Shown piece after piece: positions 1 to 64,000 of a DNA stretch of 64,000 nucleotides (position 1 is the first letter of the stretch; each line of letters starts with the position of its first letter). The translations under genes were made by a program, and so were the position numbers. Source of the stretch: Mucilaginibacter aurantiaciroseus (GTDB lineage Bacteria > Bacteroidota > Bacteroidia > Sphingobacteriales > Sphingobacteriaceae); assembly GCF_024055595.1 (NCBI RefSeq), contig NZ_JAMXOF010000001.1:992001-1056000 (forward strand), in the 5' to 3' direction. Below the pieces are notes generated by a model. That model saw only the letters and a list, made by a program, of their open reading frames with translations. It was not told where the DNA came from and ran no database searches.

Positions 1-462
1 GCGCGCGAGGGGAAGTTTGAGACCGAAACCTTTAAAGATAAAGCGCCATTCACGGTAACGCAGTTGCCTGATCATGTTATGGCAGATGATGAGTATATGA
101 TGACCACCATTCGCAGCCACGACCAGTTTAACACTACCATATACGGTATGGAAGACCGATACCGCGGTATCCACAATGAGCGCCGGGTAATTTTTATGAA
201 CCCCAAAGACATTGCTAAAGCCGGTTTTATGCAGGGAGATAAGGTGGATCTTTTCAACTATTACGATGATATTGAACGTGTTGCACGCCTGTTCATCATT
301 GTGCCTTACAATATACCTGAGCGTAATACGGCAACCTATTACCCAGAAGGAAACGTTTTAGTGCCGATAAACAGCGTAGCCTTAAAAAGCAATTGCCCTA
401 CAAGCAAATTGGTGTTTATTAAGATTAGGAAACATGAGGGTATTTCAACTTTGTCATCCTAA
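1..462 (+). CDS. Molybdopterin-dependent oxidoreductase (FdhF/YdeP-like), 3' end only
   Basis: The reading frame is already open at base 1, so only about the last 153 residues of a much larger enzyme are present. The segment with R-S-H-D-Q-F-N-T-T-I-Y-G followed by an N-E-R-R-V motif and a C-terminal S-N-C-P-T-S-K stretch is typical of the C-terminal molybdopterin dinucleotide-binding domain of the formate dehydrogenase-like YdeP family. These are cytoplasmic Mo-bis-MGD oxidoreductases whose substrate is often unknown. The catalytic region lies outside the window. The last residues (ISTLSS) are encoded by the start of an intergenic repeat, so the native C-terminus was probably replaced by repeat sequence. 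The family is fairly sure, the substrate unknown. Confidence 0.8.
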   Translation, partial: AREGKFETETFKDKAPFTVTQLPDHVMADDEYMMTTIRSHDQFNTTIYGMEDRYRGIHNERRVIFMNPKDIAKAGFMQGDKVDLFNYYDDIERVARLFIIVPYNIPERNTATYYPEGNVLVPINSVALKSNCPTSKLVFIKIRKHEGISTLSS

Positions 463-543
463 GCGGTAGCGAAGGATCTATTACCGAACTTTGTAATCGG
501 AATGCATGGTGGCGAATAGATACTTCAAACGTTCAGCATGACA
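452..543. repeat. Dispersed palindromic intergenic repeat, TGTCATCCT...CAGCATGACA type
   Basis: The element begins TGTCATCCTAAGC and ends GTTCAGCATGACA, imperfect inverted termini about 90 bases apart. A related element with the same ends lies at 50939-51002. Its left end overlaps the last codons and the TAA stop of the molybdopterin oxidoreductase gene. This looks like a REP-type, non-coding dispersed repeat. Confidence 0.65.
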
Positions 544-847
544 AAAAAAGCAGTTTATTCGTAAAAGTTAAGCTGTTTTTGGCAATTGATGATCTCTACT
601 AAATCCATTTCAAAGTTTGTTAGTGTGATACAAAGTTCACAAAAATGCGGCCATACGTGAGGTGGTATTGCGGCGGATTTAGGTCTTTTTACGACATTTT
701 TTTGACGGAGTCCAATCTTTAGAATGACTGATTTTTTCCGTGTTTAAAATGTATTATAAATAATTATTTTGAAAGTGTGGTGGCATCATTTTGTCAGTAT
801 GGTAAAATTTAAAATGTTAGTTATTAAGTAATTACAAATATATGCGT
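544..847. other. AT-rich intergenic stretch without a recognisable gene
   Basis: About 300 bases between the repeat and the GTGAAC motif. No frame gives a convincing protein. Apart from scattered T-runs I see no tRNA, clear terminator or riboswitch. It could be eroded gene remains. Confidence 0.4.
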
Positions 848-878
848 GTGTTCGCAAACGTGAACGTGAACATTTTGT
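848..878. repeat. GTGTGTTC...CGTGAACGTGAACATTTT motif, copy 1
   Basis: GTTCGC (850-855) is followed by two tandem GTGAAC units (860-871), giving a partly palindromic block. A nearly identical block sits at 6788-6817, in front of the DHFR-like gene. Here it lies just past the 3' end of yjbQ. It may be a protein-binding site or a small dispersed repeat; its function is unknown. Confidence 0.45.
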
Positions 879-883
879 GTGTT

Positions 884-1306
884 TTAGTCGCCCCAGGCAG
901 TGATCATTAATCGCCTTGTGCCGCCATGGTTGCGGTGTTCGCATAAATAGATGCCCTGCCAGGTGCCAAGAGCCAGTCGGCCATTTCGAATTGGGATTTG
1001 GACTGAGCAACCCAGCATTGCGGCCTTCAGGTGCGCGGGCATATCATCAGAGCCCTCATCGTCGTGGCGGTAATCGGGGTCGTTCTCGGGTACTGCTTTA
1101 TTAAAATACATTTCAAAATCCTGCCTTACGGTTGGGTCGGCATTTTCGTTGATGCTAAGCGAGGCGGAAGTGTGCTGGATAAACACTTGGCAAATCCCAA
1201 TTTTGATCTGCGATAACTCCGGTATGGCATTTAATACCTCATAAGTGATTATATGGAAGCCACGGTGCTTTTGAGGAATGTCGAGTGTTTGTTGAAATAT
1301 TTTCAT
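884..1306 (-). CDS. yjbQ: YjbQ/UPF0047 family protein
   Basis: A 140-residue cytoplasmic protein, the usual length for YjbQ (UPF0047). It carries the family signature almost unbroken: H-T-S-A-S-L near residue 46, N-E-N-A-D-P, then D-D-E-G-S-D-D-M-P-A-H, and G-T-W-Q-G-I-Y-L-C-E-H-R near the C-terminus. The conserved His, Asp and Glu residues form the presumed metal site. Members are annotated as secondary thiamine-phosphate synthases because E. coli YjbQ shows weak activity of that kind; the true role is unsettled. It stands alone: nothing is co-directional upstream, and the TPR pseudogene is divergent. Start is the ATG at 1306. Confidence 0.9.
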   Translation of the reverse strand: MKIFQQTLDIPQKHRGFHIITYEVLNAIPELSQIKIGICQVFIQHTSASLSINENADPTVRQDFEMYFNKAVPENDPDYRHDDEGSDDMPAHLKAAMLGCSVQIPIRNGRLALGTWQGIYLCEHRNHGGTRRLMITAWGD

Positions 1307-1450
1307 AACGGCAATAATATAAGTAATACTACAAACCGCGGGCCTACAAGTTCTTAAAAAGGGCTTTTTTAGTACTATATATGTAGTATTTTGCCATTAA
1401 AATGCAGTATATCAGTTTTGTGTGAGGTATATTTCAAAATCAAAACCTAT

Positions 1451-2017
1451 GTGAAGCGTTTTCCCCTAACCATTATCCTGCTTGTTTTTTGTACTATGGC
1501 TGCTCGGCACAAAGTATCCACCAGTTGATTGACTCAGCTCGTCATAACAAACAAAAAGACTTTGCTAAGGTGATCTCTTTCTCTACAAAGGCATACTACA
1601 AAGCAAAAGCCGCAAAAGAAACCAAACTGGAAGCCGAAAGCGCTTTTGTACGTGGCATGGGCAATTACCTTTCTGGGTAAATATGATGAATGCCTTCGCT
1701 GGTATTTTAAATCAAAACCGCTTTACACTACTGTAAAAGAAACTGCAGGCCTTGCCGAACTGTATTCGGATACTACCATTTTTTACTTGCGGGTAAAGAA
1801 ATTTAAAGAGGCGGATGAGGTAAATAAAAAGGCAATTCAACGTACGGAAATTACAGGGAATGAAAAAATGCTGCCCACGGCGGTCAATAACCGCGGATTA
1901 ATGTTTTTAAATGACAATAAGCTGGACAGTGCCGTTGTGTATTTCAAAAACAGCAATAGGCTTTAACAAAACATTAACGATAAGGTAGGGATGTGCTACA
2001 GCCTTGATTACCTCAGC
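1451..2017 (+). pseudogene. TPR-repeat protein, frameshifted and truncated
   Basis: An N-terminal signal-like segment starts with GTG at 1451 (K-R-F-P-L-T-I-I-L-L-V-F). Reading shifts frame near 1490 into C-S-A-Q-S-I-H-Q-L-I-D-S-A-R, a second time near 1660, hits TAA at 1964-1966, and is lost after Y-S-L-D-Y-L-S. The three fragments join into one chain with tetratricopeptide-like helices, resembling the exported N-terminal part of Bacteroidota TPR sensor kinases or LuxR-type regulators. The downstream kinase or DNA-binding part is gone, apparently by deletion near 2018. Two frameshifts, one stop and a deletion make this a clear pseudogene. The identity beyond TPR is uncertain. Confidence 0.7.
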
Positions 2018-2192
2018 TGAAAAAGACCTCGAAGCTATTTACCTGCTCACCGAAACCGCTAATGAATATTTGTAAGAAAAGGGTTACGAGCATATTGCCC
2101 GTATGGATATCCCCGATGCTGTAAAAGAATCGCAGGAATTTACATACGTTTGCCTGGAGTCGGCTACGGCTATGCAAAAATCGTTACATTAA
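2018..2192 (+). pseudogene. 3' remnant of an unidentified gene
   Basis: Directly after the broken TPR gene another frame (codons in phase with 2001) reads K-D-L-E-A-I-Y-L-L-T-E-T-A-N, a TAA at 2073-2075, then K-G-Y-E-H-I-A-R-M-D-I-P-D-A-V and on to a natural-looking end at 2190-2192. The composition is protein-like and the codon use resembles neighbouring genes. I do not recognise the family. It was probably joined to the TPR remnant by a deletion. Confidence 0.4.
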
Positions 2193-2246
2193 ATACTTGT
2201 AACTTACTGGTTAGTAGTGTATTTAATTAATATAATAAAGAAATAA

Positions 2247-2489
2247 ACATTTAGCATCCACGGTAAAGAACTTGTAAACAAGATAAAGGAGCTTGTTGAA
2301 GAAGGCAATATCAACAACATTACCATAAGCGATAAACACGGTAAAGAGTTAATGAGTTTCCCGTTAAATATTGGTATGGTTGCCGTAGTATTGGCGCAGG
2401 TATTGGCAGCAGCTGGGGCCATGGCAATATTTGTTGGCGAATGCAGTTTAATTATTAAACGTGACGTAGATGAAGAAGAAATTAAATAA
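2247..2489 (+). pseudogene. DUF4342 protein without a usable start
   Basis: An 80-codon frame begins right after a TAA (2244-2246) and reads F-S-I-H-G-K-E-L-V-N-K-I-K, then N-I-T-I-S-D-K-H-G-K-E, a hydrophobic stretch with A-A-A-G-A-M-A, and ends I-I-K-R-D-V-D-E-E-E-I-K. This is the DUF4342 pattern: a short helical N-terminus followed by one membrane-associated segment. Family members begin a few residues earlier with Met. Here that position is preceded in frame by K-K-stop, and no ATG, GTG or TTG follows before the conserved core. A nonsense mutation or loss of the start is the simplest reading; non-canonical initiation is possible. Confidence 0.6.
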
Positions 2490-2612
2490 CATATTGTTAA
2501 TGATTATTTAAATTGATATTTGCTTTATTCGCATAGAAATTTAGATAGAAATTTAAAATATCTGAAACAACTTCTAAAAGCGTTTGTCATTATATTATAA
2601 TCTTAAAGCGAT

Positions 2613-2915
2613 ATGGTAATCTTAAAAGTAGGTACAGAAAACGGACCGGAACAGCATGTTGAAATTGTAAGTGAAAGAGGTGTTTGGGGTAGCGGGGCAT
2701 ATAAAATATTTGCCGCCAAATTCCTGAGCAGGTTATCTTACAAAGACGCACCTAAAGAGCCAACAGATAGCAACGACCCCAACTTCTTGGGCGAAATCAG
2801 CATAGACAAGGAACAAGAAAAATGGGAATACAAAGGTACCAAGCTAAAGATCACCGAACTGAAAAAGATAGTTGATTTTATATTCGACTATAACGCGCCA
2901 GACGCGGTTTATTAA
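2613..2915 (+). CDS. Small hypothetical protein, 100 aa
   Basis: An open frame of 100 residues with ATG at 2613 and its own terminator downstream. The protein is hydrophilic and acidic at the end, has no signal peptide or membrane segment, and contains a Trp-Gly-Ser-Gly turn near residue 25 and a K-W-E-Y-K-G strand near residue 72, suggesting a small mixed alpha/beta fold. I do not recognise the family. Codon use and the following stem-loop support a real gene. Nothing in the surroundings indicates a function. Confidence 0.65.
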   Translation: MVILKVGTENGPEQHVEIVSERGVWGSGAYKIFAAKFLSRLSYKDAPKEPTDSNDPNFLGEISIDKEQEKWEYKGTKLKITELKKIVDFIFDYNAPDAVY

Positions 2916-2941
2916 TAGTCGTTAATTTTTAAAATATACCT

Positions 2942-2990
2942 GCGGGTATTTATCTTACTTTTAAGTAGGTTAAGTACCCGCGTTTTTATT
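2942..2990 (+). terminator. Rho-independent terminator
   Basis: GCGGGTA (2942-2948) pairs with TACCCGC (2975-2981). A nested inner stem TACTT/AAGTA lies within the loop, and GTTTTTATT follows. It lies 27 bases after the 100-aa gene and just before the convergent NIF3-like gene. Confidence 0.7.
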
Positions 2991-3903
2991 ACATCCAGGT
3001 AAAAGGGTCGCCCGATTTGATGTGCGATATTTTTACACCGGCAAGTTTTGGCTGCAGCCATTCCACAAAATAATCCATACCTGGGTCTTCGCTAAAGTTA
3101 TGGCCCAGAATAATGAGCGAGATCTTAGAACCAAATAACCGCGCGTCGCGGATGTACTCGGCAGTTTCCCATTCAGATAGTTCGCCCACGATGAGCACAT
3201 CCGGTTTATCGCGCTCAGAAAAATCGACCTGCATTTTACCACCGGATGCGCCGGGCAGGTAAGTAATGCGGCTGCAGGGCTGTTTCAGATCGCCTATGAT
3301 ACGCAGGTGCGCAATACCTAACGATGTTTTTACATGCTGAACCAATGCCCCCAAGTTTGTTTGCGGGATAGTTAGGGTAGGGCTGTCGCTTTTAAAATAG
3401 GGCAGCCAGTTTAGTTTCTTCATAGAGCCGTACTCAACAGCATCGGGTTTAAGGTTGTGGATATAATCGTGAAAACGCCAAATGGTAATGCCATACTTTT
3501 TAAGCAGGGCTTGTTTTTGTTTTACGACGCTGTTGTCCTTCACCCAATTTGGGTCATCTAAATGGTTATAAAAGGTAGGCTCGTGGGCGATGATGAAATT
3601 TGCACCAAGTTTTGCCGTTTGTTTGATCACGTCAACCGTAGCAAACATGGTGGTTACGATCCCCGTAACAATTGTATTGCCATCACCCGATTTAAAGGTA
3701 TCAACAGTATTGGGGATAGGCAAGAGGTTACCTTCCTTCAGGATCAGATCTATCACCTGCCGCACCGTATATTGCTTTTGTGCCGATAGTAAACCGTGCG
3801 CAAAGGCGGGCTTCATAGACAATAAGGCTAAACCCCCGGCAGAGATTGCCGATGCGGTGATGAATTTTCTGCGGGTAATTGTTGTTTTGCTTGGCTTGTT
3901 CAT
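2989..3903 (-). CDS. NIF3-like dinuclear metal protein with Tat signal
   Basis: The protein fits the NIF3/DUF34 superfamily, which binds two metal ions through conserved His, Asp and Glu residues. H-E-P-T-F-Y-N-H near residue 105 and L-G-H-N-F-S-E-D-P-G-M-D-Y near the C-terminus are consistent with the two metal-ligand blocks. A twin-arginine leader (T-R-R-K-F-I) followed by A-S-A-I-S-A-G-G-L-A-L-L and A-F-A predicts export by Tat, unusual for a family best known as cytoplasmic but seen in Bacteroidota. I chose Met at 3903 (M-N-K-P-S-K) rather than the frame-extending start at 3927, because it places the RR motif about ten residues in. The reaction is unknown. Confidence 0.75.
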   Translation of the reverse strand: MNKPSKTTITRRKFITASAISAGGLALLSMKPAFAHGLLSAQKQYTVRQVIDLILKEGNLLPIPNTVDTFKSGDGNTIVTGIVTTMFATVDVIKQTAKLGANFIIAHEPTFYNHLDDPNWVKDNSVVKQKQALLKKYGITIWRFHDYIHNLKPDAVEYGSMKKLNWLPYFKSDSPTLTIPQTNLGALVQHVKTSLGIAHLRIIGDLKQPCSRITYLPGASGGKMQVDFSERDKPDVLIVGELSEWETAEYIRDARLFGSKISLIILGHNFSEDPGMDYFVEWLQPKLAGVKISHIKSGDPFTWM

Positions 3904-4006
3904 AGTTATGTTGATACTATAACGCAATATATTAAATCTATGTTATTAGTTTATAATTATTAGGCTCCATATCAACAGCGGAACGCTTTTTTGCTATTAA
4001 AATATT

Positions 4007-4129
4007 ATGGAAAATTCAGGTAATTTTTTAACAGCAACCGGCCCGCAAGATGGTGATAACCTTTCTGTGGCGGGCGGCATCTATCGCATACTGGTGAGCG
4101 GTAAGCAAAATGAAAAAGTTAGAAAATAA
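4007..4129 (+). pseudogene. Cupin gene stub (first 40 codons)
   Basis: An ATG at 4007 opens a frame reading M-E-N-S-G-N-F-L-T-A-T-G-P-Q-D-G-D, then I-Y-R-I-L-V-S-G-K-Q, which matches the N-terminus of small single-domain cupins. After S-G-K-Q the similarity stops, and the frame ends at TAA 4127-4129, inside the first codons of the SDR gene. The cupin barrel with its His metal ligands is missing, so a deletion probably fused the 5' end of a cupin gene to the SDR start. The stub may now act as a translated leader for the SDR. Confidence 0.6.
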
Positions 4130-4859
4130 AGTAGCAGTAGTAACCGGCGCCTTTAAAGGTATTGGCGCGGGCATAGCAAAAAGCCTTGCAGCAGCAGGCG
4201 CGTCGGTAGTAGTAAACTATTCGTCGTCAAAAGCAGGCGCCGATAAAGTGGTTGACGAGATTGTAGCGGCAGGTGGTAAAGCCATCGCGGTGCAGGCAAG
4301 CGTAATCAGCACGGCTGACGTAACCCGTTTGTTTGAAGAAACCACCAAAGCATTTGGCCCTACAGATATACTGGTGAACAACGTCGGTATATATGAATTT
4401 GGACCCATTGACCAGATCACTGAGGAACATTTTCACAAACAGTTTGATACCAACGTACTTGGTTTATTGTTAACCATAAAGGCCGCCGTAGCAAACTTTA
4501 ATACAAATGGTGGCAGCATCATCAATATTGGGTCGGTGGTGAGTGCTATTACCCCGGTAGGAAGTGCTGTATACAGCGCTACAAAAGGTGCTGTTGACGC
4601 CATTACCCACGTGTTGGCAAAAGAGCTTGGCCCTAAAAACATCAGGGTGAACTCGATTAACCCGGGTATGGTAGAAACCGAAGGCATGCACACCGCGGGC
4701 TTTATCGGTAGCGATTTCCACCACGAAGCGGTTAAAACCACACCATTGGGCCGTATCGGTCAGCCGGAAGATATCGCTTTGATCGCGGTTTTCCTTGCGT
4801 CGGAAGATTCTCGTTGGTTAACCAACGAAACACTGCTTGCAGGTGGCGGTGTAAGATAA
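4110..4859 (+). CDS. SDR family oxidoreductase
   Basis: A 249-residue classical short-chain dehydrogenase/reductase, normal length for the family. It has the Rossmann glycine motif T-G-A-F-K-G-I-G near residue 12, N-N-V-G near 90, the catalytic Ser in I-N-I-G-S-V, and Y-S-A-T-K with the catalytic Tyr and Lys near 154-158. The C-terminus ends in the usual L-A-G-G-G-V-R. The residues after the second strand (N-Y-S-S-S) suggest NADP(H). The substrate is unknown; the best resemblance is to FabG-like and glucose 1-dehydrogenase-like enzymes. The start overlaps the cupin stub by 20 bases. A TetR pseudogene follows, a common SDR/TetR pairing, so this SDR may have lost its repressor. Confidence 0.88.
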   Translation: MKKLENKVAVVTGAFKGIGAGIAKSLAAAGASVVVNYSSSKAGADKVVDEIVAAGGKAIAVQASVISTADVTRLFEETTKAFGPTDILVNNVGIYEFGPIDQITEEHFHKQFDTNVLGLLLTIKAAVANFNTNGGSIINIGSVVSAITPVGSAVYSATKGAVDAITHVLAKELGPKNIRVNSINPGMVETEGMHTAGFIGSDFHHEAVKTTPLGRIGQPEDIALIAVFLASEDSRWLTNETLLAGGGVR

Positions 4860-4928
4860 TCCCCGCGTTTTAAATAAGTATTTTAAAATGAATAGCTTTG
4901 CTTATTATTAAGCAAGGCTATTTCTGTT

Positions 4929-5510
4929 ATGGCAAGAACGAAAGATTTTGATGAGGATGCAGTGCTGAAGAAAGCGGTTGACCTTTTTTGGTTAAAGGGG
5001 TATAATGCTACGTCTATGCAGGATCTGGTGGACGGGCTAGGCATCAGCCGATCCAGTTTGTACGATACCTACGGCGACAAGCATTCGCTGTTTATTAAAG
5101 CGTTGGAGAGCTACTAGCGCACCAATACCGGCAAGTTTGTAACGATTATTGAAGGTGGCAAATCTGCAAAGGAAACCATAAAAGCCCTGCTGAAATTTAT
5201 TTCCGATAACCTACTGGACGATAAAAGCCAGAAAGGCTGCTTTATTGTAAATGCCGAGGTAGAGGTAGCCCTGCACGACAAGGAAGTGGGCGACATGATT
5301 CAAAAAAATGACCAGAATGTGGAAGACGCTTTTTTCCGTGTGATCCAAAAAGGGCAGGAGAGCGGCGAGATATCCAACTAACAAGACGCCCGTGCCTTAG
5401 CCCGTTTTATATTCAATACCGTAAAAGGCATCTAGGTAACAACAAAATCGACCATCGAGCGAGCCGTTTTTGATGATATAATTAGCTTGGCGGTAGGTGT
5501 GTTGGGGTAG
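4929..5510 (+). pseudogene. TetR-family repressor with three in-frame stops
   Basis: The frame from ATG 4929 to TAG 5508-5510 covers 193 codons, a normal TetR length, with no frameshift. The N-terminal helix-turn-helix is intact (F-D-E-D-A-V-L-K-K-A, then G-L-G-I-S-R-S-S-L-Y-D-T-Y-G-D-K). In-frame stops occur at 5115-5117 (TAG), 5379-5381 (TAA) and 5433-5435 (TAG). The ligand-binding part between them is still readable (K-G-C-F-I-V-N-A, Q-D-A-R-A-L-A-R-F-I-F). All three stops differ from a Gln codon by one C-to-T change. Only the first 62 residues, essentially the DNA-binding domain, can be made. The regulator of the upstream SDR is probably dead. Confidence 0.8.
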
Positions 5511-5528
5511 AGGGGGTGTAGTGATGAC

Positions 5529-6713
5529 TTATTTTCCAATTGCTTTTAGTAAATAATTAGCTATTGTTTGTGTTTCTCCGCTTTTAAAACACGGACTTAA
5601 ATAACTTATGTAGCTAAATAAATTATTTACCGTCAATATTTTAACATCTTGAAACTCTTCAATTGGCTTATGATTTGTGAATACTATTAAGTTTTTTACG
5701 GGAATTTTTCTATCTCCCCAATGATGTTTGTTTAAGTTTAATTTATTCCTCGAAACTCCTCCATTCAACACTGTAGATAAAGCGAACCTTGCTCTTTTTA
5801 TTTGATGAACAGGTGAATGCAGGCTTAAATTTGCTAATGAGCGTTTACTCCAATTTTTGGTTTCAATTAGAAAAACCCCGGAGGGAGATACCAAAATATG
5901 ATCGATTTGTACCGATTTTATATAATCATTTTCGTATCTATTATAAAGGGGTTTATTAAATATAAGGTTGAAGTCATTTATTAGAATGTGATCGTCCGAT
6001 AATCGCTTTAATTCTTTAACCACTTCATGCTCCCCTAAAGCACCGTAAATCGAATTATTTATTTGATCGACTATCTCTTTTCTTCTATCTATTTCTTGTA
6101 GATGTGTATAACCGCTTTGCAATACGGCTTCTTTAAAAAGTGTGACGATAAATTGGTGACGCTTACTTTTAATGTTTTGGATCTTCACAAAATCCTTAAT
6201 TGAATTTTGAACTTTAAATTTAAAAGAGAGTTTGCTAAATTGAATTTTGAACTTAAATTCGCTTTTTTTAAAATAGTTGACAACCGAACCTATATAATTG
6301 GAATGAGCTACCGGCAAATTATCTAATCGTTGTTTCAGTTTCTCCTGCTTCAACAATAACTGCTGTTCAACTTCATTTTTTGTGCTGTCAATTACACTGA
6401 GAATTTGGATTAATTCGTCGCTTAATGTATTTTGTTCTTGCTCTATCAAGATTTCATGATTAGCGACAATTTGTTGACGGTCAGCAGTGTAACTGTTCTG
6501 AAAATTAATCAATTCAGTAATCGACTTGTATTCATTCACATTGTGCATTTCCAAGTGTGATTTCACCGCCGTCAAACAACCTATTTGATTATAAACCTTA
6601 CACATATCGTCTTTAACAATTAACGAAAAGCTAATGTAAAAGAATAATTGTTTATTTTTTGCCTTTGTTGATGTTGTTGCCAATAAACCGCTATGCCAAT
6701 CTACTTTAATCAC
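5529..6713 (-). CDS. NERD (nuclease-related) domain protein with coiled-coil N-terminus
   Basis: A 394-residue protein. Residues about 70-160 are rich in Glu, Lys and Gln (coiled coil). The NERD domain follows: G-A-L-G-E-H-E-V-V near 222, I-D-H-I-L-V near 270 and L-I-E-T-K-N-W near 284. These supply the Glu, Asp and Glu-x-Lys pattern of PD-(D/E)XK-like nucleases. The C-terminal part (V-K-N-L-I-V-F-T-N-H, T-V-N-N-L) is typical of NERD proteins. NERD domains are thought to process nucleic acid, and some occur in defence loci. The gene is clearly AT-richer than its neighbours, suggesting horizontal transfer. It has no obvious partner gene. The start is GTG at 6713; a later start is possible. Confidence 0.75.
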   Translation of the reverse strand: MIKVDWHSGLLATTSTKAKNKQLFFYISFSLIVKDDMCKVYNQIGCLTAVKSHLEMHNVNEYKSITELINFQNSYTADRQQIVANHEILIEQEQNTLSDELIQILSVIDSTKNEVEQQLLLKQEKLKQRLDNLPVAHSNYIGSVVNYFKKSEFKFKIQFSKLSFKFKVQNSIKDFVKIQNIKSKRHQFIVTLFKEAVLQSGYTHLQEIDRRKEIVDQINNSIYGALGEHEVVKELKRLSDDHILINDFNLIFNKPLYNRYENDYIKSVQIDHILVSPSGVFLIETKNWSKRSLANLSLHSPVHQIKRARFALSTVLNGGVSRNKLNLNKHHWGDRKIPVKNLIVFTNHKPIEEFQDVKILTVNNLFSYISYLSPCFKSGETQTIANYLLKAIGK

Positions 6714-6724
6714 TTAGTAAACGT

Positions 6725-6811
6725 CAATTTTTAGACTTGTCTAAAAATTGAATATTTGAATATCAAATATTTATAAAAACATGAATGTGTGTTCACATCG
6801 TGAACGTGAAC
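6725..6811. promoter_or_regulatory. Three consecutive perfect palindromes in a divergent promoter region
   Basis: Palindrome one is 6725-6750 (12-base arms CAATTTTTAGAC and GTCTAAAAATTG around TT). Palindrome two is 6751-6771 (AATATTTGA, ATA, TCAAATATT). Palindrome three is 6791-6805 (GTTCAC, ATC, GTGAAC), followed by another GTGAAC at 6806-6811. They lie between the NERD gene (leftward) and the DHFR-like gene (rightward). They may be operators, or the first may be a hairpin in the NERD leader. Confidence 0.5.
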
Positions 6812-6923
6812 ATTTTTTAGCCTATAGTCGGTTTTATCACCACACCATATCACTACCATCCACACGTCGCAAATCACCCTTTTATTGTCATAAATACACC
6901 TCACGCGCTTCGCCTGTTCATTC

Positions 6924-6931
6924 TATCTTTG
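6924..6931 (+). promoter_or_regulatory. Possible -7 box (TATCTTTG) for the DHFR-like gene
   Basis: TATCTTTG matches the Bacteroidota -7 consensus TAnnTTTG and lies 29 bases before the ATG at 6960. I see no TTG at the usual 19-21-base spacing upstream, so this is tentative. Confidence 0.35.
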
Positions 6932-6959
6932 AATTATCAAAACAAACTAAAAATACAAC

Positions 6960-7529
6960 ATGAGAAAGATCAGGATTTTTGAACATATCTCGCTGGATGG
7001 TGTGATCGAACATGACGGGAATTACACCTACGGCGCATGGACTACACCATACCGCAGCCCTGCCGGTGCGGCAATGCTTTTTGATGCATACGGACCGGAT
7101 TTCGACCTATTGCTTGGCCGCCAAACTTATGATATATTCAGCAATTTTTGGCCTAATGCCGGAGATTTCCCGATGGCAAATGCTATAAACGCAGCAACCA
7201 AACACATCGTTACCCACCGGCCCGACAGCTTGGAATGGGGGCCGGTACAGAGCGTGGGTGAAGATATCGTAGCGGGTATTCGTGATCTCAAATCATCCGA
7301 TGGCCCCGACCTGATCGTGTTGGGAAGTTCTACGCTTACATCCGTTTTACTCGCCGAAGGACTTGCCAATGAAGTTGTACTCATTATTTACCCGGTTTTG
7401 CTTGGTAAAGGAAAACGCTTATTTGGTGAAGACTTCGATGCGCGAAAACTTGAATTTGTGAGTTCGCAAAGTACCCCTACAGGTTTGTTGCTTAATACTT
7501 ATAAGCACCTTGGCGCGCTTAAAGAGTAG
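6960..7529 (+). CDS. Dihydrofolate reductase family protein (RibD C-terminal domain type)
   Basis: A 189-residue single-domain protein of the DHFR/RibD-C fold. The N-terminus (R-K-I-R-I-F-E-H-I-S-L-D-G-V-I-E) is the usual first strand; L-L-L-G-R-Q-T-Y near residue 50 and I-V-L-G-S-S-T-L-T near 120 form the NADPH-binding part; and V-L-L-G-K-G-K-R-L-F near 150 is the conserved glycine loop. These stand-alone relatives are common in soil bacteria, and few have a known substrate. They are not the housekeeping DHFR. It is followed at 103 bases by a VOC protein, with which it may be co-transcribed. Confidence 0.85.
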   Translation: MRKIRIFEHISLDGVIEHDGNYTYGAWTTPYRSPAGAAMLFDAYGPDFDLLLGRQTYDIFSNFWPNAGDFPMANAINAATKHIVTHRPDSLEWGPVQSVGEDIVAGIRDLKSSDGPDLIVLGSSTLTSVLLAEGLANEVVLIIYPVLLGKGKRLFGEDFDARKLEFVSSQSTPTGLLLNTYKHLGALKE

Positions 7530-7632
7530 TTATTGTATCAGGAAATTAGTAACATTCGTTTTTTTTAGTATATTTAAATCAATACTATATACTGGAGCTA
7601 CTTTTAATTTAATCAATAAAAAAATTAAAATT

Positions 7633-8058
7633 ATGCCACTCATTAATCCCCACATTAACTTCAACGGAAACGCTGAAAGAGCATTTACTTTCTACAGATC
7701 GGTATTTGGCGGCGAGTTCACGAAAGTTATCCGTTTTAAAGACCTTGCAAGTAACGAGTTCCCGGTAGCGGAACATGAAGAAAACAAGATCATGCATATT
7801 GCCTTACCCATAGGTAACGGTAGTGTGCTGATGGCAAACGATGTCCCCGAAGTTTTGGGCCGGACAAACGAAAACGAGAACCGAAGCAAAATTGTGATTT
7901 CTGCAGAAAGCAAAGAAGAAGTCGATAAGTTATTTAACGGCCTTTCTGTGGGTGGGGATATAGAAGGACCAATTTGCGATAGCCCATGGGGTACCTATTT
8001 TGGTATTTTTAGGGACCAATACGGCATTGAGTGGATGGTGGAGTTTGACTCTGAATAA
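7633..8058 (+). CDS. VOC family protein (PhnB/glyoxalase-like)
   Basis: A 141-residue protein of the vicinal-oxygen-chelate fold, PhnB type. It begins P-L-I-N-P-H-I-N-F-N-G-N-A-E-R-A and has F-Y-R-S-V-F-G-G-E-F, then the W-G-T-Y-F-G-I-F-R-D-Q-Y-G-I-E-W motif near the C-terminus that marks the second beta-alpha-beta-beta-beta unit. I chose ATG at 7633; the frame is open further upstream, but that part is AT-rich and unlike the family. Such proteins may bind metal and small ligands, and the reaction is not predictable here. A stem-loop terminator follows. Confidence 0.88.
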   Translation: MPLINPHINFNGNAERAFTFYRSVFGGEFTKVIRFKDLASNEFPVAEHEENKIMHIALPIGNGSVLMANDVPEVLGRTNENENRSKIVISAESKEEVDKLFNGLSVGGDIEGPICDSPWGTYFGIFRDQYGIEWMVEFDSE

Positions 8059-8079
8059 AATTTAGTAAATCAGTTTATA

Positions 8080-8112
8080 AAAGCCAGACGGAGGGATACG
8101 CCTGGCTTTAAA
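8080..8112. terminator. Bidirectional stem-loop between convergent genes
   Basis: AAAGCCAG (8080-8087) pairs with CTGGCTTT (8102-8109). The stem is flanked by A and T residues and lies between the VOC gene and the convergent metallophosphoesterase pseudogene. Confidence 0.6.
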
Positions 8113-8116
8113 TGCT

Positions 8117-9019
8117 TTAGTAGTTTATATAACGCTCATCAAAACTACCGTCGGAGTATAGGTCGATAAGGCCAAAGCCGGGAGCGGTTTCGCGTCGGTT
8201 GCCTTCCCACCACGCGCCGGATACCGCGCCATCACATATATAAGTTACGTTGTTGTAAACCAGTTTTTCGCGCAGATGAATATGGCCACTCAGGCAAAGT
8301 TTAAAGTTGGGATGCTTGTAAAACAGCTTAATTATCTTCGAGGTGGTGGTATGCATATCGCCGCCATATATTGTCCATTTGTTTACAATATCATCTTGGA
8401 TCAGGTTCGTAGCTGTAAGTATCGGGATATGTGATAAGATGAGTACTGGGGTAGTGTTGCCGGTGTTTTTTCAATTCCTGCTTCAGCCTGTTAAATTGCT
8501 CATCGCCAAATCTGCCTATGTACCAGATATCTTCCACGTTTAGGCGAACCCTATCCAGAACGATGACATTCCAGTCGTTCTTTTGCATGCTGTAGTAGGG
8601 CCTGGTCAGTTGTAACTGATCCATCGAATACTTTTTGCAGTAAAGCGTCTGCCCTTTGTCGTTCTCGTTCCACCAGATGTCGTGGTTGCCAAGCAGTATT
8701 TTACCGGGATGTTGCATTCGCTTGTCATAATGCCCTTCATCAGTTTCCATTGCTCATCAATGGTAGCCACGTTCTCTTTATTCATATCAAAAACCACGTC
8801 ACCACCGTTCAGGATTAAGTCTGCTTTTGGCGATTGCTTCTGTACATTATGCAGACACTTTTCGAACCTTTTAGGTGCGTCAAATTTGTTTTTTTAGTGG
8901 ATATCCGTTAAATGCGCTATCCGCAAAACAGACCTTCTATCTGCCGCAGCCGCCGGAAGTATTAATGCAGGGGTTAACAATAACCCGCCAATATTTTTTA
9001 ATACAGCTCTTCTTTCCAT
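8117..9019 (-). pseudogene. Calcineurin-like metallophosphoesterase, broken
   Basis: From ATG 9019 the protein starts with a signal-like leader (E-R-R-A-V-L-K-N-I-G-G-L-L-L) and the first metal motif L-T-D-I-H, then hits TAA at 8894-8896. Reading on gives N-G-G-D-V-V-F-D. The frame shifts near 8706 into L-G-N-H-D-I-W-W, and shifts again near 8430, leading to L-S-G-H-I-H near the end. All four metal-binding blocks of the family can therefore be found, but across one stop and two frameshifts. The intact ancestor was an exported calcineurin-fold phosphoesterase of about 300 residues, likely Tat-type. The gene cannot make an active product. Confidence 0.8.
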
Positions 9020-9147
9020 AATGTTTCAATTGCAAATACAATGTGCAAACTTAATCTTGGGGTTTTAAGTTAATGTTAACTGGTTGTGAGGAAAGGCTTT
9101 TGATTCGGATTTTAATTTTAGTATAATTTTATCCATTTTTGACTGGA

Positions 9148-9630
9148 ATGGACGCCCCTAAAAAAATAAGAATTACCGATGTAAATGTTGGCATGGCAAA
9201 GGCCGAAAATTACTGTGCCTACCAGGAGCGTTCGCAACAGGAGGTGCGCAATAAACTTTATGATTTAGGCTTGTGGACGGATGCTGTCGAAAATATAATT
9301 AGCCGTTTAATTGAAGAAAATTATTTAAATGAGGAGCGCTTTGCCAAAGCCTACGCGAAGGGGAAATTCAACCAGAAAGCCTGGGGTAAAATCAAGATAA
9401 AACAGGGTCTCAAATTGAAAAATGTATCGCCGGTACTGATAAAAAAGTCGCTTTTGCAGATAGATGCAAGCGATTACATGGGAACCCTTATACGTTTATT
9501 AGAGAAAAAAGCGGTTACCTTGCCCGAGAAAGACCCTTACAAACGCAGGTATAAACTACAGCAGTATGCTTTAAGCCGCGGTTTTGAAACGGAGCTTACC
9601 GTTGAGGTTTTGAAAAACAGTGAGTTATAA
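9148..9630 (+). CDS. recX: Regulatory protein RecX
   Basis: A 160-residue helical protein matching RecX, which binds RecA filaments and limits recombinase activity. Typical parts are A-E-N-Y-C-A-Y-Q-E-R-S near residue 18, V-R-N-K-L-Y-D-L-G, R-L-I-E-E-N-Y-L-N-E-E-R-F-A-K-A-Y near 50, and W-G-K-I-K-I-K-Q-G-L, that is, three-helix repeats. I start at ATG 9148, because the TTG three codons earlier is less likely. recA is not in the window. The tRNA promoter lies 28 bases after the stop. Confidence 0.88.
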   Translation: MDAPKKIRITDVNVGMAKAENYCAYQERSQQEVRNKLYDLGLWTDAVENIISRLIEENYLNEERFAKAYAKGKFNQKAWGKIKIKQGLKLKNVSPVLIKKSLLQIDASDYMGTLIRLLEKKAVTLPEKDPYKRRYKLQQYALSRGFETELTVEVLKNSEL

Positions 9631-9658
9631 AAAAGTTTTAAAAAAGTTTAATATTTAC

Positions 9659-9688
9659 TTGCAGAACGTTCATTTCTGTCTATATTTG
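9659..9688 (+). promoter_or_regulatory. Bacteroidota housekeeping promoter for the tRNA operon
   Basis: TTG at 9659-9661, a 19-base spacer, then TATATTTG at 9681-9688. This is an exact match to the phylum's -33/-7 consensus (TTG, TAnnTTTG). Transcription would begin near 9694-9696, about 50 bases before tRNA-Gly. Confidence 0.75.
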
Positions 9689-9742
9689 CACTCCCGCAAA
9701 CGCACTAAGGCTTACGCCAAATGTTATGCAGGAAATACCAAT

Positions 9743-9815
<73 letters not shown>

Positions 9816-9864
9816 CAAATCCCTTTCTTACAGAAGGGATTTATTGTTAAATGATTAATCGCCT

Positions 9865-9949
9865 GCTCAGATGGTGGAACTGGTAGACACGCAGGACTTA
9901 AAATCCTGTTCCCGTTAAAGGAGTGCGGGTTCGATTCCCGCTCTGAGTA
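9865..9949 (+). tRNA. tRNA-Leu (anticodon TAA)
   Basis: An 85-base class II tRNA with a long variable arm. The acceptor is GCTCAGA/TCTGAGT (last pair G-U), the anticodon loop CTTAAAA carries TAA, the variable arm is TTCCCGTTAAAGGAGT, and the T-arm has GGTTCGATTCC. CCA is not encoded. It lies 49 bases after tRNA-Gly and is followed by a strong terminator. Confidence 0.95.
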
Positions 9950-9951
9950 CT

Positions 9952-9986
9952 AAAGCCCGATGCATGTCCGCATCGGGCTTTTTTTT
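9952..9986 (+). terminator. Rho-independent terminator of the tRNA operon
   Basis: AAAGCCCGATGC (9952-9963) pairs perfectly with GCATCGGGCTTT (9970-9981) around a 6-base loop, followed by a T-run. It overlaps the stop codon of the convergent Gly-rich frame by two bases. Confidence 0.9.
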
Positions 9987-10368
9987 AATAAGGAGCAAAT
10001 TCCGCCCAGCATTGCAGCTTTAAATTACCGCCACAGCTTCTGCCACTGCCACCCCAACCACCTCCATGGCCTCTGCAATGTGCAGTGCCACCACCATGGC
10101 CGGAATTGATATAGCGTAAATGGCGGTTTTGGTAGATCTTTTCTTCCAAAAAGCTTTTGAATACCCCTTCCGCATTAGCGTCAACCGTGTTTTGATCACA
10201 ACAGCCTCTAACGCCGCTCCAACTGCCAGAACGTGCTTCCTCAATTCTAATAATATCAGATGTTTTATACTCGGCTATCTTTGGGTCCAGCCTTACTAAT
10301 TCTAATAATTCGTCTGCACTGTCATTAGCCTTAACAACGGTTTCGTGCTTTTCCAGATTTTATTCCAT
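9985..10368 (-). pseudogene. Gly/His/Cys-rich small protein, stop at codon 3
   Basis: From ATG 10368 the frame reads M-E-stop (TAA at 10360-10362) and is then open for 124 codons to the stop at 9985-9987. The N-terminal part is acidic and leader-like (D-E-L-L-E-L-V-R-L-D-P-K-I-A-E-Y). A G-C-C-D-Q segment follows, and the C-terminal third is packed with Gly, His, Cys and Ser (G-H-G-G-G-T-A-H-C-R-G-H-G-G-G-W). It has five Cys in total. No ATG, GTG or TTG occurs near the start after the stop; a CTG follows two codons later. I do not recognise the family. It is either a recent nonsense pseudogene (a CAA or AAA codon to TAA) or a gene starting at an unusual codon. Confidence 0.5.
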
Positions 10369-10508
10369 GATTTTATGCTTAGTTTGTTTAGCATCAAAAT
10401 TACAGCTTTATAATAATTGTCGTCACCGTGTATTCACCCGGTTCAATACGTATTTTCGCTGTATTCTAAGCTTTATTTTCTTATATCAAGGTTATTAAAT
10501 CAATAAAA

Positions 10509-12986
10509 GTGTACGATATTCGTATCATGCAAAATTCGTACGCCGTAAATGATGTAAAACAGGTTATAAATGCCACGGGGGAGATTGTTAGCGATGCTAC
10601 CATAAGTGTATTGCTTACCGATAGCCGCCGTATCAACAACCCCTCATGTTCTCTGTTTTTTGCATTGGGCGGCAGGCGCAACGGGCACGAATTTATAGGC
10701 GATACTTACACTGCCGGTGTACGTAATTTTGTGGTGGACCACCAGCCCGATACCATTATGCCCGACGCTAATTTTTTATTGGTGGCAGATGTATTGGCCG
10801 CTTTGCAGTCACTTGTTGCGCATCACCGCAAGCAGTTTAATTTGGAGGTGATTGGCATTACCGGCAGCAACGGCAAAACCATTGTAAAGGAATGGCTTTA
10901 CCAGTTGATGAACCCAGAGAAAAGCATTGTACGTAACCCAAAAAGCTATAATTCGCAGATAGGGGTTCCGCTTTCGGTATGGCAGATCAACGAAACGCAT
11001 AATCTCGGGATCTTTGAAGCGGGAATTTCTGTACCCGGAGAAATGGATAAGCTGGAAGCGATCATTCAGCCTACAATTGGTGTGCTTACCCACATCGGTA
11101 CCGCGCATGATGAAGGCTTTGAAACACCCGAAGATAAACTGATAGAAAAGCTAAAGCTGTTTAAGAATTGCAAGCAGATCATATATAACTACGAGGCATT
11201 GCTGGACCACCAGGAAGAACTTAAAAGCCGCGATTGCTTTGTATGGAGCCGTAAATTTAATCTTGCCGATCTGTACGTTTTCAGCGAGACCACCATTCAA
11301 GACAAGTATTACATGCGGGCCATTTACAAAGAGCAGGAGATAGAGTGCCTGGTGCCATTCCGCGATGAGGCATCGGTAGAGAACGCCATTGTTTGCTGGG
11401 CAACCATGCTGGCTATGGGTTATAGTCCGGAGGACGCAGACGAGCGCATCGAGCGCCTGTCCGCTGTAAGCATGCGCCTGGAACTGAAGCATGGTATCAA
11501 TGATTGTTCCATCATTGATGATTCCTACAACTCAGATATCCAGTCGCTGGAGATTGCACTTAACTTTTTAAATCAGCAAAATCAGCATCAAAAGAAAACT
11601 TTGATCTTGTCGGATATTTACCAGTCGGGTTTGCAGCAGGAGGCCTTGTACAAACATGTTGCTCAAATGATAAATGCCAAACAGGTAGATCGTTTTGTTG
11701 GTGTAGGTACGTTTCTGCAAGACCACAAAGCGCTTTTTAACGTCCCCCAAACGCATTTTTATGCCGATACAGCATCATTATTAAAAGACCTGAGCAAACT
11801 GCACCTGCACGAGGAAACCATCCTGATCAAAGGCTCGCGCAGTTTTGAATTTGAAAAGATAAGCAGGGCGCTGGTGCAAAAGGCACACGAAACGGTATTA
11901 GAGATAAACCTCAATACACTACTTAGCAACCTCAACTTCTACAAAGCCAAACTGGAACCCGCAGTCAAGATCATGGCCATGGTAAAAGCTTTTTCTTACG
12001 GTAGCGGCACGTTCGAGGTGGCTAATATGCTGCAATATAACAAAGTAGATTATCTTGCCGTAGCCTACACGGACGAAGGCATCGCCCTGCGCGAAACCGG
12101 CATCACCCTGCCCATAATGGTTTTAAATCCTGAAACATTAGCATATGATAAATTGGTAGCTAATAAGTTAGAGCCTGCCATCTACAGCTTTACCTTGCTT
12201 GATGAGTTTGTGAAATTTGCTCAGGAAGAGGATGTATTGAATTATCCCGTCCATATTAAAATAGATAGTGGTATGCACCGCGTAGGTTTCGAAGCCTTTG
12301 AAGTGGAAACGCTGTGCGACCTGCTGGAGATCAACCCGTACATCCGGGTGCAATCCGTTTACTCTCACTTTGTGGCAAGTGATAACGAGCAGCACGACTT
12401 GTTCACTATTCAGCAGATCCAGATCTTCGAAACGGCTTATAAACAGATAGAAGAGGCTTTAGGTTACACGGTTATCAAACACATCAGCAATACATCCGGC
12501 ATCAGCCGCTGGCCAAACGCACGTTATGATATGGTTAGGCTGGGCATTGGTTTATACGGGGTTGACGCCGCCATACCGCGCGGCGAAAGCGGTTTGCAGC
12601 CTGTGGCTACCTTAAAAACGACCGTATCGCAAGTGAAGAAAATGCCTTCTACGGAAACCGTTAGTTATAATAGAAGTGGCAGCATAAAAGCTGACGGCAA
12701 AATAGCTACCGTGCGTATAGGTTATGCCGATGGATATGTGCGTGCCTTTGGTAATGGTGTTGGCAAAATGCTGGTGAACGGTACGCTGGTACCAACCGTT
12801 GGCAACATCACAATGGATATGTGTATGCTGGATGTGAGCAATGTAGAAGTAAAAGAAGGCGACGAAGTAATCGTATTTAACCAGCAACAAAGGATAGAGG
12901 ACCTTGCCCAGCAAATAGGCACCATCCCATACGAAATACTAACAAATATTTCGCAACGGGTAAAAAGGGTGTACTTTTACGAGTAG
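10509..12986 (+). CDS. Bifunctional MurF ligase / alanine racemase
   Basis: An 825-residue fusion found in Bacteroidota. Residues about 1-455 are MurF, which adds D-Ala-D-Ala to UDP-MurNAc-tripeptide; the P-loop G-S-N-G-K-T is near residue 120 and D-D-S-Y-N-S near 338. Residues about 460-825 are a PLP alanine racemase of fold III: the PLP Lys sits in M-V-K-A-F-S-Y-G near 493, and R-I-G-Y-A-D-G-Y and G-N-I-T-M-D-M follow. One protein thus makes D-Ala and carries out its ligation step into the peptidoglycan precursor in the cytoplasm. GTG 10509 and ATG 10527 are both possible starts; the ATG is the more usual type. It is essential in most bacteria and intact here. Confidence 0.95.
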   Translation: MYDIRIMQNSYAVNDVKQVINATGEIVSDATISVLLTDSRRINNPSCSLFFALGGRRNGHEFIGDTYTAGVRNFVVDHQPDTIMPDANFLLVADVLAALQSLVAHHRKQFNLEVIGITGSNGKTIVKEWLYQLMNPEKSIVRNPKSYNSQIGVPLSVWQINETHNLGIFEAGISVPGEMDKLEAIIQPTIGVLTHIGTAHDEGFETPEDKLIEKLKLFKNCKQIIYNYEALLDHQEELKSRDCFVWSRKFNLADLYVFSETTIQDKYYMRAIYKEQEIECLVPFRDEASVENAIVCWATMLAMGYSPEDADERIERLSAVSMRLELKHGINDCSIIDDSYNSDIQSLEIALNFLNQQNQHQKKTLILSDIYQSGLQQEALYKHVAQMINAKQVDRFVGVGTFLQDHKALFNVPQTHFYADTASLLKDLSKLHLHEETILIKGSRSFEFEKISRALVQKAHETVLEINLNTLLSNLNFYKAKLEPAVKIMAMVKAFSYGSGTFEVANMLQYNKVDYLAVAYTDEGIALRETGITLPIMVLNPETLAYDKLVANKLEPAIYSFTLLDEFVKFAQEEDVLNYPVHIKIDSGMHRVGFEAFEVETLCDLLEINPYIRVQSVYSHFVASDNEQHDLFTIQQIQIFETAYKQIEEALGYTVIKHISNTSGISRWPNARYDMVRLGIGLYGVDAAIPRGESGLQPVATLKTTVSQVKKMPSTETVSYNRSGSIKADGKIATVRIGYADGYVRAFGNGVGKMLVNGTLVPTVGNITMDMCMLDVSNVEVKEGDEVIVFNQQQRIEDLAQQIGTIPYEILTNISQRVKRVYFYE

Positions 12987-13058
12987 ATGTGTTGATATGC
13001 AAATGTGAGAATTTTAGATGTGCAGATAAAAGCGCTTTTGGAAATCAATATATCACTC

Positions 13059-13076
13059 TCCCGATAGTTATCGGGA
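13059..13076. repeat. 18-bp palindrome TCCCGATA-GT-TATCGGGA
   Basis: A perfect 8-base inverted repeat around GT. The same palindrome with GC at the centre is at 23065-23082. It is probably a member of a dispersed family; here it lies between murF-alr and the DUF502 gene. Confidence 0.65.
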
Positions 13077-13098
13077 CACCAAATCATTAATTAAAAGA

Positions 13099-13692
13099 AT
13101 GAAGAGATTATTCCGCGCCCTGCTTAATTATTTTGTAAAAGGACTATTGATTGTAGTACCGCTTTTCGCAGCTTTTTTCCTCATTTTCTGGATCATAGCA
13201 CGGATAGATACTTCCCTTAACTTAAGCAGCGAGATTCTGGTGGATAGCCACGGTAAACCCTTATATATCCCGGGCTTGGGCATTCTTAATGTGGTGGTTA
13301 TTATTATGGTGGCCGGCATATTGGTTACCAACGTAATTACCGATCCTATCAAAAAATGGTTTGGCCGCTGGCTAAACAGGTTGCCGTTATTCAAGTTCCT
13401 TTACTCGTCTATTAAAGACCTTACCGAAGCTTTTGTAGGTGAGGAAAAGAAATTTAACGAGCCGGTTTTGGTAGAGGTAAATGAGTTTGGACTGAAGAAA
13501 ATTGGTTTCCTGGTACAGAAAGACATGAAAGCACTTGGCCTGCCGGGCGAGGTTGCGGTGTACTTCCCTATGTCGTACTCATTCGCGGGGCAGGTGGTTA
13601 TCGTTTCGGTAGATAAAATAAAACCCATTAACCGCAGCGCTGCCGATGTGATGAAATTTGTGATCTCGGGCGGGGTTAGCGGCTTGGATTAG
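13099..13692 (+). CDS. DUF502 membrane protein
   Basis: A 197-residue protein with two strong membrane segments (about residues 12-35 and 60-80) and a soluble C-terminal half. The P-G-L-G-I-L-N-V-V turn, the R-L-P-L-F-K-F-L-Y-S-S-I-K-D motif near 95 and A-V-Y-F-P-M-S-Y-S-F near 155 identify the DUF502 family of inner-membrane proteins, whose role is unknown. Its 3' end overlaps the convergent MFS gene by 17 bases. It may be read with murF-alr, 112 bases upstream, although a palindromic repeat lies between them. Confidence 0.9.
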   Translation: MKRLFRALLNYFVKGLLIVVPLFAAFFLIFWIIARIDTSLNLSSEILVDSHGKPLYIPGLGILNVVVIIMVAGILVTNVITDPIKKWFGRWLNRLPLFKFLYSSIKDLTEAFVGEEKKFNEPVLVEVNEFGLKKIGFLVQKDMKALGLPGEVAVYFPMSYSFAGQVVIVSVDKIKPINRSAADVMKFVISGGVSGLD

Positions 13693-14938
13693 CTGCGTTC
13701 TGCAGCAGCAATTTCGGATCTTTCTTTTTAAAACTGCGAATCGTTAATGTAATGGCTATAAACATCAGCACAGCCCCCATCAGGAACGGCGCCCCCGGGA
13801 AATAAACCGCTGCGCCCTTTAGCGTAAAATGGTGGAACAACGTTGTCATCATCAACGGGCCTATGATGGTTGTGAGGCTCACTAAACTTGCCAAAGCACC
13901 CTGAAGTTCGCCCTGCTCGTTAGCGGGTACGTTATCGGATATAAAGCCCTGCAGTGCCGTGCCGCCAATGCCACCCAGGCAATAAGGGATCATGTAAATA
14001 TACATCAGCCATCCAACATTATTAAACGCGATAAATATCAAACCTATCCCATAAAAGGTTATACCCGCCAAAATATTCTTGCGCATCCCAAATTTGGGGA
14101 TCGTCCATCGTACAAAGCCACCTTGTATAGCGGCAATCAGCAACCCTATAAATATACCCAGTGCGCTAATGCTGGGTAAAGTCCACTGGAATTTCTCAAT
14201 TAAATAAAAAGGCAGTACACTTTCAATAGCTTTTTGGCCGATGTATACGATGGTATAAGCAGTAATTAAGGTACTTATCGCCATAGAGTATTTTCTCAAT
14301 CTTAACAACGAACCAATTGGGTTAGCGCGTTTCCACTCAAAACGCCGGCGGTTTCTTAAGGTTAGCGATTCGGGCAATACAAAAAAGCCATATAGGGCAT
14401 TTAGCAAGGCTAACCCGGCGGCTACTATAAAAGGTAGCTTTATCCAGTAATTACCTAAAAACCCACCCAAGCCTATACCAAAGATAAACCCTAAACCTGT
14501 TGCTGCGCCAATTAAACCAAAATTTGTAGCGCGTTTTTCGCCGGTGCTAATGTCGGCAATGTATGCGGTTGCTGTGGTGGTACTTGCGCCTGCTATACCA
14601 GCTATCAATCGGCCAATAAACAGCCAGGCAATGGTAGGGGCAAAGGCCATAAATAGGTAATCTATCCCGAAACCGAACAGCGAGAATAGCAAAACAGGTC
14701 TGCGGCCTATCATGTCACTTAAATTACCTAATACCGGCGCGAACAGGAACTGCATAGACGCATAGGTGAAAGTTAACCATCCGCTATACTGGCTGGCCAT
14801 ACTTATATCCACATGTGCCAGTTCTTCCAATAATTTCGGCAGGATAGGGATAATAATACCCAAACCCAAAACATCAATAAATATGGTGATGAAGATAAAT
14901 CCTAAAGCAGCTTTGCCGTGTTGTACGGGTTGATCCAT
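13676..14938 (-). CDS. Tet-type MFS transporter (second of tandem pair)
   Basis: A 420-residue, 12-segment major-facilitator protein of the drug:H+ antiporter-1 (TCR/Tet) group. The loop 2-3 motif G-N-L-S-D-M-I-G-R-R-P near residue 77 and G-Q-L-Q-G-A-L-A-S-L near 345 are characteristic. It is a close paralogue of the gene just upstream (14958-16220), 19 bases away, pointing to tandem duplication and co-transcription. The group exports tetracyclines or other small lipophilic compounds in known cases, but most chromosomal members in this phylum have no tested substrate, so drug resistance should not be assumed. Its 3' end overlaps the DUF502 gene. Confidence 0.88.
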   Translation of the reverse strand: MDQPVQHGKAALGFIFITIFIDVLGLGIIIPILPKLLEELAHVDISMASQYSGWLTFTYASMQFLFAPVLGNLSDMIGRRPVLLFSLFGFGIDYLFMAFAPTIAWLFIGRLIAGIAGASTTTATAYIADISTGEKRATNFGLIGAATGLGFIFGIGLGGFLGNYWIKLPFIVAAGLALLNALYGFFVLPESLTLRNRRRFEWKRANPIGSLLRLRKYSMAISTLITAYTIVYIGQKAIESVLPFYLIEKFQWTLPSISALGIFIGLLIAAIQGGFVRWTIPKFGMRKNILAGITFYGIGLIFIAFNNVGWLMYIYMIPYCLGGIGGTALQGFISDNVPANEQGELQGALASLVSLTTIIGPLMMTTLFHHFTLKGAAVYFPGAPFLMGAVLMFIAITLTIRSFKKKDPKLLLQNAANPSR

Positions 14939-14957
14939 AGTTTAAAGTATCAGTTAC

Positions 14958-16220
14958 TTAATTTGACCCGGTATTATAAGCAGATGTTTCGGCAGATTGT
15001 TTCTCTTTTCTAAAACTTCTTACAGCAAGCACGGCACCTATCAGCATCAAAACCGAAGCGATAAAATATGGCGCACCGGGCAAATGTACAGGGGCGCCAG
15101 GTTTTGTGAAATAGTAAAATACAAACGTCATAAACCAGGGGCCGAATATCGAACTTAAACTCATTAGGCTGGTAAGTCCGCCTTGTAGCTCGCCTTGCTC
15201 ATTTTTAGGCACCTCGTTGGTCATTACTCCCTGTAATGCCGGGCCGCAGATACCACCAAGGGCGTACGGAATCATAAAGGCAAACATCATCCAGCTTTGG
15301 TTGGCCAGGCCAAATAATAGCATGCCTATGGCATATAAAACCAATCCTATCCAGATACTGCGGTGCTGGCCAAGTTTTGGGATAGCGATGCGTATTAACC
15401 CGCCTTGTACAATGGCAATGGTTAGGCCAATAAAACCGAGGGAGTAGCCAACAATGTCTTCCGTCCATTTAAATTTTTCCATGGTATAGAAAGTCCAAAC
15501 GCTTTGTACGGCATGCCCGGCGAAGTAAACTATAAACAGACAAACGGCCAGGCCAATTACAGCGGGATATTTTTTCAATTGGATCAAGGATCCTAATGGA
15601 TTAGCACGTTTCCAGTTAAAGTCCCGGCGATGTTCTTTGTCTAAAGACTCCGGAAGAATAAAATATCCGTAAGCAGCGTTTAACAAAGCCAAAGTAGCAG
15701 CGGCATAAAATGGATAATGTGTGTCTATTTTACCTAATACGCCTCCTATGACCGGGCCAATAATAAAGCCAAGGCCAAAGGCAACGCCAATCATCCCAAA
15801 GTTTTGCGCACGTTTTTCGGGTTCGCTTACATCTGCAATATATGCCGATGCTGTTGTGAAACTCGCACCGGTTATACCAGCTATAATCCGCCCGACAAAT
15901 AACCAGCCGATTGTGCGGGCAAACGCCAGGAAAAGATAATCGATCCCGAAACCTAAAAGAGAAAAAAGCAATACCGGCCTGCGGCCATATTTATCGCTCA
16001 GGTTACCTACAAGCGGCGAAAACAGGAATTGCATAACCGCGTAAGCTACCAGCAATAATCCCGAATAGCGGGATGCCTGGCTTAGGTCACCGTGGATCAG
16101 CTTCTCTATCAATTTCGGAAAAACGGGGATGATGATGGCTAATCCAATAACATCAATAAGCAGGGTAACAAATATAAAGCTTAGTGCAGCCTTTTTTTTG
16201 GGTTGGGTAAGCGCATCCAT
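14958..16220 (-). CDS. Tet-type MFS transporter (first of tandem pair)
   Basis: It has the same length (420 residues) and layout as its downstream paralogue: 12 membrane segments, the antiporter motif [11 protein letters not shown] near residue 77, [10 protein letters not shown] near 110, and [10 protein letters not shown] near 345. It is the promoter-proximal gene of the pair. The region upstream is AT-rich and carries a TTTAGT/ACTAAA inverted repeat (16295-16312) that could be an operator. The GG-leader peptide gene is divergent, 179 bases away, so export of a small molecule or peptide-related product is conceivable but only by position. Confidence 0.88.
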
Positions 16221-16294
16221 TACTGTAAATTAACAATTAATAATTTACAAATCGATATTAATTATTAGGTAATATTTGGAAGTAATATATCTAT

Positions 16295-16312
16295 TTTAGT
16301 AAATCGACTAAA
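16295..16312. promoter_or_regulatory. Inverted repeat between divergent genes, possible operator
   Basis: TTTAGT (16295-16300), AAATCG, ACTAAA (16307-16312) is a perfect 6-6-6 inverted repeat, with another TTTAGT at 16315-16320. It lies between the MFS pair and the GG-leader peptide. A second small repeat, TGTAA-CACA-TTACA, is at 16383-16396, just before the peptide start. Confidence 0.35.
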
Positions 16313-16399
16313 AATTTAGTTTAATTAATTTTAAGCCTAATTTCATCCATGATTTATTTGAATTTTAATCATTTATAAATAATGTAACACATTACACTT

Positions 16400-16621
16400 A
16401 TGGAAAAGTTTAAGAAAAATTTGCTTTCGAGAAATGAAATGAAAAATATTTTAGGAGGTACGCTACCAGGTGGAGGCGGGGTGGGAGGAACGTTTCAGTG
16501 CGCATGCCAAACCAACTTTAGGGAGTGGGGTTGTATAAGTTTAGATGGCTGTACTAATGTCGGAGACTCTATCTGCCCGGGTGATTATCGATGCACTACT
16601 GTACCCGGTGGTGCCAGTTAA
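16400..16621 (+). CDS. GG-leader peptide with six-cysteine core (RiPP/bacteriocin-like precursor)
   Basis: A 73-residue peptide. Residues 1-20 (M-E-K-F-K-K-N-L-L-S-R-N-E-M-K-N-I-L-G-G) form a classic double-glycine leader of the kind seen in Bacteroidota natural-product precursors (L-S-R-x-E-M-K-x-I-x-G-G). The rest starts with a glycine-rich linker (P-G-G-G-G-V-G-G) and carries six Cys at 34, 36, 45, 51, 59 and 65, suggesting disulfides or thioethers. In known systems a peptidase-containing ABC exporter cleaves after GG. None is within the window, nor is any modifying enzyme, so it must borrow an exporter encoded elsewhere. A strong terminator follows. Function (bacteriocin, signal, other) is not predictable. 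Confidence 0.8.
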   Translation: MEKFKKNLLSRNEMKNILGGTLPGGGGVGGTFQCACQTNFREWGCISLDGCTNVGDSICPGDYRCTTVPGGAS

Positions 16622-16688
16622 AATACAAATATTTATATTTCAGCTTCGCATAGTATTCTACAATTGCTGAAATTATGTAAGTGATTTC

Positions 16689-16732
16689 AAAAGCCTTAAA
16701 ATCCAAATCCGGGATTTTAAGGCTTTTAATTT
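16689..16732 (+). terminator. Rho-independent terminator of the peptide gene
   Basis: AAAAGCCTTAAAATCC (16689-16704) pairs perfectly with GGATTTTAAGGCTTTT (16712-16727), followed by AATTTTTT. The rest of the gap to the LOG gene (16733-16929) shows no gene I can support. Confidence 0.85.
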
Positions 16733-16929
16733 TTTCAATGTGTTGATTTTCAAAAAGGTGGTACATCTTTATTATGTTAAATATTAAACAATTTCCGACA
16801 AGAAAATAAAAAATTTTGCGAACTTTCAAAAATAGCCAATGCAGTATTAGGATAAGATAGTTGAGTAAACGAATGAAGATTAGCGCAGTTCATGAATTAA
16901 AAAAATCTCTTAATGAATCAATAACTCTA

Positions 16930-17637
16930 TTAAAAGTTCGGCTTCAACACATACTTATCGTAAAAACGGAAAATGTGTTCTGCAGCTTCTTCGGCGGTAT
17001 CAACCACCCGGTAAAGGTTAAGGTCATCTGGGCTGATGTTGTGCTCATTTGCAAGCATTTTTTCTTCCACCCATTTAAATAATCCACCCCAATAATCAAC
17101 CCCGACAAATACGATTGGGAAACGGGCGATCTTGCCGGTTTGGATTAGCGTGATGGCCTCAAAAGATTCGTCCATAGTACCAAAACCACCGGGCAGGATG
17201 ATAAAACCCTGCGAGTATTTCATAAACATTACCTTACGGATAAAAAAGTAATCAAACTCCAGGATCTTGTCCCTGTCGATATATTTGTTATGGAACTGCT
17301 CAAACGGCAGCTCGATATTTAACCCTACCGATTTACCTCCAGCTTCGTAAGCGCCCTTGTTGGCAGCTTCCATAATACCGGGGCCACCGCCGGATATCAC
17401 ACCGTAACCACGCTCGGTAAGCAGTCGGGCAGCATCTTCGGCCAGCTTGTAGTATGGGTTATCGTTATGCGTGCGTGCCGATCCAAAGATGGATACACAT
17501 GGGCCTATTTTTGCTAGCTTCTCGAAGCCGTCTACAAATTCGGCCATAATTTTAAAGATCTGCCAGGAATCGGTCACCTTAATTTCCTGCCAGTTTTTAT
17601 TCTCAAATGCTTGTCTTATTTTTTCTTCACCAGTCAT
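16930..17637 (-). CDS. LOG family protein (TIGR00730, nucleoside 5'-monophosphate phosphoribohydrolase-like)
   Basis: A 235-residue Rossmann-like protein. S-G-G-G-P-G-I-M-E-A near residue 83 and P-G-G-F-G-T-M-D-E near 150 are the two signature motifs of the LOG/lysine-decarboxylase-like family; the second holds the catalytic Glu. Related enzymes cleave AMP or cytokinin nucleotides to base plus ribose 5-phosphate, and the bacterial members with an N-terminal extension are often called PpnN- or YvdD-like. It is a cytoplasmic enzyme, probably for purine nucleotide salvage. The older label lysine decarboxylase is wrong for this family. It stands alone between repeats. Confidence 0.9.
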   Translation of the reverse strand: MTGEEKIRQAFENKNWQEIKVTDSWQIFKIMAEFVDGFEKLAKIGPCVSIFGSARTHNDNPYYKLAEDAARLLTERGYGVISGGGPGIMEAANKGAYEAGGKSVGLNIELPFEQFHNKYIDRDKILEFDYFFIRKVMFMKYSQGFIILPGGFGTMDESFEAITLIQTGKIARFPIVFVGVDYWGGLFKWVEEKMLANEHNISPDDLNLYRVVDTAEEAAEHIFRFYDKYVLKPNF

Positions 17638-17649
17638 GTTAGTAAATTA

Positions 17650-17775
17650 GTCCGGAAGTCCGAGAAGTCGGTTAAGTCCGGAAGTATGTGTGATAGATAT
17701 TACAACAAAATTTCCTTTAAGTTTTATAATGTGAATTTAAGCCACTTGCAGACTTGCAGTCTTCCCGACTTTCGG
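17650..17775. repeat. AGTCCGGAAGTC/GACTTTCGGG repeat cluster
   Basis: AGTCCGGAAGT occurs at the left, again about 20 bases later, and in related inverted form (GACTTGCAGTCTTCCCGACTTTCGGG) at 17750-17775. The right half lies inside the last dozen codons of the sodium symporter gene and encodes its tail P-K-V-G-K-T-A-S-L-Q. This appears to be a dispersed repeat that has entered the 3' end of a gene. Confidence 0.45.
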
Positions 17776-19263
17776 GCTCGATGATATCCACAGGCCTGCA
17801 AAAGTAATTAAACCGTTTACAATGATGAGTTCGTTATCGAAAACATAACCGCCCAATAGTTCTTTTGACTCTGTGCTGAGGAAGTAACAAACCGCAGGCG
17901 AGATCAAACAAATAAATGGCACTAACTTATCGTTAACCTGCCTTTTGCTCACAAATAAACCAAAACTATAAAGGCCAAGAAGCGGGCCGTAAGTGTAGGA
18001 TGCTACTTTAAAGATGGCAGTAACTACAGCATCGTTATTTAAAGCGTTAAACGCTATGATCGTTAGGAAAATTAACCCCGAAAAAGCGATATGCACATAA
18101 TGGCGAACATTGATCATTTTTTTGCTGTTTACATCGCCACGTTTGTTAAAGTTCAGGAAATCTACACAGAAAGAAGTTGTTAATGCGGTCAAAGCCGAAT
18201 CGGTCGTAGCAAATGTGGCCGCAGTTAAGCCCAGCATAAATACCATAGCAGGAATTATGCCTAAGTATTGCAGGGCAATGGTAGGGTATAGGTAATCGGT
18301 TTTTGCTACGCTGATGCCATAGCGTTGCGCATAAATGTATAAAAGTGCGCCCACACTTAAAAAGAAGATGTTGATCACCACGAAAATAGCCGTAAAGCTG
18401 AACATGTTTTTTTGTGCCTCCTTGATGTTTTTAAGGCTCAGGTTTTTCTGCATCAGGTCTTGGTCAAGGCCGGTCATACCAATGGTAATGAATATCCCGC
18501 CGAGAAATTGCTTGCTGATATGGAAGTGGCTGATCGTGAAATCGTCAAAAAAGAAGATTTTGGAGTAGCTGCTATTTTTAATGGCTTCCGCAGCCTGGAA
18601 TATATTATAATGAAGGCTATCGCAAATGAAATAAATGGACAGGAACACAGATGATACCAGGAACAGGGTTTGCAGACTATCAGTAATAATAATGGTTTTT
18701 AGCCCACCTTTAAAGGTGTACGACCAGATTAGTACCAAACAAATCAAAACCGTTACCGCGAAGGGCACGCCATAACTGTCAAAGATGAATTTTTGCAGCA
18801 CAATAACCACCAAATAAAGTCTGAATGATGAGCCTATAGTACGGCTTAAGAGGAAGATACCCGCAGCTGTTTTATAGCTCCACGTACCTAAAGCCTGTTC
18901 AATATAACTATAAATAGAGGTTAGTTTCAAACGATAGTAGAGCGGCAGTAGAACGGTGGCAATGATGAGGAACCCTACAGCATTACCCAGTACAAATTGA
19001 AAATAAGCAAACTGATCGCCGCTTGGCGCGCCAACTTTGCCGGGAACGGATATAAAAGTTACCCCGCTCAAGGCTGTACCTATCATCCCAAAAGCTACGA
19101 GGTACCATTTAGAATTGCGGTTAGCCACAAAAAAGGTATCGTTATCTGATGATTTTTTGGAGGTGAAGTAGGAGATAACCAGCAGTACCAAAAAGTAACC
19201 AATTATAAATGAGAGTAATATTCCGGGCGACATATTCTTCAGGTTTAAATGCATGCCTGCCAA
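17737..19263 (-). CDS. Sodium:solute symporter (SSS family)
   Basis: A 508-residue inner-membrane protein with about 13 membrane segments. R-N-S-K-W-Y-L-V-A-F-G-M-I-G-T-A-L-S-G-V-T-F near residue 50 is the SSS family signature around the sodium site, and A-T-F-A-T-T-D-S-A-L-T-A-L near 350 is the second sodium-site helix. Bacteroidota members resemble transporters for sialic acid, myo-inositol or amino acids, but the substrate cannot be told from sequence. Met at residue 11 (M-S-P-G-I-L-L) is an equally good start. The last residues derive from a dispersed repeat. Confidence 0.9.
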   Translation of the reverse strand: MAGMHLNLKNMSPGILLSFIIGYFLVLLVISYFTSKKSSDNDTFFVANRNSKWYLVAFGMIGTALSGVTFISVPGKVGAPSGDQFAYFQFVLGNAVGFLIIATVLLPLYYRLKLTSIYSYIEQALGTWSYKTAAGIFLLSRTIGSSFRLYLVVIVLQKFIFDSYGVPFAVTVLICLVLIWSYTFKGGLKTIIITDSLQTLFLVSSVFLSIYFICDSLHYNIFQAAEAIKNSSYSKIFFFDDFTISHFHISKQFLGGIFITIGMTGLDQDLMQKNLSLKNIKEAQKNMFSFTAIFVVINIFFLSVGALLYIYAQRYGISVAKTDYLYPTIALQYLGIIPAMVFMLGLTAATFATTDSALTALTTSFCVDFLNFNKRGDVNSKKMINVRHYVHIAFSGLIFLTIIAFNALNNDAVVTAIFKVASYTYGPLLGLYSFGLFVSKRQVNDKLVPFICLISPAVCYFLSTESKELLGGYVFDNELIIVNGLITFAGLWISSSPKVGKTASLQVA

Positions 19264-19348
19264 AAGCAGATTGCTCTAAAGTAGGAGTTTAAGGTGGCAA
19301 AGCAAAAATATTTGAATTAGAATTAATCACAAAGGGTACCAAGAAAGA

Positions 19349-19423
19349 ACCACGAAGAGCACAGAGATTAATAATTCGCAAAGCTTTGTGCACTCTGTGA
19401 AAAACCGCTGTGTGCTTTGTGGT
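19349..19423. repeat. ACCACGAAG...CTTTGTGGT inverted repeat element, copy 1
   Basis: The left end ACCACGAAGAGCACAGAG (19349-19366) is inverted with respect to the right end CGCTGTGTGCTTTGTGGT (19406-19423), with CTCTGTG between. A related element with the same ends is at 35227-35319. It is non-coding and lies just before the trpA promoter region. Confidence 0.6.
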
Positions 19424-19465
19424 AAAAAATCATTTTTTATACTATAAAAGACGTTTATTAAAAGA

Positions 19466-19473
19466 TATTTTTG
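19466..19473 (+). promoter_or_regulatory. Possible -7 box (TATTTTTG) for trpA
   Basis: TATTTTTG fits TAnnTTTG. Transcription would begin near 19478-19481, that is, at or after the ATG at 19477, which would favour translation from the Met codon at 19498. No TTG box is seen at the usual distance, so confidence is low. Confidence 0.35.
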
Positions 19474-19476
19474 CAC

Positions 19477-20271
19477 ATGGCTAATCCAACCACTCCCATG
19501 AACCGTCTCAACCAACTTTTCTCAACTAAGAAAAAAAACCTGCTTTCGATATATTTTACCGCCGGTTACCCAAAGCTTAATGCTACTGTAGATATTGCCG
19601 AAGCATTGGAAAAAGCGGGTGCTGATTTCCTGGAGATAGGTTTTCCATATTCTGACCCGGTTGCTGATGGGCCAACCATTCAGCATAGCTCACAAACGGC
19701 GTTGGATAATGGTATGACGCTTAACCTGCTGTTTGAGCAATTGAAAGATCTACGCAGCCGGGTAAGCATCCCGATTTTATTAATGGGTTACGTTAACCCT
19801 ATTGTACAGTATGGTGTAGAACGCTTTTGCAAAGCAGCGGCATCGGTTGGTGTAGATGGCATCATCGTTCCCGACCTGCCGATATATGAGTATGAGATGC
19901 TGTATATCAACCACTTTAAGGATAACGGCTTAAGCAATATCTTTCTGGTTACCCCGCAAACGTCCGAAGAGCGCATCCGTAAAATAGATACCTTGAGCAA
20001 TAGTTTTATTTACCTGCTTTCATCATCATCTATCACCGGTGGCAGCTTGCAGTTAACCGATAGTATTGCGGGTTATTACAACCGCATTAAAGCTATGGAA
20101 TTGAATAACCCAACTATTATAGGTTTCGGGATCTCGGATAAAAGATCGTTCAGTAAAGCCTGCGAATACGCCAATGGTGCCATTGTAGGCAGCGCCTTTG
20201 TGAAACTTTTGGGTGAGGATAATTTTATGGAGAAGATCCCGGCGTTTATTAAAGGCATCAAAAATTTATAG
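19477..20271 (+). CDS. trpA: Tryptophan synthase alpha subunit
   Basis: A 264-residue TIM barrel. The catalytic Glu is in F-L-E-I-G-F-P-Y-S-D-P and the catalytic Asp in V-A-D-G-P-T-I-Q, both intact; the phosphate-binding end has G-F-G-I-S-D and G-A-I-V-G-S-A-F-V. It cleaves indole-3-glycerol phosphate to indole and passes indole to TrpB in the alpha-beta complex. No other trp gene is in the window, so trpA is separated from trpB, unlike the usual operon. ATG 19477 is used; ATG 19498 (M-N-R-L-N-Q-L-F) matches the family N-terminus better. Its stop TAG is formed by the edge of a palindromic repeat. Confidence 0.95.
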   Translation: MANPTTPMNRLNQLFSTKKKNLLSIYFTAGYPKLNATVDIAEALEKAGADFLEIGFPYSDPVADGPTIQHSSQTALDNGMTLNLLFEQLKDLRSRVSIPILLMGYVNPIVQYGVERFCKAAASVGVDGIIVPDLPIYEYEMLYINHFKDNGLSNIFLVTPQTSEERIRKIDTLSNSFIYLLSSSSITGGSLQLTDSIAGYYNRIKAMELNNPTIIGFGISDKRSFSKACEYANGAIVGSAFVKLLGEDNFMEKIPAFIKGIKNL

Positions 20272-20337
20272 AGACGCGATACTTCGCGTCTGATTGAATA
20301 TGATTACCTAACGGAGATTTAAAGTATTGCGTCTCTA
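20269..20337. repeat. TAGAGACGC...GCGTCTCTA palindromic repeat giving both flanking stop codons
   Basis: The left end TAGAGACGCGATACT and right end AGTATTGCGTCTCTA are inverted copies of each other; a second GCGTCT (20285-20290) pairs with the left end to give a small hairpin. The first three bases are the TAG of trpA, and the last three (CTA) are the TAG of nhaA on the other strand. The element fills the whole space between the two convergent genes and may also serve as their terminator. Confidence 0.75.
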
Positions 20338-21474
20338 CGCTTTTTTAATTTTAAGGAGTATGGTATAACCTACAGCCGCCGCCAATACCGAAGTAACTAA
20401 AATAATAAATTTTGACTGGCTTTGCAAACTCACGTCGGCAAAGGATAACAGCGCCATAAATATCGACATGGTGAAGCCTATACCGGCCAACTGACCGATC
20501 CCCCAAACCTGCATCCATTTAACACCATCGGCCAGTTTGGATAACTTTAGTTTTACAGCAAGCCAGCTGAAGAGGGTAATGCCTATGGGTTTGCCCAACA
20601 TCAGCCCCAGTAAGATCCCTGCAGATAATGGATTGATGATATTACCACCCGCCAAACTTTCACCAATATTGATGTTTGAATTTGCTAACGCGAATATTGG
20701 GATGATGATAAAATTTACAGGGTTCTCTAACAGGTGGATGAGTTTCTTTAAAGGCGAATAATTAAGCTTTACGTTATGTGGGATAGTCATTGCCGTAAGT
20801 ACACCTGCAACTGTCGCGTGGATACCGCTATGATGGATAAAATACCACATGAATGCACCGGGAATTAAATAGGCCAACAAATACCGAACATTAAACTTGT
20901 TAAGTAGCAATTGTAATACAAACATCGCCAATGCTAAGAGCAGGTAGGTGGTGTGCAACCCTGCCGAGTAGAAGATAGCTATAACCAATATCGCGCCCAA
21001 ATCATCAACAATAGCCAATGCCTTTATAAATACCTGTAATGATTGAGGTACCCTCGATTTAATAACGCTGATTATAGCCACCACAAAAGCGATATCGGTA
21101 GCAATAGGGATACCCCAACCCGCGCTGGTGTTTGTATGGAAGTTGATAAGCGCGTAAATGCCGGCCGGTACCAGCATGCCACCAATTGCCGCAAAAACAG
21201 GTAATGTAGCTGATGGCCTGTCGGATAGTTCCCCGTTTAATACCTCGTCTTTAATTTCTAACCCCACCAGCAAGAAAAAGATAGCCATCAGCCCGTCGTT
21301 AATCCAGGTTATTCTACTGTATGGGCCGATATGAGTATTAAGAAAATGGGCGAAAGGGGTATGCAGTCCTGTATTTGCAATTACCAGCGAAATAATCACG
21401 CAGGCAATAAGGATGACCCCGCCGGTTGCATAAGAGCGGATAAATTCGGCGAATTGTTTAATGTTGCTGATCAA
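20335..21474 (-). CDS. nhaA: Na+/H+ antiporter NhaA
   Basis: A 379-residue inner-membrane protein with 12 predicted segments. It contains I-P-I-A-T-D-I-A-F-V near residue 118 and A-L-A-I-V-D-D-L-G-A-I-L near 150, where the two adjacent Asp bind Na+ and H+. F-F-L-L-V-G-L-E-I-K near 66 is also typical. The protein exchanges two H+ for one Na+ and helps keep pH and sodium balance. The start seems to be TTG at 21474; no nearer ATG fits. Its TAG stop is supplied by the repeat shared with trpA. Confidence 0.95.
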   Translation of the reverse strand: MISNIKQFAEFIRSYATGGVILIACVIISLVIANTGLHTPFAHFLNTHIGPYSRITWINDGLMAIFFLLVGLEIKDEVLNGELSDRPSATLPVFAAIGGMLVPAGIYALINFHTNTSAGWGIPIATDIAFVVAIISVIKSRVPQSLQVFIKALAIVDDLGAILVIAIFYSAGLHTTYLLLALAMFVLQLLLNKFNVRYLLAYLIPGAFMWYFIHHSGIHATVAGVLTAMTIPHNVKLNYSPLKKLIHLLENPVNFIIIPIFALANSNINIGESLAGGNIINPLSAGILLGLMLGKPIGITLFSWLAVKLKLSKLADGVKWMQVWGIGQLAGIGFTMSIFMALLSFADVSLQSQSKFIILVTSVLAAAVGYTILLKIKKA

Positions 21475-21505
21475 ATTTTGTCGATGTTATTGCGTAAAGA
21501 TACGG

Positions 21506-22126
21506 TTATAAATATTCTCGCAGGTCGCCTTTACCTTCGCGGATAACCTCAAAGTCGCCCGCTGTGCAATCTACAACGGTTGATGGGATGTTTTCGCCAT
21601 AGCCGCCATCGATAACCATGTCGACCAGATCTTCATATTTCTCGTGGATCAGTTCGGGATCGGTAGAGTATTCGATGATATCATCCTCATCGTGGATGGA
21701 GGTAGATAGGATAGGGTTTCCCAGGGCTTTTACAATTTCGCGAGCGATGTTATTATCCGGTACACGGATACCTACAGTTTTTTTGTTACTACTTAGCAAC
21801 TTAGGCACCGCATGGCTGGCATTAAATATAAAAGTGAACGGCCCCGGTAATGCTTTCTTTAGCACACGGAAGGTAGCGTTGTCTATCGGTTTGATATAAT
21901 CTGAGATATGGCTAAGATCGTAACAGATGAATGAGAAATTAGCTTTCTCAGGTTTGATATTCCTGATCTTACAAATCCGCTCGACAGCTTTTTGATTGGT
22001 AATATCGCAGCCCAACCCATAAACTGTATCAGTAGGGTAGATGATGATGCCGCCTTTGCGCAATATATCAGCCGCCTGCTCAATGGCTTTCTCGTTCGGG
22101 TTTTCGGGGTAAATTCGTATCAGCAT
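21506..22126 (-). CDS. L-threonylcarbamoyladenylate synthase family protein (YrdC/YciO domain)
   Basis: A 206-residue single YrdC-like domain. Y-P-T-D-T-V-Y-G-L-G-C-D near residue 30, L-P-G-P-F-T-F-I near 95 and V-G-I-R-V-P-D near 115 are the conserved nucleotide and carbamoyl-binding parts. The group makes threonylcarbamoyl-AMP, the first step of the tRNA t6A37 modification. The N-F-S-F-I-C-Y-D-L-S stretch is more like the YciO branch, whose activity is weaker and less understood, so whether this is the cell's main TsaC cannot be decided here. It ends 31 bases from the nhaA start and may share its transcript. Confidence 0.88.
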   Translation of the reverse strand: MLIRIYPENPNEKAIEQAADILRKGGIIIYPTDTVYGLGCDITNQKAVERICKIRNIKPEKANFSFICYDLSHISDYIKPIDNATFRVLKKALPGPFTFIFNASHAVPKLLSSNKKTVGIRVPDNNIAREIVKALGNPILSTSIHDEDDIIEYSTDPELIHEKYEDLVDMVIDGGYGENIPSTVVDCTAGDFEVIREGKGDLREYL

Positions 22127-22134
22127 GTTTGTAT

Positions 22135-22325
22135 TTCGGATTTCGAATTTTCGATTTCGGATTTAACTTTTTTTATTATTATATATATATAATTAAAAAA
22201 GCCTGATTTAGTTTTGCAATATACAACAAATGCAACCTCGTTTGAGATTGCATTTGCCAATGGGCAGGCATAAACCCGGCGGCTTTAATTTTATAATTCC
22301 GAAAACGAACATTCGAAATCCAAAA
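22135..22325. repeat. Inverted TTCGGATTTCGAA-type arms around a hairpin
   Basis: ATTTCGGATTTCGAATTTTCG at 22135-22155 and, inverted, CGAACATTCGAAATCCAAAATT near 22300-22325 frame a 150-base segment. Inside it AAATGCAACCTC (22228-22239) pairs with GAGATTGCATTT (22244-22255), 11 of 12 bases. No coding frame is seen. It looks like a small non-autonomous element or a decayed repeat between yceI and the YrdC gene. Confidence 0.45.
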
Positions 22326-22329
22326 TTAA

Positions 22330-22860
22330 TTACGCTTGTTTAGCAAACTGTATGCTGGCAATCAATTTAATATCTTCTCCTACTACAATAGAACCTGGTT
22401 CGGTTACGCCATCCCAGGTAAGGCCAAAATCTTTACGGTTAATTTTGCCAGTTACTTCAAAAGCTGCTTTGGTATTGCCATAAAAGTCACCTGCTACGCC
22501 ACCGTGCTCAATAGCAAATGTTACCGGTTTGCTTACATCTTTAATAGTTAGTTCACCTACTAATTTATAATCGTCACCGTCTTTGGTAAACGACGTTGAT
22601 TTAAAGCTGATCTTAGGGAAGCTTGCCGCGTCAAAAAACTCAGCGCTTTTTAAGTGTTCGTCGCGTTGTGGTTGGGTAGTATCAATGCTGTTAACATCTA
22701 AGGACAACTCAACGATTGCGCCGCTAAAGTCTTCGTTCTCTGTTTCTAAAGCACCTTCAAATGTTTTGAAATAACCTGTTACGGTTGATATTACATAGTG
22801 TTTTAATTTAAATTGAACCTCTGAGTGCATTGAATCTAAAACCCATTTAGTTTTTGCCAT
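22330..22860 (-). CDS. YceI family lipocalin-like protein
   Basis: A 176-residue all-beta protein. W-V-L-D-S-M-H-S-E-V-Q-F near the start, D-E-H-L-K-S-A-E-F-F-D near 67 and L-T-I-K-D-V-S-K-P-V near 103 are the YceI signature. Relatives bind polyprenyl-like lipids in a lipocalin barrel, and some are induced by base or stress. No signal peptide is present, so this is the cytoplasmic form. A possible promoter lies 35 bases upstream (TATATTTG, 22902 to 22895, minus strand). Confidence 0.92.
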   Translation of the reverse strand: MAKTKWVLDSMHSEVQFKLKHYVISTVTGYFKTFEGALETENEDFSGAIVELSLDVNSIDTTQPQRDEHLKSAEFFDAASFPKISFKSTSFTKDGDDYKLVGELTIKDVSKPVTFAIEHGGVAGDFYGNTKAAFEVTGKINRKDFGLTWDGVTEPGSIVVGEDIKLIASIQFAKQA

Positions 22861-22894
22861 GATATTTTTTGTTGGTTCTCTATTAGTGATAATA

Positions 22895-22902
22895 CAAATA
22901 TA
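22895..22902 (-). promoter_or_regulatory. Possible -7 box (TATATTTG) for yceI
   Basis: On the minus strand TATATTTG fits TAnnTTTG. The leader to the ATG would be about 28 bases. A GTTTAAAC palindrome lies about 20 bases upstream instead of a clear TTG. Confidence 0.45.
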
Positions 22903-23020
22903 CTAGTAGATGTTTAAACGTACATTGGTTTATTAAAGAATTAAAACATACATACATTACTAAATATCTGCGCAATAGAAGGATTGTTTGTTTAAACTTT
23001 TAATTTTACAATATGATAAT

Positions 23021-23059
23021 AAACAAAAAAAGGGAGCCTTATGGCTCCCTTTTTTGTTT
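23021..23059 (-). terminator. Terminator of sucC (works on both strands)
   Basis: AAACAAAAAAAGGGAGCC (23021-23038) pairs with GGCTCCCTTTTTTGTTT after a TTAT loop. It has a T-run on either strand. It lies about 30 bases after the sucC stop, with a TCCCGATA palindrome between them. Confidence 0.85.
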
Positions 23060-23064
23060 ATACT

Positions 23065-23082
23065 TCCCGATAGCTATCGGGA
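23065..23082. repeat. 18-bp palindrome TCCCGATA-GC-TATCGGGA
   Basis: A perfect palindrome, the second copy of the element at 13059-13076, differing only in the central base pair. It lies directly after the sucC stop codon region. Confidence 0.65.
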
Positions 23083-23088
23083 CTTTAA

Positions 23089-24282
23089 TTATAATGCTAA
23101 CACTTCTTTAACCCTGTCTGCAGCTTCTTTTAAAAGGATAGCAGAGAATACTTTTAAGCCAGAATTGTCGATCAGTTCTTTTGCCTCAGCGGCGTTTGTG
23201 CCTTGTAAACGAACGATGATAGGTACAGGGATGTTGCCAATTTCATGATAAGCATCAATAACACCTTGTGCAACACGGTCGCAACGTACTATACCACCAA
23301 AAATGTTGATCAGGATAGCTTTAACGTTTGGATCCGAAAGGATGATATTAAAACCGGCCTTAACCGTTTGTGCATTCGCGGTTCCGCCAACGTCAAGGAA
23401 GTTAGCGGGCTCGCCACCGGCAATTTTAATGATATCCATAGTAGCCATAGCTAAACCTGCACCGTTAACCATACAACCAACGTTACCGTCAAGCTTTACG
23501 TAGTTAAGGTTGCTTTTGCTTGCTTCAACCTCGGTAGGGTCTTCTTCATCCGTATCGCGCATGGCTGCATAATCAGGGTGGCGGTATAAAGCGTTATCAT
23601 CAATGTTAACCTTAGCATCAACCGCTAAAATTTTGTTATCAGATGTTTTTAATACGGGGTTAATTTCAAATTGAGAAGAATCGGTAGCATCGTACGCTTT
23701 GTATAAAGCAGTGATAAATTTAACCATATCCTTAAAGGCATCACCGGATAAGCCCAGGTTAAACGCGATCTTGCGCGCCTGGAAACCTTGCAAGCCAACT
23801 TTAGGGTCAATCTCTTCTTTGTGGATCAGTTCTGGTGTAGAGTGCGCTACTTCTTCAATGTCCATACCGCCTTCGGTGCTGTACATGATAATGTTACGGC
23901 CCTTGGCACGGTCAAGCAATACGCTTATATAATATTCTTTTACTTCGCTTTCGCCGGGGTAGTAAACATCCTGCGCAACCAAAATCTTTTTAACAAGTTT
24001 ACCTTCGGGGCCGGTTTGCGGGGTTACTAACTGCATGCCAATAATATTGCCTGCAATTTCCCTAACCTGGTCTGCGTTCTTAGCTACTTTTACACCGCCA
24101 CCTTTACCGCGGCCACCTGCGTGTATTTGTGCTTTTATAACTGTCCAGTCCGACCCAAAGTCTTCCTTCATTTTCTGAGCAGCAGCAACAGCCTCTTCAG
24201 GTGTGTCTGCAACAATGCCTTCCTGTACTCGTACGCCAAAGCTTTTCAATATCGCTTTGCCCTGATATTCGTGAATGTTCAT
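23089..24282 (-). CDS. sucC: Succinate-CoA ligase (ADP-forming) beta subunit
   Basis: A 397-residue protein, normal length for SucC. N-I-H-E-Y-Q-G-K at the start and K-A-Q-I-H-A-G-G-R-G-K-G-G-G-V near residue 50 belong to the ATP-grasp domain; N-G-A-G-L-A-M-A-T-M-D near 270 and I-N-I-F-G-G-I-V-R-C-D near 330 to the CoA-ligase part. Together with SucD it turns succinyl-CoA, ADP and phosphate into succinate, ATP and CoA in the TCA cycle. sucD is not adjacent, a split often seen in this phylum. The gene is divergent from the LolD-like operon across a 181-base gap that must hold both promoters. Confidence 0.96.
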   Translation of the reverse strand: MNIHEYQGKAILKSFGVRVQEGIVADTPEEAVAAAQKMKEDFGSDWTVIKAQIHAGGRGKGGGVKVAKNADQVREIAGNIIGMQLVTPQTGPEGKLVKKILVAQDVYYPGESEVKEYYISVLLDRAKGRNIIMYSTEGGMDIEEVAHSTPELIHKEEIDPKVGLQGFQARKIAFNLGLSGDAFKDMVKFITALYKAYDATDSSQFEINPVLKTSDNKILAVDAKVNIDDNALYRHPDYAAMRDTDEEDPTEVEASKSNLNYVKLDGNVGCMVNGAGLAMATMDIIKIAGGEPANFLDVGGTANAQTVKAGFNIILSDPNVKAILINIFGGIVRCDRVAQGVIDAYHEIGNIPVPIIVRLQGTNAAEAKELIDNSGLKVFSAILLKEAADRVKEVLAL

Positions 24283-24463
24283 ATTTGTTGAAGAATTTGC
24301 GGTAAAGCTACTATTTTGTTTTTAGAGATTACAGCCCGGATACGGCTGTTTGTAATATTTATCGCAATAATTATGAAATAATACAAGCGCGGCTTATGTT
24401 AAACATCTGTTAAAATATTTAACTAATCGCTGTTCTCTAATCAACTATTCACTAAATTCGCCC

Positions 24464-25123
24464 ATGCTTAGAGCGCTATCTATAAATAAATCATACGGCA
24501 ACCTGCATATCTTAAAAGGGGTAGACCTTGAAGTTAAACGCGGCGAAATTGTAACCATAGTAGGGGCATCGGGCGCGGGTAAAAGCTCGTTGTTAAACAT
24601 ACTAGGTACTTTAGATAATGCCGATAGTGGCCAGTTGTTTATTGATGATGTTGAGGTGAGCAAGCTTAACAATAAGAACCTTAGTGCGTTCCGCAATCAA
24701 AAGATCGGGTTTATCTTCCAGTTTCACCATTTATTGGTTGAGTTTAACGCGCTGGAAAATGTTTGTATCCCTGCTTTTATAGCAGGTGTGCCACGTGCCG
24801 AAGCCGAAAAGAAAGCCACTGAACTTTTACAGATGCTTGGCCTTGGCGACAGGGTTACCCACAAACCTGCGGAACTATCCGGCGGCGAGCAGCAGCGTGT
24901 TGCAGTAGCACGGGCGCTTATAAACGACCCGGCTTTGATATTTGCCGACGAGCCATCGGGTAACCTCGACTCTAAGAATGCGCTTGAACTGCACGAGCTT
25001 TTCATCAAACTCCGTAAGGATTTTAACCAAACCTTTGTAATTGTAACCCATAACCAGCACCTGTCAGATATGAGCGACCGTACCATATTAATGAAGGATG
25101 GTTTAATTGTAAATAACTTATAA
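24464..25123 (+). CDS. lolD: LolD-like ABC transporter ATP-binding protein
   Basis: A 219-residue ATPase with Walker A G-A-S-G-A-G-K-S near residue 38, the [10 protein letters not shown]-loop near 88, signature L-S-G-G-E-Q-Q-R near 142 and Walker B L-I-F-A-D-E-P near 160. The short length and the F-H-H-L-L-x-E-F segment place it in the LolD/MacB/FtsE group that works with FtsX-like permeases. LolD drives release of lipoproteins from the inner membrane. No permease gene is adjacent, so the partner is encoded elsewhere. The 98-aa gene starts 2 bases after its stop, implying translational coupling. Confidence 0.85.
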
Positions 25124-25124
25124 G

Positions 25125-25421
25125 TTGAAAGTACTTATCACATCTGCTACATCCGCGCAAGCGCATAAGCTTAAAAATACACTTACCCGTGATGAGGTTG
25201 TGTTAGGCGATTTTAATGAGTTTCCATCGTTTATGGGTATCATAAAATTACCTAACCCGGCAAATGACACCTATGCGCACGAAATGCTGACCCTTAGCTT
25301 AGATAATGGGTTCAAAAATATTTACCTTTTAAATAAGCAGGAACTGGACGTGCTTATCTTATCCGAACAACTCTTTAACGAATACAACATCATTATTATA
25401 AATGCCTGCGATAAGTTATAA
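25125..25421 (+). CDS. Small conserved-looking hypothetical protein, 98 aa
   Basis: The start is a TTG one base after the lolD stop, and the 3' end overlaps the next gene by 20 bases, so it sits firmly in an operon. The protein has the look of a small alpha/beta receiver- or NAD-like domain: K-V-L-I-T-S-A-T-S-A-Q-A at the N-terminus, a strand-turn G-F-K-N-I-Y-L-L-N-K-Q-E near 63, and a final I-I-I-I-N-A strand. It has no signal peptide. I do not recognise the family. The tight arrangement lolD-this-HAD suggests a shared process. Confidence 0.7.
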   Translation: MKVLITSATSAQAHKLKNTLTRDEVVLGDFNEFPSFMGIIKLPNPANDTYAHEMLTLSLDNGFKNIYLLNKQELDVLILSEQLFNEYNIIIINACDKL

Positions 25422-26019
25422 CGATATAGACCCGGGTAAAAAAGCATTCATATTTGAGTTGGATGATGTGCTGTATCCCGCAAAAGATTACTACTACCAG
25501 ATTTATTACCTTTTTGCCAACCTTTTGGAGTACACCGAATTTAATAGTGCTGCCAGGACAACCGAATTGATGATAGATACGTATATTAAAAAAGGAGCAG
25601 GAAAGGTATATAGTGAGCTTGTTTCACAGCTTAGCATTGAAGAGAAGTATCGCGATAAGTTGGAGATAATGTTGTTAACATCGCGGTTGCCTTTAAAATT
25701 GCTCTTATTTAAAAATATGCTTAGCTTTATGCAGGAGGTTGTTACCGACCGTAAAAGGCTATTTATAGTTACAAACGGCAGCCCGCAACAGCAGCTTAAT
25801 AAGTTAAGGCAGATAGAGTGGCACGGTTTAGAACCCTATTTAACATGTTATTTTGCTGATGAAAGTTTACCCAAGCCCGAGCCGGATGTAATACATTTAT
25901 TAATGAAGGAACACAATTTAGATCGCCGCGATCTGTTAATGATATCAGGCTCTGAAACAGATAGGTTATGTGCCGAAACCTGCGGAATTGACTATATTAA
26001 TACCGGCGAAATCATATAA
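25402..26019 (+). CDS. HAD-superfamily protein with altered catalytic motifs
   Basis: A 205-residue protein of the haloacid-dehalogenase fold. Motif I reads F-I-F-E-L-D-D-V-L-Y: the position of the nucleophilic Asp is Glu (residue 19), while the second Asp is kept. Motif II is I-V-T-N-G-S and motif III K-P-E-P-D. Motif IV is M-I-S-G-S-E-T-D, lacking the usual G-D. A Glu cannot replace the Asp nucleophile well, so hydrolase activity is doubtful and the protein may bind or regulate instead. It overlaps the 98-aa gene by 20 bases. Fold assignment is secure, function unknown. Confidence 0.82.
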   Translation: MPAISYNDIDPGKKAFIFELDDVLYPAKDYYYQIYYLFANLLEYTEFNSAARTTELMIDTYIKKGAGKVYSELVSQLSIEEKYRDKLEIMLLTSRLPLKLLLFKNMLSFMQEVVTDRKRLFIVTNGSPQQQLNKLRQIEWHGLEPYLTCYFADESLPKPEPDVIHLLMKEHNLDRRDLLMISGSETDRLCAETCGIDYINTGEII

Positions 26020-26077
26020 CTAAATTTTGATAATATAAATACAATAACACCGTTTACTCGATATAATTAATTAAACC

Positions 26078-27670
26078 ATGAAGAAATTATTTTACTTAAT
26101 ACTATTATCTGCTACAGTGATTATTATTTCTTGTTCAAAAGATAAAAAGATCACTCCCGGTAATACAGACAATACGGGCGGTACAACCGGCACTGATTTA
26201 CCGCCGACATCCGGCTCAACGCTTGATTTTATTAAAGATTCGGTATTTTTATATGCGAAACAGGTTTACTACTGGAACGAAAGCCTGCCATCTTATTCGG
26301 CATTTAAGCCACGTTCTTTTCCGGGCGCTAATGATTTGGACGCATTGCAAACCGAGATCGACGCGATGACACAATACAGTACTGACCCTTCAACAGGCAA
26401 GCCGTATGAATATCGTAAAAAGGACCCCGGTACAGCAAAATATTCTTTTATAGATGATGGTAGCGTATCTGGTGAATTAAACGGTGTAAAAGGCGATTTT
26501 GGTTTTGCGCCTGTTTGGATCGGCGACGACGATATTAGGGTTAAATATGTTTACCCGGGTTCGCCGGCTGATGTAAATGACCTTAAACGTGGTTACCAAA
26601 TTATAGGCATTAACGGCCGAACAGGTTCGGGCCTTACTTATGATGCCGGTACAAACGTTAACTTTTTAATTAATGCGTACGCTAATTCTTCAAACATTAC
26701 TTTAACGCTTAAAAGACCCGACTTAACTACTTTTAATGTGACTATGTCTACTGGTAGTTATAATGTAAACCCGGTATTAGCAACTAAGGTTATTGATGCA
26801 GGTGGTGGCAAAAAAGTTGGTTATTTTGTATTCAACAGTTTTACATCTGATGCTAACGCAAGGCCGAAACTTGATGCAGCTTTTGCAACTTTCGCTGCTG
26901 CAGGAGTTACCGATCTGGTTGTGGATTTGCGTTATAATGGCGGCGGTTACGTATCTACAGCCGAATATTTGAGTAACCTGATTGCACCGGCCAATAAAAC
27001 CAATACTACCATGTTTAGTTACTATTTTAATCAAACAATGGTTGATCGTAAAGCGACCATACTGGCTAATCAAAAACGAAAAGATGATAAAGGCGCAATA
27101 TATTCATATTACGACTTTGATTACACGGTAGCCGGTAACACAGTTAAGTTTTCTAAAGATGGCGTTTCAACAACGCTTAACCTAAGCCACGTGTTTTTTA
27201 TTGTGACAGGTTCAACCGCATCAGCAAGTGAACTTACCATTAACAACCTGTTGCCGGTAACTTCTTTAAATGTTAATCTTATAGGTACAAAAAGCTATGG
27301 CAAGCCGGTTGGTTTCTTTGATATTGACATTAACAAATACCAAATGTATATCCCTCAGTTTGAGACTAAGAATAGCCTGGGTAAAGGTGGATATTACGCC
27401 GGTATGACCCCGGGCACTGTAGATTACCCGGGCAAACAGGCATCTGATGATGTTACCAAAGATTTTGGCGACCCTACGGAAAGCCTGTTGAAATATGCCA
27501 TCAATTTTGTTACAAAAGGTAACTATGTGCTTACCGGTAGTAATCAGCAAACACAGAGCTTAAGCAGCTTAAAAACTTTCTCTGTCGATCAATCTCGCGA
27601 GGCTGGTATCCAGTCGGAAGGTAAAGTGTTTAGAGGGATGATCTACAACAACTCAAAAGCTAAAAAATAA
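26078..27670 (+). CDS. S41 family peptidase, lipoprotein
   Basis: A 530-residue exported protein. The leader ends L-S-A-T-V-I-I-I-S-C, a lipobox with the lipidated Cys near residue 19. A Thr/Gly-rich linker is followed by an N-terminal S41 domain, a PDZ-like part (Y-P-G-S-P-A-D-V-N-D-L-K-R-G-Y near 160), and the C-terminal-processing-protease core: D-L-R-Y-N-G-G-G-Y near 285, V-T-G-S-T-A-S-A-S-E-L with the catalytic Ser near 378, and K-S-Y-G-K-P-V-G with the catalytic Lys region near 405. Being lipidated, it acts at the cell envelope. Its own terminator follows. The substrate is unknown. Confidence 0.9.
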   Translation: MKKLFYLILLSATVIIISCSKDKKITPGNTDNTGGTTGTDLPPTSGSTLDFIKDSVFLYAKQVYYWNESLPSYSAFKPRSFPGANDLDALQTEIDAMTQYSTDPSTGKPYEYRKKDPGTAKYSFIDDGSVSGELNGVKGDFGFAPVWIGDDDIRVKYVYPGSPADVNDLKRGYQIIGINGRTGSGLTYDAGTNVNFLINAYANSSNITLTLKRPDLTTFNVTMSTGSYNVNPVLATKVIDAGGGKKVGYFVFNSFTSDANARPKLDAAFATFAAAGVTDLVVDLRYNGGGYVSTAEYLSNLIAPANKTNTTMFSYYFNQTMVDRKATILANQKRKDDKGAIYSYYDFDYTVAGNTVKFSKDGVSTTLNLSHVFFIVTGSTASASELTINNLLPVTSLNVNLIGTKSYGKPVGFFDIDINKYQMYIPQFETKNSLGKGGYYAGMTPGTVDYPGKQASDDVTKDFGDPTESLLKYAINFVTKGNYVLTGSNQQTQSLSSLKTFSVDQSREAGIQSEGKVFRGMIYNNSKAKK

Positions 27671-27688
27671 GTTACATATTATAACAAG

Positions 27689-27721
27689 AAAAAAGGTCGG
27701 AATTTAATTTCGACCTTTTTT
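27689..27721 (+). terminator. Rho-independent terminator after the S41 peptidase gene
   Basis: AAAAAAGGTCG (27689-27699) pairs with CGACCTTTTTT (27711-27721) around an 11-base loop. Confidence 0.85.
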
Positions 27722-27777
27722 GTAGGTAACTAAAGATTACTCAATGTCAATAACCCCCATTTCTAAACCTATAATCA

Positions 27778-28469
27778 ATGTTTAAGTTAATGCCCTTTAA
27801 TAAAAATACACTTTATTTTTTTTTCTTATCTTTTTTCATTTTGATCAGTAGTTTATCCTTCGGACAATCTGAAAAAAAGTCTTATTTCGAAATACATATT
27901 GGTTATATGCCAACTTTAGGCAATGTAAATATCCAGGGGGAAAATACCCCCTGGATAAATACTTTATCGTCTGAAGGGGATCAAAATATGAATGGGGATA
28001 CCTTTTCCAGCACAACTATTGGTGTTGGTTATGGCCAATATGTGTCACCAAAGTTGAGATTAGGGTTGGGGATAGATGTTGACTTTTACAATAACCTATC
28101 TGAAGGCCGCTCAAGCCGTACAGTGCAATTTTTGGAGATCTGAAATATACTTTTAATAATACAAAAAGGGGCTTTTTCGTATACGGCCAGGCAGGCTATT
28201 CCTTTATAACAGGAATGGATTGGCATACAGGTTTTAAAGGTGGTTTTGGTATAGGATATTCATTGCTTAGCCCTACAAGCGAACGCGGATTTAATTTTTC
28301 TATCGGATATAATTATCAGGTATTAAATAAGTTATCTCAACAAATACTTGGCCCGCCCGTTCAAGGCGAAGGGCTTTACAGACCTACAACTGTAAGATAT
28401 CTCTCGTTTGCGGGATATAAGAATATTATTATTCAAACTTTACCAATAAAGACCACTTACGAGTTTTAA
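27778..28469 (+). pseudogene. Outer-membrane beta-barrel protein with one frameshift
   Basis: The first frame (27778-28143) has a signal peptide ending S-L-S-F-G-Q and a barrel-like stretch (I-G-V-G-Y-G-Q-Y-V-S-P-K-L-R-L-G). It runs into a stop at 28141-28143. A second frame, open before this point, continues with F-G-D-L-K-Y-T-F, then F-V-Y-G-Q-A-G-Y-S-F and ends at 28469 with K-T-T-Y-E-F, a normal barrel terminus ending in Phe. One indel near 28100 would restore about 230 residues. Otherwise the gene is undamaged, so the change is recent or an assembly error. Its stop overlaps the convergent smc stop by 4 bases. Confidence 0.7.
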
Positions 28470-31400
28470 TCTGCCAGTTCGCGCAGGTCTACAGGCACCA
28501 CTCTCGAGATACCTTGCTCTACCATCGTAACGCCATAAATAATATCGGTACAGGCAATGGTGCGCTTGTTGTGCGATATAATGATGAACTGCGATTCTTT
28601 AGAGAACTTACGGATGATGTTATTGAACTTATCGATGTTGGTATCATCCAACGGGGCATCCACCTCATCAAAAATACAGAATGGGGCAGGCTTTAGCAGG
28701 TATAGCGAGAACAGGATGGCAGTAGCCGTAAGTGTTTTTTCGCCACCTGATAACTGGTTGATAGATAGCGGGCGTTTACCTTTTGGCCTTGCGATGATAT
28801 CAATTTCAGATTCCAAAGGCTGATCGGGATTGCTCAGGATCAGGTCACACGAATCCTCCTCGTTAAATAACGAGCGGAACACCTTAATAAAATTCTCTCG
28901 CACCATCGTAAACGCCGACATGAATTTCTCTTTGGCCGTATCATCTATCTCTTTTATAGTGGCCAGTAACGATGCTTTAGCTTCAGCCAGATCCTTCTTT
29001 TGTGTTTGGATGAATGTATGGCGTTCGCTCATTTCGTTATAGGCTTCAACAGCCATTGGGTTAATGGCGCCAAAGTCGTCCAACTGGCGTTTCATTCTCT
29101 CCGTTTTATCACGGATCTCGTCTTCGTCGCTGGTTTCGGCGATATCGATCTCTAACAGGTCGTTGATGTCTACATTAAACTCAACGGACAGGCGCTCTCG
29201 CAGGGCGTTCAGCTCCAGTTTAAGGTTATTGCGTTCATCTTTTAATTCGTTCTCCAGGGTCTCGGTTTGGTCTTTACGCTGGCGGAGTTTTAATACTTCG
29301 TTTTCGCTTTCGGTAATGGTGGCGCGCCATGCGTAATATTCCTGCTCGGTTTCGGCTGTTCCTTTTTCCAATGCTTCCTTTTGCCCGTACATTTCCAGCA
29401 GGCTTTCGTCGCTGTCGCCGGTTTCCTGAAGGTTCTCTAATATGGCAGCCTTTGCTTTTTCAAGCTCGATATTATTTTGGCGGATGCGTACATCCAGGTG
29501 TTCAAGTTGAGTTTCGCGGTAATCCAGGTCCTTTAATAACCCCGAAACTTTATTTTGCTGCTGGTGGAAGCGGATATTCTCCTGGTTATAGGTGTTTGAT
29601 TGCACCGTAACCATCTCGTTCAGTTCGTTGAAGGCCTGTTGCTTATCCAGCATCAGAACCGCCTGTGCCTGCTTTTGTTCTTTTAGATGTATTAACTGCG
29701 GGCCAAGGGTAATAATATTATTTTTGATGCCCGCAACCTTGTTGGCAATATCCTGCTTACGGTTAAGGCTGTTCTCAATAAAGGCCTGGTATTGCTCTTG
29801 CTTGGTTTTAACGGTGATCAGCTCGGTATTGACTTGGTTAAGTTCGTACTGTTGCTGGCGTAGTTCGTTTGTTTTGTTAGATACCTTTAGCGCAGCTAAA
29901 CGGCTTTGTAGTTCCTCGCTTTTATTCTTGAAATTCTGGATGCGGCTTTCGGCTTGTTTGATCTCCTTAAGCAGGTTATCTAAATTCTTTGCCCTACCAA
30001 TACGCTTGCCCTCAAACAACCCAACCGACCCGCCGGCCATGGTATATTTAGATTTATTGAACTTACCGCTTTTACCGATCAGGACCACACCATCCGGTAG
30101 TTGTATACCATTGATGTCGTTTTCGGTAGCATCGTTTACCAAATAAACGTTTTTAAGCAAATAGTTACAAAGCGGCTTATAACGTTCCTCAATCTCCACA
30201 ACAGATAGGGCAGGAGGCCCCTCTAAATCTTTCCCGGTAGGGGAAATTTTTTGTTCTGAAGCCCTCTCTGAAAGGGAGGGCTTCAGTGGGGCTGCCTCGT
30301 AATTATCTAATATAAAAAACTGCGCGCGCCCTTTAGACGAATTGCTTAGCAGATTTATCGCCGCGATGGCCTCATCATAAGTGTTCACCACATAATGGTT
30401 CATTAGCGGCTCCAGGTAATTTTCTATCGCTACGCGGTATTCTTCCTTGCAAAATAATATATCGCTAAACAGGGTGACTGTTTTTGCCCAGTTGGCATTC
30501 TTTTTTAGGAAGCGGATACTCTCCGGGAAGCCTTCTAAATTATCAACCAAGCTTTTGGTAAGGTTGTATTCGTTTTGTTTGGCATCCAGTTTACGGCCAT
30601 TGGCGGCAATGCTGTCGGTAACGGTTTTAAGTTCGGTTTCTGTTTCGGCAACTTGTTCCTGTAGTTTGTTTTCTGCTTCAACAGCTTGGTCGTATTCGCT
30701 TTCAAGGGTTGCAACGCAGTTATCTAATTCGGCAATAACTTTGTTGAAATGCGAAAGTTCGGCCTCCTTGTTGGTGGTATCCTCCATATTGCGCTGGCTT
30801 TCCTGCTCAAGCGCTTGTTGTTGTATGTTAAGGATGTCGATATCTTTTTCGGCCTTGTAAACCTGGTTTTGCAGGCGGCCGTTTATGCTGTTAAGTTCGT
30901 TTAGCTCGTTACGGGCTTCTGCCTGCTGGGCGCGAAGCTCATCAACCGCTTCTTTCAATTCTCCTACACGGGAGGTGATGGTTTGCAGATTTTCGTCTTC
31001 CTGCAATTTTTCCTCGTTAAGGCGTTTAATGTTGTATTGGACGTGTTTAAACTGGTTGTTATCGCGTTCTAATTCTTCCTTTAAACGGCTTTCTTTATCC
31101 TGCTGATTTTTAAGCTGCTCGTTCTTTACCCGTTTTTCACTTTCGTAAGCACGGATCTTGGCCGAAAATTCGTTGCTGGCTTTTTGCTGCGCGGCAAGGT
31201 TTTTCTCTTTGGTAAGGCTGTCTAGTTTGTTTTGCTGCAGGGTAGCTTCCAGTTTATCAATTTGGGTTGCGATGCCTGATTTTTGCTCGCGCTGTTTTTG
31301 TTCTTTTTCTTCAATCTCGGCAAGCGATTTGCTAAAATTGGCGATCCTGAATGATGCCAGTGAAATACTCAGCGACTTATACTGATCTCGTAGTTTATAA

Positions 31401-32044
31401 TAACGCTCCGTTTTTTTAGCCTGGTTCTCCAGCGTTTTTAAGTTCTTTTCTATCTCGAAAAGCAGGTCCTCAACGCGCTCCAAGTCAGCTTCGGTATCTT
31501 TTAACTTGCTGAATGTTTGTTTTTTACGGAGCTTATATTTGGAGATACCCGATGCCTCCTCAAACAAATTACGGCGCGACCCCTCTTTGTTATTGATGAT
31601 TTCATCAATCATCTTTAGTTCGATGATAGCGTAGGAGTCAGAGCCGATACCGGTATCCAGGAATAGGTCAGTAATGTCCTTTAAGCGGCATTGTACATCG
31701 TTTAAACGGTATTCGCTTTCGCCGGTGCGGTAAAGCCTACGCGTAAGTGTAACCTGCGAAAAATCGGTAGGGAGTGCGTTTTTGGTATTATCAAAAGTTA
31801 GAGAAACCTCTGCAAGGTTGGCGGCCTTGCGGCTTTTGGTTCCGTTAAAAATGATGTTATCCATTTTTTCGGAACGCAGGGCGCGGGTGCTTTGCTCGCC
31901 TAAAACCCAACGGATAGCATCTACCACGTTGCTTTTACCACAACCATTAGGGCCTACAATAGCCGTAACCCCCTCATTAAAATTAATGGTGATTTTATCG
32001 CCAAAGCTTTTGAAGCCCTTGATTTCTAACCTGGTAAGTTGCAT
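28466..32044 (-). CDS. smc: Chromosome segregation ATPase SMC
   Basis: A 1192-residue SMC protein. The N-terminal ATPase head has Walker A G-P-N-G-C-G-K-S-N near residue 32. Two long coiled coils (about 170-500 and 680-1020) flank a hinge (about 510-670). The C-terminal head has signature L-S-G-G-E-K-T-L-T-A near 1095 and Walker B F-C-I-F-D-E-V-D-A-P-L-D. With ScpA and ScpB it forms the condensin that extrudes DNA loops. Within the hinge, residues about 582-611 are encoded by a palindromic DNA element (30211-30298) that keeps the frame and adds a Pro/Ser-rich loop. The gene is otherwise intact. Confidence 0.96.
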   Translation of the reverse strand: MQLTRLEIKGFKSFGDKITINFNEGVTAIVGPNGCGKSNVVDAIRWVLGEQSTRALRSEKMDNIIFNGTKSRKAANLAEVSLTFDNTKNALPTDFSQVTLTRRLYRTGESEYRLNDVQCRLKDITDLFLDTGIGSDSYAIIELKMIDEIINNKEGSRRNLFEEASGISKYKLRKKQTFSKLKDTEADLERVEDLLFEIEKNLKTLENQAKKTERYYKLRDQYKSLSISLASFRIANFSKSLAEIEEKEQKQREQKSGIATQIDKLEATLQQNKLDSLTKEKNLAAQQKASNEFSAKIRAYESEKRVKNEQLKNQQDKESRLKEELERDNNQFKHVQYNIKRLNEEKLQEDENLQTITSRVGELKEAVDELRAQQAEARNELNELNSINGRLQNQVYKAEKDIDILNIQQQALEQESQRNMEDTTNKEAELSHFNKVIAELDNCVATLESEYDQAVEAENKLQEQVAETETELKTVTDSIAANGRKLDAKQNEYNLTKSLVDNLEGFPESIRFLKKNANWAKTVTLFSDILFCKEEYRVAIENYLEPLMNHYVVNTYDEAIAAINLLSNSSKGRAQFFILDNYEAAPLKPSLSERASEQKISPTGKDLEGPPALSVVEIEERYKPLCNYLLKNVYLVNDATENDINGIQLPDGVVLIGKSGKFNKSKYTMAGGSVGLFEGKRIGRAKNLDNLLKEIKQAESRIQNFKNKSEELQSRLAALKVSNKTNELRQQQYELNQVNTELITVKTKQEQYQAFIENSLNRKQDIANKVAGIKNNIITLGPQLIHLKEQKQAQAVLMLDKQQAFNELNEMVTVQSNTYNQENIRFHQQQNKVSGLLKDLDYRETQLEHLDVRIRQNNIELEKAKAAILENLQETGDSDESLLEMYGQKEALEKGTAETEQEYYAWRATITESENEVLKLRQRKDQTETLENELKDERNNLKLELNALRERLSVEFNVDINDLLEIDIAETSDEDEIRDKTERMKRQLDDFGAINPMAVEAYNEMSERHTFIQTQKKDLAEAKASLLATIKEIDDTAKEKFMSAFTMVRENFIKVFRSLFNEEDSCDLILSNPDQPLESEIDIIARPKGKRPLSINQLSGGEKTLTATAILFSLYLLKPAPFCIFDEVDAPLDDTNIDKFNNIIRKFSKESQFIIISHNKRTIACTDIIYGVTMVEQGISRVVPVDLRELAD
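30211..30298. repeat. Palindromic element inserted in frame in the smc hinge
   Basis: CTGAAGCCCTC (30256-30266) and GAGGGCTTCAG (30276-30286) are perfect inverted 11-base arms around 9 bases. The segment is bounded by GGCAGGAGGCCCC on the left and GGGGCTGCC on the right, and contains TCCCGGTAGGGGA. It resembles intergenic C-rich repeats of this family (compare CCCCTTCAGGGGATTAGAGGGCTT at 51061-51084). In smc it encodes P-L-K-P-S-L-S-E-R-A-S-E-Q, then S-P-T-G-K-D-L-E-G-P-P. Confidence 0.65.
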
Positions 32045-32168
32045 TAATTAGTACGGTAGTATTAAAAAACAGGATGGGAAAATAACGATTTTAGCTGAAA
32101 GCACAAAGCTTTATTGCTTTTGGCTTTATGCTTTTATCTCAATGGAGCCTTTCAAATAAACCATCGCT

Positions 32169-32831
32169 TTACTTACCGCTAAGATAACCGTAAGTAACCA
32201 ATTCATCATTATTTGTAATGTGTTTTGTAACGCCATCTTTTAATAGGATCACCTTATCGCTCACCTCCAAAATATTATAATACTGATGGTCTGTTATGAT
32301 AATGCCCTTGCGTTTGGCACACGCGCGGATGACAGGCTTAAATTCGTCAGCCTGGATTGGGGAGATGTGGGTGAAAGGTTCATCAAGTAAAATAAAATCG
32401 GCCTTGCTATGGATGATCATTAGCATTTCTAATTGCCTCAATTCACCGCCGGAGAGTTGGCCCGTTGTTTTGTGACAGTTTACCTTATATATAGTTAGAT
32501 CGATAAACTCGTCCCAAAAGTTTTCATCTACCAGCATTTTTGCCAAATTTTTTATTTTTAAACTGTCAGGTAAATAGCTGTGCTGAGGAAGATACGCGAT
32601 TCGGTTTTTATGATATCCTTTATGAATAAACAGATCATCAATACTCACGTATTTATAGGATGCATTTAAGGTGCCGTAAATGATTCTTAAAAGAGACGAT
32701 TTACCGCAGCCATTCCTGCCTAATAAACCTATTACCTCGCCCTGGCGACACGTAATATGCACATCCTGTAATATCTTGCGATCCTCAAACGCCAACCGGA
32801 CGCTATCAACTTTTAAAATAAGTGCCGACAT
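32169..32831 (-). CDS. ABC transporter ATP-binding protein (small two-gene module)
   Basis: A 220-residue ATPase: Walker A G-R-N-G-C-G-K-S-S near residue 37, a Q-loop Y-L-P-Q-H-S near 84, signature L-S-G-G-E-L-R-Q near 124, Walker B F-I-L-L-D-E-P near 148 and an H-loop I-T-D-H-Q-Y near 178. It starts inside the end of the small membrane protein gene (19-base overlap), so the two are translationally coupled. The ATPase resembles those of small export or lantibiotic-immunity systems and LptB-like proteins, but no such partner is clear here. Codon use is AT-richer than in flanking genes. Confidence 0.85.
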   Translation of the reverse strand: MSALILKVDSVRLAFEDRKILQDVHITCRQGEVIGLLGRNGCGKSSLLRIIYGTLNASYKYVSIDDLFIHKGYHKNRIAYLPQHSYLPDSLKIKNLAKMLVDENFWDEFIDLTIYKVNCHKTTGQLSGGELRQLEMLMIIHSKADFILLDEPFTHISPIQADEFKPVIRACAKRKGIIITDHQYYNILEVSDKVILLKDGVTKHITNNDELVTYGYLSGK

Positions 32832-33124
32832 ATAGCTAATAGGATGACCGAAATTAACAATACAATGAAATCAACTAAGTAAGCGTATGCATATAATCGC
32901 CTAATGCTTAGGCCTGCATTACGGTAGTAAAAATAAGTTTTAGCTGACGAGTAATTGTGCAAGGCGACAGCCCCTACAAAGCCAACGAACTTAGAAAAGA
33001 ATAAACTAACAGAGCTGTTGCCGGCACTTAAGCCAATAAAAAAAAAGCAGAGAAAAGTAAAAGTTATATTGTAAACAAGTAGCGTACGATAATACTGCAG
33101 GGTAAGAGTAATCAGCCTTTTCAT
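32813..33124 (-). CDS. Small membrane protein, partner of the ABC ATPase
   Basis: A 103-residue protein with about three hydrophobic segments (residues 15-35, 42-57 and 80-98) and a central basic loop with Tyr (Y-F-Y-Y-R-N-A-G-L-S-I-R-R-L-Y). It overlaps the ATPase gene and must be translated with it. At this size it is smaller than a typical ABC permease half, so it would have to form oligomers or join a permease encoded elsewhere. I do not recognise the family. It is the first gene of the pair; its promoter lies between 33125 and the rpoD terminator. Confidence 0.65.
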   Translation of the reverse strand: MKRLITLTLQYYRTLLVYNITFTFLCFFFIGLSAGNSSVSLFFSKFVGFVGAVALHNYSSAKTYFYYRNAGLSIRRLYAYAYLVDFIVLLISVILLAICRHLF

Positions 33125-33233
33125 TTTTGATTGCTTACAATACGTAAATCAATCTAATAAATTGTATTAGGGGATGGGTTTATTACAGTTCTCTATATAT
33201 GTTAGTAGCCGAATGGATCCATAACTTCATAAC

Positions 33234-33260
33234 AAAAAAACCCCCGCTTGTTTAAACGGG
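33234..33260 (-). terminator. Terminator of rpoD
   Basis: On the minus strand CCCGTTT-AAAC-AAGCGGG (33260 to 33243) forms a 7-pair stem with one G-T pair, followed by GG and seven T. It lies about 27 bases after the rpoD stop. Confidence 0.75.
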
Positions 33261-33286
33261 TGTTTCATATTTTTTTAACTAAAGGC

Positions 33287-34147
33287 TTATCCCAAGTATG
33301 ATTTAAGGATCTTACTACGCGAGGTATGGCGTAATCTCTGCAATGCTTTATCTTTTATCTGGCGTACACGCTCGCGGGTTAAATTGAATTTTTCGCCAAT
33401 TTCTTCCAGCGATAACGGATGGTTGCTACCTAAGCCAAAGAACAACACGATGATCTCCCGCTCACGCTCGGTTAGGGTAGATAGCGAACGTTTGATCTCT
33501 TCAGACAACGATTCGTTGATCAGGATCGAATCTGTATTCGGTTCAGAGTTTTCCAGTACGTCTAATAGCGTATTTTCTTCACCTTGTACAAACGGCGCAT
33601 CCATAGATACATGGCGGCCGCTATTACTTAGCGTATCAGATATTTTATCTACAGTAGTCTCAAGCATGTCGGCAAGTTCTTCGGGCGATGGCTCGCGCTC
33701 AAATTCCTGTTCCAATTTAGAGAATGCCTTGCTTATTTTACTTAAAGAGCCTACCTGGTTCAAAGGCAAACGAACGATACGGCTTTGCTCGGCAATAGCC
33801 TGTAGTATCGATTGACGGATCCACCAAACGGCGTATGATATAAATTTGAAACCTTTGGTCTCGTCAAAGCGTTTTGCAGCTTTAATAAGGCCTAAGTTGC
33901 CTTCGTTTATTAAGTCGCCAAGGGTAAGGCCCTGGTTTTGATATTGTTTAGCTACTGATACCACAAAACGTAAATTCGTTTTGGTTAGACGCTCTAAAGC
34001 AGCCTGGTCACCTTCTCTTATTTTTTGGGCTAAGATTACTTCTTCTTCGGCAGTTATCAGGTCAACTTTACCAATTTCGTGAAGATATTTGTCGAGGGAT
34101 TGCGACTCACGATTGGTAATGGATTGAGTTATTTTGAGTTGTCTCAT
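33287..34147 (-). CDS. rpoD: Primary RNA polymerase sigma factor RpoD (sigma-70 family)
   Basis: A 286-residue sigma factor lacking the long region 1.1 and non-conserved region, as is normal for Bacteroidota. Region 1.2-2.1 starts near residue 18 ([11 protein letters not shown]); region 2.3-2.4 has [16 protein letters not shown] near 100; region 3 is near 150; and the region 4 helix-turn-helix [18 protein letters not shown] is near 250. It directs transcription from the TTG/TAnnTTTG promoters seen in this window. It has its own terminator and a possible promoter at 34190-34197. Essential and intact. Confidence 0.96.
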
Positions 34148-34189
34148 TTATTTAATTAACCTCTAATCTTTAATTTAAAATTGAACGTG

Positions 34190-34197
34190 CAAAACTA
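34190..34197 (-). promoter_or_regulatory. Possible -7 box (TAGTTTTG) for rpoD
   Basis: The minus strand reads TAGTTTTG, fitting TAnnTTTG, with a predicted leader of about 35 bases. No clear TTG box at the expected distance. Confidence 0.35.
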
Positions 34198-34321
34198 TTA
34201 ATTTGTTTCTAAAAATAGTATTTTCACACAGAAAATCACCTGTATTTTACTAATTTATGAGAAAGTTTTAAACACCCGTTTTTGGAATAATATTTGTGGT
34301 TGTAGATTTATAATCATTGCC

Positions 34322-34341
34322 ACGATAAATTTCTTTATCGT
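34322..34341. other. Small perfect hairpin after the MBL gene
   Basis: ACGATAAA (34322-34329), TTTC, TTTATCGT (34334-34341). It lies just after the stop of the MBL gene, in front of rpoD. It has no T-run on the minus strand, so terminator function is uncertain. Confidence 0.35.
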
Positions 34342-34348
34342 TAAAAAA

Positions 34349-35188
34349 TCAAAACTCGGCCAGTTTAAACACCTCTTTCACCCTGATGCCTCTTTCGGTT
34401 TGTTGCAGCGTGCAGCATTCGTTTATAGGGTCGTGTTCCAGGTACAGGATGTATTCTTTTTCTACCGCCTCATTCCAATAAACTTTACGTTCTTCCAACG
34501 TTTTCAGCGGGAACATGTCATAAGCCATTACATAGGGTAGGGGCACGTGGCCTACAGATGGCAGCAGATCTGCCATGTATAAAACCTGTTTGCCTTTATA
34601 ATTTATCAGCGGCAGCATCATAGCATCGGTATGGCCGTAGGCAAGCTTTATGCTGATGTCACCTGTAAAACTTACACCTTCTTCAGCGTTTATAAATTTG
34701 AGCTGGCCACTTTCCTGTATCGGCAAAATATTCTCTTTCAGGAACGATGATTTCTCGCGGTCGTTAGGATTAACTGCCCAGTCCCAGTGCTGCGGGTTGC
34801 TCCAGTAGGTTGCATTCTTAAACGCGGGTAATAGTTTTTCACCATCGCGCTTTACAGCTCCACCAACATGGTCAAAATGCAGGTGGGTTAAAATCACATC
34901 GGTAATATCATCGCGGTGGAAACCTTTAGCGGCTAACGAACTATCCATGGTAGCATCGCCATGCAAATAATAATGACTAAAAAACTTCTCGTCCTGCTTA
35001 TCGCCAATGCCCGTATCAACAAGGATCAGTCGATTGCCATCCTCTATCAGCAGGCAGCGCATGGCCCAGGTGCACAAGTTTTTATCGTCGGCGGGGTTTG
35101 TTTTTTGCCATATAGCCTTGGGTACAACGCCAAACATCGCGCCGCCGTCCAGTTTAAAAAAGCCGGTATCAATGGTATGTAGCTTCAT
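34349..35188 (-). CDS. MBL-fold metallo-hydrolase (lactonase-like)
   Basis: A 279-residue metallo-beta-lactamase-fold enzyme. The two-zinc motif T-H-L-H-F-D-H-V-G-G is near residue 105, L-V-D-T-G-I-G near 60, G-H-T-D-A near 192 and Y-M-A-D-L-L-P near 215. The domain arrangement is that of the AHL-lactonase/YtnP-like group, but many members act on other esters or lactones. There is no signal peptide. I start at ATG 35188 (M-K-L-H-T-I-D-T-G-F-F); the frame extends 15 codons upstream but that part looks non-coding. A dispersed repeat lies directly upstream. Confidence 0.87.
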   Translation of the reverse strand: MKLHTIDTGFFKLDGGAMFGVVPKAIWQKTNPADDKNLCTWAMRCLLIEDGNRLILVDTGIGDKQDEKFFSHYYLHGDATMDSSLAAKGFHRDDITDVILTHLHFDHVGGAVKRDGEKLLPAFKNATYWSNPQHWDWAVNPNDREKSSFLKENILPIQESGQLKFINAEEGVSFTGDISIKLAYGHTDAMMLPLINYKGKQVLYMADLLPSVGHVPLPYVMAYDMFPLKTLEERKVYWNEAVEKEYILYLEHDPINECCTLQQTERGIRVKEVFKLAEF

Positions 35189-35226
35189 GGTAACTCGGTT
35201 TATTAAAAAGTGAAAGTAAAATTTTA

Positions 35227-35319
35227 ACCACAAAGTACACAGAGGTTTTTTACATAGGTCAAAAAGCCGTGCATTACGCTCTGTATTCTTTGTGTTTTTT
35301 CTTAGTGCCTCTTGTGGTT
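35227..35319. repeat. ACCACAAAG...CTTGTGGT inverted repeat element, copy 2
   Basis: Left end ACCACAAAGTACACAGAG (35227-35244), right part CTCTGTATTCTTTGTG and CTTGTGGT (35311-35318). It is related to the element at 19349-19423. Non-coding, between the MBL gene and the dead alcohol dehydrogenase. Confidence 0.6.
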
Positions 35320-35426
35320 AAATACTTTTATGAGTTTTAATTGCATAGTTTAAATAATAATATTTCTTAAAATTATTATTCTGTAACCCGTGATGTAATT
35401 TGAAACTAACGAAAACAAAAAATATT

Positions 35427-35879
35427 ACGAAAGCAGCAGTATTTCACAAACCTGGCGATATTAGATACGAAACTGTAGAAGACCCACTGATAGAAAACCC
35501 AAGGGATGTTATCCTGAAGTAACCTCAACCGCCATTTGCGGATCCGACCTGCATATTTTGAGCGGCGGTGTACCTCAAAGAGACTACGGTATAAAGCGGT
35601 TCGACGGACGGGTACGGTATCTATAATGGGCGTATATGGTTCTACTTACGATAACTTCCCAATTCACCGCATGTTTGATAAAGGCAACACGGTAAAACAA
35701 GGTCAGACACCGGTAATGACCAACTCGATCATTTGATCGAGTTGGTGAAAGAAAAAAAGGTTGTGTTAGATGACATCATTAGCCACAGGTTACCGCTTAG
35801 CGGGGTTATCAAAGGTTAAGAGATCTTCGACAAGAAGGAAGACGACTGTGTTAAGGTTGTTTTAAACCCCTGGGAATAG
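35427..35879 (+). pseudogene. Zinc-dependent alcohol dehydrogenase, heavily eroded
   Basis: The frame begins T-K-A-A-V-F-H-K-P-G-D-I-R-Y where the start codon should be ATG but reads ACG (35427-35429). After V-I-L-K a one-base loss causes a stop, and in the next frame S-T-A-I-C-G-S-D-L-H-I-L-S-G-G-V-P follows. Then about 700 bases are missing, and the C-terminal part resumes with G-T-V-S-I-M-G-V-Y-G and M-F-D-K-G. After another frame change it runs on to a TAA and finally V-K-V-V-L-N-P-W-E-stop at 35877-35879. The ancestor was a medium-chain Zn alcohol dehydrogenase. It is certainly non-functional. Confidence 0.82.
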
Positions 35880-35918
35880 GAATAATACCCGGTAAATATT
35901 AAATTTCAAGTTGTAATA

Positions 35919-35951
35919 GAAGACGGGCTGGTTTTTAACCAGTCTCTTTTT
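35919..35951 (+). terminator. Stem-loop after the dead alcohol dehydrogenase gene
   Basis: CTGGTT (35928-35933), TTT, AACCAG (35937-35942), extended by AGA/TCT with a bulge, and followed by CTTTTTG. It is probably the original terminator of the now broken gene. Confidence 0.7.
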
Positions 35952-35990
35952 GTTTATAGCCTTTGTCAAATCAGCTAACATTTCTTTTCT

Positions 35991-36707
35991 TTGTTTGACA
36001 AATTAAAGACAAACTTGAAAGATATTTTTGGACAGGCACTATTCGACTATTTTAAAGGCGAAGGCGGGCATAAACTTTGGATAAATAATACTTACGGACC
36101 TAAAGAGGAAATGCCGCAGGATATTTATTTCCGCACCGAAGAGGAAATGCCCGAACTGGAACTTATTGCCCTTAATAACTGCAGGGGTAAGGTTTTAGAT
36201 ATTGGCGCAGGCGCAGGTAGCCACGCTTTAATCTTACAGGATAAAGGCCTGGATGTTAACGCGCTGGATATATCTGACCTTGCCGTAACCATAATGCTGC
36301 AGCGTGGCGTTAAACACGCGATAGCTGCAGATATATTTACTTATCAGCAAGGTGAATACGACACCTTATTACTGATGATGAACGGTATCGGACTATGCGG
36401 TACCATTCAACAATTACGCTTGTTTTTACAGCATACCAAAACGCTTCTGAACAAGGGCGGGCAATTATTATTCGATTCTTCTGATATTGCTTACTTGTAT
36501 GAAGGTGACCTGCCTAATAGCTTAGACTACTACGGCGAGTTATCCTATAGGTACGCCTATCAAAGCCATAAAACCGATTGGTTTAAGTGGCTTTATATTG
36601 ATGCAGAAAAACTAAAAATCATAGCTGCCGAAGAAGGCTGGGCGGCAGAGGTTTTGTATGAAGATGATATGGATCAATACCTGGCGAGGTTAACACCGGT
36701 TAATTAA
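35991..36707 (+). CDS. Class I SAM-dependent methyltransferase
   Basis: A 238-residue protein with the SAM-binding motif V-L-D-I-G-A-G-A-G-S-H-A-L near residue 65, an acidic motif II (V-N-A-L-D-I-S near 87) and a motif with N-K-G-G-Q-L-L-F-D-S-S-D near 155. The N-terminal 60 residues include W-I-N-N-T-Y-G and the acidic run E-E-E-M-P-E-L-E-L. The start is TTG at 35991, the only start before the conserved core. The substrate is unknown. The GH130-like gene begins 6 bases after its stop, so they form an operon. Confidence 0.82.
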   Translation: MFDKLKTNLKDIFGQALFDYFKGEGGHKLWINNTYGPKEEMPQDIYFRTEEEMPELELIALNNCRGKVLDIGAGAGSHALILQDKGLDVNALDISDLAVTIMLQRGVKHAIAADIFTYQQGEYDTLLLMMNGIGLCGTIQQLRLFLQHTKTLLNKGGQLLFDSSDIAYLYEGDLPNSLDYYGELSYRYAYQSHKTDWFKWLYIDAEKLKIIAAEEGWAAEVLYEDDMDQYLARLTPVN

Positions 36708-36713
36708 GAAAGT

Positions 36714-37877
36714 ATGAAAAACGTTTACAGGTTCATCAAGATTGTAGTCCTGCTGATATTAACAGCAGGCACGGTATCGGCACAAAATGAAAAATTGCCT
36801 GCCTGGGCTTTTGGCCCCTTTACTAGGCCTACAGGGGTAAACCCGCTCATCAGCCCCGATACCACCACGCGTTTTTATGACCCTATGCGCAAACGGCAAA
36901 TGGATTGGGAATCGAACGATACGTTTAACCCGGCAGCAACCATAAAAAACGGTAAGATCTATATCCTTTACCGCGCCGAAGATAAATCTGGAACAGGAAT
37001 AGGCGGCCGTACATCGCGCCTTGGTTTGGCGGAAAGCAGTAACGGCACAACGGTTAAACGTTTGCCGGTGCCAGTGCTTTATCCGGATAACGACAGCCAG
37101 AAAGAATTTGAATGGACAGGCGGTTGCGAAGACCCGCGTGTAGCCATGGTAGCCGACGGTACCTACGTGGTTTTCTACACCCAATGGAACCACGATATGC
37201 CGCGCCTTGGCGTAGCTACATCCAAAGACTTAAAGAAATGGGTAAAGCACGGTCCTATCTTTCGTAAAGCTTATAATGGTAAATTCTTTAACATTGCCAG
37301 TAAATCTGCATCTATCATCACCAAATTGGTAAATGGCAAGCAGGTTATAGCCAAAATAAACGGTAAATATTGGATGTATTGGGGCGAACTGGGGGTGTTT
37401 GCAGCCACATCAACCGATTTAATAAACTGGTCGCCGTTGATGAATGAAGATGGTAGCCTAAAAGCGCTGATATCGCCCCGTAAAAACTATTTCGATAGTG
37501 ACCTTACCGAATGCGGCCCGCCCGCTATCATGACACCTAAAGGCATCTTGTTACTATACAACGGTAAAAACAATAAAGACCATGGGGATAAGCATTACAC
37601 CGCCAACTCATATTGCGGCGGACAGGTTATGTTTTCGTCAACAGACCCAACAAAGGCTATAAGCCGTTTAGATAAACCGTTTTTTGTACCGCAAGAAGCA
37701 TTTGAAAAAAGCGGGCAGTACCCGGCAGGCACCGTATTTATGGAAGGATTGGTATATTTTAAAAAAAAATGGTTCCTTTATTATGGGTGTGCTGATTCTA
37801 GGGTGGGGGTAGCCGTCTTTAATCCGCTAAACAAAGCAGTAAGTGAGGGTGTCCCATTCTGTCCCATTCAGAAATAA
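36714..37877 (+). CDS. GH130-like glycosidase/phosphorylase, exported
   Basis: A 387-residue protein with a signal peptide (about residues 1-23, ending T-V-S-A-Q) and a five-bladed beta-propeller as in GH130. D-T-F-N-P-A-A near 65, the W-T-G-G-C-E-D-P-R-V motif near 133 with the conserved Asp, and Y-Y-G-C-A-D-S-R-V near 361 mark the family. GH130 enzymes phosphorolyse or hydrolyse beta-mannosides. Being exported, this one is more likely a periplasmic hydrolase-type member than a cytoplasmic phosphorylase, an inference. It is the second gene of an operon with the methyltransferase. Confidence 0.87.
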   Translation: MKNVYRFIKIVVLLILTAGTVSAQNEKLPAWAFGPFTRPTGVNPLISPDTTTRFYDPMRKRQMDWESNDTFNPAATIKNGKIYILYRAEDKSGTGIGGRTSRLGLAESSNGTTVKRLPVPVLYPDNDSQKEFEWTGGCEDPRVAMVADGTYVVFYTQWNHDMPRLGVATSKDLKKWVKHGPIFRKAYNGKFFNIASKSASIITKLVNGKQVIAKINGKYWMYWGELGVFAATSTDLINWSPLMNEDGSLKALISPRKNYFDSDLTECGPPAIMTPKGILLLYNGKNNKDHGDKHYTANSYCGGQVMFSSTDPTKAISRLDKPFFVPQEAFEKSGQYPAGTVFMEGLVYFKKKWFLYYGCADSRVGVAVFNPLNKAVSEGVPFCPIQK

Positions 37878-38181
37878 GTGAGACACCTTTGTTTTTTTAT
37901 TTAATTAATTGTTTAACAAGTATATAAAATTATTTGTGTAAAGTAATTATTTAGCTAAGGTGGTATTTTTTAAAAATACAAATTATTAAATATCAAGTAG
38001 TTGTATATTTATAATTATCTGGTTATAAATTGTGGGACACTATATAAGTGTATCTAATAAAGCTTATGTACAATTTTTTTTAATATATTGTTTTCATCAA
38101 TTGTAATTTTTTTGCTGGAATTGAAATTTTATATATATTTACAAAATATAACCCTAATTAGTGCACCAGCATACCAGATAA
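37878..38181. other. AT-rich 304-base intergenic region
   Basis: Very AT-rich spacer between the GH130 gene and the 38.2-43.4 kb locus. I see no coding frame and no clear TAnnTTTG box. It must carry the promoter of the following exported-protein gene. The last codons of the preceding gene contain a GTCCCATTC direct repeat (near 37851 and 37861). Confidence 0.4.
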
Positions 38182-38733
38182 GTGAAAAGGTTTTTTGCCC
38201 TATTCTTATTAAGCATACATCTGTTTAACACGGGCGGCTATACTTTTGCCTTTCAATATTTCATCCACCAGTCCGAGCTTAGCATTATTAAAAACATTTA
38301 CGAAAACAAAGTAGATGCTACTCAACTTGTCCAAATTAAGGTACCTGTAAACAATAAAGGCATAACCAACTGGCCCGATTATGAACGTGTACAAGGGCAA
38401 ATTCAACTAAAGGATGGCTTTTATAACTACGTTGGCGTTAAAATGACGCAGGATACCATGTTTTTAGTTTGTGTTGCCAATAGCACAAAAACGAAATTAT
38501 TTAATGCCAATATTATAGTAGCAAAAAATGTAAGTGATGCCCCCTTAAGTAAAAAGGGCGAAGCACCTGCAAAAAAAGCACCCTCATCAGTTTCGGAATA
38601 CAACAACCCTGTGGTTAGTTATAGCTTCCTTTGTTTTGATGATTCTGTAGAAAGAATAGTAATCCCTATATCTTCCAAATTGACAAGTCCTTATATTAAA
38701 TCGCCGGGTAAACCTCCCAATTACATCAGCTGA
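38182..38733 (+). CDS. Exported hypothetical protein, first gene of an unrecognised envelope locus
   Basis: A 183-residue protein starting at GTG 38182, with an N-terminal hydrophobic segment (K-R-F-F-A-L-F-L-L-S-I-H-L-F) and F-A-F-Q-Y near 23; the segment may be a signal peptide or an anchor. The soluble part has an I-K-V-P-V-N-N-K-G-I strand near 53, Y-E-R-V-Q-G-Q-I near 68, and a Lys/Ala/Pro-rich linker near 130. I have no firm family name, though proteins of this general appearance stand next to outer-membrane receptors in Bacteroidota. The first strongly spaced gene downstream is the beta-barrel at 38924. Confidence 0.65.
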   Translation: MKRFFALFLLSIHLFNTGGYTFAFQYFIHQSELSIIKNIYENKVDATQLVQIKVPVNNKGITNWPDYERVQGQIQLKDGFYNYVGVKMTQDTMFLVCVANSTKTKLFNANIIVAKNVSDAPLSKKGEAPAKKAPSSVSEYNNPVVSYSFLCFDDSVERIVIPISSKLTSPYIKSPGKPPNYIS

Positions 38734-38841
38734 TTAATATATTCCAAAAGATTTATTGTTTCTTAGTTAAGACTGTTGAAAGATCTGTGCATTTGTCGTA
38801 TGCATCATGTTTTTTTAAGCCTAATTAAGATGAAAAATATC

Positions 38842-38886
38842 AAGCATCAGCTACTGATTTGTGAGATTTTTAGCAGCTGATGCTTT
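38842..38886 (+). promoter_or_regulatory. Long stem-loop ahead of the beta-barrel operon
   Basis: AAGCATCAGCT (38842-38852) pairs with AGCTGATGCTT (38875-38885) around 22 bases. It could end transcription from the upstream gene or act in the leader of the next; no long T-run follows. Confidence 0.45.
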
Positions 38887-38923
38887 ATAAAGTCTATCTA
38901 AGTCCATTATTTTAAATTATTAT

Positions 38924-39865
38924 ATGAAACACTGTTTACAATATATAAGCAGGTATTTTTTTGCCATTTTGGCTTGCGTCGCTTTCACTCAATCGGTAAG
39001 CGCCCAAACCGAAAATGATGCACTAATGATACCCAAAAACTTCTTCTGCGCTGCCGGCCTATATACCCACAATAGCTGGGATAAATACTGGGAAGGCACC
39101 TTCAAACGCGAAAACCTAAACTTAGGAACCATCAGTAGCAACGTTTATGCTGTGGGTGGTAACTACGGGTTAAGTAACAGGGTTAACTTATTGTTCATGA
39201 TTCCTTATATCAAAACAAACGCATCTGCAGGTACCCTTAGGGGCCAAAGCGGCATACAGGATATTAACCTTGCCGTTAAATGGATGGCTATAAAGCAGGA
39301 GGTAGGCAGTGGCTTACTAAGCTTACATGCTATTTTAAACGGTAGCTTACCTTTAGGCAATTACCAGGCAGATTATTTGCCATTAGCAATTGGCTCGCGC
39401 AGCAAAAGCGTTGGCTTAAAAGCATTGATTAACTATCAAACAGGCCGTTTTTTCGTAGCCGGTTCCGGTCAGTACTTACGCAGGAGTAACATCACCATTG
39501 ATAAAGATTCTTACTACACTACCGAAATGCATTATACCGACCAGGTTGCATTGCCAAATATGACTAACTTTTTGTTCAGCACCGGTTACCGTAGCTTAAA
39601 ATTCAACGCGGAAGCGGTTGTAACCAAAATAAACACCATTGGTGGGTTTGATATCACCAAAAATAATATGCCTTTCCCAAGCAATAATATGGACGCTACC
39701 TCTGTGGGTGCCATTTTTAAATACAGCTTTCAAAATGTTGCGGGTTTAGAACTTACCGGAGGGGGTAGCTACGTAGTTGATGGCCGTAACGTTGGCCAAA
39801 ACAAGTCGTTTTTTGCCGGTGTTTACTATGTATTTTCTGTTAAAAAGGATAAATCTGATAAATAA
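38924..39865 (+). CDS. Outer-membrane beta-barrel protein A of the haloperoxidase-type locus
   Basis: A 313-residue exported protein with a signal peptide (cleavage after S-V-S-A-Q near 28) followed by alternating hydrophobic and polar strands (L-G-T-I-S-S-N-V-Y-A-V-G-G-N-Y-G, V-N-L-L-F-M-I-P-Y-I) and a final aromatic strand F-F-A-G-V-Y-Y-V-F-S-V. This resembles the MetA-pathway/transporter-like barrels of Bacteroidota. The gene is followed after 8 bases by the lipoprotein gene, so the two are co-transcribed. Its role might be passage of a substrate or product for the neighbouring enzyme, which is inference from position only. Confidence 0.75.
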   Translation: MKHCLQYISRYFFAILACVAFTQSVSAQTENDALMIPKNFFCAAGLYTHNSWDKYWEGTFKRENLNLGTISSNVYAVGGNYGLSNRVNLLFMIPYIKTNASAGTLRGQSGIQDINLAVKWMAIKQEVGSGLLSLHAILNGSLPLGNYQADYLPLAIGSRSKSVGLKALINYQTGRFFVAGSGQYLRRSNITIDKDSYYTTEMHYTDQVALPNMTNFLFSTGYRSLKFNAEAVVTKINTIGGFDITKNNMPFPSNNMDATSVGAIFKYSFQNVAGLELTGGGSYVVDGRNVGQNKSFFAGVYYVFSVKKDKSDK

Positions 39866-39873
39866 GAATTGTG

Positions 39874-41433
39874 ATGAAAAAGAATATATATAAAGTATTA
39901 CCAATTATGATGATGATCGCCCTTGCGGTTTTCAGTTCATCATGTAAAAAAGATATCCAGGAAAAGGACCGCAGCGAGGATTACCCTGCTTTGGCGCCAA
40001 GCAATTTAGACCTTAATGCTGATGTGTGGACACCGATCCTAACTGCATCTAACACGTTTACAATTGCTGCGCCGGATGCGATCACCACGCCAAATTATTT
40101 GGCCGACCTAAATGAGATAAAAAGCTACCAGCGTAACCTTACCAGCGAACAAAGGGATATTATTAAATACTGGAGCGCAGGCTCGGTGTTACGCTGGAAC
40201 GAGATCTTGCGCGAACTGGTTGCAAAACACAACCTGCCGCCATACCAAAAGGAGGATGGCACTTACCCGTTCCCAAGTGCGGCTAACCCGCTGGCTTATC
40301 CGTTGTTCCCTTTCTCTAACCCACCTTATGCAGCACGTGCCTACGCTTATGTAAGCGCGGCGCAATATGATGCACTGGTGCAGGCATGGAAGTTTAAGAA
40401 ACAGTTTAACCGCGCAGCACCATATATTAACGATGTAAACGTGCAGGCTTTGGTGCCAAAATCAACGTTGCCATCATACCCAAGCGAGGATGCGGTTGTG
40501 GCAGGTGTTACCGGTAAAATGATGGAACTCCTTTTCCCAGGCGACTTGGATTATATCCAAAAGAAAGTTGCCGAAGAAAAACTATACCGTATTATGGCCG
40601 GTGCCAACACCCGCTCTGATATGGATGCAGGCGAAAACCTAGGTAAACAGGTTGCTGCCATATTTTTAGCCCGCGCCCGTTCTGATAAAGCAGGTGCAGC
40701 TATTGGTACGCAGGCCGATTGGGATAACTTTGCAACTACAACTACCGCAGCGGGTAACACCCCATGGATAAGTTTAGAATTGCCTAAACGCCCGCCGATG
40801 TTGCCGTTGTTTACAAAGGTTATACCGTTCTTGTTCCCAACAACTACCGTAGTTGCTTTACGCCCTGCGCCGCCATACAAACCGGGTAGTACCGAGTTTC
40901 AGAAAGAAAGCGACGAGGTATTGGCAATGAGTAACAACCATAGCCGCGAACATGAGCGTATCACCGCTTTTTGGGCAGATGGTGTAGGTACGGTAACCCC
41001 CCCGGGCCACTGGAACACCATTGCAGCCGATGAGTTTGTAAAACATAATTACAGCGAAGTACGCTGGGCACGCAATCTCGCTTTACTTAATATGGCCGAA
41101 ATGGATGCTGCCATTGTGTGCTGGGATGCTAAGTATTTTTACTTTAACCCACGCCCCACGCAGATGGTAATGAATATTAAAACGCTCATAGGAATCCCTA
41201 ACTTTCCGTCATATACATCAGGACACTCAAACTTTAGCGGCGCGGCTGCAACAGTGTTAGGTTATTTAGTTCCGGAGAAAGCAAGTGCTTTTATGGATAT
41301 GGCGCATGAAGCGGCAATGTCGAGGCTTTACGGTGCTATCCACTACCGCAGCGATTGCGAAGTTGGCTTACAAACCGGTATAAAAGTTGGCGAATATGCT
41401 GTTGCCCGTGGCAAAGCAGATGGGTCTAATTAA
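39874..41433 (+). CDS. Vanadium-dependent haloperoxidase / PAP2-type lipoprotein
   Basis: A 519-residue protein with lipobox F-S-S-S-C near residue 24. Its C-terminal half has the three phosphate/vanadate-binding motifs of the acid-phosphatase/vanadium-haloperoxidase superfamily: K-Y-F-Y-F-N-P-R-P near 418, P-S-Y-T-S-G-H-S-N near 445, and S-R-L-Y-G-A-I-H-Y-R-S-D near 482. Such proteins either oxidise halide with peroxide or cleave phosphate esters, and sequence alone does not decide. An N-terminal helical domain of about 300 residues is typical of the haloperoxidase branch. I use ATG 39874 rather than GTG 39871. It lies at the cell envelope between a barrel gene and a membrane-protein gene. 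Confidence 0.85.
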   Translation: MKKNIYKVLPIMMMIALAVFSSSCKKDIQEKDRSEDYPALAPSNLDLNADVWTPILTASNTFTIAAPDAITTPNYLADLNEIKSYQRNLTSEQRDIIKYWSAGSVLRWNEILRELVAKHNLPPYQKEDGTYPFPSAANPLAYPLFPFSNPPYAARAYAYVSAAQYDALVQAWKFKKQFNRAAPYINDVNVQALVPKSTLPSYPSEDAVVAGVTGKMMELLFPGDLDYIQKKVAEEKLYRIMAGANTRSDMDAGENLGKQVAAIFLARARSDKAGAAIGTQADWDNFATTTTAAGNTPWISLELPKRPPMLPLFTKVIPFLFPTTTVVALRPAPPYKPGSTEFQKESDEVLAMSNNHSREHERITAFWADGVGTVTPPGHWNTIAADEFVKHNYSEVRWARNLALLNMAEMDAAIVCWDAKYFYFNPRPTQMVMNIKTLIGIPNFPSYTSGHSNFSGAAATVLGYLVPEKASAFMDMAHEAAMSRLYGAIHYRSDCEVGLQTGIKVGEYAVARGKADGSN

Positions 41434-41446
41434 TAGATGAGACACA

Positions 41447-42238
41447 ATGCTTAGGACTGAACAAAAGATACATTACGTTTTACGGGTTGCCATAGCCATG
41501 TGCTTTATTGGGCACGGTATTTTTGGCATCATTACAAAAGAAGTATGGTGTAATTACTTTGCCGTTTTTGGTATTGGTACCGATACCGCCTACGCTTTAA
41601 TGCCATGGGTAGGGGCGGTGGATATACTGATGGGGGTTGTAATGCTGTTTTATCCAATACGCGCTATTGCTTTATGGCTGGTGATATGGGCAACTATTAC
41701 AGCATTTTTGCGCCCCGCATCAGGTGAGCCATTTGCCGAATTTATTGAGCGCGCGGGTAACTTTGGTGCTCCGCTCGCTTTGTTGATTCTGTCGGGTGGT
41801 ATAAAAAGCTTCCGCCAATTATTTGCGCGGATAGATGCTAATGCTTCGGTAGATGAAAAAACCATTAACAATGTATTCAATTGCCTAAAAATAGTTGGCT
41901 TCTTGTTAATGATAGGCCATGGTTGGTTAAATCTCATACAAAAGAAGAGCCTGCTTGGCCAATATGCATCACTTGGGTTTACAAGCCCTGCAAAAATGGC
42001 GCAATTTGTCGGTGTTTTTGAAATAGCGGCCGCTTTAATTATATTGATTAAACCCGTCCGCACGGTGCTGTTAGTATTCATCCTCTGGAAGATCTCAAGC
42101 GAATTGCTATACCCGCACTATGAGTTATTTGAGTGGATTGAACGTGGCGGCAGCTACGGCACTTTAATAGCTTTATGGTTTGCAACTAAACACTTTTTCT
42201 CAAATCTCACAATTGCGTCTCCACATACTAATAAATAA
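41447..42238 (+). CDS. Internally duplicated DoxX-like integral membrane protein
   Basis: A 263-residue protein made of two similar halves. Half one (about residues 20-118) contains F-I-G-H-G-I-F-G, V-G-A-V-D-I-L-M-G and F-I-E-R-A-G-N-F-G-A-P-L-A-L. Half two (about 148-250) contains M-I-G-H-G-W-L-N-L, V-G-V-F-E-I-A-A-A and W-I-E-R-G-G-S-Y-G-T-L-I-A-L. Each half has about four membrane segments and resembles the DoxX-like four-helix unit. The duplication gives an eight-helix protein with two conserved I-G-H-G and E-R-x-G motifs. It starts 13 bases after the lipoprotein gene, so it belongs to the same operon. Function unknown. Confidence 0.75.
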   Translation: MLRTEQKIHYVLRVAIAMCFIGHGIFGIITKEVWCNYFAVFGIGTDTAYALMPWVGAVDILMGVVMLFYPIRAIALWLVIWATITAFLRPASGEPFAEFIERAGNFGAPLALLILSGGIKSFRQLFARIDANASVDEKTINNVFNCLKIVGFLLMIGHGWLNLIQKKSLLGQYASLGFTSPAKMAQFVGVFEIAAALIILIKPVRTVLLVFILWKISSELLYPHYELFEWIERGGSYGTLIALWFATKHFFSNLTIASPHTNK

Positions 42239-42336
42239 TTAAAGGACTTCAACCTAAATATATCCTGTATTACAGGTCATGGCCGGGCCGGTTGGCTTGG
42301 CTGTACTTTACATTTAATTCATAACATACTTAAAAC

Positions 42337-43440
42337 ATGAAACTTACATATAAATTCTTCATCGGGATCGCTATATACTTATTGTTCAATAATACTGCTG
42401 TTAATGCCCAGGGATGCGTGGCTATTCGTGGCAACGGCTCGTTCTCTACTATGGAGCACCCAATGCTGGATAGCAACACAGCACCGGGTTCTTATAAAAG
42501 CTGGTATGTTACGGCATCGTACCGTTACTTTAAATCCTTTCGCCATTTTAAGGGAACAGACGAGCAACCCCAAAGGCAAACACTGCATAACGAAGTAATA
42601 AACTATCAAAACACAATTGATCTAAGCCTAACACGTAACTTTAATAAATACTGGTCGGTAACGGTCGGCATCCCTTATTTGATCAATACCCGGTCATCCT
42701 TGTACGAGCATGGTTTAAAAGAAAGGCATAATTCATATTCACAAGGTTTTGGTGATATGCGCATTGTGGGTAACAAGTGGTTGTTTGATAGCCATACCGC
42801 TAAAAAAGGCAATATCCAGGTTGGCCTTGGTGTTAAATTACCTACAGGTAATTACAACTATATGAGCCACTTTTATAATGTTACACCATCGCAGCGCCCG
42901 GTAGATCAGTCTATCCAGTTAGGTGATGGTGGGGTAGGTATCATTGCCGAGTTCAATGGCTTCCTAAACATCACCAACCATTTTGGTGGTTATACCAACC
43001 TGTATTACATGGCTAACCCACGCAATAACAATGGCACCCGCACCTATCGCGAAACCATAAATGCCGCTTTGGCAAACGAAACCATCATGAGCGTACCCGA
43101 TCAGTTTTTGGCACGGGTAGGTTTCAATTATACTTTTGATGGTGCTTTTAAAGCGCTTACGCTTTCTGCAGGTGGCCGTTTAGAGGGTATCCCAGTTTAT
43201 GACCTAATTGGTAAAAGCGACGATTTCCGCCGTCCCGGCTATGTATTATCTGTAGAACCATCTGTAAACTACAGCTTCAAAAGGTTCAACATATTTGCCA
43301 ATGTTCCTATCGCTGTAAAACGAGACCGTACACAAAGTGTTACGGATAAACAAAATAGCGTAACTACCGGCAAATATGTTATTGGTGATGCAGCCTTTGC
43401 AGATTACGTTATAAACTTTGGCGTATCGTTTAAATTGTAA
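42337..43440 (+). CDS. Outer-membrane beta-barrel protein B of the haloperoxidase-type locus
   Basis: A 367-residue exported protein with a signal peptide ending T-A-V-N-A-Q near 25, followed by C-V-A-I-R-G-N-G. Strands such as W-Y-V-T-A-S-Y-R-Y-F, Y-W-S-V-T-V-G-I-P-Y-L and the final Y-V-I-N-F-G-V-S-F-K-L are typical of a porin- or transporter-like barrel. G-F-G-D-M-R near residue 133 and L-P-T-G-N-Y-N-Y near 170 match the meta-pathway-phenol-degradation-like group. It is the last gene of the locus, with a terminator at 43467. The second barrel beside the haloperoxidase-like enzyme suggests two sides of a transport or assembly step. Confidence 0.78.
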   Translation: MKLTYKFFIGIAIYLLFNNTAVNAQGCVAIRGNGSFSTMEHPMLDSNTAPGSYKSWYVTASYRYFKSFRHFKGTDEQPQRQTLHNEVINYQNTIDLSLTRNFNKYWSVTVGIPYLINTRSSLYEHGLKERHNSYSQGFGDMRIVGNKWLFDSHTAKKGNIQVGLGVKLPTGNYNYMSHFYNVTPSQRPVDQSIQLGDGGVGIIAEFNGFLNITNHFGGYTNLYYMANPRNNNGTRTYRETINAALANETIMSVPDQFLARVGFNYTFDGAFKALTLSAGGRLEGIPVYDLIGKSDDFRRPGYVLSVEPSVNYSFKRFNIFANVPIAVKRDRTQSVTDKQNSVTTGKYVIGDAAFADYVINFGVSFKL

Positions 43441-43466
43441 ATGATAATAATGGTTATATAAGTGAG

Positions 43467-43494
43467 AGGTCGGGGTGGTTTCCGGCCTTTTTTG
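43467..43494 (+). terminator. Rho-independent terminator closing the locus
   Basis: AGGTCGG (43467-43473) pairs with CCGGCCT (43482-43488), including one G-T pair, followed by TTTTTTG. Confidence 0.8.
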
Positions 43495-43538
43495 TTTAAT
43501 TGCGGATGCTTTTTATTTTAAAATAATAGATTTACAAA

Positions 43539-44003
43539 ATGAACTCAGCTGAACAAAATTTTAAAGATTTAGGCTTAAGCCTGCCACCTGCGCCAAAACC
43601 GCTTGGGGTTTATAAACCGTGTTTAATTGATGGCAAATACCTATATCTATCGGGACATGGCACCGTACAGGACGATGGTAGTTTGATCATAGGCCGCATT
43701 GGCGATACCATCAATATGGAGGATGGTAAACTTGCTGCAAGGCAGGTGGGATTGGCTATGCTGGCAACTATTAAAGCCAACTTAGGTAGCCTGGACAGCG
43801 TAAAGCGCGTGATAAAAGTATTGGGTATGGTTAACTGCACGCCCGATTTTGAGAAACATCCTTTCATAATCAACGGCGCAAGCGAACTGTTTGCTAAAGT
43901 TTGGGGCGAAGAGAACGGCATTGGCGTACGCAGCGCTGTGGGTATGGGCTCGTTACCTGATAATATCCCTGTAGAAATAGAAGCCTTATTTGAATTAGTA
44001 TAA
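43539..44003 (+). CDS. RidA family protein (YjgF/YER057c/UK114)
   Basis: A 154-residue protein of the RidA fold, of the longer subgroup. L-S-G-H-G-T-V-Q-D-D near 38, A-R-Q-V-G-L-A-M-L-A-T-I-K-A-N-L-G near 68, K-V-L-G-M-V-N-C-T near 93 and R-S-A-V-G-M-G-S-L-P near 134 are conserved. RidA hydrolyses reactive enamines and imines from PLP enzymes. The next gene, 2 bases on, encodes a PLP-dependent D-amino-acid enzyme, so a protective role for it is plausible. The longer subgroup keeps the RidA fold, but its activity is less certain. Confidence 0.9.
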   Translation: MNSAEQNFKDLGLSLPPAPKPLGVYKPCLIDGKYLYLSGHGTVQDDGSLIIGRIGDTINMEDGKLAARQVGLAMLATIKANLGSLDSVKRVIKVLGMVNCTPDFEKHPFIINGASELFAKVWGEENGIGVRSAVGMGSLPDNIPVEIEALFELV

Positions 44004-44005
44004 GC

Positions 44006-45121
44006 ATGTTAGCCACCGACTGGTATATCATAGATAACGTTGACGAGCTGGATACGCCCGCGTTGGTCGTATACCCCGATAGGGTGCAATACAATATCAA
44101 TCTTCTTAAAACCATGATTGATGATCCATCTCGCCTGCGCCCGCATGTTAAAACGCATAAAAGTATTGATGCCGCAGGTTTAATGATGCAATCGGGCATC
44201 AAAAAATTCAAATGTGCCACCATTGCCGAGGCAGAAATGCTGGGTATGGCCGGTGCAAATGATGTATTATTGGCCTATCAGCCAACCGGGCCAAAGCTCA
44301 GGCGTTTTGTGCGGTTGATAAGTGCATATCCACAAACAGCATATTCTTGCCTGGTAGATAATACGGCTACCGCAAATGCCATATCAAAAGAGGCAGCAGA
44401 TACAGGTATCAACATCTCTGTTTATATCGACCTGAATGTGGGTATGAACCGTACAGGTATTATACCCGGTGAAGAAGCAATTGCTTTATATGAACTATGT
44501 GCAGCATTACCCGGACTGGTGCTGAAAGGACTGCATGCCTACGATGGCCATATCCACGACGCTGATTATAGCATTCGTAAGAAACGGTCTTTAGAAAGCA
44601 TTAAGCCAGTGTTGAAGTTAGTTGATGATATTTTGGCTAAAGGATATCCAAATCCCAAAGTGATTGCAGGAGGATCGCCAACATTCCCCATACTTGCCAA
44701 ATTAAAGGATATAGAGGTTAGCCCCGGTACATTTGCTTATTGGGACAGGGGTTATCAGCAGGCTTTCCCTGAACAAGCTTTCCAAACAGCAGCTCTTATG
44801 GTTGCAAGGGTTGTTTCCTTGCCCGATGAGGGTAAGATATGTATCGACCTTGGCCATAAATCGGTATCGGCAGAAAACGAATTGAACAAACGGGTTTACT
44901 TTTTAAACGCTTCCGAATTAAAATTCACAGGCCAAAGCGAAGAACATTTAGTAGCCGATGCAGGTGAAGGTCATCACTATAAAGTAGGCGATATTTTATA
45001 TGGCTTGCCACACCATATTTGTCCGTCGGTAGCTTTATATGAACGTGCCATAACTATCGAAAATAAGTTAGTTACCGGCGAATGGAAAACAATAGCAAGA
45101 GATAGAAAGATAACTATCTAA
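44006..45121 (+). CDS. D-threonine aldolase-like PLP enzyme (D-TA family)
   Basis: A 371-residue fold III PLP enzyme. The PLP Lys is in R-P-H-V-K-T-H-K near residue 50; the metal site is suggested by the C-terminal G-E-G-H-H-Y-K-V-G-D and G-L-P-H-H-I-C-P motifs (about 315-340), both features of D-threonine aldolase and D-serine dehydratase-like enzymes. It cleaves D-3-hydroxy-alpha-amino acids to glycine and an aldehyde, or dehydrates them; which is unclear. It starts 2 bases after ridA and is in one operon with it and with the dipeptidase that follows at 86 bases. Cytoplasmic. Confidence 0.88.
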   Translation: MLATDWYIIDNVDELDTPALVVYPDRVQYNINLLKTMIDDPSRLRPHVKTHKSIDAAGLMMQSGIKKFKCATIAEAEMLGMAGANDVLLAYQPTGPKLRRFVRLISAYPQTAYSCLVDNTATANAISKEAADTGINISVYIDLNVGMNRTGIIPGEEAIALYELCAALPGLVLKGLHAYDGHIHDADYSIRKKRSLESIKPVLKLVDDILAKGYPNPKVIAGGSPTFPILAKLKDIEVSPGTFAYWDRGYQQAFPEQAFQTAALMVARVVSLPDEGKICIDLGHKSVSAENELNKRVYFLNASELKFTGQSEEHLVADAGEGHHYKVGDILYGLPHHICPSVALYERAITIENKLVTGEWKTIARDRKITI

Positions 45122-45206
45122 ACAATCGGTGAAATCGTTTCCATCGGTATAATCTAAATATAACAACTATATAACCACTCACTTAATTAACCACTCACCA
45201 ATAACC

Positions 45207-46277
45207 ATGTTTATCATAGATGCTCATTTAGACCTTAGTATGAACGCGCTGGAGTGGAACCGTGACCTTACCCGCCCGGTTGCCGAACTTAACCAGCGCG
45301 AAGAAGGTATGACCGACAAACCCGACCGCGCCAAAGCGGTGGTATCCCTGCCCGAACTGCGCAAAGGTAATATTGGCTTAGTGGTGGCTACACAAATAGG
45401 CCGCTATGTAGCCCCAGATAATAACCTGCCCGGCTGGCACTCGCCCGAGCAGGCATGGGCGCAAACGCAGGGACAACTGGCTTGGTATAAGGCAATGGAA
45501 CTTGCGGGGCAAATGACCCAGGTTAACGATCTGCAAAGTTTGGATAAACACCTCGCCGTTTGGTGCGATGGAAAAGATAATACCAACAAAGCCATCGGGT
45601 ATATTTTAAGCCTGGAGGGCGCCGACTCAATGATAAACCCTTGTTACCTGGAACAAGCCTATAACAGCGGTTTACGGGCTGTAGGCCCCGCGCATTACGG
45701 CCCCGGGCGGTACGCCAATGGTACTGATGCAACCGGTAAAATGGGTGCCGAAGGTTTAGCGTTATTGAAAGAGATGGAACGCCTCAACATCATTCTTGAT
45801 GGAACGCATTTGTGTGATGATGCCTTTTGGCAAGCACTTGATAATTTTAACGGGCATATTTGGGCAAGTCATAATAACTGTCGCGCCTTGGTAAACCATA
45901 ACCGCCAGTACAGCAATGAAATGATAAAAGCGCTTATTAGCCGTGGCGCGGTGATAGGCGCAGCCCTTGATGCCTGGATGATGGTGCCCAATTGGGTGAG
46001 GGGACAGTCAACCCCGCGTCAAATGAATTGCAACCTGGAGGTAATGGTAGACCATATTGACCATATTTGCCAGATAGCAGGTAACGCCCTGCATGTGGGT
46101 ATGGGTACCGATCTGGATGGGGCCTTTGGCAAAGAGCAATGCCCTTACGATCTGGAAACCATTGCCGATATGCAAAAAGTGCCTGCTTTGTTACAGAAAC
46201 GTGGTTACACAGATGCGGATATTGAAAACATGATGCACGGTAATTGGTTACGTTTCCTGAGGAATGCTTGGAAATAA
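45207..46277 (+). CDS. Membrane dipeptidase-like protein (peptidase M19)
   Basis: A 356-residue protein of the M19/renal dipeptidase family. The first zinc motif D-A-H-L-D-L-S is at residue 5, E-G-A-D-S near 138, L-D-G-T-H-L-C-D near 198 with the next His, and S-H-N-N-C-R-A near 223; D-L-D-G-A-F-G follows near 305. Family enzymes cleave dipeptides, including ones with a C-terminal D-residue, which fits a neighbouring D-amino-acid enzyme. No signal peptide is present here, so it works in the cytoplasm despite the family name. It starts 86 bases after the aldolase gene and ends 6 bases before the GH63-like gene. Confidence 0.87.
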   Translation: MFIIDAHLDLSMNALEWNRDLTRPVAELNQREEGMTDKPDRAKAVVSLPELRKGNIGLVVATQIGRYVAPDNNLPGWHSPEQAWAQTQGQLAWYKAMELAGQMTQVNDLQSLDKHLAVWCDGKDNTNKAIGYILSLEGADSMINPCYLEQAYNSGLRAVGPAHYGPGRYANGTDATGKMGAEGLALLKEMERLNIILDGTHLCDDAFWQALDNFNGHIWASHNNCRALVNHNRQYSNEMIKALISRGAVIGAALDAWMMVPNWVRGQSTPRQMNCNLEVMVDHIDHICQIAGNALHVGMGTDLDGAFGKEQCPYDLETIADMQKVPALLQKRGYTDADIENMMHGNWLRFLRNAWK

Positions 46278-46283
46278 ATACAT

Positions 46284-48881
46284 ATGGGTGCAGAACAGGA
46301 TAGGTTAAAAGATACGGGATGGAAAAAATGGGGGCCTTATGTAAGCGACCGTCAATGGGGTACCGTCCGCGAAGATTACAGTGCCGATGGTAACGCCTGG
46401 AACTACATCACCCATGATATTGCCCGTAGCAAGGCCTATCGCTGGGGCGAAGAAGGTATAGCCGGCATCTGCGACCATGAGCAATTATTGTGCTTCTCCA
46501 TTGCGCTATGGAATAAGAAAGATACCATTCTGAAAGAACGTTTCTTTGGCCTCAGTAATGCCGAAGGTAACCATGGCGAGGACGTAAAGGAATTATATTA
46601 CTACCTGGATAATACGCCCACGCATTCGTACATGAAAATGCTGTACAAGTATCCACAGCAGCAATTCCCATACGTGCATTTGGTTGATGAGAGCAAAAAA
46701 CGTAACCGTAACCAAGGCGAGTACGAACTAATGGATACCGGCATTTTTAATAACGATGAATACTTTGATGTATTTGTGGAATATGCCAAACAGGATACCG
46801 ATGATATCCTTGTCAAGATTACTATACATAACCGCAGTAAAGTAGCTGCAAGTTTAAACGTACTGCCTACGGTATGGTTCCGCAATACCTGGGAATGGGG
46901 CTACGACGATTATAAACCTCAATTATCTGCGAACGGCAATGCGATCAGTATCGACCATAAAGAATTAGGCGCTTTGAATTTAGTGGCCTATGGCTCACCC
47001 CAACTGCTTTTTTGTAATAACCAAACCAATACCAAACGGTTCAATAATATTGATGATGGCAAATCTTTTTACAAAGATGGAATCAACGATTATATTGTAA
47101 ACGGCACTAACGCAATTAACCCGGCTAATACAGGTACTAAAGCAGCCTTTAATTACGATATAACTATCCCGGCAGGCAAAAGTGTTACTATAAAACTGAA
47201 GCTGTCTGAAAGCGCCGAAAACGCCTTTGACGATTTCGACGCTATTTTTGCTTCGCGGTTGCAGGAAGCCGATGAGTTCTATGCAGGCTTGCGCCCGCCC
47301 GACGAGAATAAGGACAAAGCGCAGATCCAGCGCCAGGCTTATGCCGGGATGCTTTGGAATAAGCAATTTTACTACTACAACATTCACCAATGGCTAAACG
47401 GTGACCCTGCCGAGCCGTGGCCACCTGTACAACGCCAGCATCAGCGTAACAGTAAATGGCAGCATTTTAACAGTCAGGATATTATTTCCATGCCCGATAA
47501 ATGGGAGTACCCTTGGTTTGCCGCCTGGGACCTGGCTTTCCATTGCGTACCGCTTGCTGCTGTAGATATGGCCTTTGCCAAACGACAACTTAACCTTTTA
47601 GTGAAAGATTGGTTTATGCACCCAAACGGGCAGCTACCCGCCTATGAGTGGGATTTTAGCGATGCCAACCCACCGGTACATGCCATGGCTACGTGGAAGA
47701 TCTACCAGATAGATAAAAAGGCTAACAACGGTGAGGGCGATACCTTCTTTTTAGAACGCATCTTCCACAAACTGATGCTCAACTTTACCTGGTGGGTAAA
47801 CCGTAAGGACGAGGCGGGCAATAATGTTTTTGAAGGTGGCTTTTTGGGGATGGATAACATTGGCGTGTTTGACCGTAACACTAAATTTGCCGATGGCGCG
47901 CACCTGGAACAGGCCGATGGCACCAGTTGGATGGCGATGTATTCTTTAAATCTGCTGCGTATAGCGGCAGAGCTTGCTGAAACTAATAAGGCTTATGCCG
48001 ATATCGCGTCTAAATTCTTCGAGCACTTTATTTATATCTCGGCAGCCATGTCGAGCCTTGGCGAGGGTGGTACAAGCGGTTTATGGGACGAGGCAGATGA
48101 CTTTTTTTACGACCAGTTGCGCATGCCCGATGGGAGTGCCGAAAAAATGCGGATCCGTAGCATAGTAGGCCTGGTGCCGCTGTTTGCTACCGAGGTATTG
48201 GATGAAGAAACAATAGCCAGGAACCCCATCTTCCGCGACAGGATGGATTGGTTTGCGGCCAACCGACCGGACCTTGCCGGTTTGGTTTCCCGTTGGGATG
48301 AGCGCAGCGCAAGTAACAAACACCTCATAAGTTTGCTGCGCGGCCACCGTATGAAAGGCATCCTGAAATATATGCTTGATGAAAATGAGTTTTTAAGCGA
48401 TTACGGTATTCGTTCCTTATCAAAATATCATCTTGAGAATCCATTCAGCGCCAACATCAACGGAACGCAATTCAGCATCAAATATGTACCTGCCGAAAGC
48501 GACAGCGATATGTTTGGCGGCAACAGCAACTGGCGCGGCCCGGTTTGGATACCGATCAATTACCTGATCATCGAAAGTCTAAATGATTTTTACCAATATT
48601 ATGGTGACGAACTTACTGTGGAATGCCCAACCGGCTCAGGCAATATGATGAGCCTAAAGGAGGTGGCGAACGAAATTTACCGCCGCATCTCCAAACTTTT
48701 TTTGCCGGATGAGAATGGCCACCGCCCGAGTAATGGTGTCGACGAGAAAGCACAGACCGATCCCTTTTTCAAAGACCATATCCTTTACTATGAATATTTC
48801 GACGGTGATACCGGCCGCGGCTTAGGTGCCGCCCACCAAACCGGGTGGACGGGATTGATAGCAAACTGCCTTTATCATTAA
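46284..48881 (+). CDS. GH63/MGH1-like glycoside hydrolase
   Basis: An 865-residue protein of the mannosyl-oligosaccharide glucosidase-like (GH63) family. An N-terminal beta domain (about 1-320) includes W-G-P-Y-V-S-D-R-Q-W-G-T-V-R-E-D-Y near residue 15, and an (alpha/alpha)6 catalytic barrel (about 330-865) has W-A-A-W-D-L-like W-F-A-A-W-D-L near 411 and W-R-G-P-V-W-I-P near 752. Bacterial members cleave alpha-glucosides such as glucosylglycerate or mannosylglycerate. It has no signal peptide. The gene starts 6 bases after the dipeptidase gene and probably belongs to the same transcript, though the link between the two activities is not obvious. Confidence 0.87.
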   Translation: MGAEQDRLKDTGWKKWGPYVSDRQWGTVREDYSADGNAWNYITHDIARSKAYRWGEEGIAGICDHEQLLCFSIALWNKKDTILKERFFGLSNAEGNHGEDVKELYYYLDNTPTHSYMKMLYKYPQQQFPYVHLVDESKKRNRNQGEYELMDTGIFNNDEYFDVFVEYAKQDTDDILVKITIHNRSKVAASLNVLPTVWFRNTWEWGYDDYKPQLSANGNAISIDHKELGALNLVAYGSPQLLFCNNQTNTKRFNNIDDGKSFYKDGINDYIVNGTNAINPANTGTKAAFNYDITIPAGKSVTIKLKLSESAENAFDDFDAIFASRLQEADEFYAGLRPPDENKDKAQIQRQAYAGMLWNKQFYYYNIHQWLNGDPAEPWPPVQRQHQRNSKWQHFNSQDIISMPDKWEYPWFAAWDLAFHCVPLAAVDMAFAKRQLNLLVKDWFMHPNGQLPAYEWDFSDANPPVHAMATWKIYQIDKKANNGEGDTFFLERIFHKLMLNFTWWVNRKDEAGNNVFEGGFLGMDNIGVFDRNTKFADGAHLEQADGTSWMAMYSLNLLRIAAELAETNKAYADIASKFFEHFIYISAAMSSLGEGGTSGLWDEADDFFYDQLRMPDGSAEKMRIRSIVGLVPLFATEVLDEETIARNPIFRDRMDWFAANRPDLAGLVSRWDERSASNKHLISLLRGHRMKGILKYMLDENEFLSDYGIRSLSKYHLENPFSANINGTQFSIKYVPAESDSDMFGGNSNWRGPVWIPINYLIIESLNDFYQYYGDELTVECPTGSGNMMSLKEVANEIYRRISKLFLPDENGHRPSNGVDEKAQTDPFFKDHILYYEYFDGDTGRGLGAAHQTGWTGLIANCLYH

Positions 48882-48965
48882 TGCGTTCTTTTGACACAAC
48901 AAATTTCTTTCTTCGAATTATTTGATTTAGATTTACTTACCAAGTAAACTTAAATACCATTCAGA

Positions 48966-49892
48966 ATGAATTTTAACAGGCGCAAGTTTTTGCAAACCAC
49001 CGGTACTTTGGTGCTTAGTAGTGCAGTCTTGTCAGGTAAAGCGGCATCCTTTATAAATCTAAAACACCCGGTGGGCGTGCAACTGTTCACTTTTTTTAAC
49101 GTGATGGATGAGGATGTTAAAGGCACATTAACCAAAGTTGCTAAAGCAGGTTATAGTGAAATAGAATCAGCATTCAGTAAAAAAGGCGGTTATTATGGCT
49201 TAAAACCAAAAGAATTTAAAGCTATGGCCAACGAACTGGGCTTAACCTGGAGATCACACCACGTATTGGGCGCGCCGTTTAAACTGCCTGCAGGTACAAA
49301 AATGCCTACCACGCCCGATGGTAAACCAATGGTAATACCATCAATGATGAACCTGCAGGATAATATGCAACAACTGGTTGATGAAGCTGCCGAAGGCGGT
49401 GTGAAATTTCTGGTTTGCGCTAATACCCCAACCGGCACCCCCGAGGAATTGAAAGCTTCTATAGCAGTACTAAATAAAACAGGTGAGGCTGCTACAAAAG
49501 CCGGCTTAACGTTTGCATATCATAACCACGACATGGAGTTTAAGATCCTGAGCGATGGCACTATTCCGTACGATCTGCTACTATCAGATACCGACCCTAA
49601 GTATGTAAAAATGGAACTTGACCTGGCCTGGGCAGTTAAAGCGGGTAAAAACCCGGTTGATCTGTTTAAACAAAATCCCGGCCGTTTCCCGTTATGGCAC
49701 GTTAAAGATTTGGATGCAAGCCGCGAAAATATTATGCCAGTAGGTAGCGGCACTATTGATTTTAAACCAATTTTCGCGGCAGCAAAAATTGCGGGGATGC
49801 AAAGCTTTTTTGTAGAGCACGATATGCCAAAAGATCCTTTTGAAAGCATCAATAGCAGCATTCGATATATCAACAAAAATTTAAATGTATAA
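48966..49892 (+). CDS. Sugar phosphate isomerase/epimerase-type TIM barrel, Tat-exported
   Basis: A 308-residue protein beginning with a Tat signal (N-R-R-K-F-L-Q-T-T-G) and then a xylose-isomerase-like TIM barrel (AP endonuclease 2 family). G-V-Q-L-F-T-F near residue 35, W-R-S-H-H-V-L-G near 95, F-A-Y-H-N-H-D-M-E-F near 180, M-E-L-D-L-A-W near 215 and W-H-V-K-D-L-D near 247 carry the metal-ligand His, Glu and Asp. Exported members are frequent in Bacteroidota; their substrates are mostly unknown. It lies 84 bases after the GH63-like gene on the same strand, so joint control is possible. Confidence 0.87.
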   Translation: MNFNRRKFLQTTGTLVLSSAVLSGKAASFINLKHPVGVQLFTFFNVMDEDVKGTLTKVAKAGYSEIESAFSKKGGYYGLKPKEFKAMANELGLTWRSHHVLGAPFKLPAGTKMPTTPDGKPMVIPSMMNLQDNMQQLVDEAAEGGVKFLVCANTPTGTPEELKASIAVLNKTGEAATKAGLTFAYHNHDMEFKILSDGTIPYDLLLSDTDPKYVKMELDLAWAVKAGKNPVDLFKQNPGRFPLWHVKDLDASRENIMPVGSGTIDFKPIFAAAKIAGMQSFFVEHDMPKDPFESINSSIRYINKNLNV

Positions 49893-49915
49893 TTTATAAA
49901 TAGAATTTGTGCAGG

Positions 49916-50182
49916 CTATTGTAAGTACGCCTGTACAAATTCATCATTATTTATAGCAGTTACCAAAGCGTTTATGGTAGCTCTTTCAGCTGAATTATCA
50001 TCCAGTTCTGAAGCATAATCTTCCAATTTGTCAAGATAAGCAACCGCTTCTTCCTCATCTTCAAACAGCAATATCAATTCGCCATTTATTTCTGTCTCGG
50101 TGCCATTTGGCGGGGTTGGCAGGGTGTGCTGCTCAAATACTTTGGCAGATACATTTGCAGTTGGTATATCTATTTTTAACAT
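49916..50182 (-). CDS. Small acidic hypothetical protein, 88 aa
   Basis: An 88-residue acidic protein without signal or membrane segment. The middle contains a run E-D-E-E-E-A-V-A-Y-L-D-K-L-E-D-Y and a strand G-E-L-I-L-L-F-E, so a small alpha/beta fold is likely. It lies 24 bases from the convergent isomerase gene end and 37 bases downstream of the DUF4251 gene, so it may share that transcript. I do not recognise the family. Confidence 0.6.
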   Translation of the reverse strand: MLKIDIPTANVSAKVFEQHTLPTPPNGTETEINGELILLFEDEEEAVAYLDKLEDYASELDDNSAERATINALVTAINNDEFVQAYLQ

Positions 50183-50219
50183 GGCTTTTAATTGAGTGTT
50201 TTTAACTTAACACAATCAA

Positions 50220-50738
50220 TTACGCTTTAGTTTTCTTTCTTTCTGTTATGTAACCGGTAAAACGGATCTGCTGCCTGTTTTGGCTGATCACGCTTAAATC
50301 GGCATTACCGTTGTTATAAACCTGGATAAGCAATTGTGTAGCGTTTCGGGTATCTTTGGTTTTGATCCTGATAAAATAACTGCCATCTTTCTGAATAGCG
50401 GATGTTGTATAATCAAACTTTGTTGATTTAAATTTTATGCCATTATCCTCATTGTTATTGTAACCCGCACTCGAATAAGCTACACCAAAATAGGGCAAAA
50501 AAGCCTCAACGGTATCAGGGGCTATGGTAAGGTCATATGGCGAGGTTAAATAGCGGGCTGCACCACCAAGCGGGTACATGTAGGTAGCCTGGAATACATA
50601 ATCTTTTGCATCGATAAAGCCTTTTATCTCGGCAGCTTTTTTAGCCTCTTTTATAGCTTTTTTACTTTGCGCATTAACCGGTGTAAAACCGGCAACTGCT
50701 ACAAGCAGCACAAATAATAGTTTGATTAAAGTTTTCAT
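50220..50738 (-). CDS. DUF4251 exported protein
   Basis: A 172-residue protein with a signal peptide ending F-T-P-V-N-A-Q near 24, and then the DUF4251 pattern: K-A-A-E-I-K-G-F-I-D-A-K-D-Y-V-F, the Y-L-T-S-P-Y-D-L-T-I strand near 73, F-L-P-Y-F-G-V-A-Y near 92, and a C-terminal Q-N-R-Q-Q-I-R-F-T-G-Y-I motif. DUF4251 proteins are exported Bacteroidota proteins of unknown role. The gene probably forms a transcript with the 88-aa gene downstream. Confidence 0.9.
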   Translation of the reverse strand: MKTLIKLLFVLLVAVAGFTPVNAQSKKAIKEAKKAAEIKGFIDAKDYVFQATYMYPLGGAARYLTSPYDLTIAPDTVEAFLPYFGVAYSSAGYNNNEDNGIKFKSTKFDYTTSAIQKDGSYFIRIKTKDTRNATQLLIQVYNNGNADLSVISQNRQQIRFTGYITERKKTKA

Positions 50739-50938
50739 TTTTTTAGTGTTTATATAAAAATAACTTAGTTTTTTATTAGACCTGATACACCTTAATTGGT
50801 TTAATTACTTGAGGTATTTTGGGTAGATAAAATTAGTACAATTGGCGACGCTTTACTGTTTGTTTTAAATCGTTTCATCTCTGTGTTTTGATGATAGGAT
50901 GCAAACGTTAATAGTTTTCCATAATAAAATGAAAAAAA

Positions 50939-51002
50939 TGTCAGTCTGAGCTTGTTGAAGACCTGTCCACCTTGTTAATGATTCCACAAGCTCAGCATGA
51001 CA
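50939..51002. repeat. TGTCAGTCTGAGCTTG...CAAGCTCAGCATGACA palindromic repeat
   Basis: The 19-base left end (from 50939) and right end (to 51002) are inverted with 16 of 19 bases matching. It belongs to the same family as the element at 452-543. The rest of the gap from 50739 to 51087 holds this element and the htpG terminator, and nothing else I can support. Confidence 0.65.
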
Positions 51003-51013
51003 AATAGTATCAA

Positions 51014-51047
51014 CAAAAAAGCCAACCGTTAATTAGCGGTTGGCTTT
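51014..51047 (-). terminator. Terminator of htpG
   Basis: AAAGCCAACCG (51018-51028) pairs perfectly with CGGTTGGCTTT (51037-51047). On the minus strand a T-run follows. The sequence between it and the htpG stop (51061-51084) is a C-rich repeat fragment, CCCCTTCAGGGG and GAGGGCTT. Confidence 0.85.
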
Positions 51048-51087
51048 CAAATTCTGTTTCCCCTTCAGGGGATTAGAGGGCTTTGTG

Positions 51088-52971
51088 TTATATTAAACTA
51101 ACACTGCGGTTAACAAATTCAGTCAATTCGGCACCGGTTAATAAACCTTGTGACAATAGTGCAAGGTCGAAAGCTTGTTTGGCAAGCTGTGCCTGCACAA
51201 CTTCGTCTTCGCCATCTAAAATACGGCTTATTAATTTGTGGTTGCCGTTTACAATAACCTTGTAATTGTCAGGCATGTTACCGTAGAAGCCCATACCGCC
51301 GCCCATGGCAGCCATATCTTTCATACGGCGCATAAACTCGTCCATGGTAACGGTTACCGGCAATTCATCCGGGTTTAAGCTTTCTAACTCAACGCGGTAA
51401 GCCGGTTTGTTAATAGCTTTATCGAAGATCGCTTTTATTTTGGTTGACTGTTCTTCGGTCAAAATATGCTCAGGCGCATCATCTTTCTTGATTAGTTTAT
51501 CGGCAACATTTGCGTCAACACGTTTTAATGAAGTTTTCTCTAATTTCTGCTCAAGCTGACTGATGAAGTGATTATCGATGGGAGAGTTCATCACCAAAAC
51601 ATCGTAACCCTTTTTACCTGCCGACTGGATAAATGCATCCTGTTTTTCGGCATCGTTTGTGTAAATGTAGATCAACTGGCCATCTTTATCTGTTTGTAAA
51701 GGCTCAACTTTATCCTTGTATTCGTTAAGAGTAAAGTTTTCTTTAGCGGTGTTGGTTACCAAAACAAAATCTTTCGCTTTGTCGTAGAATTTTTCTTCGC
51801 TCACCATACCGTATTTCACAAACAGGCCAATATCTCCCCATTTCTCTTCAAAACCTTTACGGTCTGCTTTAAACAGTTCGGCAAGCTTATCTGCTACCTT
51901 TTTAGTAATGTAGCTGTTTATCTTTTTAACATTGCTATCAGCTTGCAGGAAGCTACGTGATACATTCAAAGGGATATCCGGTGAATCGATAACACCATGC
52001 AGTAGCATCAAAAACTCAGGCACAATGTCCTTTACCTCGTCGGTAATAAATACCTGGCGGGAGTATAATTTTATCTTATTACGGGTGATCTCAAAGTCGT
52101 TCTTCAGCTTAGGGAAGTACAATACACCGGTTAAGTTGAAAGGGTAATCAACATTCAGGTGGATCCAGAACAAAGGGTCTTCGCTGTATGGATAAAGCTC
52201 TTTGTAGAATTTTAAGTAATCCTCATCGCTCAATTCACTTGGCGCTTTTGTCCAAATAGGGTTGGTATCGTTAATGATGTTATCAACCTCAACAGATTTG
52301 TATTTTGGTTTACCTTCTTCGTCAACACCATCTTCTTCCTCTTGTGTAGTTGTACCAAATTTGATAGGCACCGGCAGGAACTTAGCGTATTTATCCAATA
52401 TCTCCTGTAAACGGCCCTGGTTTAAAAACTCTTCAGAATCGGCATTAATGTGCAGGGTAATTTCGGTACCGCGCTCTTCCAGGCTGCCTTCGCTTATTTC
52501 AAACTCGGTGCTGCCATCGCAAGTCCAGTGTGCTGGTTCGGCACCATCCTGGTAGGATAAGGTCTCAATTTCAACCTTGTCTGCAACCATAAAGGCGGAG
52601 TAAAAGCCCAAACCAAAACGACCAATGATCTCATTGGCATCTTTAGCTTCTTTAAATTTCTCCATAAACTCGGTAGCACCGCTAAATGCTATCTGGTTAA
52701 TGTATTTTTTTATTTCTTCGGCCGTCATACCCAAACCGTTATCAGATATGGTGATAGTCTTTTTGTCTGCATCAAAAGCAACTTCAACGCGCAGGTCGCC
52801 CAGGTCGCCGTTGTATTGGCCTAATGAGGCAAGGCGTTTTATTTTTTGGGTAGCATCAACCGAGTTAGATACCAGCTCGCGCAGAAATATCTCGGTATCA
52901 GAGTATAAGAACTTTTTAATTATCGGGAAAATGTTTTCGGTATGGATCGAAATTGTTCCTTTTTCTTGCAT
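51088..52971 (-). CDS. htpG: Molecular chaperone HtpG (Hsp90)
   Basis: A 627-residue Hsp90. The N-terminal ATP-binding domain of the GHKL type has E-L-V-S-N-S-V-D-A near residue 35, D-N-G-L-G-M near 77 and G-R-F-G-L-G-F-Y-S-A-F-M near 115; the middle domain (about 230-430) has S-R-Q-V-F-I-T-D-E-V; and a C-terminal dimerisation domain follows. It acts in the cytoplasm in protein folding, mainly under stress. I start at ATG 52971 (M-Q-E-K-G-T-I-S-I-H); the frame extends 20 codons further, but those residues do not fit the family. A TGCCAAATTGGCA palindrome at 53043-53055 is a possible control site. Confidence 0.95.
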   Translation of the reverse strand: MQEKGTISIHTENIFPIIKKFLYSDTEIFLRELVSNSVDATQKIKRLASLGQYNGDLGDLRVEVAFDADKKTITISDNGLGMTAEEIKKYINQIAFSGATEFMEKFKEAKDANEIIGRFGLGFYSAFMVADKVEIETLSYQDGAEPAHWTCDGSTEFEISEGSLEERGTEITLHINADSEEFLNQGRLQEILDKYAKFLPVPIKFGTTTQEEEDGVDEEGKPKYKSVEVDNIINDTNPIWTKAPSELSDEDYLKFYKELYPYSEDPLFWIHLNVDYPFNLTGVLYFPKLKNDFEITRNKIKLYSRQVFITDEVKDIVPEFLMLLHGVIDSPDIPLNVSRSFLQADSNVKKINSYITKKVADKLAELFKADRKGFEEKWGDIGLFVKYGMVSEEKFYDKAKDFVLVTNTAKENFTLNEYKDKVEPLQTDKDGQLIYIYTNDAEKQDAFIQSAGKKGYDVLVMNSPIDNHFISQLEQKLEKTSLKRVDANVADKLIKKDDAPEHILTEEQSTKIKAIFDKAINKPAYRVELESLNPDELPVTVTMDEFMRRMKDMAAMGGGMGFYGNMPDNYKVIVNGNHKLISRILDGEDEVVQAQLAKQAFDLALLSQGLLTGAELTEFVNRSVSLI

Positions 52972-53042
52972 AGTAGTAATTTTATAAAGCTTAAATAATT
53001 TACGGATATAGCCAATCAATGCCCGTTCCAAAGCTTACGATT

Positions 53043-53055
53043 TGCCAAATTGGCA
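53043..53055. promoter_or_regulatory. Palindrome TGCCAAATTGGCA upstream of htpG
   Basis: Perfect 6-base arms around one base, about 72 bases before the htpG start codon. It is not the CIRCE element. It may be an operator or chance. Confidence 0.3.
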
Positions 53056-53120
53056 GAGGGAGAGAAGTAATGAAGCAAGAGACAGTACAGGACAGTAAGA
53101 AGCAAGAAGTAATAAACACA

Positions 53121-53224
53121 CGTCATTGCGCGGAGCGATAGCGACAAAGCAATCTCTTTAGAACTAGTATACACTTTGCATAACCGACTATCCTAAAGAG
53201 ATTGCTTCGTACCTTGCAATGCCG
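53121..53224. repeat. CGTCATTGCG...GCAATG palindromic repeat with 15-bp stem
   Basis: AAGCAATCTCTTTAG (53147-53161) pairs perfectly with CTAAAGAGATTGCTT (53193-53207), and the outer CATTGC/GCAATG ends pair as well. This is a REP-like element with the AAGCAATCTC core known from many Bacteroidota intergenic regions. Confidence 0.75.
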
Positions 53225-53250
53225 CACGGAAGGAATTGTATTATCAAATA

Positions 53251-53865
53251 TTATTTCGACCCCACCGTAGCAGGTGAAGTTGGTGTTGCAGGAGTAACCG
53301 GTTGCACTGCCGGTGCCGGCGAATTTAATGCGAAACGTTTTGCTATAACCGATAAATGCTCATCGTTCAGTTTAGACGTTGCTTTAAGCAGTTTAGTAAA
53401 AAATGCCACTTCATCCGGGCTGGCAGGGCAGCCAAAATTAATGCCATAAGTAGCTAACGATGCGCCTAAGGGGCGTACCTGGCTATCGCCTAATATTTTG
53501 CCTTTGGCATCAAGCACTACCCAAAACGGCAAGCCCGATTTTTCACCTTTTAGTTTAGTCATCACTTCTAACGAGCCGGGGTTTTCAAGGTTTTTTTTCT
53601 CGGGGCGTTCCATCACATCAAGCGTGGCTACAACGTAATTGCTTTCGATCAATGGCTTAATTGTAGGATCAGCAAGTGAAGCTTCCATTTTTTTACACCA
53701 GCCACACTACGAGGCATGGAATATGAGCATTACTTTTTTATTTTCTTTAGCGGCTTTGGCGTAAGCCTCTTTTAGCACAACTTCGCTTGCAGGCAAAGTG
53801 GCAGTTTGCGCAAAACCCGACTTAACGGCAAACAACACAAACAGTATTAATAGTGATTTTTTCAT
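53251..53865 (-). pseudogene. Thioredoxin-fold exported protein, stopped at the active site
   Basis: From ATG 53865 the frame has a signal peptide (K-K-S-L-L-I-L-F-V-L-F-A-V, ending G-F-A-Q) and the thioredoxin strand K-V-M-L-I-F-H-A-S. Codon 53 is TAG (53707-53709) where the family has Trp (H-A-S-W-C-G-W-C). The C-G-W-C-K-K-M motif and the whole remaining domain, 145 residues up to P-A-T-V-G-S-K, are still open in the same frame. TGG to TAG is a single base change. An internal restart at the Met after the motif (53688) would give a protein without signal and active site. It is therefore most likely a young pseudogene. Confidence 0.8.
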
Positions 53866-53926
53866 GATGATTGATATAAAAGCAATTTAGGGAATAATTA
53901 GATTGCATTCAACAAGTTGTTGTAGC

Positions 53927-55279
53927 TTAATTATTCGCAAACTGCAAAATAAACGATGCACCCTTGCCCTCGGTAGATTGTGCCTGGATGTTGCCTTTGT
54001 GCAACAGCATAATTTGTTTACAAAGACTCAAGCCGATACCGCTGCCTGTTTTGCGTGTACTAAAGAATGGGATAAAGATCTTATCCAACAATTCCGGGGG
54101 CATGCCGAGGCCATTGTCGGTTACTTTAACCAGTATGCGGTTGTTGCTTTGCGTTTCGGCAGATAGGGTGATGCGTGGTTCTTCACGATCCTTTACGGCC
54201 TCAATGGCATTTACCAGCAGGTTAATCATTACCTGGTCTAACAGATTGATATCCGCCTCGATGGCTAATGCCGGGTCGCGTAGGATGATCTCCAATTCAA
54301 TATTCTTTTTCTCAAGCGTAGGGCGCATCAAACTTGCCAGGTTTTCAAATATGTTACGAACTAACAACTTGTTCAGATCGAGTTTGGTGATTTTGTTAAG
54401 GCTGCGGTAGCTCTCGGTAAATTTAAGCAGGCCTTCGCTACGGCGTTTAATGGTTTCAATACCGAGAGAGATATCTTCCAGGTCGCCGCTTCCAATACTC
54501 TCGGCTATTTCCGGGCTTTGCAGGCGGTTCTTCAGGGTGTCGGCCAATGATGAAATAGGAGCAACCGAGTTCATGATCTCATGCGTCATCACATTTAATA
54601 ACTTCGACCATGCCTTTGATTCTGTTTCGTCCAAAGCCTCGCTTACGTTCTGGAAGGCGATGAGTTTATACAATTTCTCGTCGCTGCGCATAATACTGGC
54701 GGTAACCAGCATTTTTACCTGTTGCTGGTCGCGGGTGATGCTCAGTACCTGCGCCTCGCCGGGTTTCATTCTGATCACATCTTTGTACAAAACAGGTTCG
54801 CGTTTCTCAAGCGAGTGGATGGTTTTTAAATAGGGGATACTAATGAGCGATTTAAAGGCCTCGTTTATCCAGCTGATCTCGCCGGTTTCTTCCTCATAAG
54901 AAAGGATGCCTGTATCAACCAGTTCTAATATCTTTTGCAGGTAATGATACTGCGTTTCTCGTTCGCGGCTGATTAGTTTAAACGTGGTGTTAATGTCATT
55001 AAAGCCTTTACGCAAAGGTTTTAACTCGTTAGGTGCTTTTCGCACATCAAAGTGGCGTGAAAAATCGCGGTAGTGGATAGATTCTACGAATTGGTTTACC
55101 TCGTCCTGCGCTTTCTTGTTAAAACGGATCAGATCAAGCACCGAGTAGATCACCGCCGGGACTGTTATAACGCCATATAGTATTTGTCCACTCGTAACCA
55201 CTATAGTAGTGGCCACCACAGCGGCAAATAACAAAAGCACACGCAGCACAAGCCGCCATTCGTAACGGTTAAATATCAT
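53927..55279 (-). CDS. Sensor histidine kinase (NtrB-like, membrane-bound)
   Basis: A 450-residue kinase with two N-terminal membrane segments (about 12-47), a PAS-like sensor region (about 105-220), the H-box V-M-T-H-E-I-M-N-S-V-A-P near 232 and a GHKL ATPase domain: N-L-L-V-N-A-I-E-A-V near 350, D-N-G-L-G-M near 383 and G-S-G-I-G-L-S-L near 410. It overlaps the response-regulator gene by 11 bases, which is upstream in the same transcript. It phosphorylates that partner. The short predicted periplasmic loop suggests that it senses the membrane or an intracellular signal rather than an external ligand. Confidence 0.9.
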   Translation of the reverse strand: MIFNRYEWRLVLRVLLLFAAVVATTIVVTSGQILYGVITVPAVIYSVLDLIRFNKKAQDEVNQFVESIHYRDFSRHFDVRKAPNELKPLRKGFNDINTTFKLISRERETQYHYLQKILELVDTGILSYEEETGEISWINEAFKSLISIPYLKTIHSLEKREPVLYKDVIRMKPGEAQVLSITRDQQQVKMLVTASIMRSDEKLYKLIAFQNVSEALDETESKAWSKLLNVMTHEIMNSVAPISSLADTLKNRLQSPEIAESIGSGDLEDISLGIETIKRRSEGLLKFTESYRSLNKITKLDLNKLLVRNIFENLASLMRPTLEKKNIELEIILRDPALAIEADINLLDQVMINLLVNAIEAVKDREEPRITLSAETQSNNRILVKVTDNGLGMPPELLDKIFIPFFSTRKTGSGIGLSLCKQIMLLHKGNIQAQSTEGKGASFILQFANN

Positions 55280-56627
55280 ATTTGCTTAATCTGCGGTACA
55301 GGGCGGTACGGGTTAACCCCAGCTCTTTGGCGGCACGGGTAATGTTGCCGTTATGCTTTTCTATCACGCGCAAAATCGCGTTCTTTTCCAGTGTGCTAAG
55401 CTGGATGTTATCATCATTAATAATGTTTTCGCCTGGTGATTCCAGTACCGAGAAAAGCAGGTCATCAGCTTTTAAATGCTGGTCATCGGCCATAATTACC
55501 GCACGTTCTATGGTGTACTGTAACTCGCGTACGTTACCGGGGTAGCTATAACCGCGTAATTTGTTTAGCGCCGCGGCATCAAAATCAATCGCCGGTTTAA
55601 GGTATTTTGTGGCGTATATTTTGGCAAAATGTTTTGCCAGTACTACAATATCTTCTGCGCGTTTACGCAAAGGTGGCATATTTATCTCTACCGTATTGAT
55701 CCGGTAAATCAAATCCTTACGAAATTTATTTTCGTTTGCCAATTCCTGCAACGGCACGTTGGTGGCACATATTAGGCGGATATTAATATCCACGGCCTTA
55801 TTGGTACCCAAACGGGTTACATGGCGGTTTTGTAGTACGGTTAATAGTTTTGCTTGCTGCTGCAGGCTGATGTTACCAATCTCATCTAAAAACAAAGTGC
55901 CGCCTTCAGCTTCCTCAAAACGGCCCATGCGGTCTTCACGGGCATCGGTGTAAGCACCTTTTTTATGGCCAAACAACTCACTCTCAAATAAAGAATCCGT
56001 CAGCGCGCCCACATCCACTTTTACAAATGGTTTATCGGCACGTAACGAACGCTCATGAATGGCTTTTGCCATCAGATCTTTACCCGTACCGTTCTCGCCC
56101 AGTATCAAAATATTGGCATCGGTAGGGGCAATCTTATTTACCTTATGAAATATATCCTCCATCACCTCGCTATCGCCAAGGATGGTTTTTTCGCCGCCCT
56201 CACTTTTAACGGATGCTTTGGTTGACTTGCCACCACCTTCTTTCTTATCAAGCAGGTCTTTAATGGTATCAATCAATTTCTCGTTATGCCATGGCTTCAC
56301 TACAAAATCGTTAGCGCCTTCTTTTAAGGAACGTACAGCCAGGTCTATATCGCCGTAAGCGGTTATCATAATAACGCAAACGTTTGGCTTCCATTCCTTA
56401 ATTTTACGCAGCCAGTAAATACCCTCGTTCCCGGTATTAATGGCACTGTTATAATTCATATCCAGTAGCACCAGGTCAACCTCGTTTTTTTGCAAAAGCC
56501 AGTTTATGTTCTCCGGGTTCTTTTCGGTAATTATTTCTTTGGTTTCTGTTTTAAGCAATAACTTAACAGCCGTAAGCACATCGGGGTCGTCGTCAACAAT
56601 TAAAACGGTTGCTTTCTTAAGTATCAT
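55269..56627 (-). CDS. Sigma-54-type response regulator (NtrC family)
   Basis: A 452-residue regulator: receiver domain (1-125, with D-D-D-P near 13 and the phosphorylated Asp in V-L-L-D-M-N-Y near 55), AAA+ domain (about 155-390, Walker A G-E-N-G-T-G-K-D) and a Fis-type helix-turn-helix at the C-terminus (N-I-T-R-A-A-K-E-L-G-L-T-R-T-A-L-Y-R-R). The sigma-54 contact loop reads G-A-Y-T-D-A instead of G-A-F-T-G-A, a variant often seen in this phylum. The gene is divergent from the exporter operon, 314 bases apart, so that operon is its likely target. Confidence 0.92.
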   Translation of the reverse strand: MILKKATVLIVDDDPDVLTAVKLLLKTETKEIITEKNPENINWLLQKNEVDLVLLDMNYNSAINTGNEGIYWLRKIKEWKPNVCVIMITAYGDIDLAVRSLKEGANDFVVKPWHNEKLIDTIKDLLDKKEGGGKSTKASVKSEGGEKTILGDSEVMEDIFHKVNKIAPTDANILILGENGTGKDLMAKAIHERSLRADKPFVKVDVGALTDSLFESELFGHKKGAYTDAREDRMGRFEEAEGGTLFLDEIGNISLQQQAKLLTVLQNRHVTRLGTNKAVDINIRLICATNVPLQELANENKFRKDLIYRINTVEINMPPLRKRAEDIVVLAKHFAKIYATKYLKPAIDFDAAALNKLRGYSYPGNVRELQYTIERAVIMADDQHLKADDLLFSVLESPGENIINDDNIQLSTLEKNAILRVIEKHNGNITRAAKELGLTRTALYRRLSKYDI

Positions 56628-56941
56628 TTATGGATAGTGATTAGTTCGTGGTTAATAGATAATAGCACTTATTATACATGTACTATTTGCCCCCGCAATT
56701 TAGTAGTTTGGCACGAAATATCGTACCAATTAGGCTATATTAAGTATAATTTAGATATTCAACTATGTTTAGCGAACGGTAAGTTAAAGCACGTAAAAAA
56801 GCATTGTATCATAACCGAACACTTGCTGTAACAGAAGCGTACGGTGCATTATTGCGATTTTAACGTAAGTAATTGAAATACAGTAATTTAATTTGTGGCA
56901 TGTGTTTTTATATCCAATTATCAAATATTTAATAAAATACA
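56628..56941. other. Divergent regulatory region between the two-component pair and the exporter
   Basis: No gene is visible. TTGGCACG at 56708-56715 is a perfect sigma-54 -24 half, but the bases where TTGC is expected read ATCG, so it is only a weak sigma-54 promoter candidate. Another partial match is TGGCATG near 56896. Promoters for both directions must lie here. Confidence 0.4.
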
Positions 56942-58195
56942 GTGGATAGAGTTATACAAAAACAGAAATGGAGCACTAAGCGCCTGATGACCATAGCCGG
57001 TATTATAGGGGTAGTAGTTTTAGTTGCCGGCAGTATATTTTTTACATCGGGCAAAAGCAAATTAAATGTTGATACAGAGCGTATCACCGTAAGCGAAATA
57101 AAAAAAGGCGCTTTCCAGGAGTTTATCCCGGTTAATGGTGTGGTGCTACCACTTACTACCATATACCTTGATGCGATTGAAGGCGGACGGGTTGAAGAGA
57201 AATATGTTGAAGACGGCGCAAGCCTAAAAAAAGGCGACCCGATCATCCGTTTATCAAATACCGATCTGGAGTTAAGCCTTGCCAACCAGGAAACAGCAGT
57301 TTACGCTGCACAAACTCAAATGCAGATCTCGCATAACAACGCGCAGCAAAACACCATTGCCAAACTAAACCAAATGGCCGATGTGGACAATGCTTATAAA
57401 GAGGCAGAGCGTATTTATAACCTTGACAAAAAACTTTTAGACCAAAAAGCAATTGGTATGCAAGAATTTAAAGCGGCAGAAAACGCTTACATATACCAGT
57501 TAAGGCGCAAAAAGTTAACCACACAGATCTTAAAACAAGATACCACGCTGATAAGCCAGGAGGATGAGCAAGCGCGTGAGCAATATGCACACAACAAAAG
57601 TACACTACTTTTAATGCGCAAAAAAGTGGCCGACTTAACAGTACGCTCACCCATAGATGGTCAGTTAACATCAATGGATGCCGAAGTTGGTCAGAATAAA
57701 AATAAAGGCGAACATTTGGGCCAGATTGATGCACAGGGAGGCTTTAAAGTACAGGTTGATGTGGAAGAGCACTACTTGTCGAGGATCTACAACGGCTTAA
57801 TGGGCGACTTTGCCTTTGCCGGTAAAACATATAAATTAACTATCAAAAAAGTATTTACACAGGTAACCAGCGGCCGTTTTAAGGTAGATATGCAATTTGT
57901 TGGCGATGTACCTAAAGGTATCCGCAAGGGTCAAACCTTACAGATCCGTTTAGCATTGAGCGATGAGACGACTGCTACCTTAGTACCTAAAGGTGGTTTC
58001 TACCAGCAAACCGGTGGTAACTGGATCTTTAAAGTGAGCGAGGATGGTAAAACAGCCTACAAAACCGATATCCAGATAGGCCGCCAAAACCCTGATTATT
58101 ACGAAGTATTGCAAGGCTTAAAACCTGGCGACAAGGTAATTACGTCAAGCTACGAGAATTACGGCGACATACAAGAACTGGTACTTAAAAAGTAG
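56942..58195 (+). CDS. HlyD/MacA-like periplasmic adaptor
   Basis: A 417-residue membrane-fusion protein. One N-terminal membrane segment (about 19-36) is followed by a split biotinyl-lipoyl domain (E-G-G-R-V-E-E-K-Y-V-E-D-G near 80 and L-T-V-R-S-P-I-D-G-Q-L near 235), a coiled-coil hairpin (about 110-215) and a beta-barrel part near 270-350. It links an inner-membrane exporter to an outer-membrane channel. GTG at 56942 is the start. It is the first gene of an operon with an ABC ATPase and two FtsX-like permeases. No outer-membrane TolC-like gene is in the window; it may lie beyond the end. Confidence 0.88.
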   Translation: MDRVIQKQKWSTKRLMTIAGIIGVVVLVAGSIFFTSGKSKLNVDTERITVSEIKKGAFQEFIPVNGVVLPLTTIYLDAIEGGRVEEKYVEDGASLKKGDPIIRLSNTDLELSLANQETAVYAAQTQMQISHNNAQQNTIAKLNQMADVDNAYKEAERIYNLDKKLLDQKAIGMQEFKAAENAYIYQLRRKKLTTQILKQDTTLISQEDEQAREQYAHNKSTLLLMRKKVADLTVRSPIDGQLTSMDAEVGQNKNKGEHLGQIDAQGGFKVQVDVEEHYLSRIYNGLMGDFAFAGKTYKLTIKKVFTQVTSGRFKVDMQFVGDVPKGIRKGQTLQIRLALSDETTATLVPKGGFYQQTGGNWIFKVSEDGKTAYKTDIQIGRQNPDYYEVLQGLKPGDKVITSSYENYGDIQELVLKK

Positions 58196-58332
58196 CGAAA
58201 CTGTGTAACCTTCTGCCACGGGTTGCGTCTTGTATACAGTAGCCCAAGAGCGATTAAAACTTAACAAAAAATACAAATCACAATTAAACAAAAAAGGCTG
58301 AGGCACGAAAGTGCAGCAGCTGGGGAGGCCAA

Positions 58333-59010
58333 ATGATAAAAATTACAAATCTTGAAAAATTCTACCGTACCGAAGAGGTAGAAACCATTGCACTGAACAA
58401 GCTATCGATGCATGTTAATACCGGCGAGTTCGTTGCCATTATGGGCCCGTCTGGTTGTGGTAAATCAACCTTGCTAAACATTTTGGGTATGCTTGATGAC
58501 CCGGATGAAGGCAGCTATGTATTTAACGAGATTGAAGTTGCTCATTTTAACGAGCGGAAACGCGCCGACCTGCGCAAGCATAACATTGGTTTCGTTTTCC
58601 AGAGCTTTAATCTTATTGACGAACTTACTGTATTTGAAAACGTTGAACTGCCATTAATTTACACCGGCGTACCTACTGCAGAGCGTGTTAAAAGGGTAGA
58701 AGAAGTGCTGGATAAAATGCAGATCATGCACCGCCGAAACCACTACCCACAGCAGTTATCGGGTGGTCAGCAACAGCGTGTGGCCATTGCCCGCGCCGTT
58801 GTAAACAAACCAAAACTGATACTTGCGGATGAGCCCACAGGTAACCTGGATAGCAGCAACGGTAACGATGTGATGGAACTGCTAACCGATTTAAATGAAC
58901 AAGGGACTACCATTATAATGGTTACCCACTCCGAACATGATGCCCGTTACAGCCACCGTATCATCCGCCTGTTGGATGGACAAACGGTGATGGAAAACAT
59001 CATGGTTTAA
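58333..59010 (+). CDS. MacB/LolD-type ABC transporter ATP-binding protein
   Basis: A 225-residue ATPase: Walker A G-P-S-G-C-G-K-S-T near residue 40, Q-loop F-Q-S-F-N-L-I near 93, signature L-S-G-G-Q-Q-Q-R near 141, Walker B L-I-L-A-D-E-P-T near 162, H-loop M-V-T-H-S near 196. It has all motifs for hydrolysis. Placed between the adaptor (137 bases before) and two FtsX permeases, it most likely powers both or either of them in a mechanotransmission-type exporter. The gap before the gene holds no recognisable element. Confidence 0.9.
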   Translation: MIKITNLEKFYRTEEVETIALNKLSMHVNTGEFVAIMGPSGCGKSTLLNILGMLDDPDEGSYVFNEIEVAHFNERKRADLRKHNIGFVFQSFNLIDELTVFENVELPLIYTGVPTAERVKRVEEVLDKMQIMHRRNHYPQQLSGGQQQRVAIARAVVNKPKLILADEPTGNLDSSNGNDVMELLTDLNEQGTTIIMVTHSEHDARYSHRIIRLLDGQTVMENIMV

Positions 59011-59121
59011 CAACGCCCAATTTTAGTTTAATTAATATAGTTAAGTGTGCCTCCTGCCTACCTCTCCGCGCCCGAAACTCGGAGGGGTTTGCTTTAGAAT
59101 TGCCCAATAATTACGATTGCC

Positions 59122-61494
59122 ATGTTTAAAAACCACTTTAAAACAGCCTGGAGAAACCTGCTAAACAGCAAGTTTTACAGTTCCATTAATATTATAGGTT
59201 TAACAATAGGTTTAGCCGTAGGGATACTTATTTTGCTTTGGGTACAGGACGAATTAAATTACGACCGTTTTAATAAGAATACAGCTCAACTTTATAAAGT
59301 TAATTCTTCAATAGGTAGTGGCATTAGTAAACAAGTATGGGGCGGCGCACCTGCACCGGTAGCCACTTATGCAATAAAAGAAGTACCGGGCATTATTAAT
59401 GCAACCAGGATAGTTACTGCTTATGATTATTCGGTATTTAAATACCAGGATAAGTTATTAAAAGAGGATTATGGAAAATTGTCTTATATAGATGATTCCT
59501 TTTTTAAGATGTTTAGTTATAAATTACTAAAGGGTAATGTAAACAACCCATTCCCAAATGATCAGTCGGTAATTATTACAGAAAGTACTGCCAAACGCTT
59601 TTTTGGTAATGCAGACCCAATTGGGAAAATATTATTAGGCGATAGCAAAAATCCGGTGGTTGTATCGGGGTTACTTGAAGATTTTCCTGCCAATTCAAGC
59701 ATCAACGCTGATATGCTGTTTTCAATGAACGTAAAAAAGAAACAGTATGATGGTAAGGGTTACTGGAAAGCAATGGATGAGGCTTGGGGTAATTATTATG
59801 CACAAACCTTTTTACAGGTAAAAACCGGGGTGTCTGCCAAATCAATTGGTGAAAAGCTTACACAAATCCATTTTAAGCACCAGGCAGGTATAAAACCTAC
59901 CGATGGTGTTTTTCAACTCCAACCTTTGGCAGACATTCATTTATACAACCCCGACGGTAGTTCTGCGGGGATACAAACAGTAAAAATATTTTCAATAGTG
60001 GCCATATTGATATTGCTTATAGCTTGTATAAACTATATCAACCTGTCAACGGCTCGCGCCATGATGCGCTCGAAAGAAGTTAGCATACGCAAAATTATTG
60101 GGGCCGGCCGCAAGCAGCTGTTTATGCAATTTATCATAGAAACAATATTTTGCTTTGTATTGGCGCTATTACTTGCATTTGGTATAATTAAATTACTAAT
60201 GCCTGTTTACAACATCCTTGCAGGTAAGCAAATGTACTTTGACCTATTAAACATAAATGTGTGGCAGGTTATTGGCTTAACCGTATTGGCAACACTTATT
60301 GCTTCCAGTATATACCCCGCTTTATTATTATCATCATTTAAACCTATTAATGCCCTTAAAGGTAAACTTTCAATGGGTGCGGGTAATACAACATTCAGGA
60401 AGGTTCTTGTTGTGTGCCAGTTCGCATTCTCCATAGGGCTTATAATTAGCACCCTTATCATTAACAAACAGTTGAATTATATTCAGCAAATAAAGCTGGG
60501 TTATGATAAGTCTTATGTTTTTTCTCTGCAGATGCATAAAATGCAGGATCATTATGAATCTATAAAAGCCGAACTGCTTAATCAGCCCGAAATAACCGGT
60601 GTTACCAGCGGGGATGAGAGTATTGTAAGCAGTGGCAGTACCACATCAGATACCGACTGGGATGGGAAAGACCCGCAAATGAGTTTTTTAATTCATCCCT
60701 ATGGGGTTGATAAAGATTTCCTGACGATGTTTAAAATAAAACTTGTTGATGGAGTTAACTTTTCTGGAGAGAAGTCAGATTCGACACATTGGATATTAAA
60801 TGAGACTGCTGTAAGGCTTGCGGGTATAAAGAATCCAGTAGGCAAACGTTTTAAATTCCATGGTTCGTACGGGCGTATTATTGGTGTAGTGAAAGATTTT
60901 CACTTAGCTTCACTAAAGCAAGCTATTGAACCTGCCATTTTTACTTACAGCTCTAATAGCTGGCAAATATTTGTTAAAACAAACGGGAAAACCGCCACAG
61001 CCGCTATAGGTGCCGTACAAAAACAATGGAAACAATATAATGCAGATTTTCCGTTTGAATACAAATTTTTAGACGAGAGTTATAATGAACTTTATAAATC
61101 TGAGCAAAACACAGCCACACTATTTAATGTGTTTGCGTGTATTGCCGTATTTATTTCTTGCCTTGGCTTGTTTGGACTGGCCACTTACACCGCTCAAATA
61201 CGTTTCAAAGAAATAGGCATCCGTAAAGTGTTAGGTGCAAGCGTGATAAATATTACCGCTATGCTATCTAAAGATTTTTTAACACTGGTATTAATATCCA
61301 TAGTTATTGCTTCCCCAATTGCATGGTTTGCCATGCATAAATGGCTGATGGATTACGTATATCGCATAGAAATTAATTGGTGGGTATTAGCCGTAGCAGG
61401 TTTTGGGGCAGTACTTATTGCATTTTTAACCATCAGTTTTCAAGCAATAAAAGCGGCATTAAGTAATCCGGTTAAGAGTTTAAGGAGCGAATAA
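59122..61494 (+). CDS. FtsX-like ABC transporter permease, first copy
   Basis: A 790-residue protein with the duplicated layout frequent in Bacteroidota: an N-terminal membrane helix (about 20-42), a periplasmic MacB-core-like domain (45-255), three membrane helices (about 285-420), a second helix and periplasmic domain (about 430-660) and three C-terminal helices (about 675-785). L-I-A-C-I-N-Y-I-N-L-S-T-A-R near 298 and F-I-S-C-L-G-L-F-G-L-A near 678 begin the two FtsX units; both end with a similar N-P-V-K-S-L or I-N-A-L-K motif. The A-R-A-M-M-R-S-K-E-V-S-I-R-K-I-I-G-A stretch couples to the ATPase. Confidence 0.9.
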   Translation: MFKNHFKTAWRNLLNSKFYSSINIIGLTIGLAVGILILLWVQDELNYDRFNKNTAQLYKVNSSIGSGISKQVWGGAPAPVATYAIKEVPGIINATRIVTAYDYSVFKYQDKLLKEDYGKLSYIDDSFFKMFSYKLLKGNVNNPFPNDQSVIITESTAKRFFGNADPIGKILLGDSKNPVVVSGLLEDFPANSSINADMLFSMNVKKKQYDGKGYWKAMDEAWGNYYAQTFLQVKTGVSAKSIGEKLTQIHFKHQAGIKPTDGVFQLQPLADIHLYNPDGSSAGIQTVKIFSIVAILILLIACINYINLSTARAMMRSKEVSIRKIIGAGRKQLFMQFIIETIFCFVLALLLAFGIIKLLMPVYNILAGKQMYFDLLNINVWQVIGLTVLATLIASSIYPALLLSSFKPINALKGKLSMGAGNTTFRKVLVVCQFAFSIGLIISTLIINKQLNYIQQIKLGYDKSYVFSLQMHKMQDHYESIKAELLNQPEITGVTSGDESIVSSGSTTSDTDWDGKDPQMSFLIHPYGVDKDFLTMFKIKLVDGVNFSGEKSDSTHWILNETAVRLAGIKNPVGKRFKFHGSYGRIIGVVKDFHLASLKQAIEPAIFTYSSNSWQIFVKTNGKTATAAIGAVQKQWKQYNADFPFEYKFLDESYNELYKSEQNTATLFNVFACIAVFISCLGLFGLATYTAQIRFKEIGIRKVLGASVINITAMLSKDFLTLVLISIVIASPIAWFAMHKWLMDYVYRIEINWWVLAVAGFGAVLIAFLTISFQAIKAALSNPVKSLRSE

Positions 61495-61556
61495 ATACCA
61501 TAAATAATTGATGGTTTAGGGCACTGCCCCGATACAACAAATTAATAACTAAAATC

Positions 61557-63992
61557 ATGTTTAAAAACTACATAAAAACCGCATATAGGAGCCTTTATAA
61601 AAATAAGGGCTTTACTGCTATCAATATACTAGGATTAGCGTTGGGCCTTGCTACCTGCCTGCTCATTGTTTTTTATGTGGTGGATGAACTGAGCTACGAC
61701 CGCTACAACACCAAAGCCAGCCGCATATTTCGCGTAAACGAAGACCTAAAACTGGGCGAAAATAACGTGCAATATGCCGTTGCCATGCCGCCCCTGGCCA
61801 AAACTTTAAAGGCAGAATATCCATACGTGGAAGATGCCGTAAGGCTAAAAAATGCCGGATCTTTTCATGTCAAAAAAGGTGATGCGAATATCATAGAAAG
61901 CAAGATGGTATATGCTGATGCGTCAATTTTCAATGTTTTCACTTTGCTTATGATAAGCGGCAGCAGTTCATCGGCGTTAGTCGAGCCAAACTCTGTAGTA
62001 ATTAATGAAACCATTGCTAAAAAGTATTTTAAAAATACTAATGCTATTGGTAAAATAATGACATTTAACAATAACTGGAACCTAAAAGTTACAGGGATTA
62101 TACATGATGTACCAAAACAGTCGCATTTTAACTATGACTTCTTTATTTCTATGTCTACAGTACCTGACAGTAAATCTAACGAATGGTTAAGAAGCGATTA
62201 TAGTACATATGTGTTGCTTAAAGAAGCGAAAGACCACACAAAACTGGCCGCCAGTTTCCCAGCGTTTTTGCAAAAGTTTAGCGGCGCGCAAATGCAATCA
62301 GAACTTGGGCAGAGTATAGCCCAGTTTGAAAAGGGCGGCAGCCATTTCAGGCTAAACCTTACCGCGCTGACTGACATTCACTTAAACTCAAACCTAAGCG
62401 GTGAACTGGGGCCTAATAGCACTACGCAATACGTTTATATCTTTTCGGCAATCGCCTTATTTATATTGCTGATAGCATGTGTAAACTTCATGAACCTGAG
62501 TACTGCCCGTTCGTCAAACCGCGCTAAAGAAGTAGGGGTACGCAAGGTGATGGGTTCATCGCGTAAGCACCTGATCTTCCAGTTCCTGGCCGAATCTATA
62601 CTGATCACATTTGTAGCTACCGTAATTGCGATTGTCGCGGCAGTAATACTATTGCCTTTCTTTAACCAACTGTCCGGTAAAGAGATTGTACTCACTGTAG
62701 ATTCGCTTAAATGGCTGGTGCCATCGCTGTTAGCTATTGTATTGGTTATTGGTTCATTAGCAGGTTCATACCCGGCGTTCTTTTTATCGGCCTTCCAACC
62801 GATAGATGTATTGAAGGGTAAACTTTCTGCCGGTTTTAAAGGCGGTGGTTTGCGCAGCTTCTTAGTCGTATTTCAGTTTTTTGTATCGATACTATTGATC
62901 ATTGGTACATTGGTGATCTATAATCAGCTGAACTTTATCCAAACCAAAAACCTTGGTTACAACCGCAGCCAGGTGCTTGTTGTAAAAAATCTGGGCGAGC
63001 TTAATCAACAAACCAATGTATTTAAACAGGCACTTGCCGAATTACCGGGCGTAAAAGAAACCACCATGACTGGTTTTTTGCCTACCAACGGCTGGCGCAA
63101 TACTCGCATCTATTTTAAAGATGCTACTTACGACCAAAAGAAATCGCTTTTCCCGCAAAGCTGGCAGGTTGATGCCGATTACATTCCAACCATGGATATG
63201 AAAATGGCGCAGGGCCGCAATTTCTCAAAAGACATGCAGACCGATTCATCGGCGGTTATCATCAACGAGGCTGCTGCCAAGTTCCTGGGTTTTGCAGACC
63301 CTATCAATAAAACAGTTTATCAATCATTAGGTGGCGACCGTAAAGGAACTACGCCGAATGTTAAAGAATGCCATATAGTAGGTGTTGTTAAAGATTTTCA
63401 CTTTAACTCGCTGCGCGAAAAAATTGATCCTATTGTACTTACCTACGGCCAAAACCCGGGCGCGTTAGCCATCCGTGTAAGCACTTCAAATATTACCGGA
63501 CTGATGGGGCAGATCAAAGATAAGTGGAATAGCCTATCGCCGGGTATACAGATCGATTACTCATTTATGGATCAAGACTTTGATGCTTCATACCGTTCAG
63601 AACAACGCATCGGGAGGATCTTTGTCATCTTCACAGCACTGGCTATTATTATTGCCTGCCTTGGCTTGTTTGGTTTAGCCGCTTACGCTGCGGAACAACG
63701 CACCAAAGAAATAGGTATCCGCAAAGTTTTAGGTGCCGATGTAAGCGTAATTGTGGCCATGCTTTCAAAAGATTTTATAAAACTGGTATGTATTGCCATT
63801 GTAACCGCATCGCCGTTTGCATGGTTCGTAATGAATAAGTGGCTACAGGATTTTGCTTACCGCGTAACCATACACTGGTGGGTAATAGCAGCAGCTGGTG
63901 TAGGGGCATTGCTCATAGCATTTGTAACCATCAGCTTTCAATCTATAAAAGCCGCGCTGGCAAACCCGGTGAAGAGTTTGAGGTCGGAATAG
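61557..63992 (+). CDS. FtsX-like ABC transporter permease, second copy
   Basis: An 811-residue paralogue of the previous gene with the same two-unit layout (coupling motif K-E-V-G-V-R-K-V-M-G-S near 325, and I-A-C-L-G-L-F-G-L-A-A near 700). The C-terminal twenty residues of the two proteins are nearly the same (Q-S-I-K-A-A-L-A-N-P-V-K-S-L-R-S-E here, Q-A-I-K-A-A-L-S-N-P-V-K-S-L-R-S-E in the first). The gap of 62 bases suggests one operon. The stop is only 8 bases before the window end, so more permease copies or an outer-membrane channel may follow. Several permeases for one ATPase is common in such loci. Confidence 0.9.
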   Translation: MFKNYIKTAYRSLYKNKGFTAINILGLALGLATCLLIVFYVVDELSYDRYNTKASRIFRVNEDLKLGENNVQYAVAMPPLAKTLKAEYPYVEDAVRLKNAGSFHVKKGDANIIESKMVYADASIFNVFTLLMISGSSSSALVEPNSVVINETIAKKYFKNTNAIGKIMTFNNNWNLKVTGIIHDVPKQSHFNYDFFISMSTVPDSKSNEWLRSDYSTYVLLKEAKDHTKLAASFPAFLQKFSGAQMQSELGQSIAQFEKGGSHFRLNLTALTDIHLNSNLSGELGPNSTTQYVYIFSAIALFILLIACVNFMNLSTARSSNRAKEVGVRKVMGSSRKHLIFQFLAESILITFVATVIAIVAAVILLPFFNQLSGKEIVLTVDSLKWLVPSLLAIVLVIGSLAGSYPAFFLSAFQPIDVLKGKLSAGFKGGGLRSFLVVFQFFVSILLIIGTLVIYNQLNFIQTKNLGYNRSQVLVVKNLGELNQQTNVFKQALAELPGVKETTMTGFLPTNGWRNTRIYFKDATYDQKKSLFPQSWQVDADYIPTMDMKMAQGRNFSKDMQTDSSAVIINEAAAKFLGFADPINKTVYQSLGGDRKGTTPNVKECHIVGVVKDFHFNSLREKIDPIVLTYGQNPGALAIRVSTSNITGLMGQIKDKWNSLSPGIQIDYSFMDQDFDASYRSEQRIGRIFVIFTALAIIIACLGLFGLAAYAAEQRTKEIGIRKVLGADVSVIVAMLSKDFIKLVCIAIVTASPFAWFVMNKWLQDFAYRVTIHWWVIAAAGVGALLIAFVTISFQSIKAALANPVKSLRSE

Positions 63993-64000
63993 TGATTGGA

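Follow-up and report, generated by a model that had tools for sequence, protein, structure and literature searches.

The smc gene and its hinge insert

The window, by which we mean the whole stretch of 64,000 nucleotides that was analysed (G000:C1:992001-1056000), belongs to a Mucilaginibacter genome of 3.93 Mb in 9 contigs and carries the gene of the chromosome segregation protein SMC with a repeat copy in its hinge region. Among named relatives, those closest to this SMC (up to 91% identity) come from Mucilaginibacter. The features are:

28466..32044, minus strand: smc, chromosome segregation protein SMC, 1192 aa (NCBIfam SMC_prok_B, 1012.8 bits)
30125..30466, minus strand: codons of the Pfam SMC_hinge match, residues 527-640 (coordinates computed from the residue numbers)
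30217..30292, consensus direction plus, smc coding strand minus: copy of a dispersed repeat in smc, residues 585-610 (structure model 57.4 bits; G000:C1:1022217-1022292)
30225..30251, plus strand: palindromic unit A (arms 30225-30235 and 30241-30251, 82%)
30256..30286, plus strand: palindromic unit B (perfect arms 30256-30266 and 30276-30286)
51044..51080, minus strand: doubtful degenerate resemblance to unit A (nhmmer E 0.26, not significant)

Examining the smc sequence, we found that the reading frame is open throughout its 1192 codons and that the repeat copy, 76 bases long (30217-30292; nhmmer match 30218-30292, E 9.7e-14) and composed of two diverged palindromic units placed head to head, codes for residues 585-610, which fall within the hinge region matched by Pfam. 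A preliminary description of this DNA had proposed a palindromic element inserted in frame in the hinge; its frame and position hold, the 11-base arms that it named in unit B are perfect complements, and its borders (30211-30298) have to be moved inwards. Its figure of about 30 added residues comes close to the coded insert, which has 26, and overstates the net gain, which is 12 because the element replaces an old loop. At this place the relatives L033 and L038, which lack the element, have a loop of about 14 residues, and their SMC is 1180 residues long versus 1192, so that, as the description had anticipated, an alignment with relatives differs in length and residues precisely at the insert. 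Neighbour comparisons showed likewise that the element occupies the place of old loop residues and that the loop is not simply split.

The 14-base arms of the smc copy are 93% paired, and the predicted fold of the strand at this place (-24.1 kcal/mol, z -5.42) was equalled by 0 of 200 shuffles. Perfect 11-base hairpins with loops of 3-12 bases occur at nine places in the window, the smc one included; such hairpins are thus not rare here, and the evidence for the element is the genome-wide family described below, not the palindrome. The similar fragment that had been pointed out at 51061-51084 did not hold up as a copy, the resemblance there being weak and non-significant (E 0.26), and the other copies lie elsewhere in the genome. 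AlphaFold modelled the hinge from 24 sequences with a modest mean pLDDT of 70.9, and residues 588-605, nearly the whole insert, have a pLDDT below 50, as would be expected of a loop without a fixed shape; residues 672-688 are also of low confidence, so that low pLDDT is not unique to the insert. The search of solved structures gave one weak match, 5h69 (E 0.0013), whose alignment is gapped in the insert.

The dispersed repeat and its copies within genes

An initial 101-base query gave 45 genome matches at E <= 10. A structure model built from an alignment of twelve copies returned 118 rows at E <= 1, with the two strands of one place counted apart, and these reduce to at least 58 distinct places at E < 1e-3, or 57 besides the one in smc, so that the lack of other copies, which would have refuted the preliminary description, was not observed; scoring covered 150 of the 3581 first-look candidates, and more copies may exist. 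The density is one place per ~68 kb. The consensus of the twelve aligned copies, ~80 bases in all, is CCCCCTCTAAATCTCCCCCGGTAGGGGAGACTTT, a variable spacer and AAAGCCCTCCCTNCCGGGGAGGGTTTGGGTGGGGC. The 32 full rows have a C-rich start, preceded by G in 26 of them and, one base further out, by A in 19; their end resembles GGGGC and is followed by T in 26. From these flanking preferences the ends approach AGCCCC...GGGGCT, and the inverted ends of the element comprise 6 bases. The two halves are alike when inverted, many full copies matching the profile on the opposite strand too, at a lower score. Short palindromic units in many copies, often arranged as inverted dimers, are a feature of GTAG/CGTC REPs that the repeat, with its 58 places, shares.

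REPs of the GTAG type are served by the Y1_Tnp class of transposases. No GTAG or CGTC tag was present at the element ends among the 32 full rows, the GTAG of the consensus sitting inside unit A, and in the same 32 rows the flanks matched each other hardly more often than in shuffles (k-mers of 4-8), giving no sign of target-site duplication. The repeat was found at 0 of 31 Y1_Tnp loci (99.8 kb scanned), these being the 30 best-scoring of many matches in 61 genomes plus L062 and including both Y1_Tnp genes of the own genome; as one or two copies are expected by chance in 99.8 kb, this means no enrichment rather than proven absence. As controls, the flanks of SMC genes from 29 genomes were scanned alike and contained 2 strong and 3 weak matches; those of MiaB genes from 29 genomes contained none. 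A transposase link through Y1_Tnp was set aside on the strength of the 31 loci. Of the two Y1_Tnp genes of this genome, one (L061, G000:C2:101996-105337, RAYT-like) is neighboured by a tandem array of another palindromic repeat, with some eight nearly identical units as judged by eye, and the match to the other (L062, G000:C2:802949-806269) holds one TAA stop, so that this gene is perhaps broken.

Full in-frame copies within long genes, taken here as copies whose frame stays open for 40 codons or more to either side, were found at 4 of the 57 places examined out of 58, in the genes of SMC, MiaB, IspG and UvrA, and the remaining 53 did not qualify; the LeuRS gene contains half a copy, 36 bases long and likewise in frame. 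The repeat is thus present in frame in several unrelated conserved genes, as the Rickettsia elements are, and the in-frame coding copies that the preliminary description proposed to count exist in these four genes and within long frames elsewhere in the genus. The 28 full rows outside the four genes contain 1.21 open frames per copy versus 1.70 in shuffles, that is, no excess. The idea of an element selected to be open or adapted to coding was dropped on this ground, and the deficit argues that the family is not built to code; we infer that selection filters which copies stay in genes. In IspG of the own genome (L003:52-2046), a second palindrome-like insert of a different kind, SLTPNPSPGEMDLKKVSPLNRGG, stands ~200 residues before the element copy.

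The MiaB loop that follows DSYKW gave a match at E <= 0.01 in 14 of 30 loci, sampled from 59 matching genomes; the frame is open around this loop in 30/30 (477-591 residues). LeuRS matches at 10 of 30 loci, in two loops; both samples include among their matches the query's own genome, which was chosen for its copy. Five of the ten LeuRS loci (L369, L376, L377, L387, L390) match at least partly through a related but different insert, ASPKSSPKERT...SLSFGEGRGEA, and the weaker MiaB and LeuRS matches may belong to other, related repeat families. Across LeuRS loci L362-L391, the loop before EVFTTR holds other repeat-like inserts in several species (the one just named, and SQESRVRSQE-like ones). The MiaB loop of L328, L329, L327 and L331 also contains KSEVGSQ-like repeats, in L328 alongside part of the element.

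Searching 120 genomes of the genus with the coded peptide matched 66, and among the matches listed many lie in frames of 400-1342 codons. IcmF (L183) and LeuRS (L187) were identified by NCBIfam, the rest being judged by eye, as was an IcmF-like frame of 1182 codons with three coded-peptide matches (L177, G113:C13:20700-22481). Among 251 genomes of the family, 10 matched at E <= 1e-5, all Mucilaginibacter (1 of 25 genera), in what is a test of the peptide and says nothing on the DNA repeat outside the genus. Genomes with the element in SMC are richer in other coded matches, 11 of 16 having two or more versus 30 of 94 non-carriers (Fisher p 0.0098, one match subtracted per carrier).

The SMC loop across Mucilaginibacter

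We scanned 110 SMC genes (the own one and 109 others) from 120 genomes, after 4 genomes without a match and 6 fragments had been dropped; two of the 110 are partial. The profile was made from 8 own-genome copies, picked by pattern outside the four genes, and is thus independent of any SMC. It matched 16 of the 110 genes, the own included, at E <= 0.01, with E 5.9e-13 in the window's SMC and 3.4e-20 in one relative, and all 26 rows listed up to E 1 fall in the hinge loop (~nucleotides 1700-1850); L141 starts at residue 301, so that its match at positions 848-922 is in the same loop. Of the 16 carriers, five have a full-length element in the coding direction, six have it reversed and five have half elements; the copies of L051 and L103 are degenerate. 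By eye, L121 has a further degenerate half outside the count of 16, and the loops of L141 and L294 (E 0.049) hold a palindrome of apparently another family. An extra named set of 80 SMC loci, 36 of them non-identical to the earlier ones, had carriers in 3 of 11 Mucilaginibacter (L247, L254, L258) and in 0 of 25 that do not bear this name.

The nearest relative found, G021 (94% SMC protein identity), carries the element in the opposite direction. When each of the two smc copies was matched against a limited set of 11 SMC copies and 21 own copies, the other one did not come among its six best hits, and a single insertion followed by inversion in this pair was discarded on that account. L063 carries the element, which is missing from the closely related L089 and L080, at 91 and 89% nucleotide identity to L063. 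Within the L052-L054 group, whose element borders are nearly identical, L078 is empty, from which it follows that loss also occurs. Four other empty loops (L065, L082, L074, L076) end in (D/E)(L/V/I)EGA, like the DLEGA end of the element, and are possible relics.

On an SMC tree made by a quick method with the loop left out, presence of the element requires 14 changes with L141, which is counted here and is not among the 16 carriers, or 13 without it; 11 of the 14 are forced by the starred branches. Shuffled labels gave 16.1 changes on average and 43 of 500 shuffles were as low as 14, indicating that the carriers are hardly clustered. The same repeat thus appears to have been taken up at one SMC loop in many separate lineages, in either direction. 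The mobility presumed in the preliminary description remains presumptive, but the tree points to recurrent gain at one site.

Comparison of the insert with its surroundings revealed that its DNA has changed little. Three L052-L054 pairs, which are not independent, differ at 4 of 75 element bases each, as against 10/44, 20/42 and 16/41 upstream fourfold sites (Fisher p 0.007, 1e-7 and 1e-5), and the half element of the L040/L041 pair differs at 3 of 36 bases versus 27 of 56 fourfold sites (p 7e-5); over the four pairs, insert divergence is 5-8% versus 23-48% at nearby fourfold sites. The codon changes within the insert are 3-4 nonsynonymous versus 0-1 synonymous, and the 100 codons upstream of it have 24-34 synonymous and 0-1 nonsynonymous changes. 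Few DNA changes that are yet mostly nonsynonymous suggest a peptide that is loosely held and DNA that is young, refreshed or constrained.

Origin of the insert and relation to known systems

We consider it probable that a REP-like dispersed repeat landed in the SMC hinge loop and was tolerated, and that the loop has been refilled repeatedly in separate lineages. New copies would arise genome-wide, presumably by transposition through an enzyme acting on an element that is REP-like and without a gene of its own. Selection would purge copies in genes unless they are in frame, stop-free and in a functionless surface loop. The SMC copy would then be read through as a Pro/Ser/Gly/Lys-rich loop, and this loop, as one of few permissive ones, would be filled again in separate lineages in either direction; a filled loop may be emptied or trimmed by in-frame deletion. 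Retention is best explained as tolerance, presumably neutral, since insertion elsewhere in SMC would disrupt the coiled coil or the ATPase. Counting against this explanation are the replacement rather than splitting of the loop, the lack of target duplication in the 32 rows and the 0 of 31 Y1 loci, and the low divergence of the insert counts against plain neutral drift after one insertion. More tentatively, loops of core proteins (the SMC hinge, MiaB, LeuRS and others) could be standing docks that, once entered, repeat cassettes overwrite repeatedly at the DNA level; if this is true, mobile DNA keeps changing the same loops of these proteins throughout the genus, with the cassette in either orientation.

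It is possible, if rather doubtful, that gene conversion or recombination with copies elsewhere refreshes the loop cassette with no new insertion, as the replaced old loop and the low insert divergence in the four pairs, three of them not independent, would fit. However, little divergence would also be seen if the insertions were young and independent or the DNA constrained, the first capture would still require an insertion, and the empty loops have, by eye, no visible stretch in common with the element. One ancient insertion at the level of the genus, inherited, lost many times and inverted in place, is unlikely: it would need 31 frame-keeping losses (L141 counted, midpoint root) besides inversions, the nearest pair has opposite orientations and copies that are not each other's close matches in the limited set, and half elements and, in L141, an apparent other palindrome occupy the same loop, even though the DLEGA-like ends of short loops in some clades could be relics and the empty L078 sits among nearly shared L052-L054 borders. 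That the insert is kept for SMC function, such as altered hinge opening or DNA contact, seems very unlikely, since 94 of 110 SMC genes of the genus are without a match, both orientations and thus unrelated peptides serve, most codon changes in the insert alter the residue (3-4 nonsynonymous vs 0-1 synonymous), and MiaB and LeuRS loops accept the element too; what speaks for it is the recurrence in a key chromosome protein and the statement that intragenic REPs are frequent in replication and repair genes (PMC3733652). Ordinary drift of a low-complexity loop that is C-rich by chance, which hairpins of similar size at eight other window places might suggest, is hardly conceivable given the E values obtained here and in the relative with a profile from copies outside genes.

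With repeated capture of a tolerated REP-like repeat as the favoured reading, the element can be placed among known palindromic repeats. BIMEs are paired REP units, which the repeat resembles as an inverted pair of palindromic units and from which it differs in that BIMEs are known as extragenic elements. It is like MITEs, as outlined in PMC2229807, in being short with inverted ends, and unlike them in that no target-site duplication was seen in 32 rows. Rickettsia palindromic elements are described as 105-146 bp long, located between genes and in frame within conserved genes, with an insert judged neutral or tolerated (PMC2229807, PMC10969869). The likeness to them claimed in the preliminary description is supported as one of behaviour, a palindromic repeat being found both intergenically and in frame in conserved genes, as is that description's interpretation as a whole; the element here differs from the accounts of those in its ~80 bp, its two inverted units, its host in a Bacteroidota genus, its recurrence in one loop in both orientations, and the small share of its copies that are coding. 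Intragenic GTAG and CGTC REPs consist of single or paired palindromic units, and their targets include uvrA and tRNA synthetases (BMC Genomics 2013, PMC3733652). The Mucilaginibacter repeat shares with them the palindromic units and the uvrA and tRNA synthetase targets, and differs in having no end tag and no RAYT partner among the 31 Y1_Tnp loci; SMC is not mentioned in the main text of that paper.

That palindromic repeats can be coding in Rickettsia, and that REPs occur inside genes of several bacteria, is established by these reports (PMC2229807, PMC10969869, PMC3733652). A literature search, mostly of titles and with few subscription journals, found no such element in SMC or Mucilaginibacter and no case of one loop capturing it in more than ten lineages. 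The genus, a Bacteroidota one with many sequenced species, makes it possible to trace on a tree, at one gene site, how a coding repeat is gained, oriented, trimmed and lost, provides a natural insertion series for the tolerance of the SMC hinge, and offers a way to ask if repeats supply raw material for protein loops. The surprise is the recurrence at one SMC loop: the REPs described in the recB genes of two Xanthomonas lie at about one site (PMC3733652), whereas the recurrence in the SMC loop needs more than ten changes on the tree.
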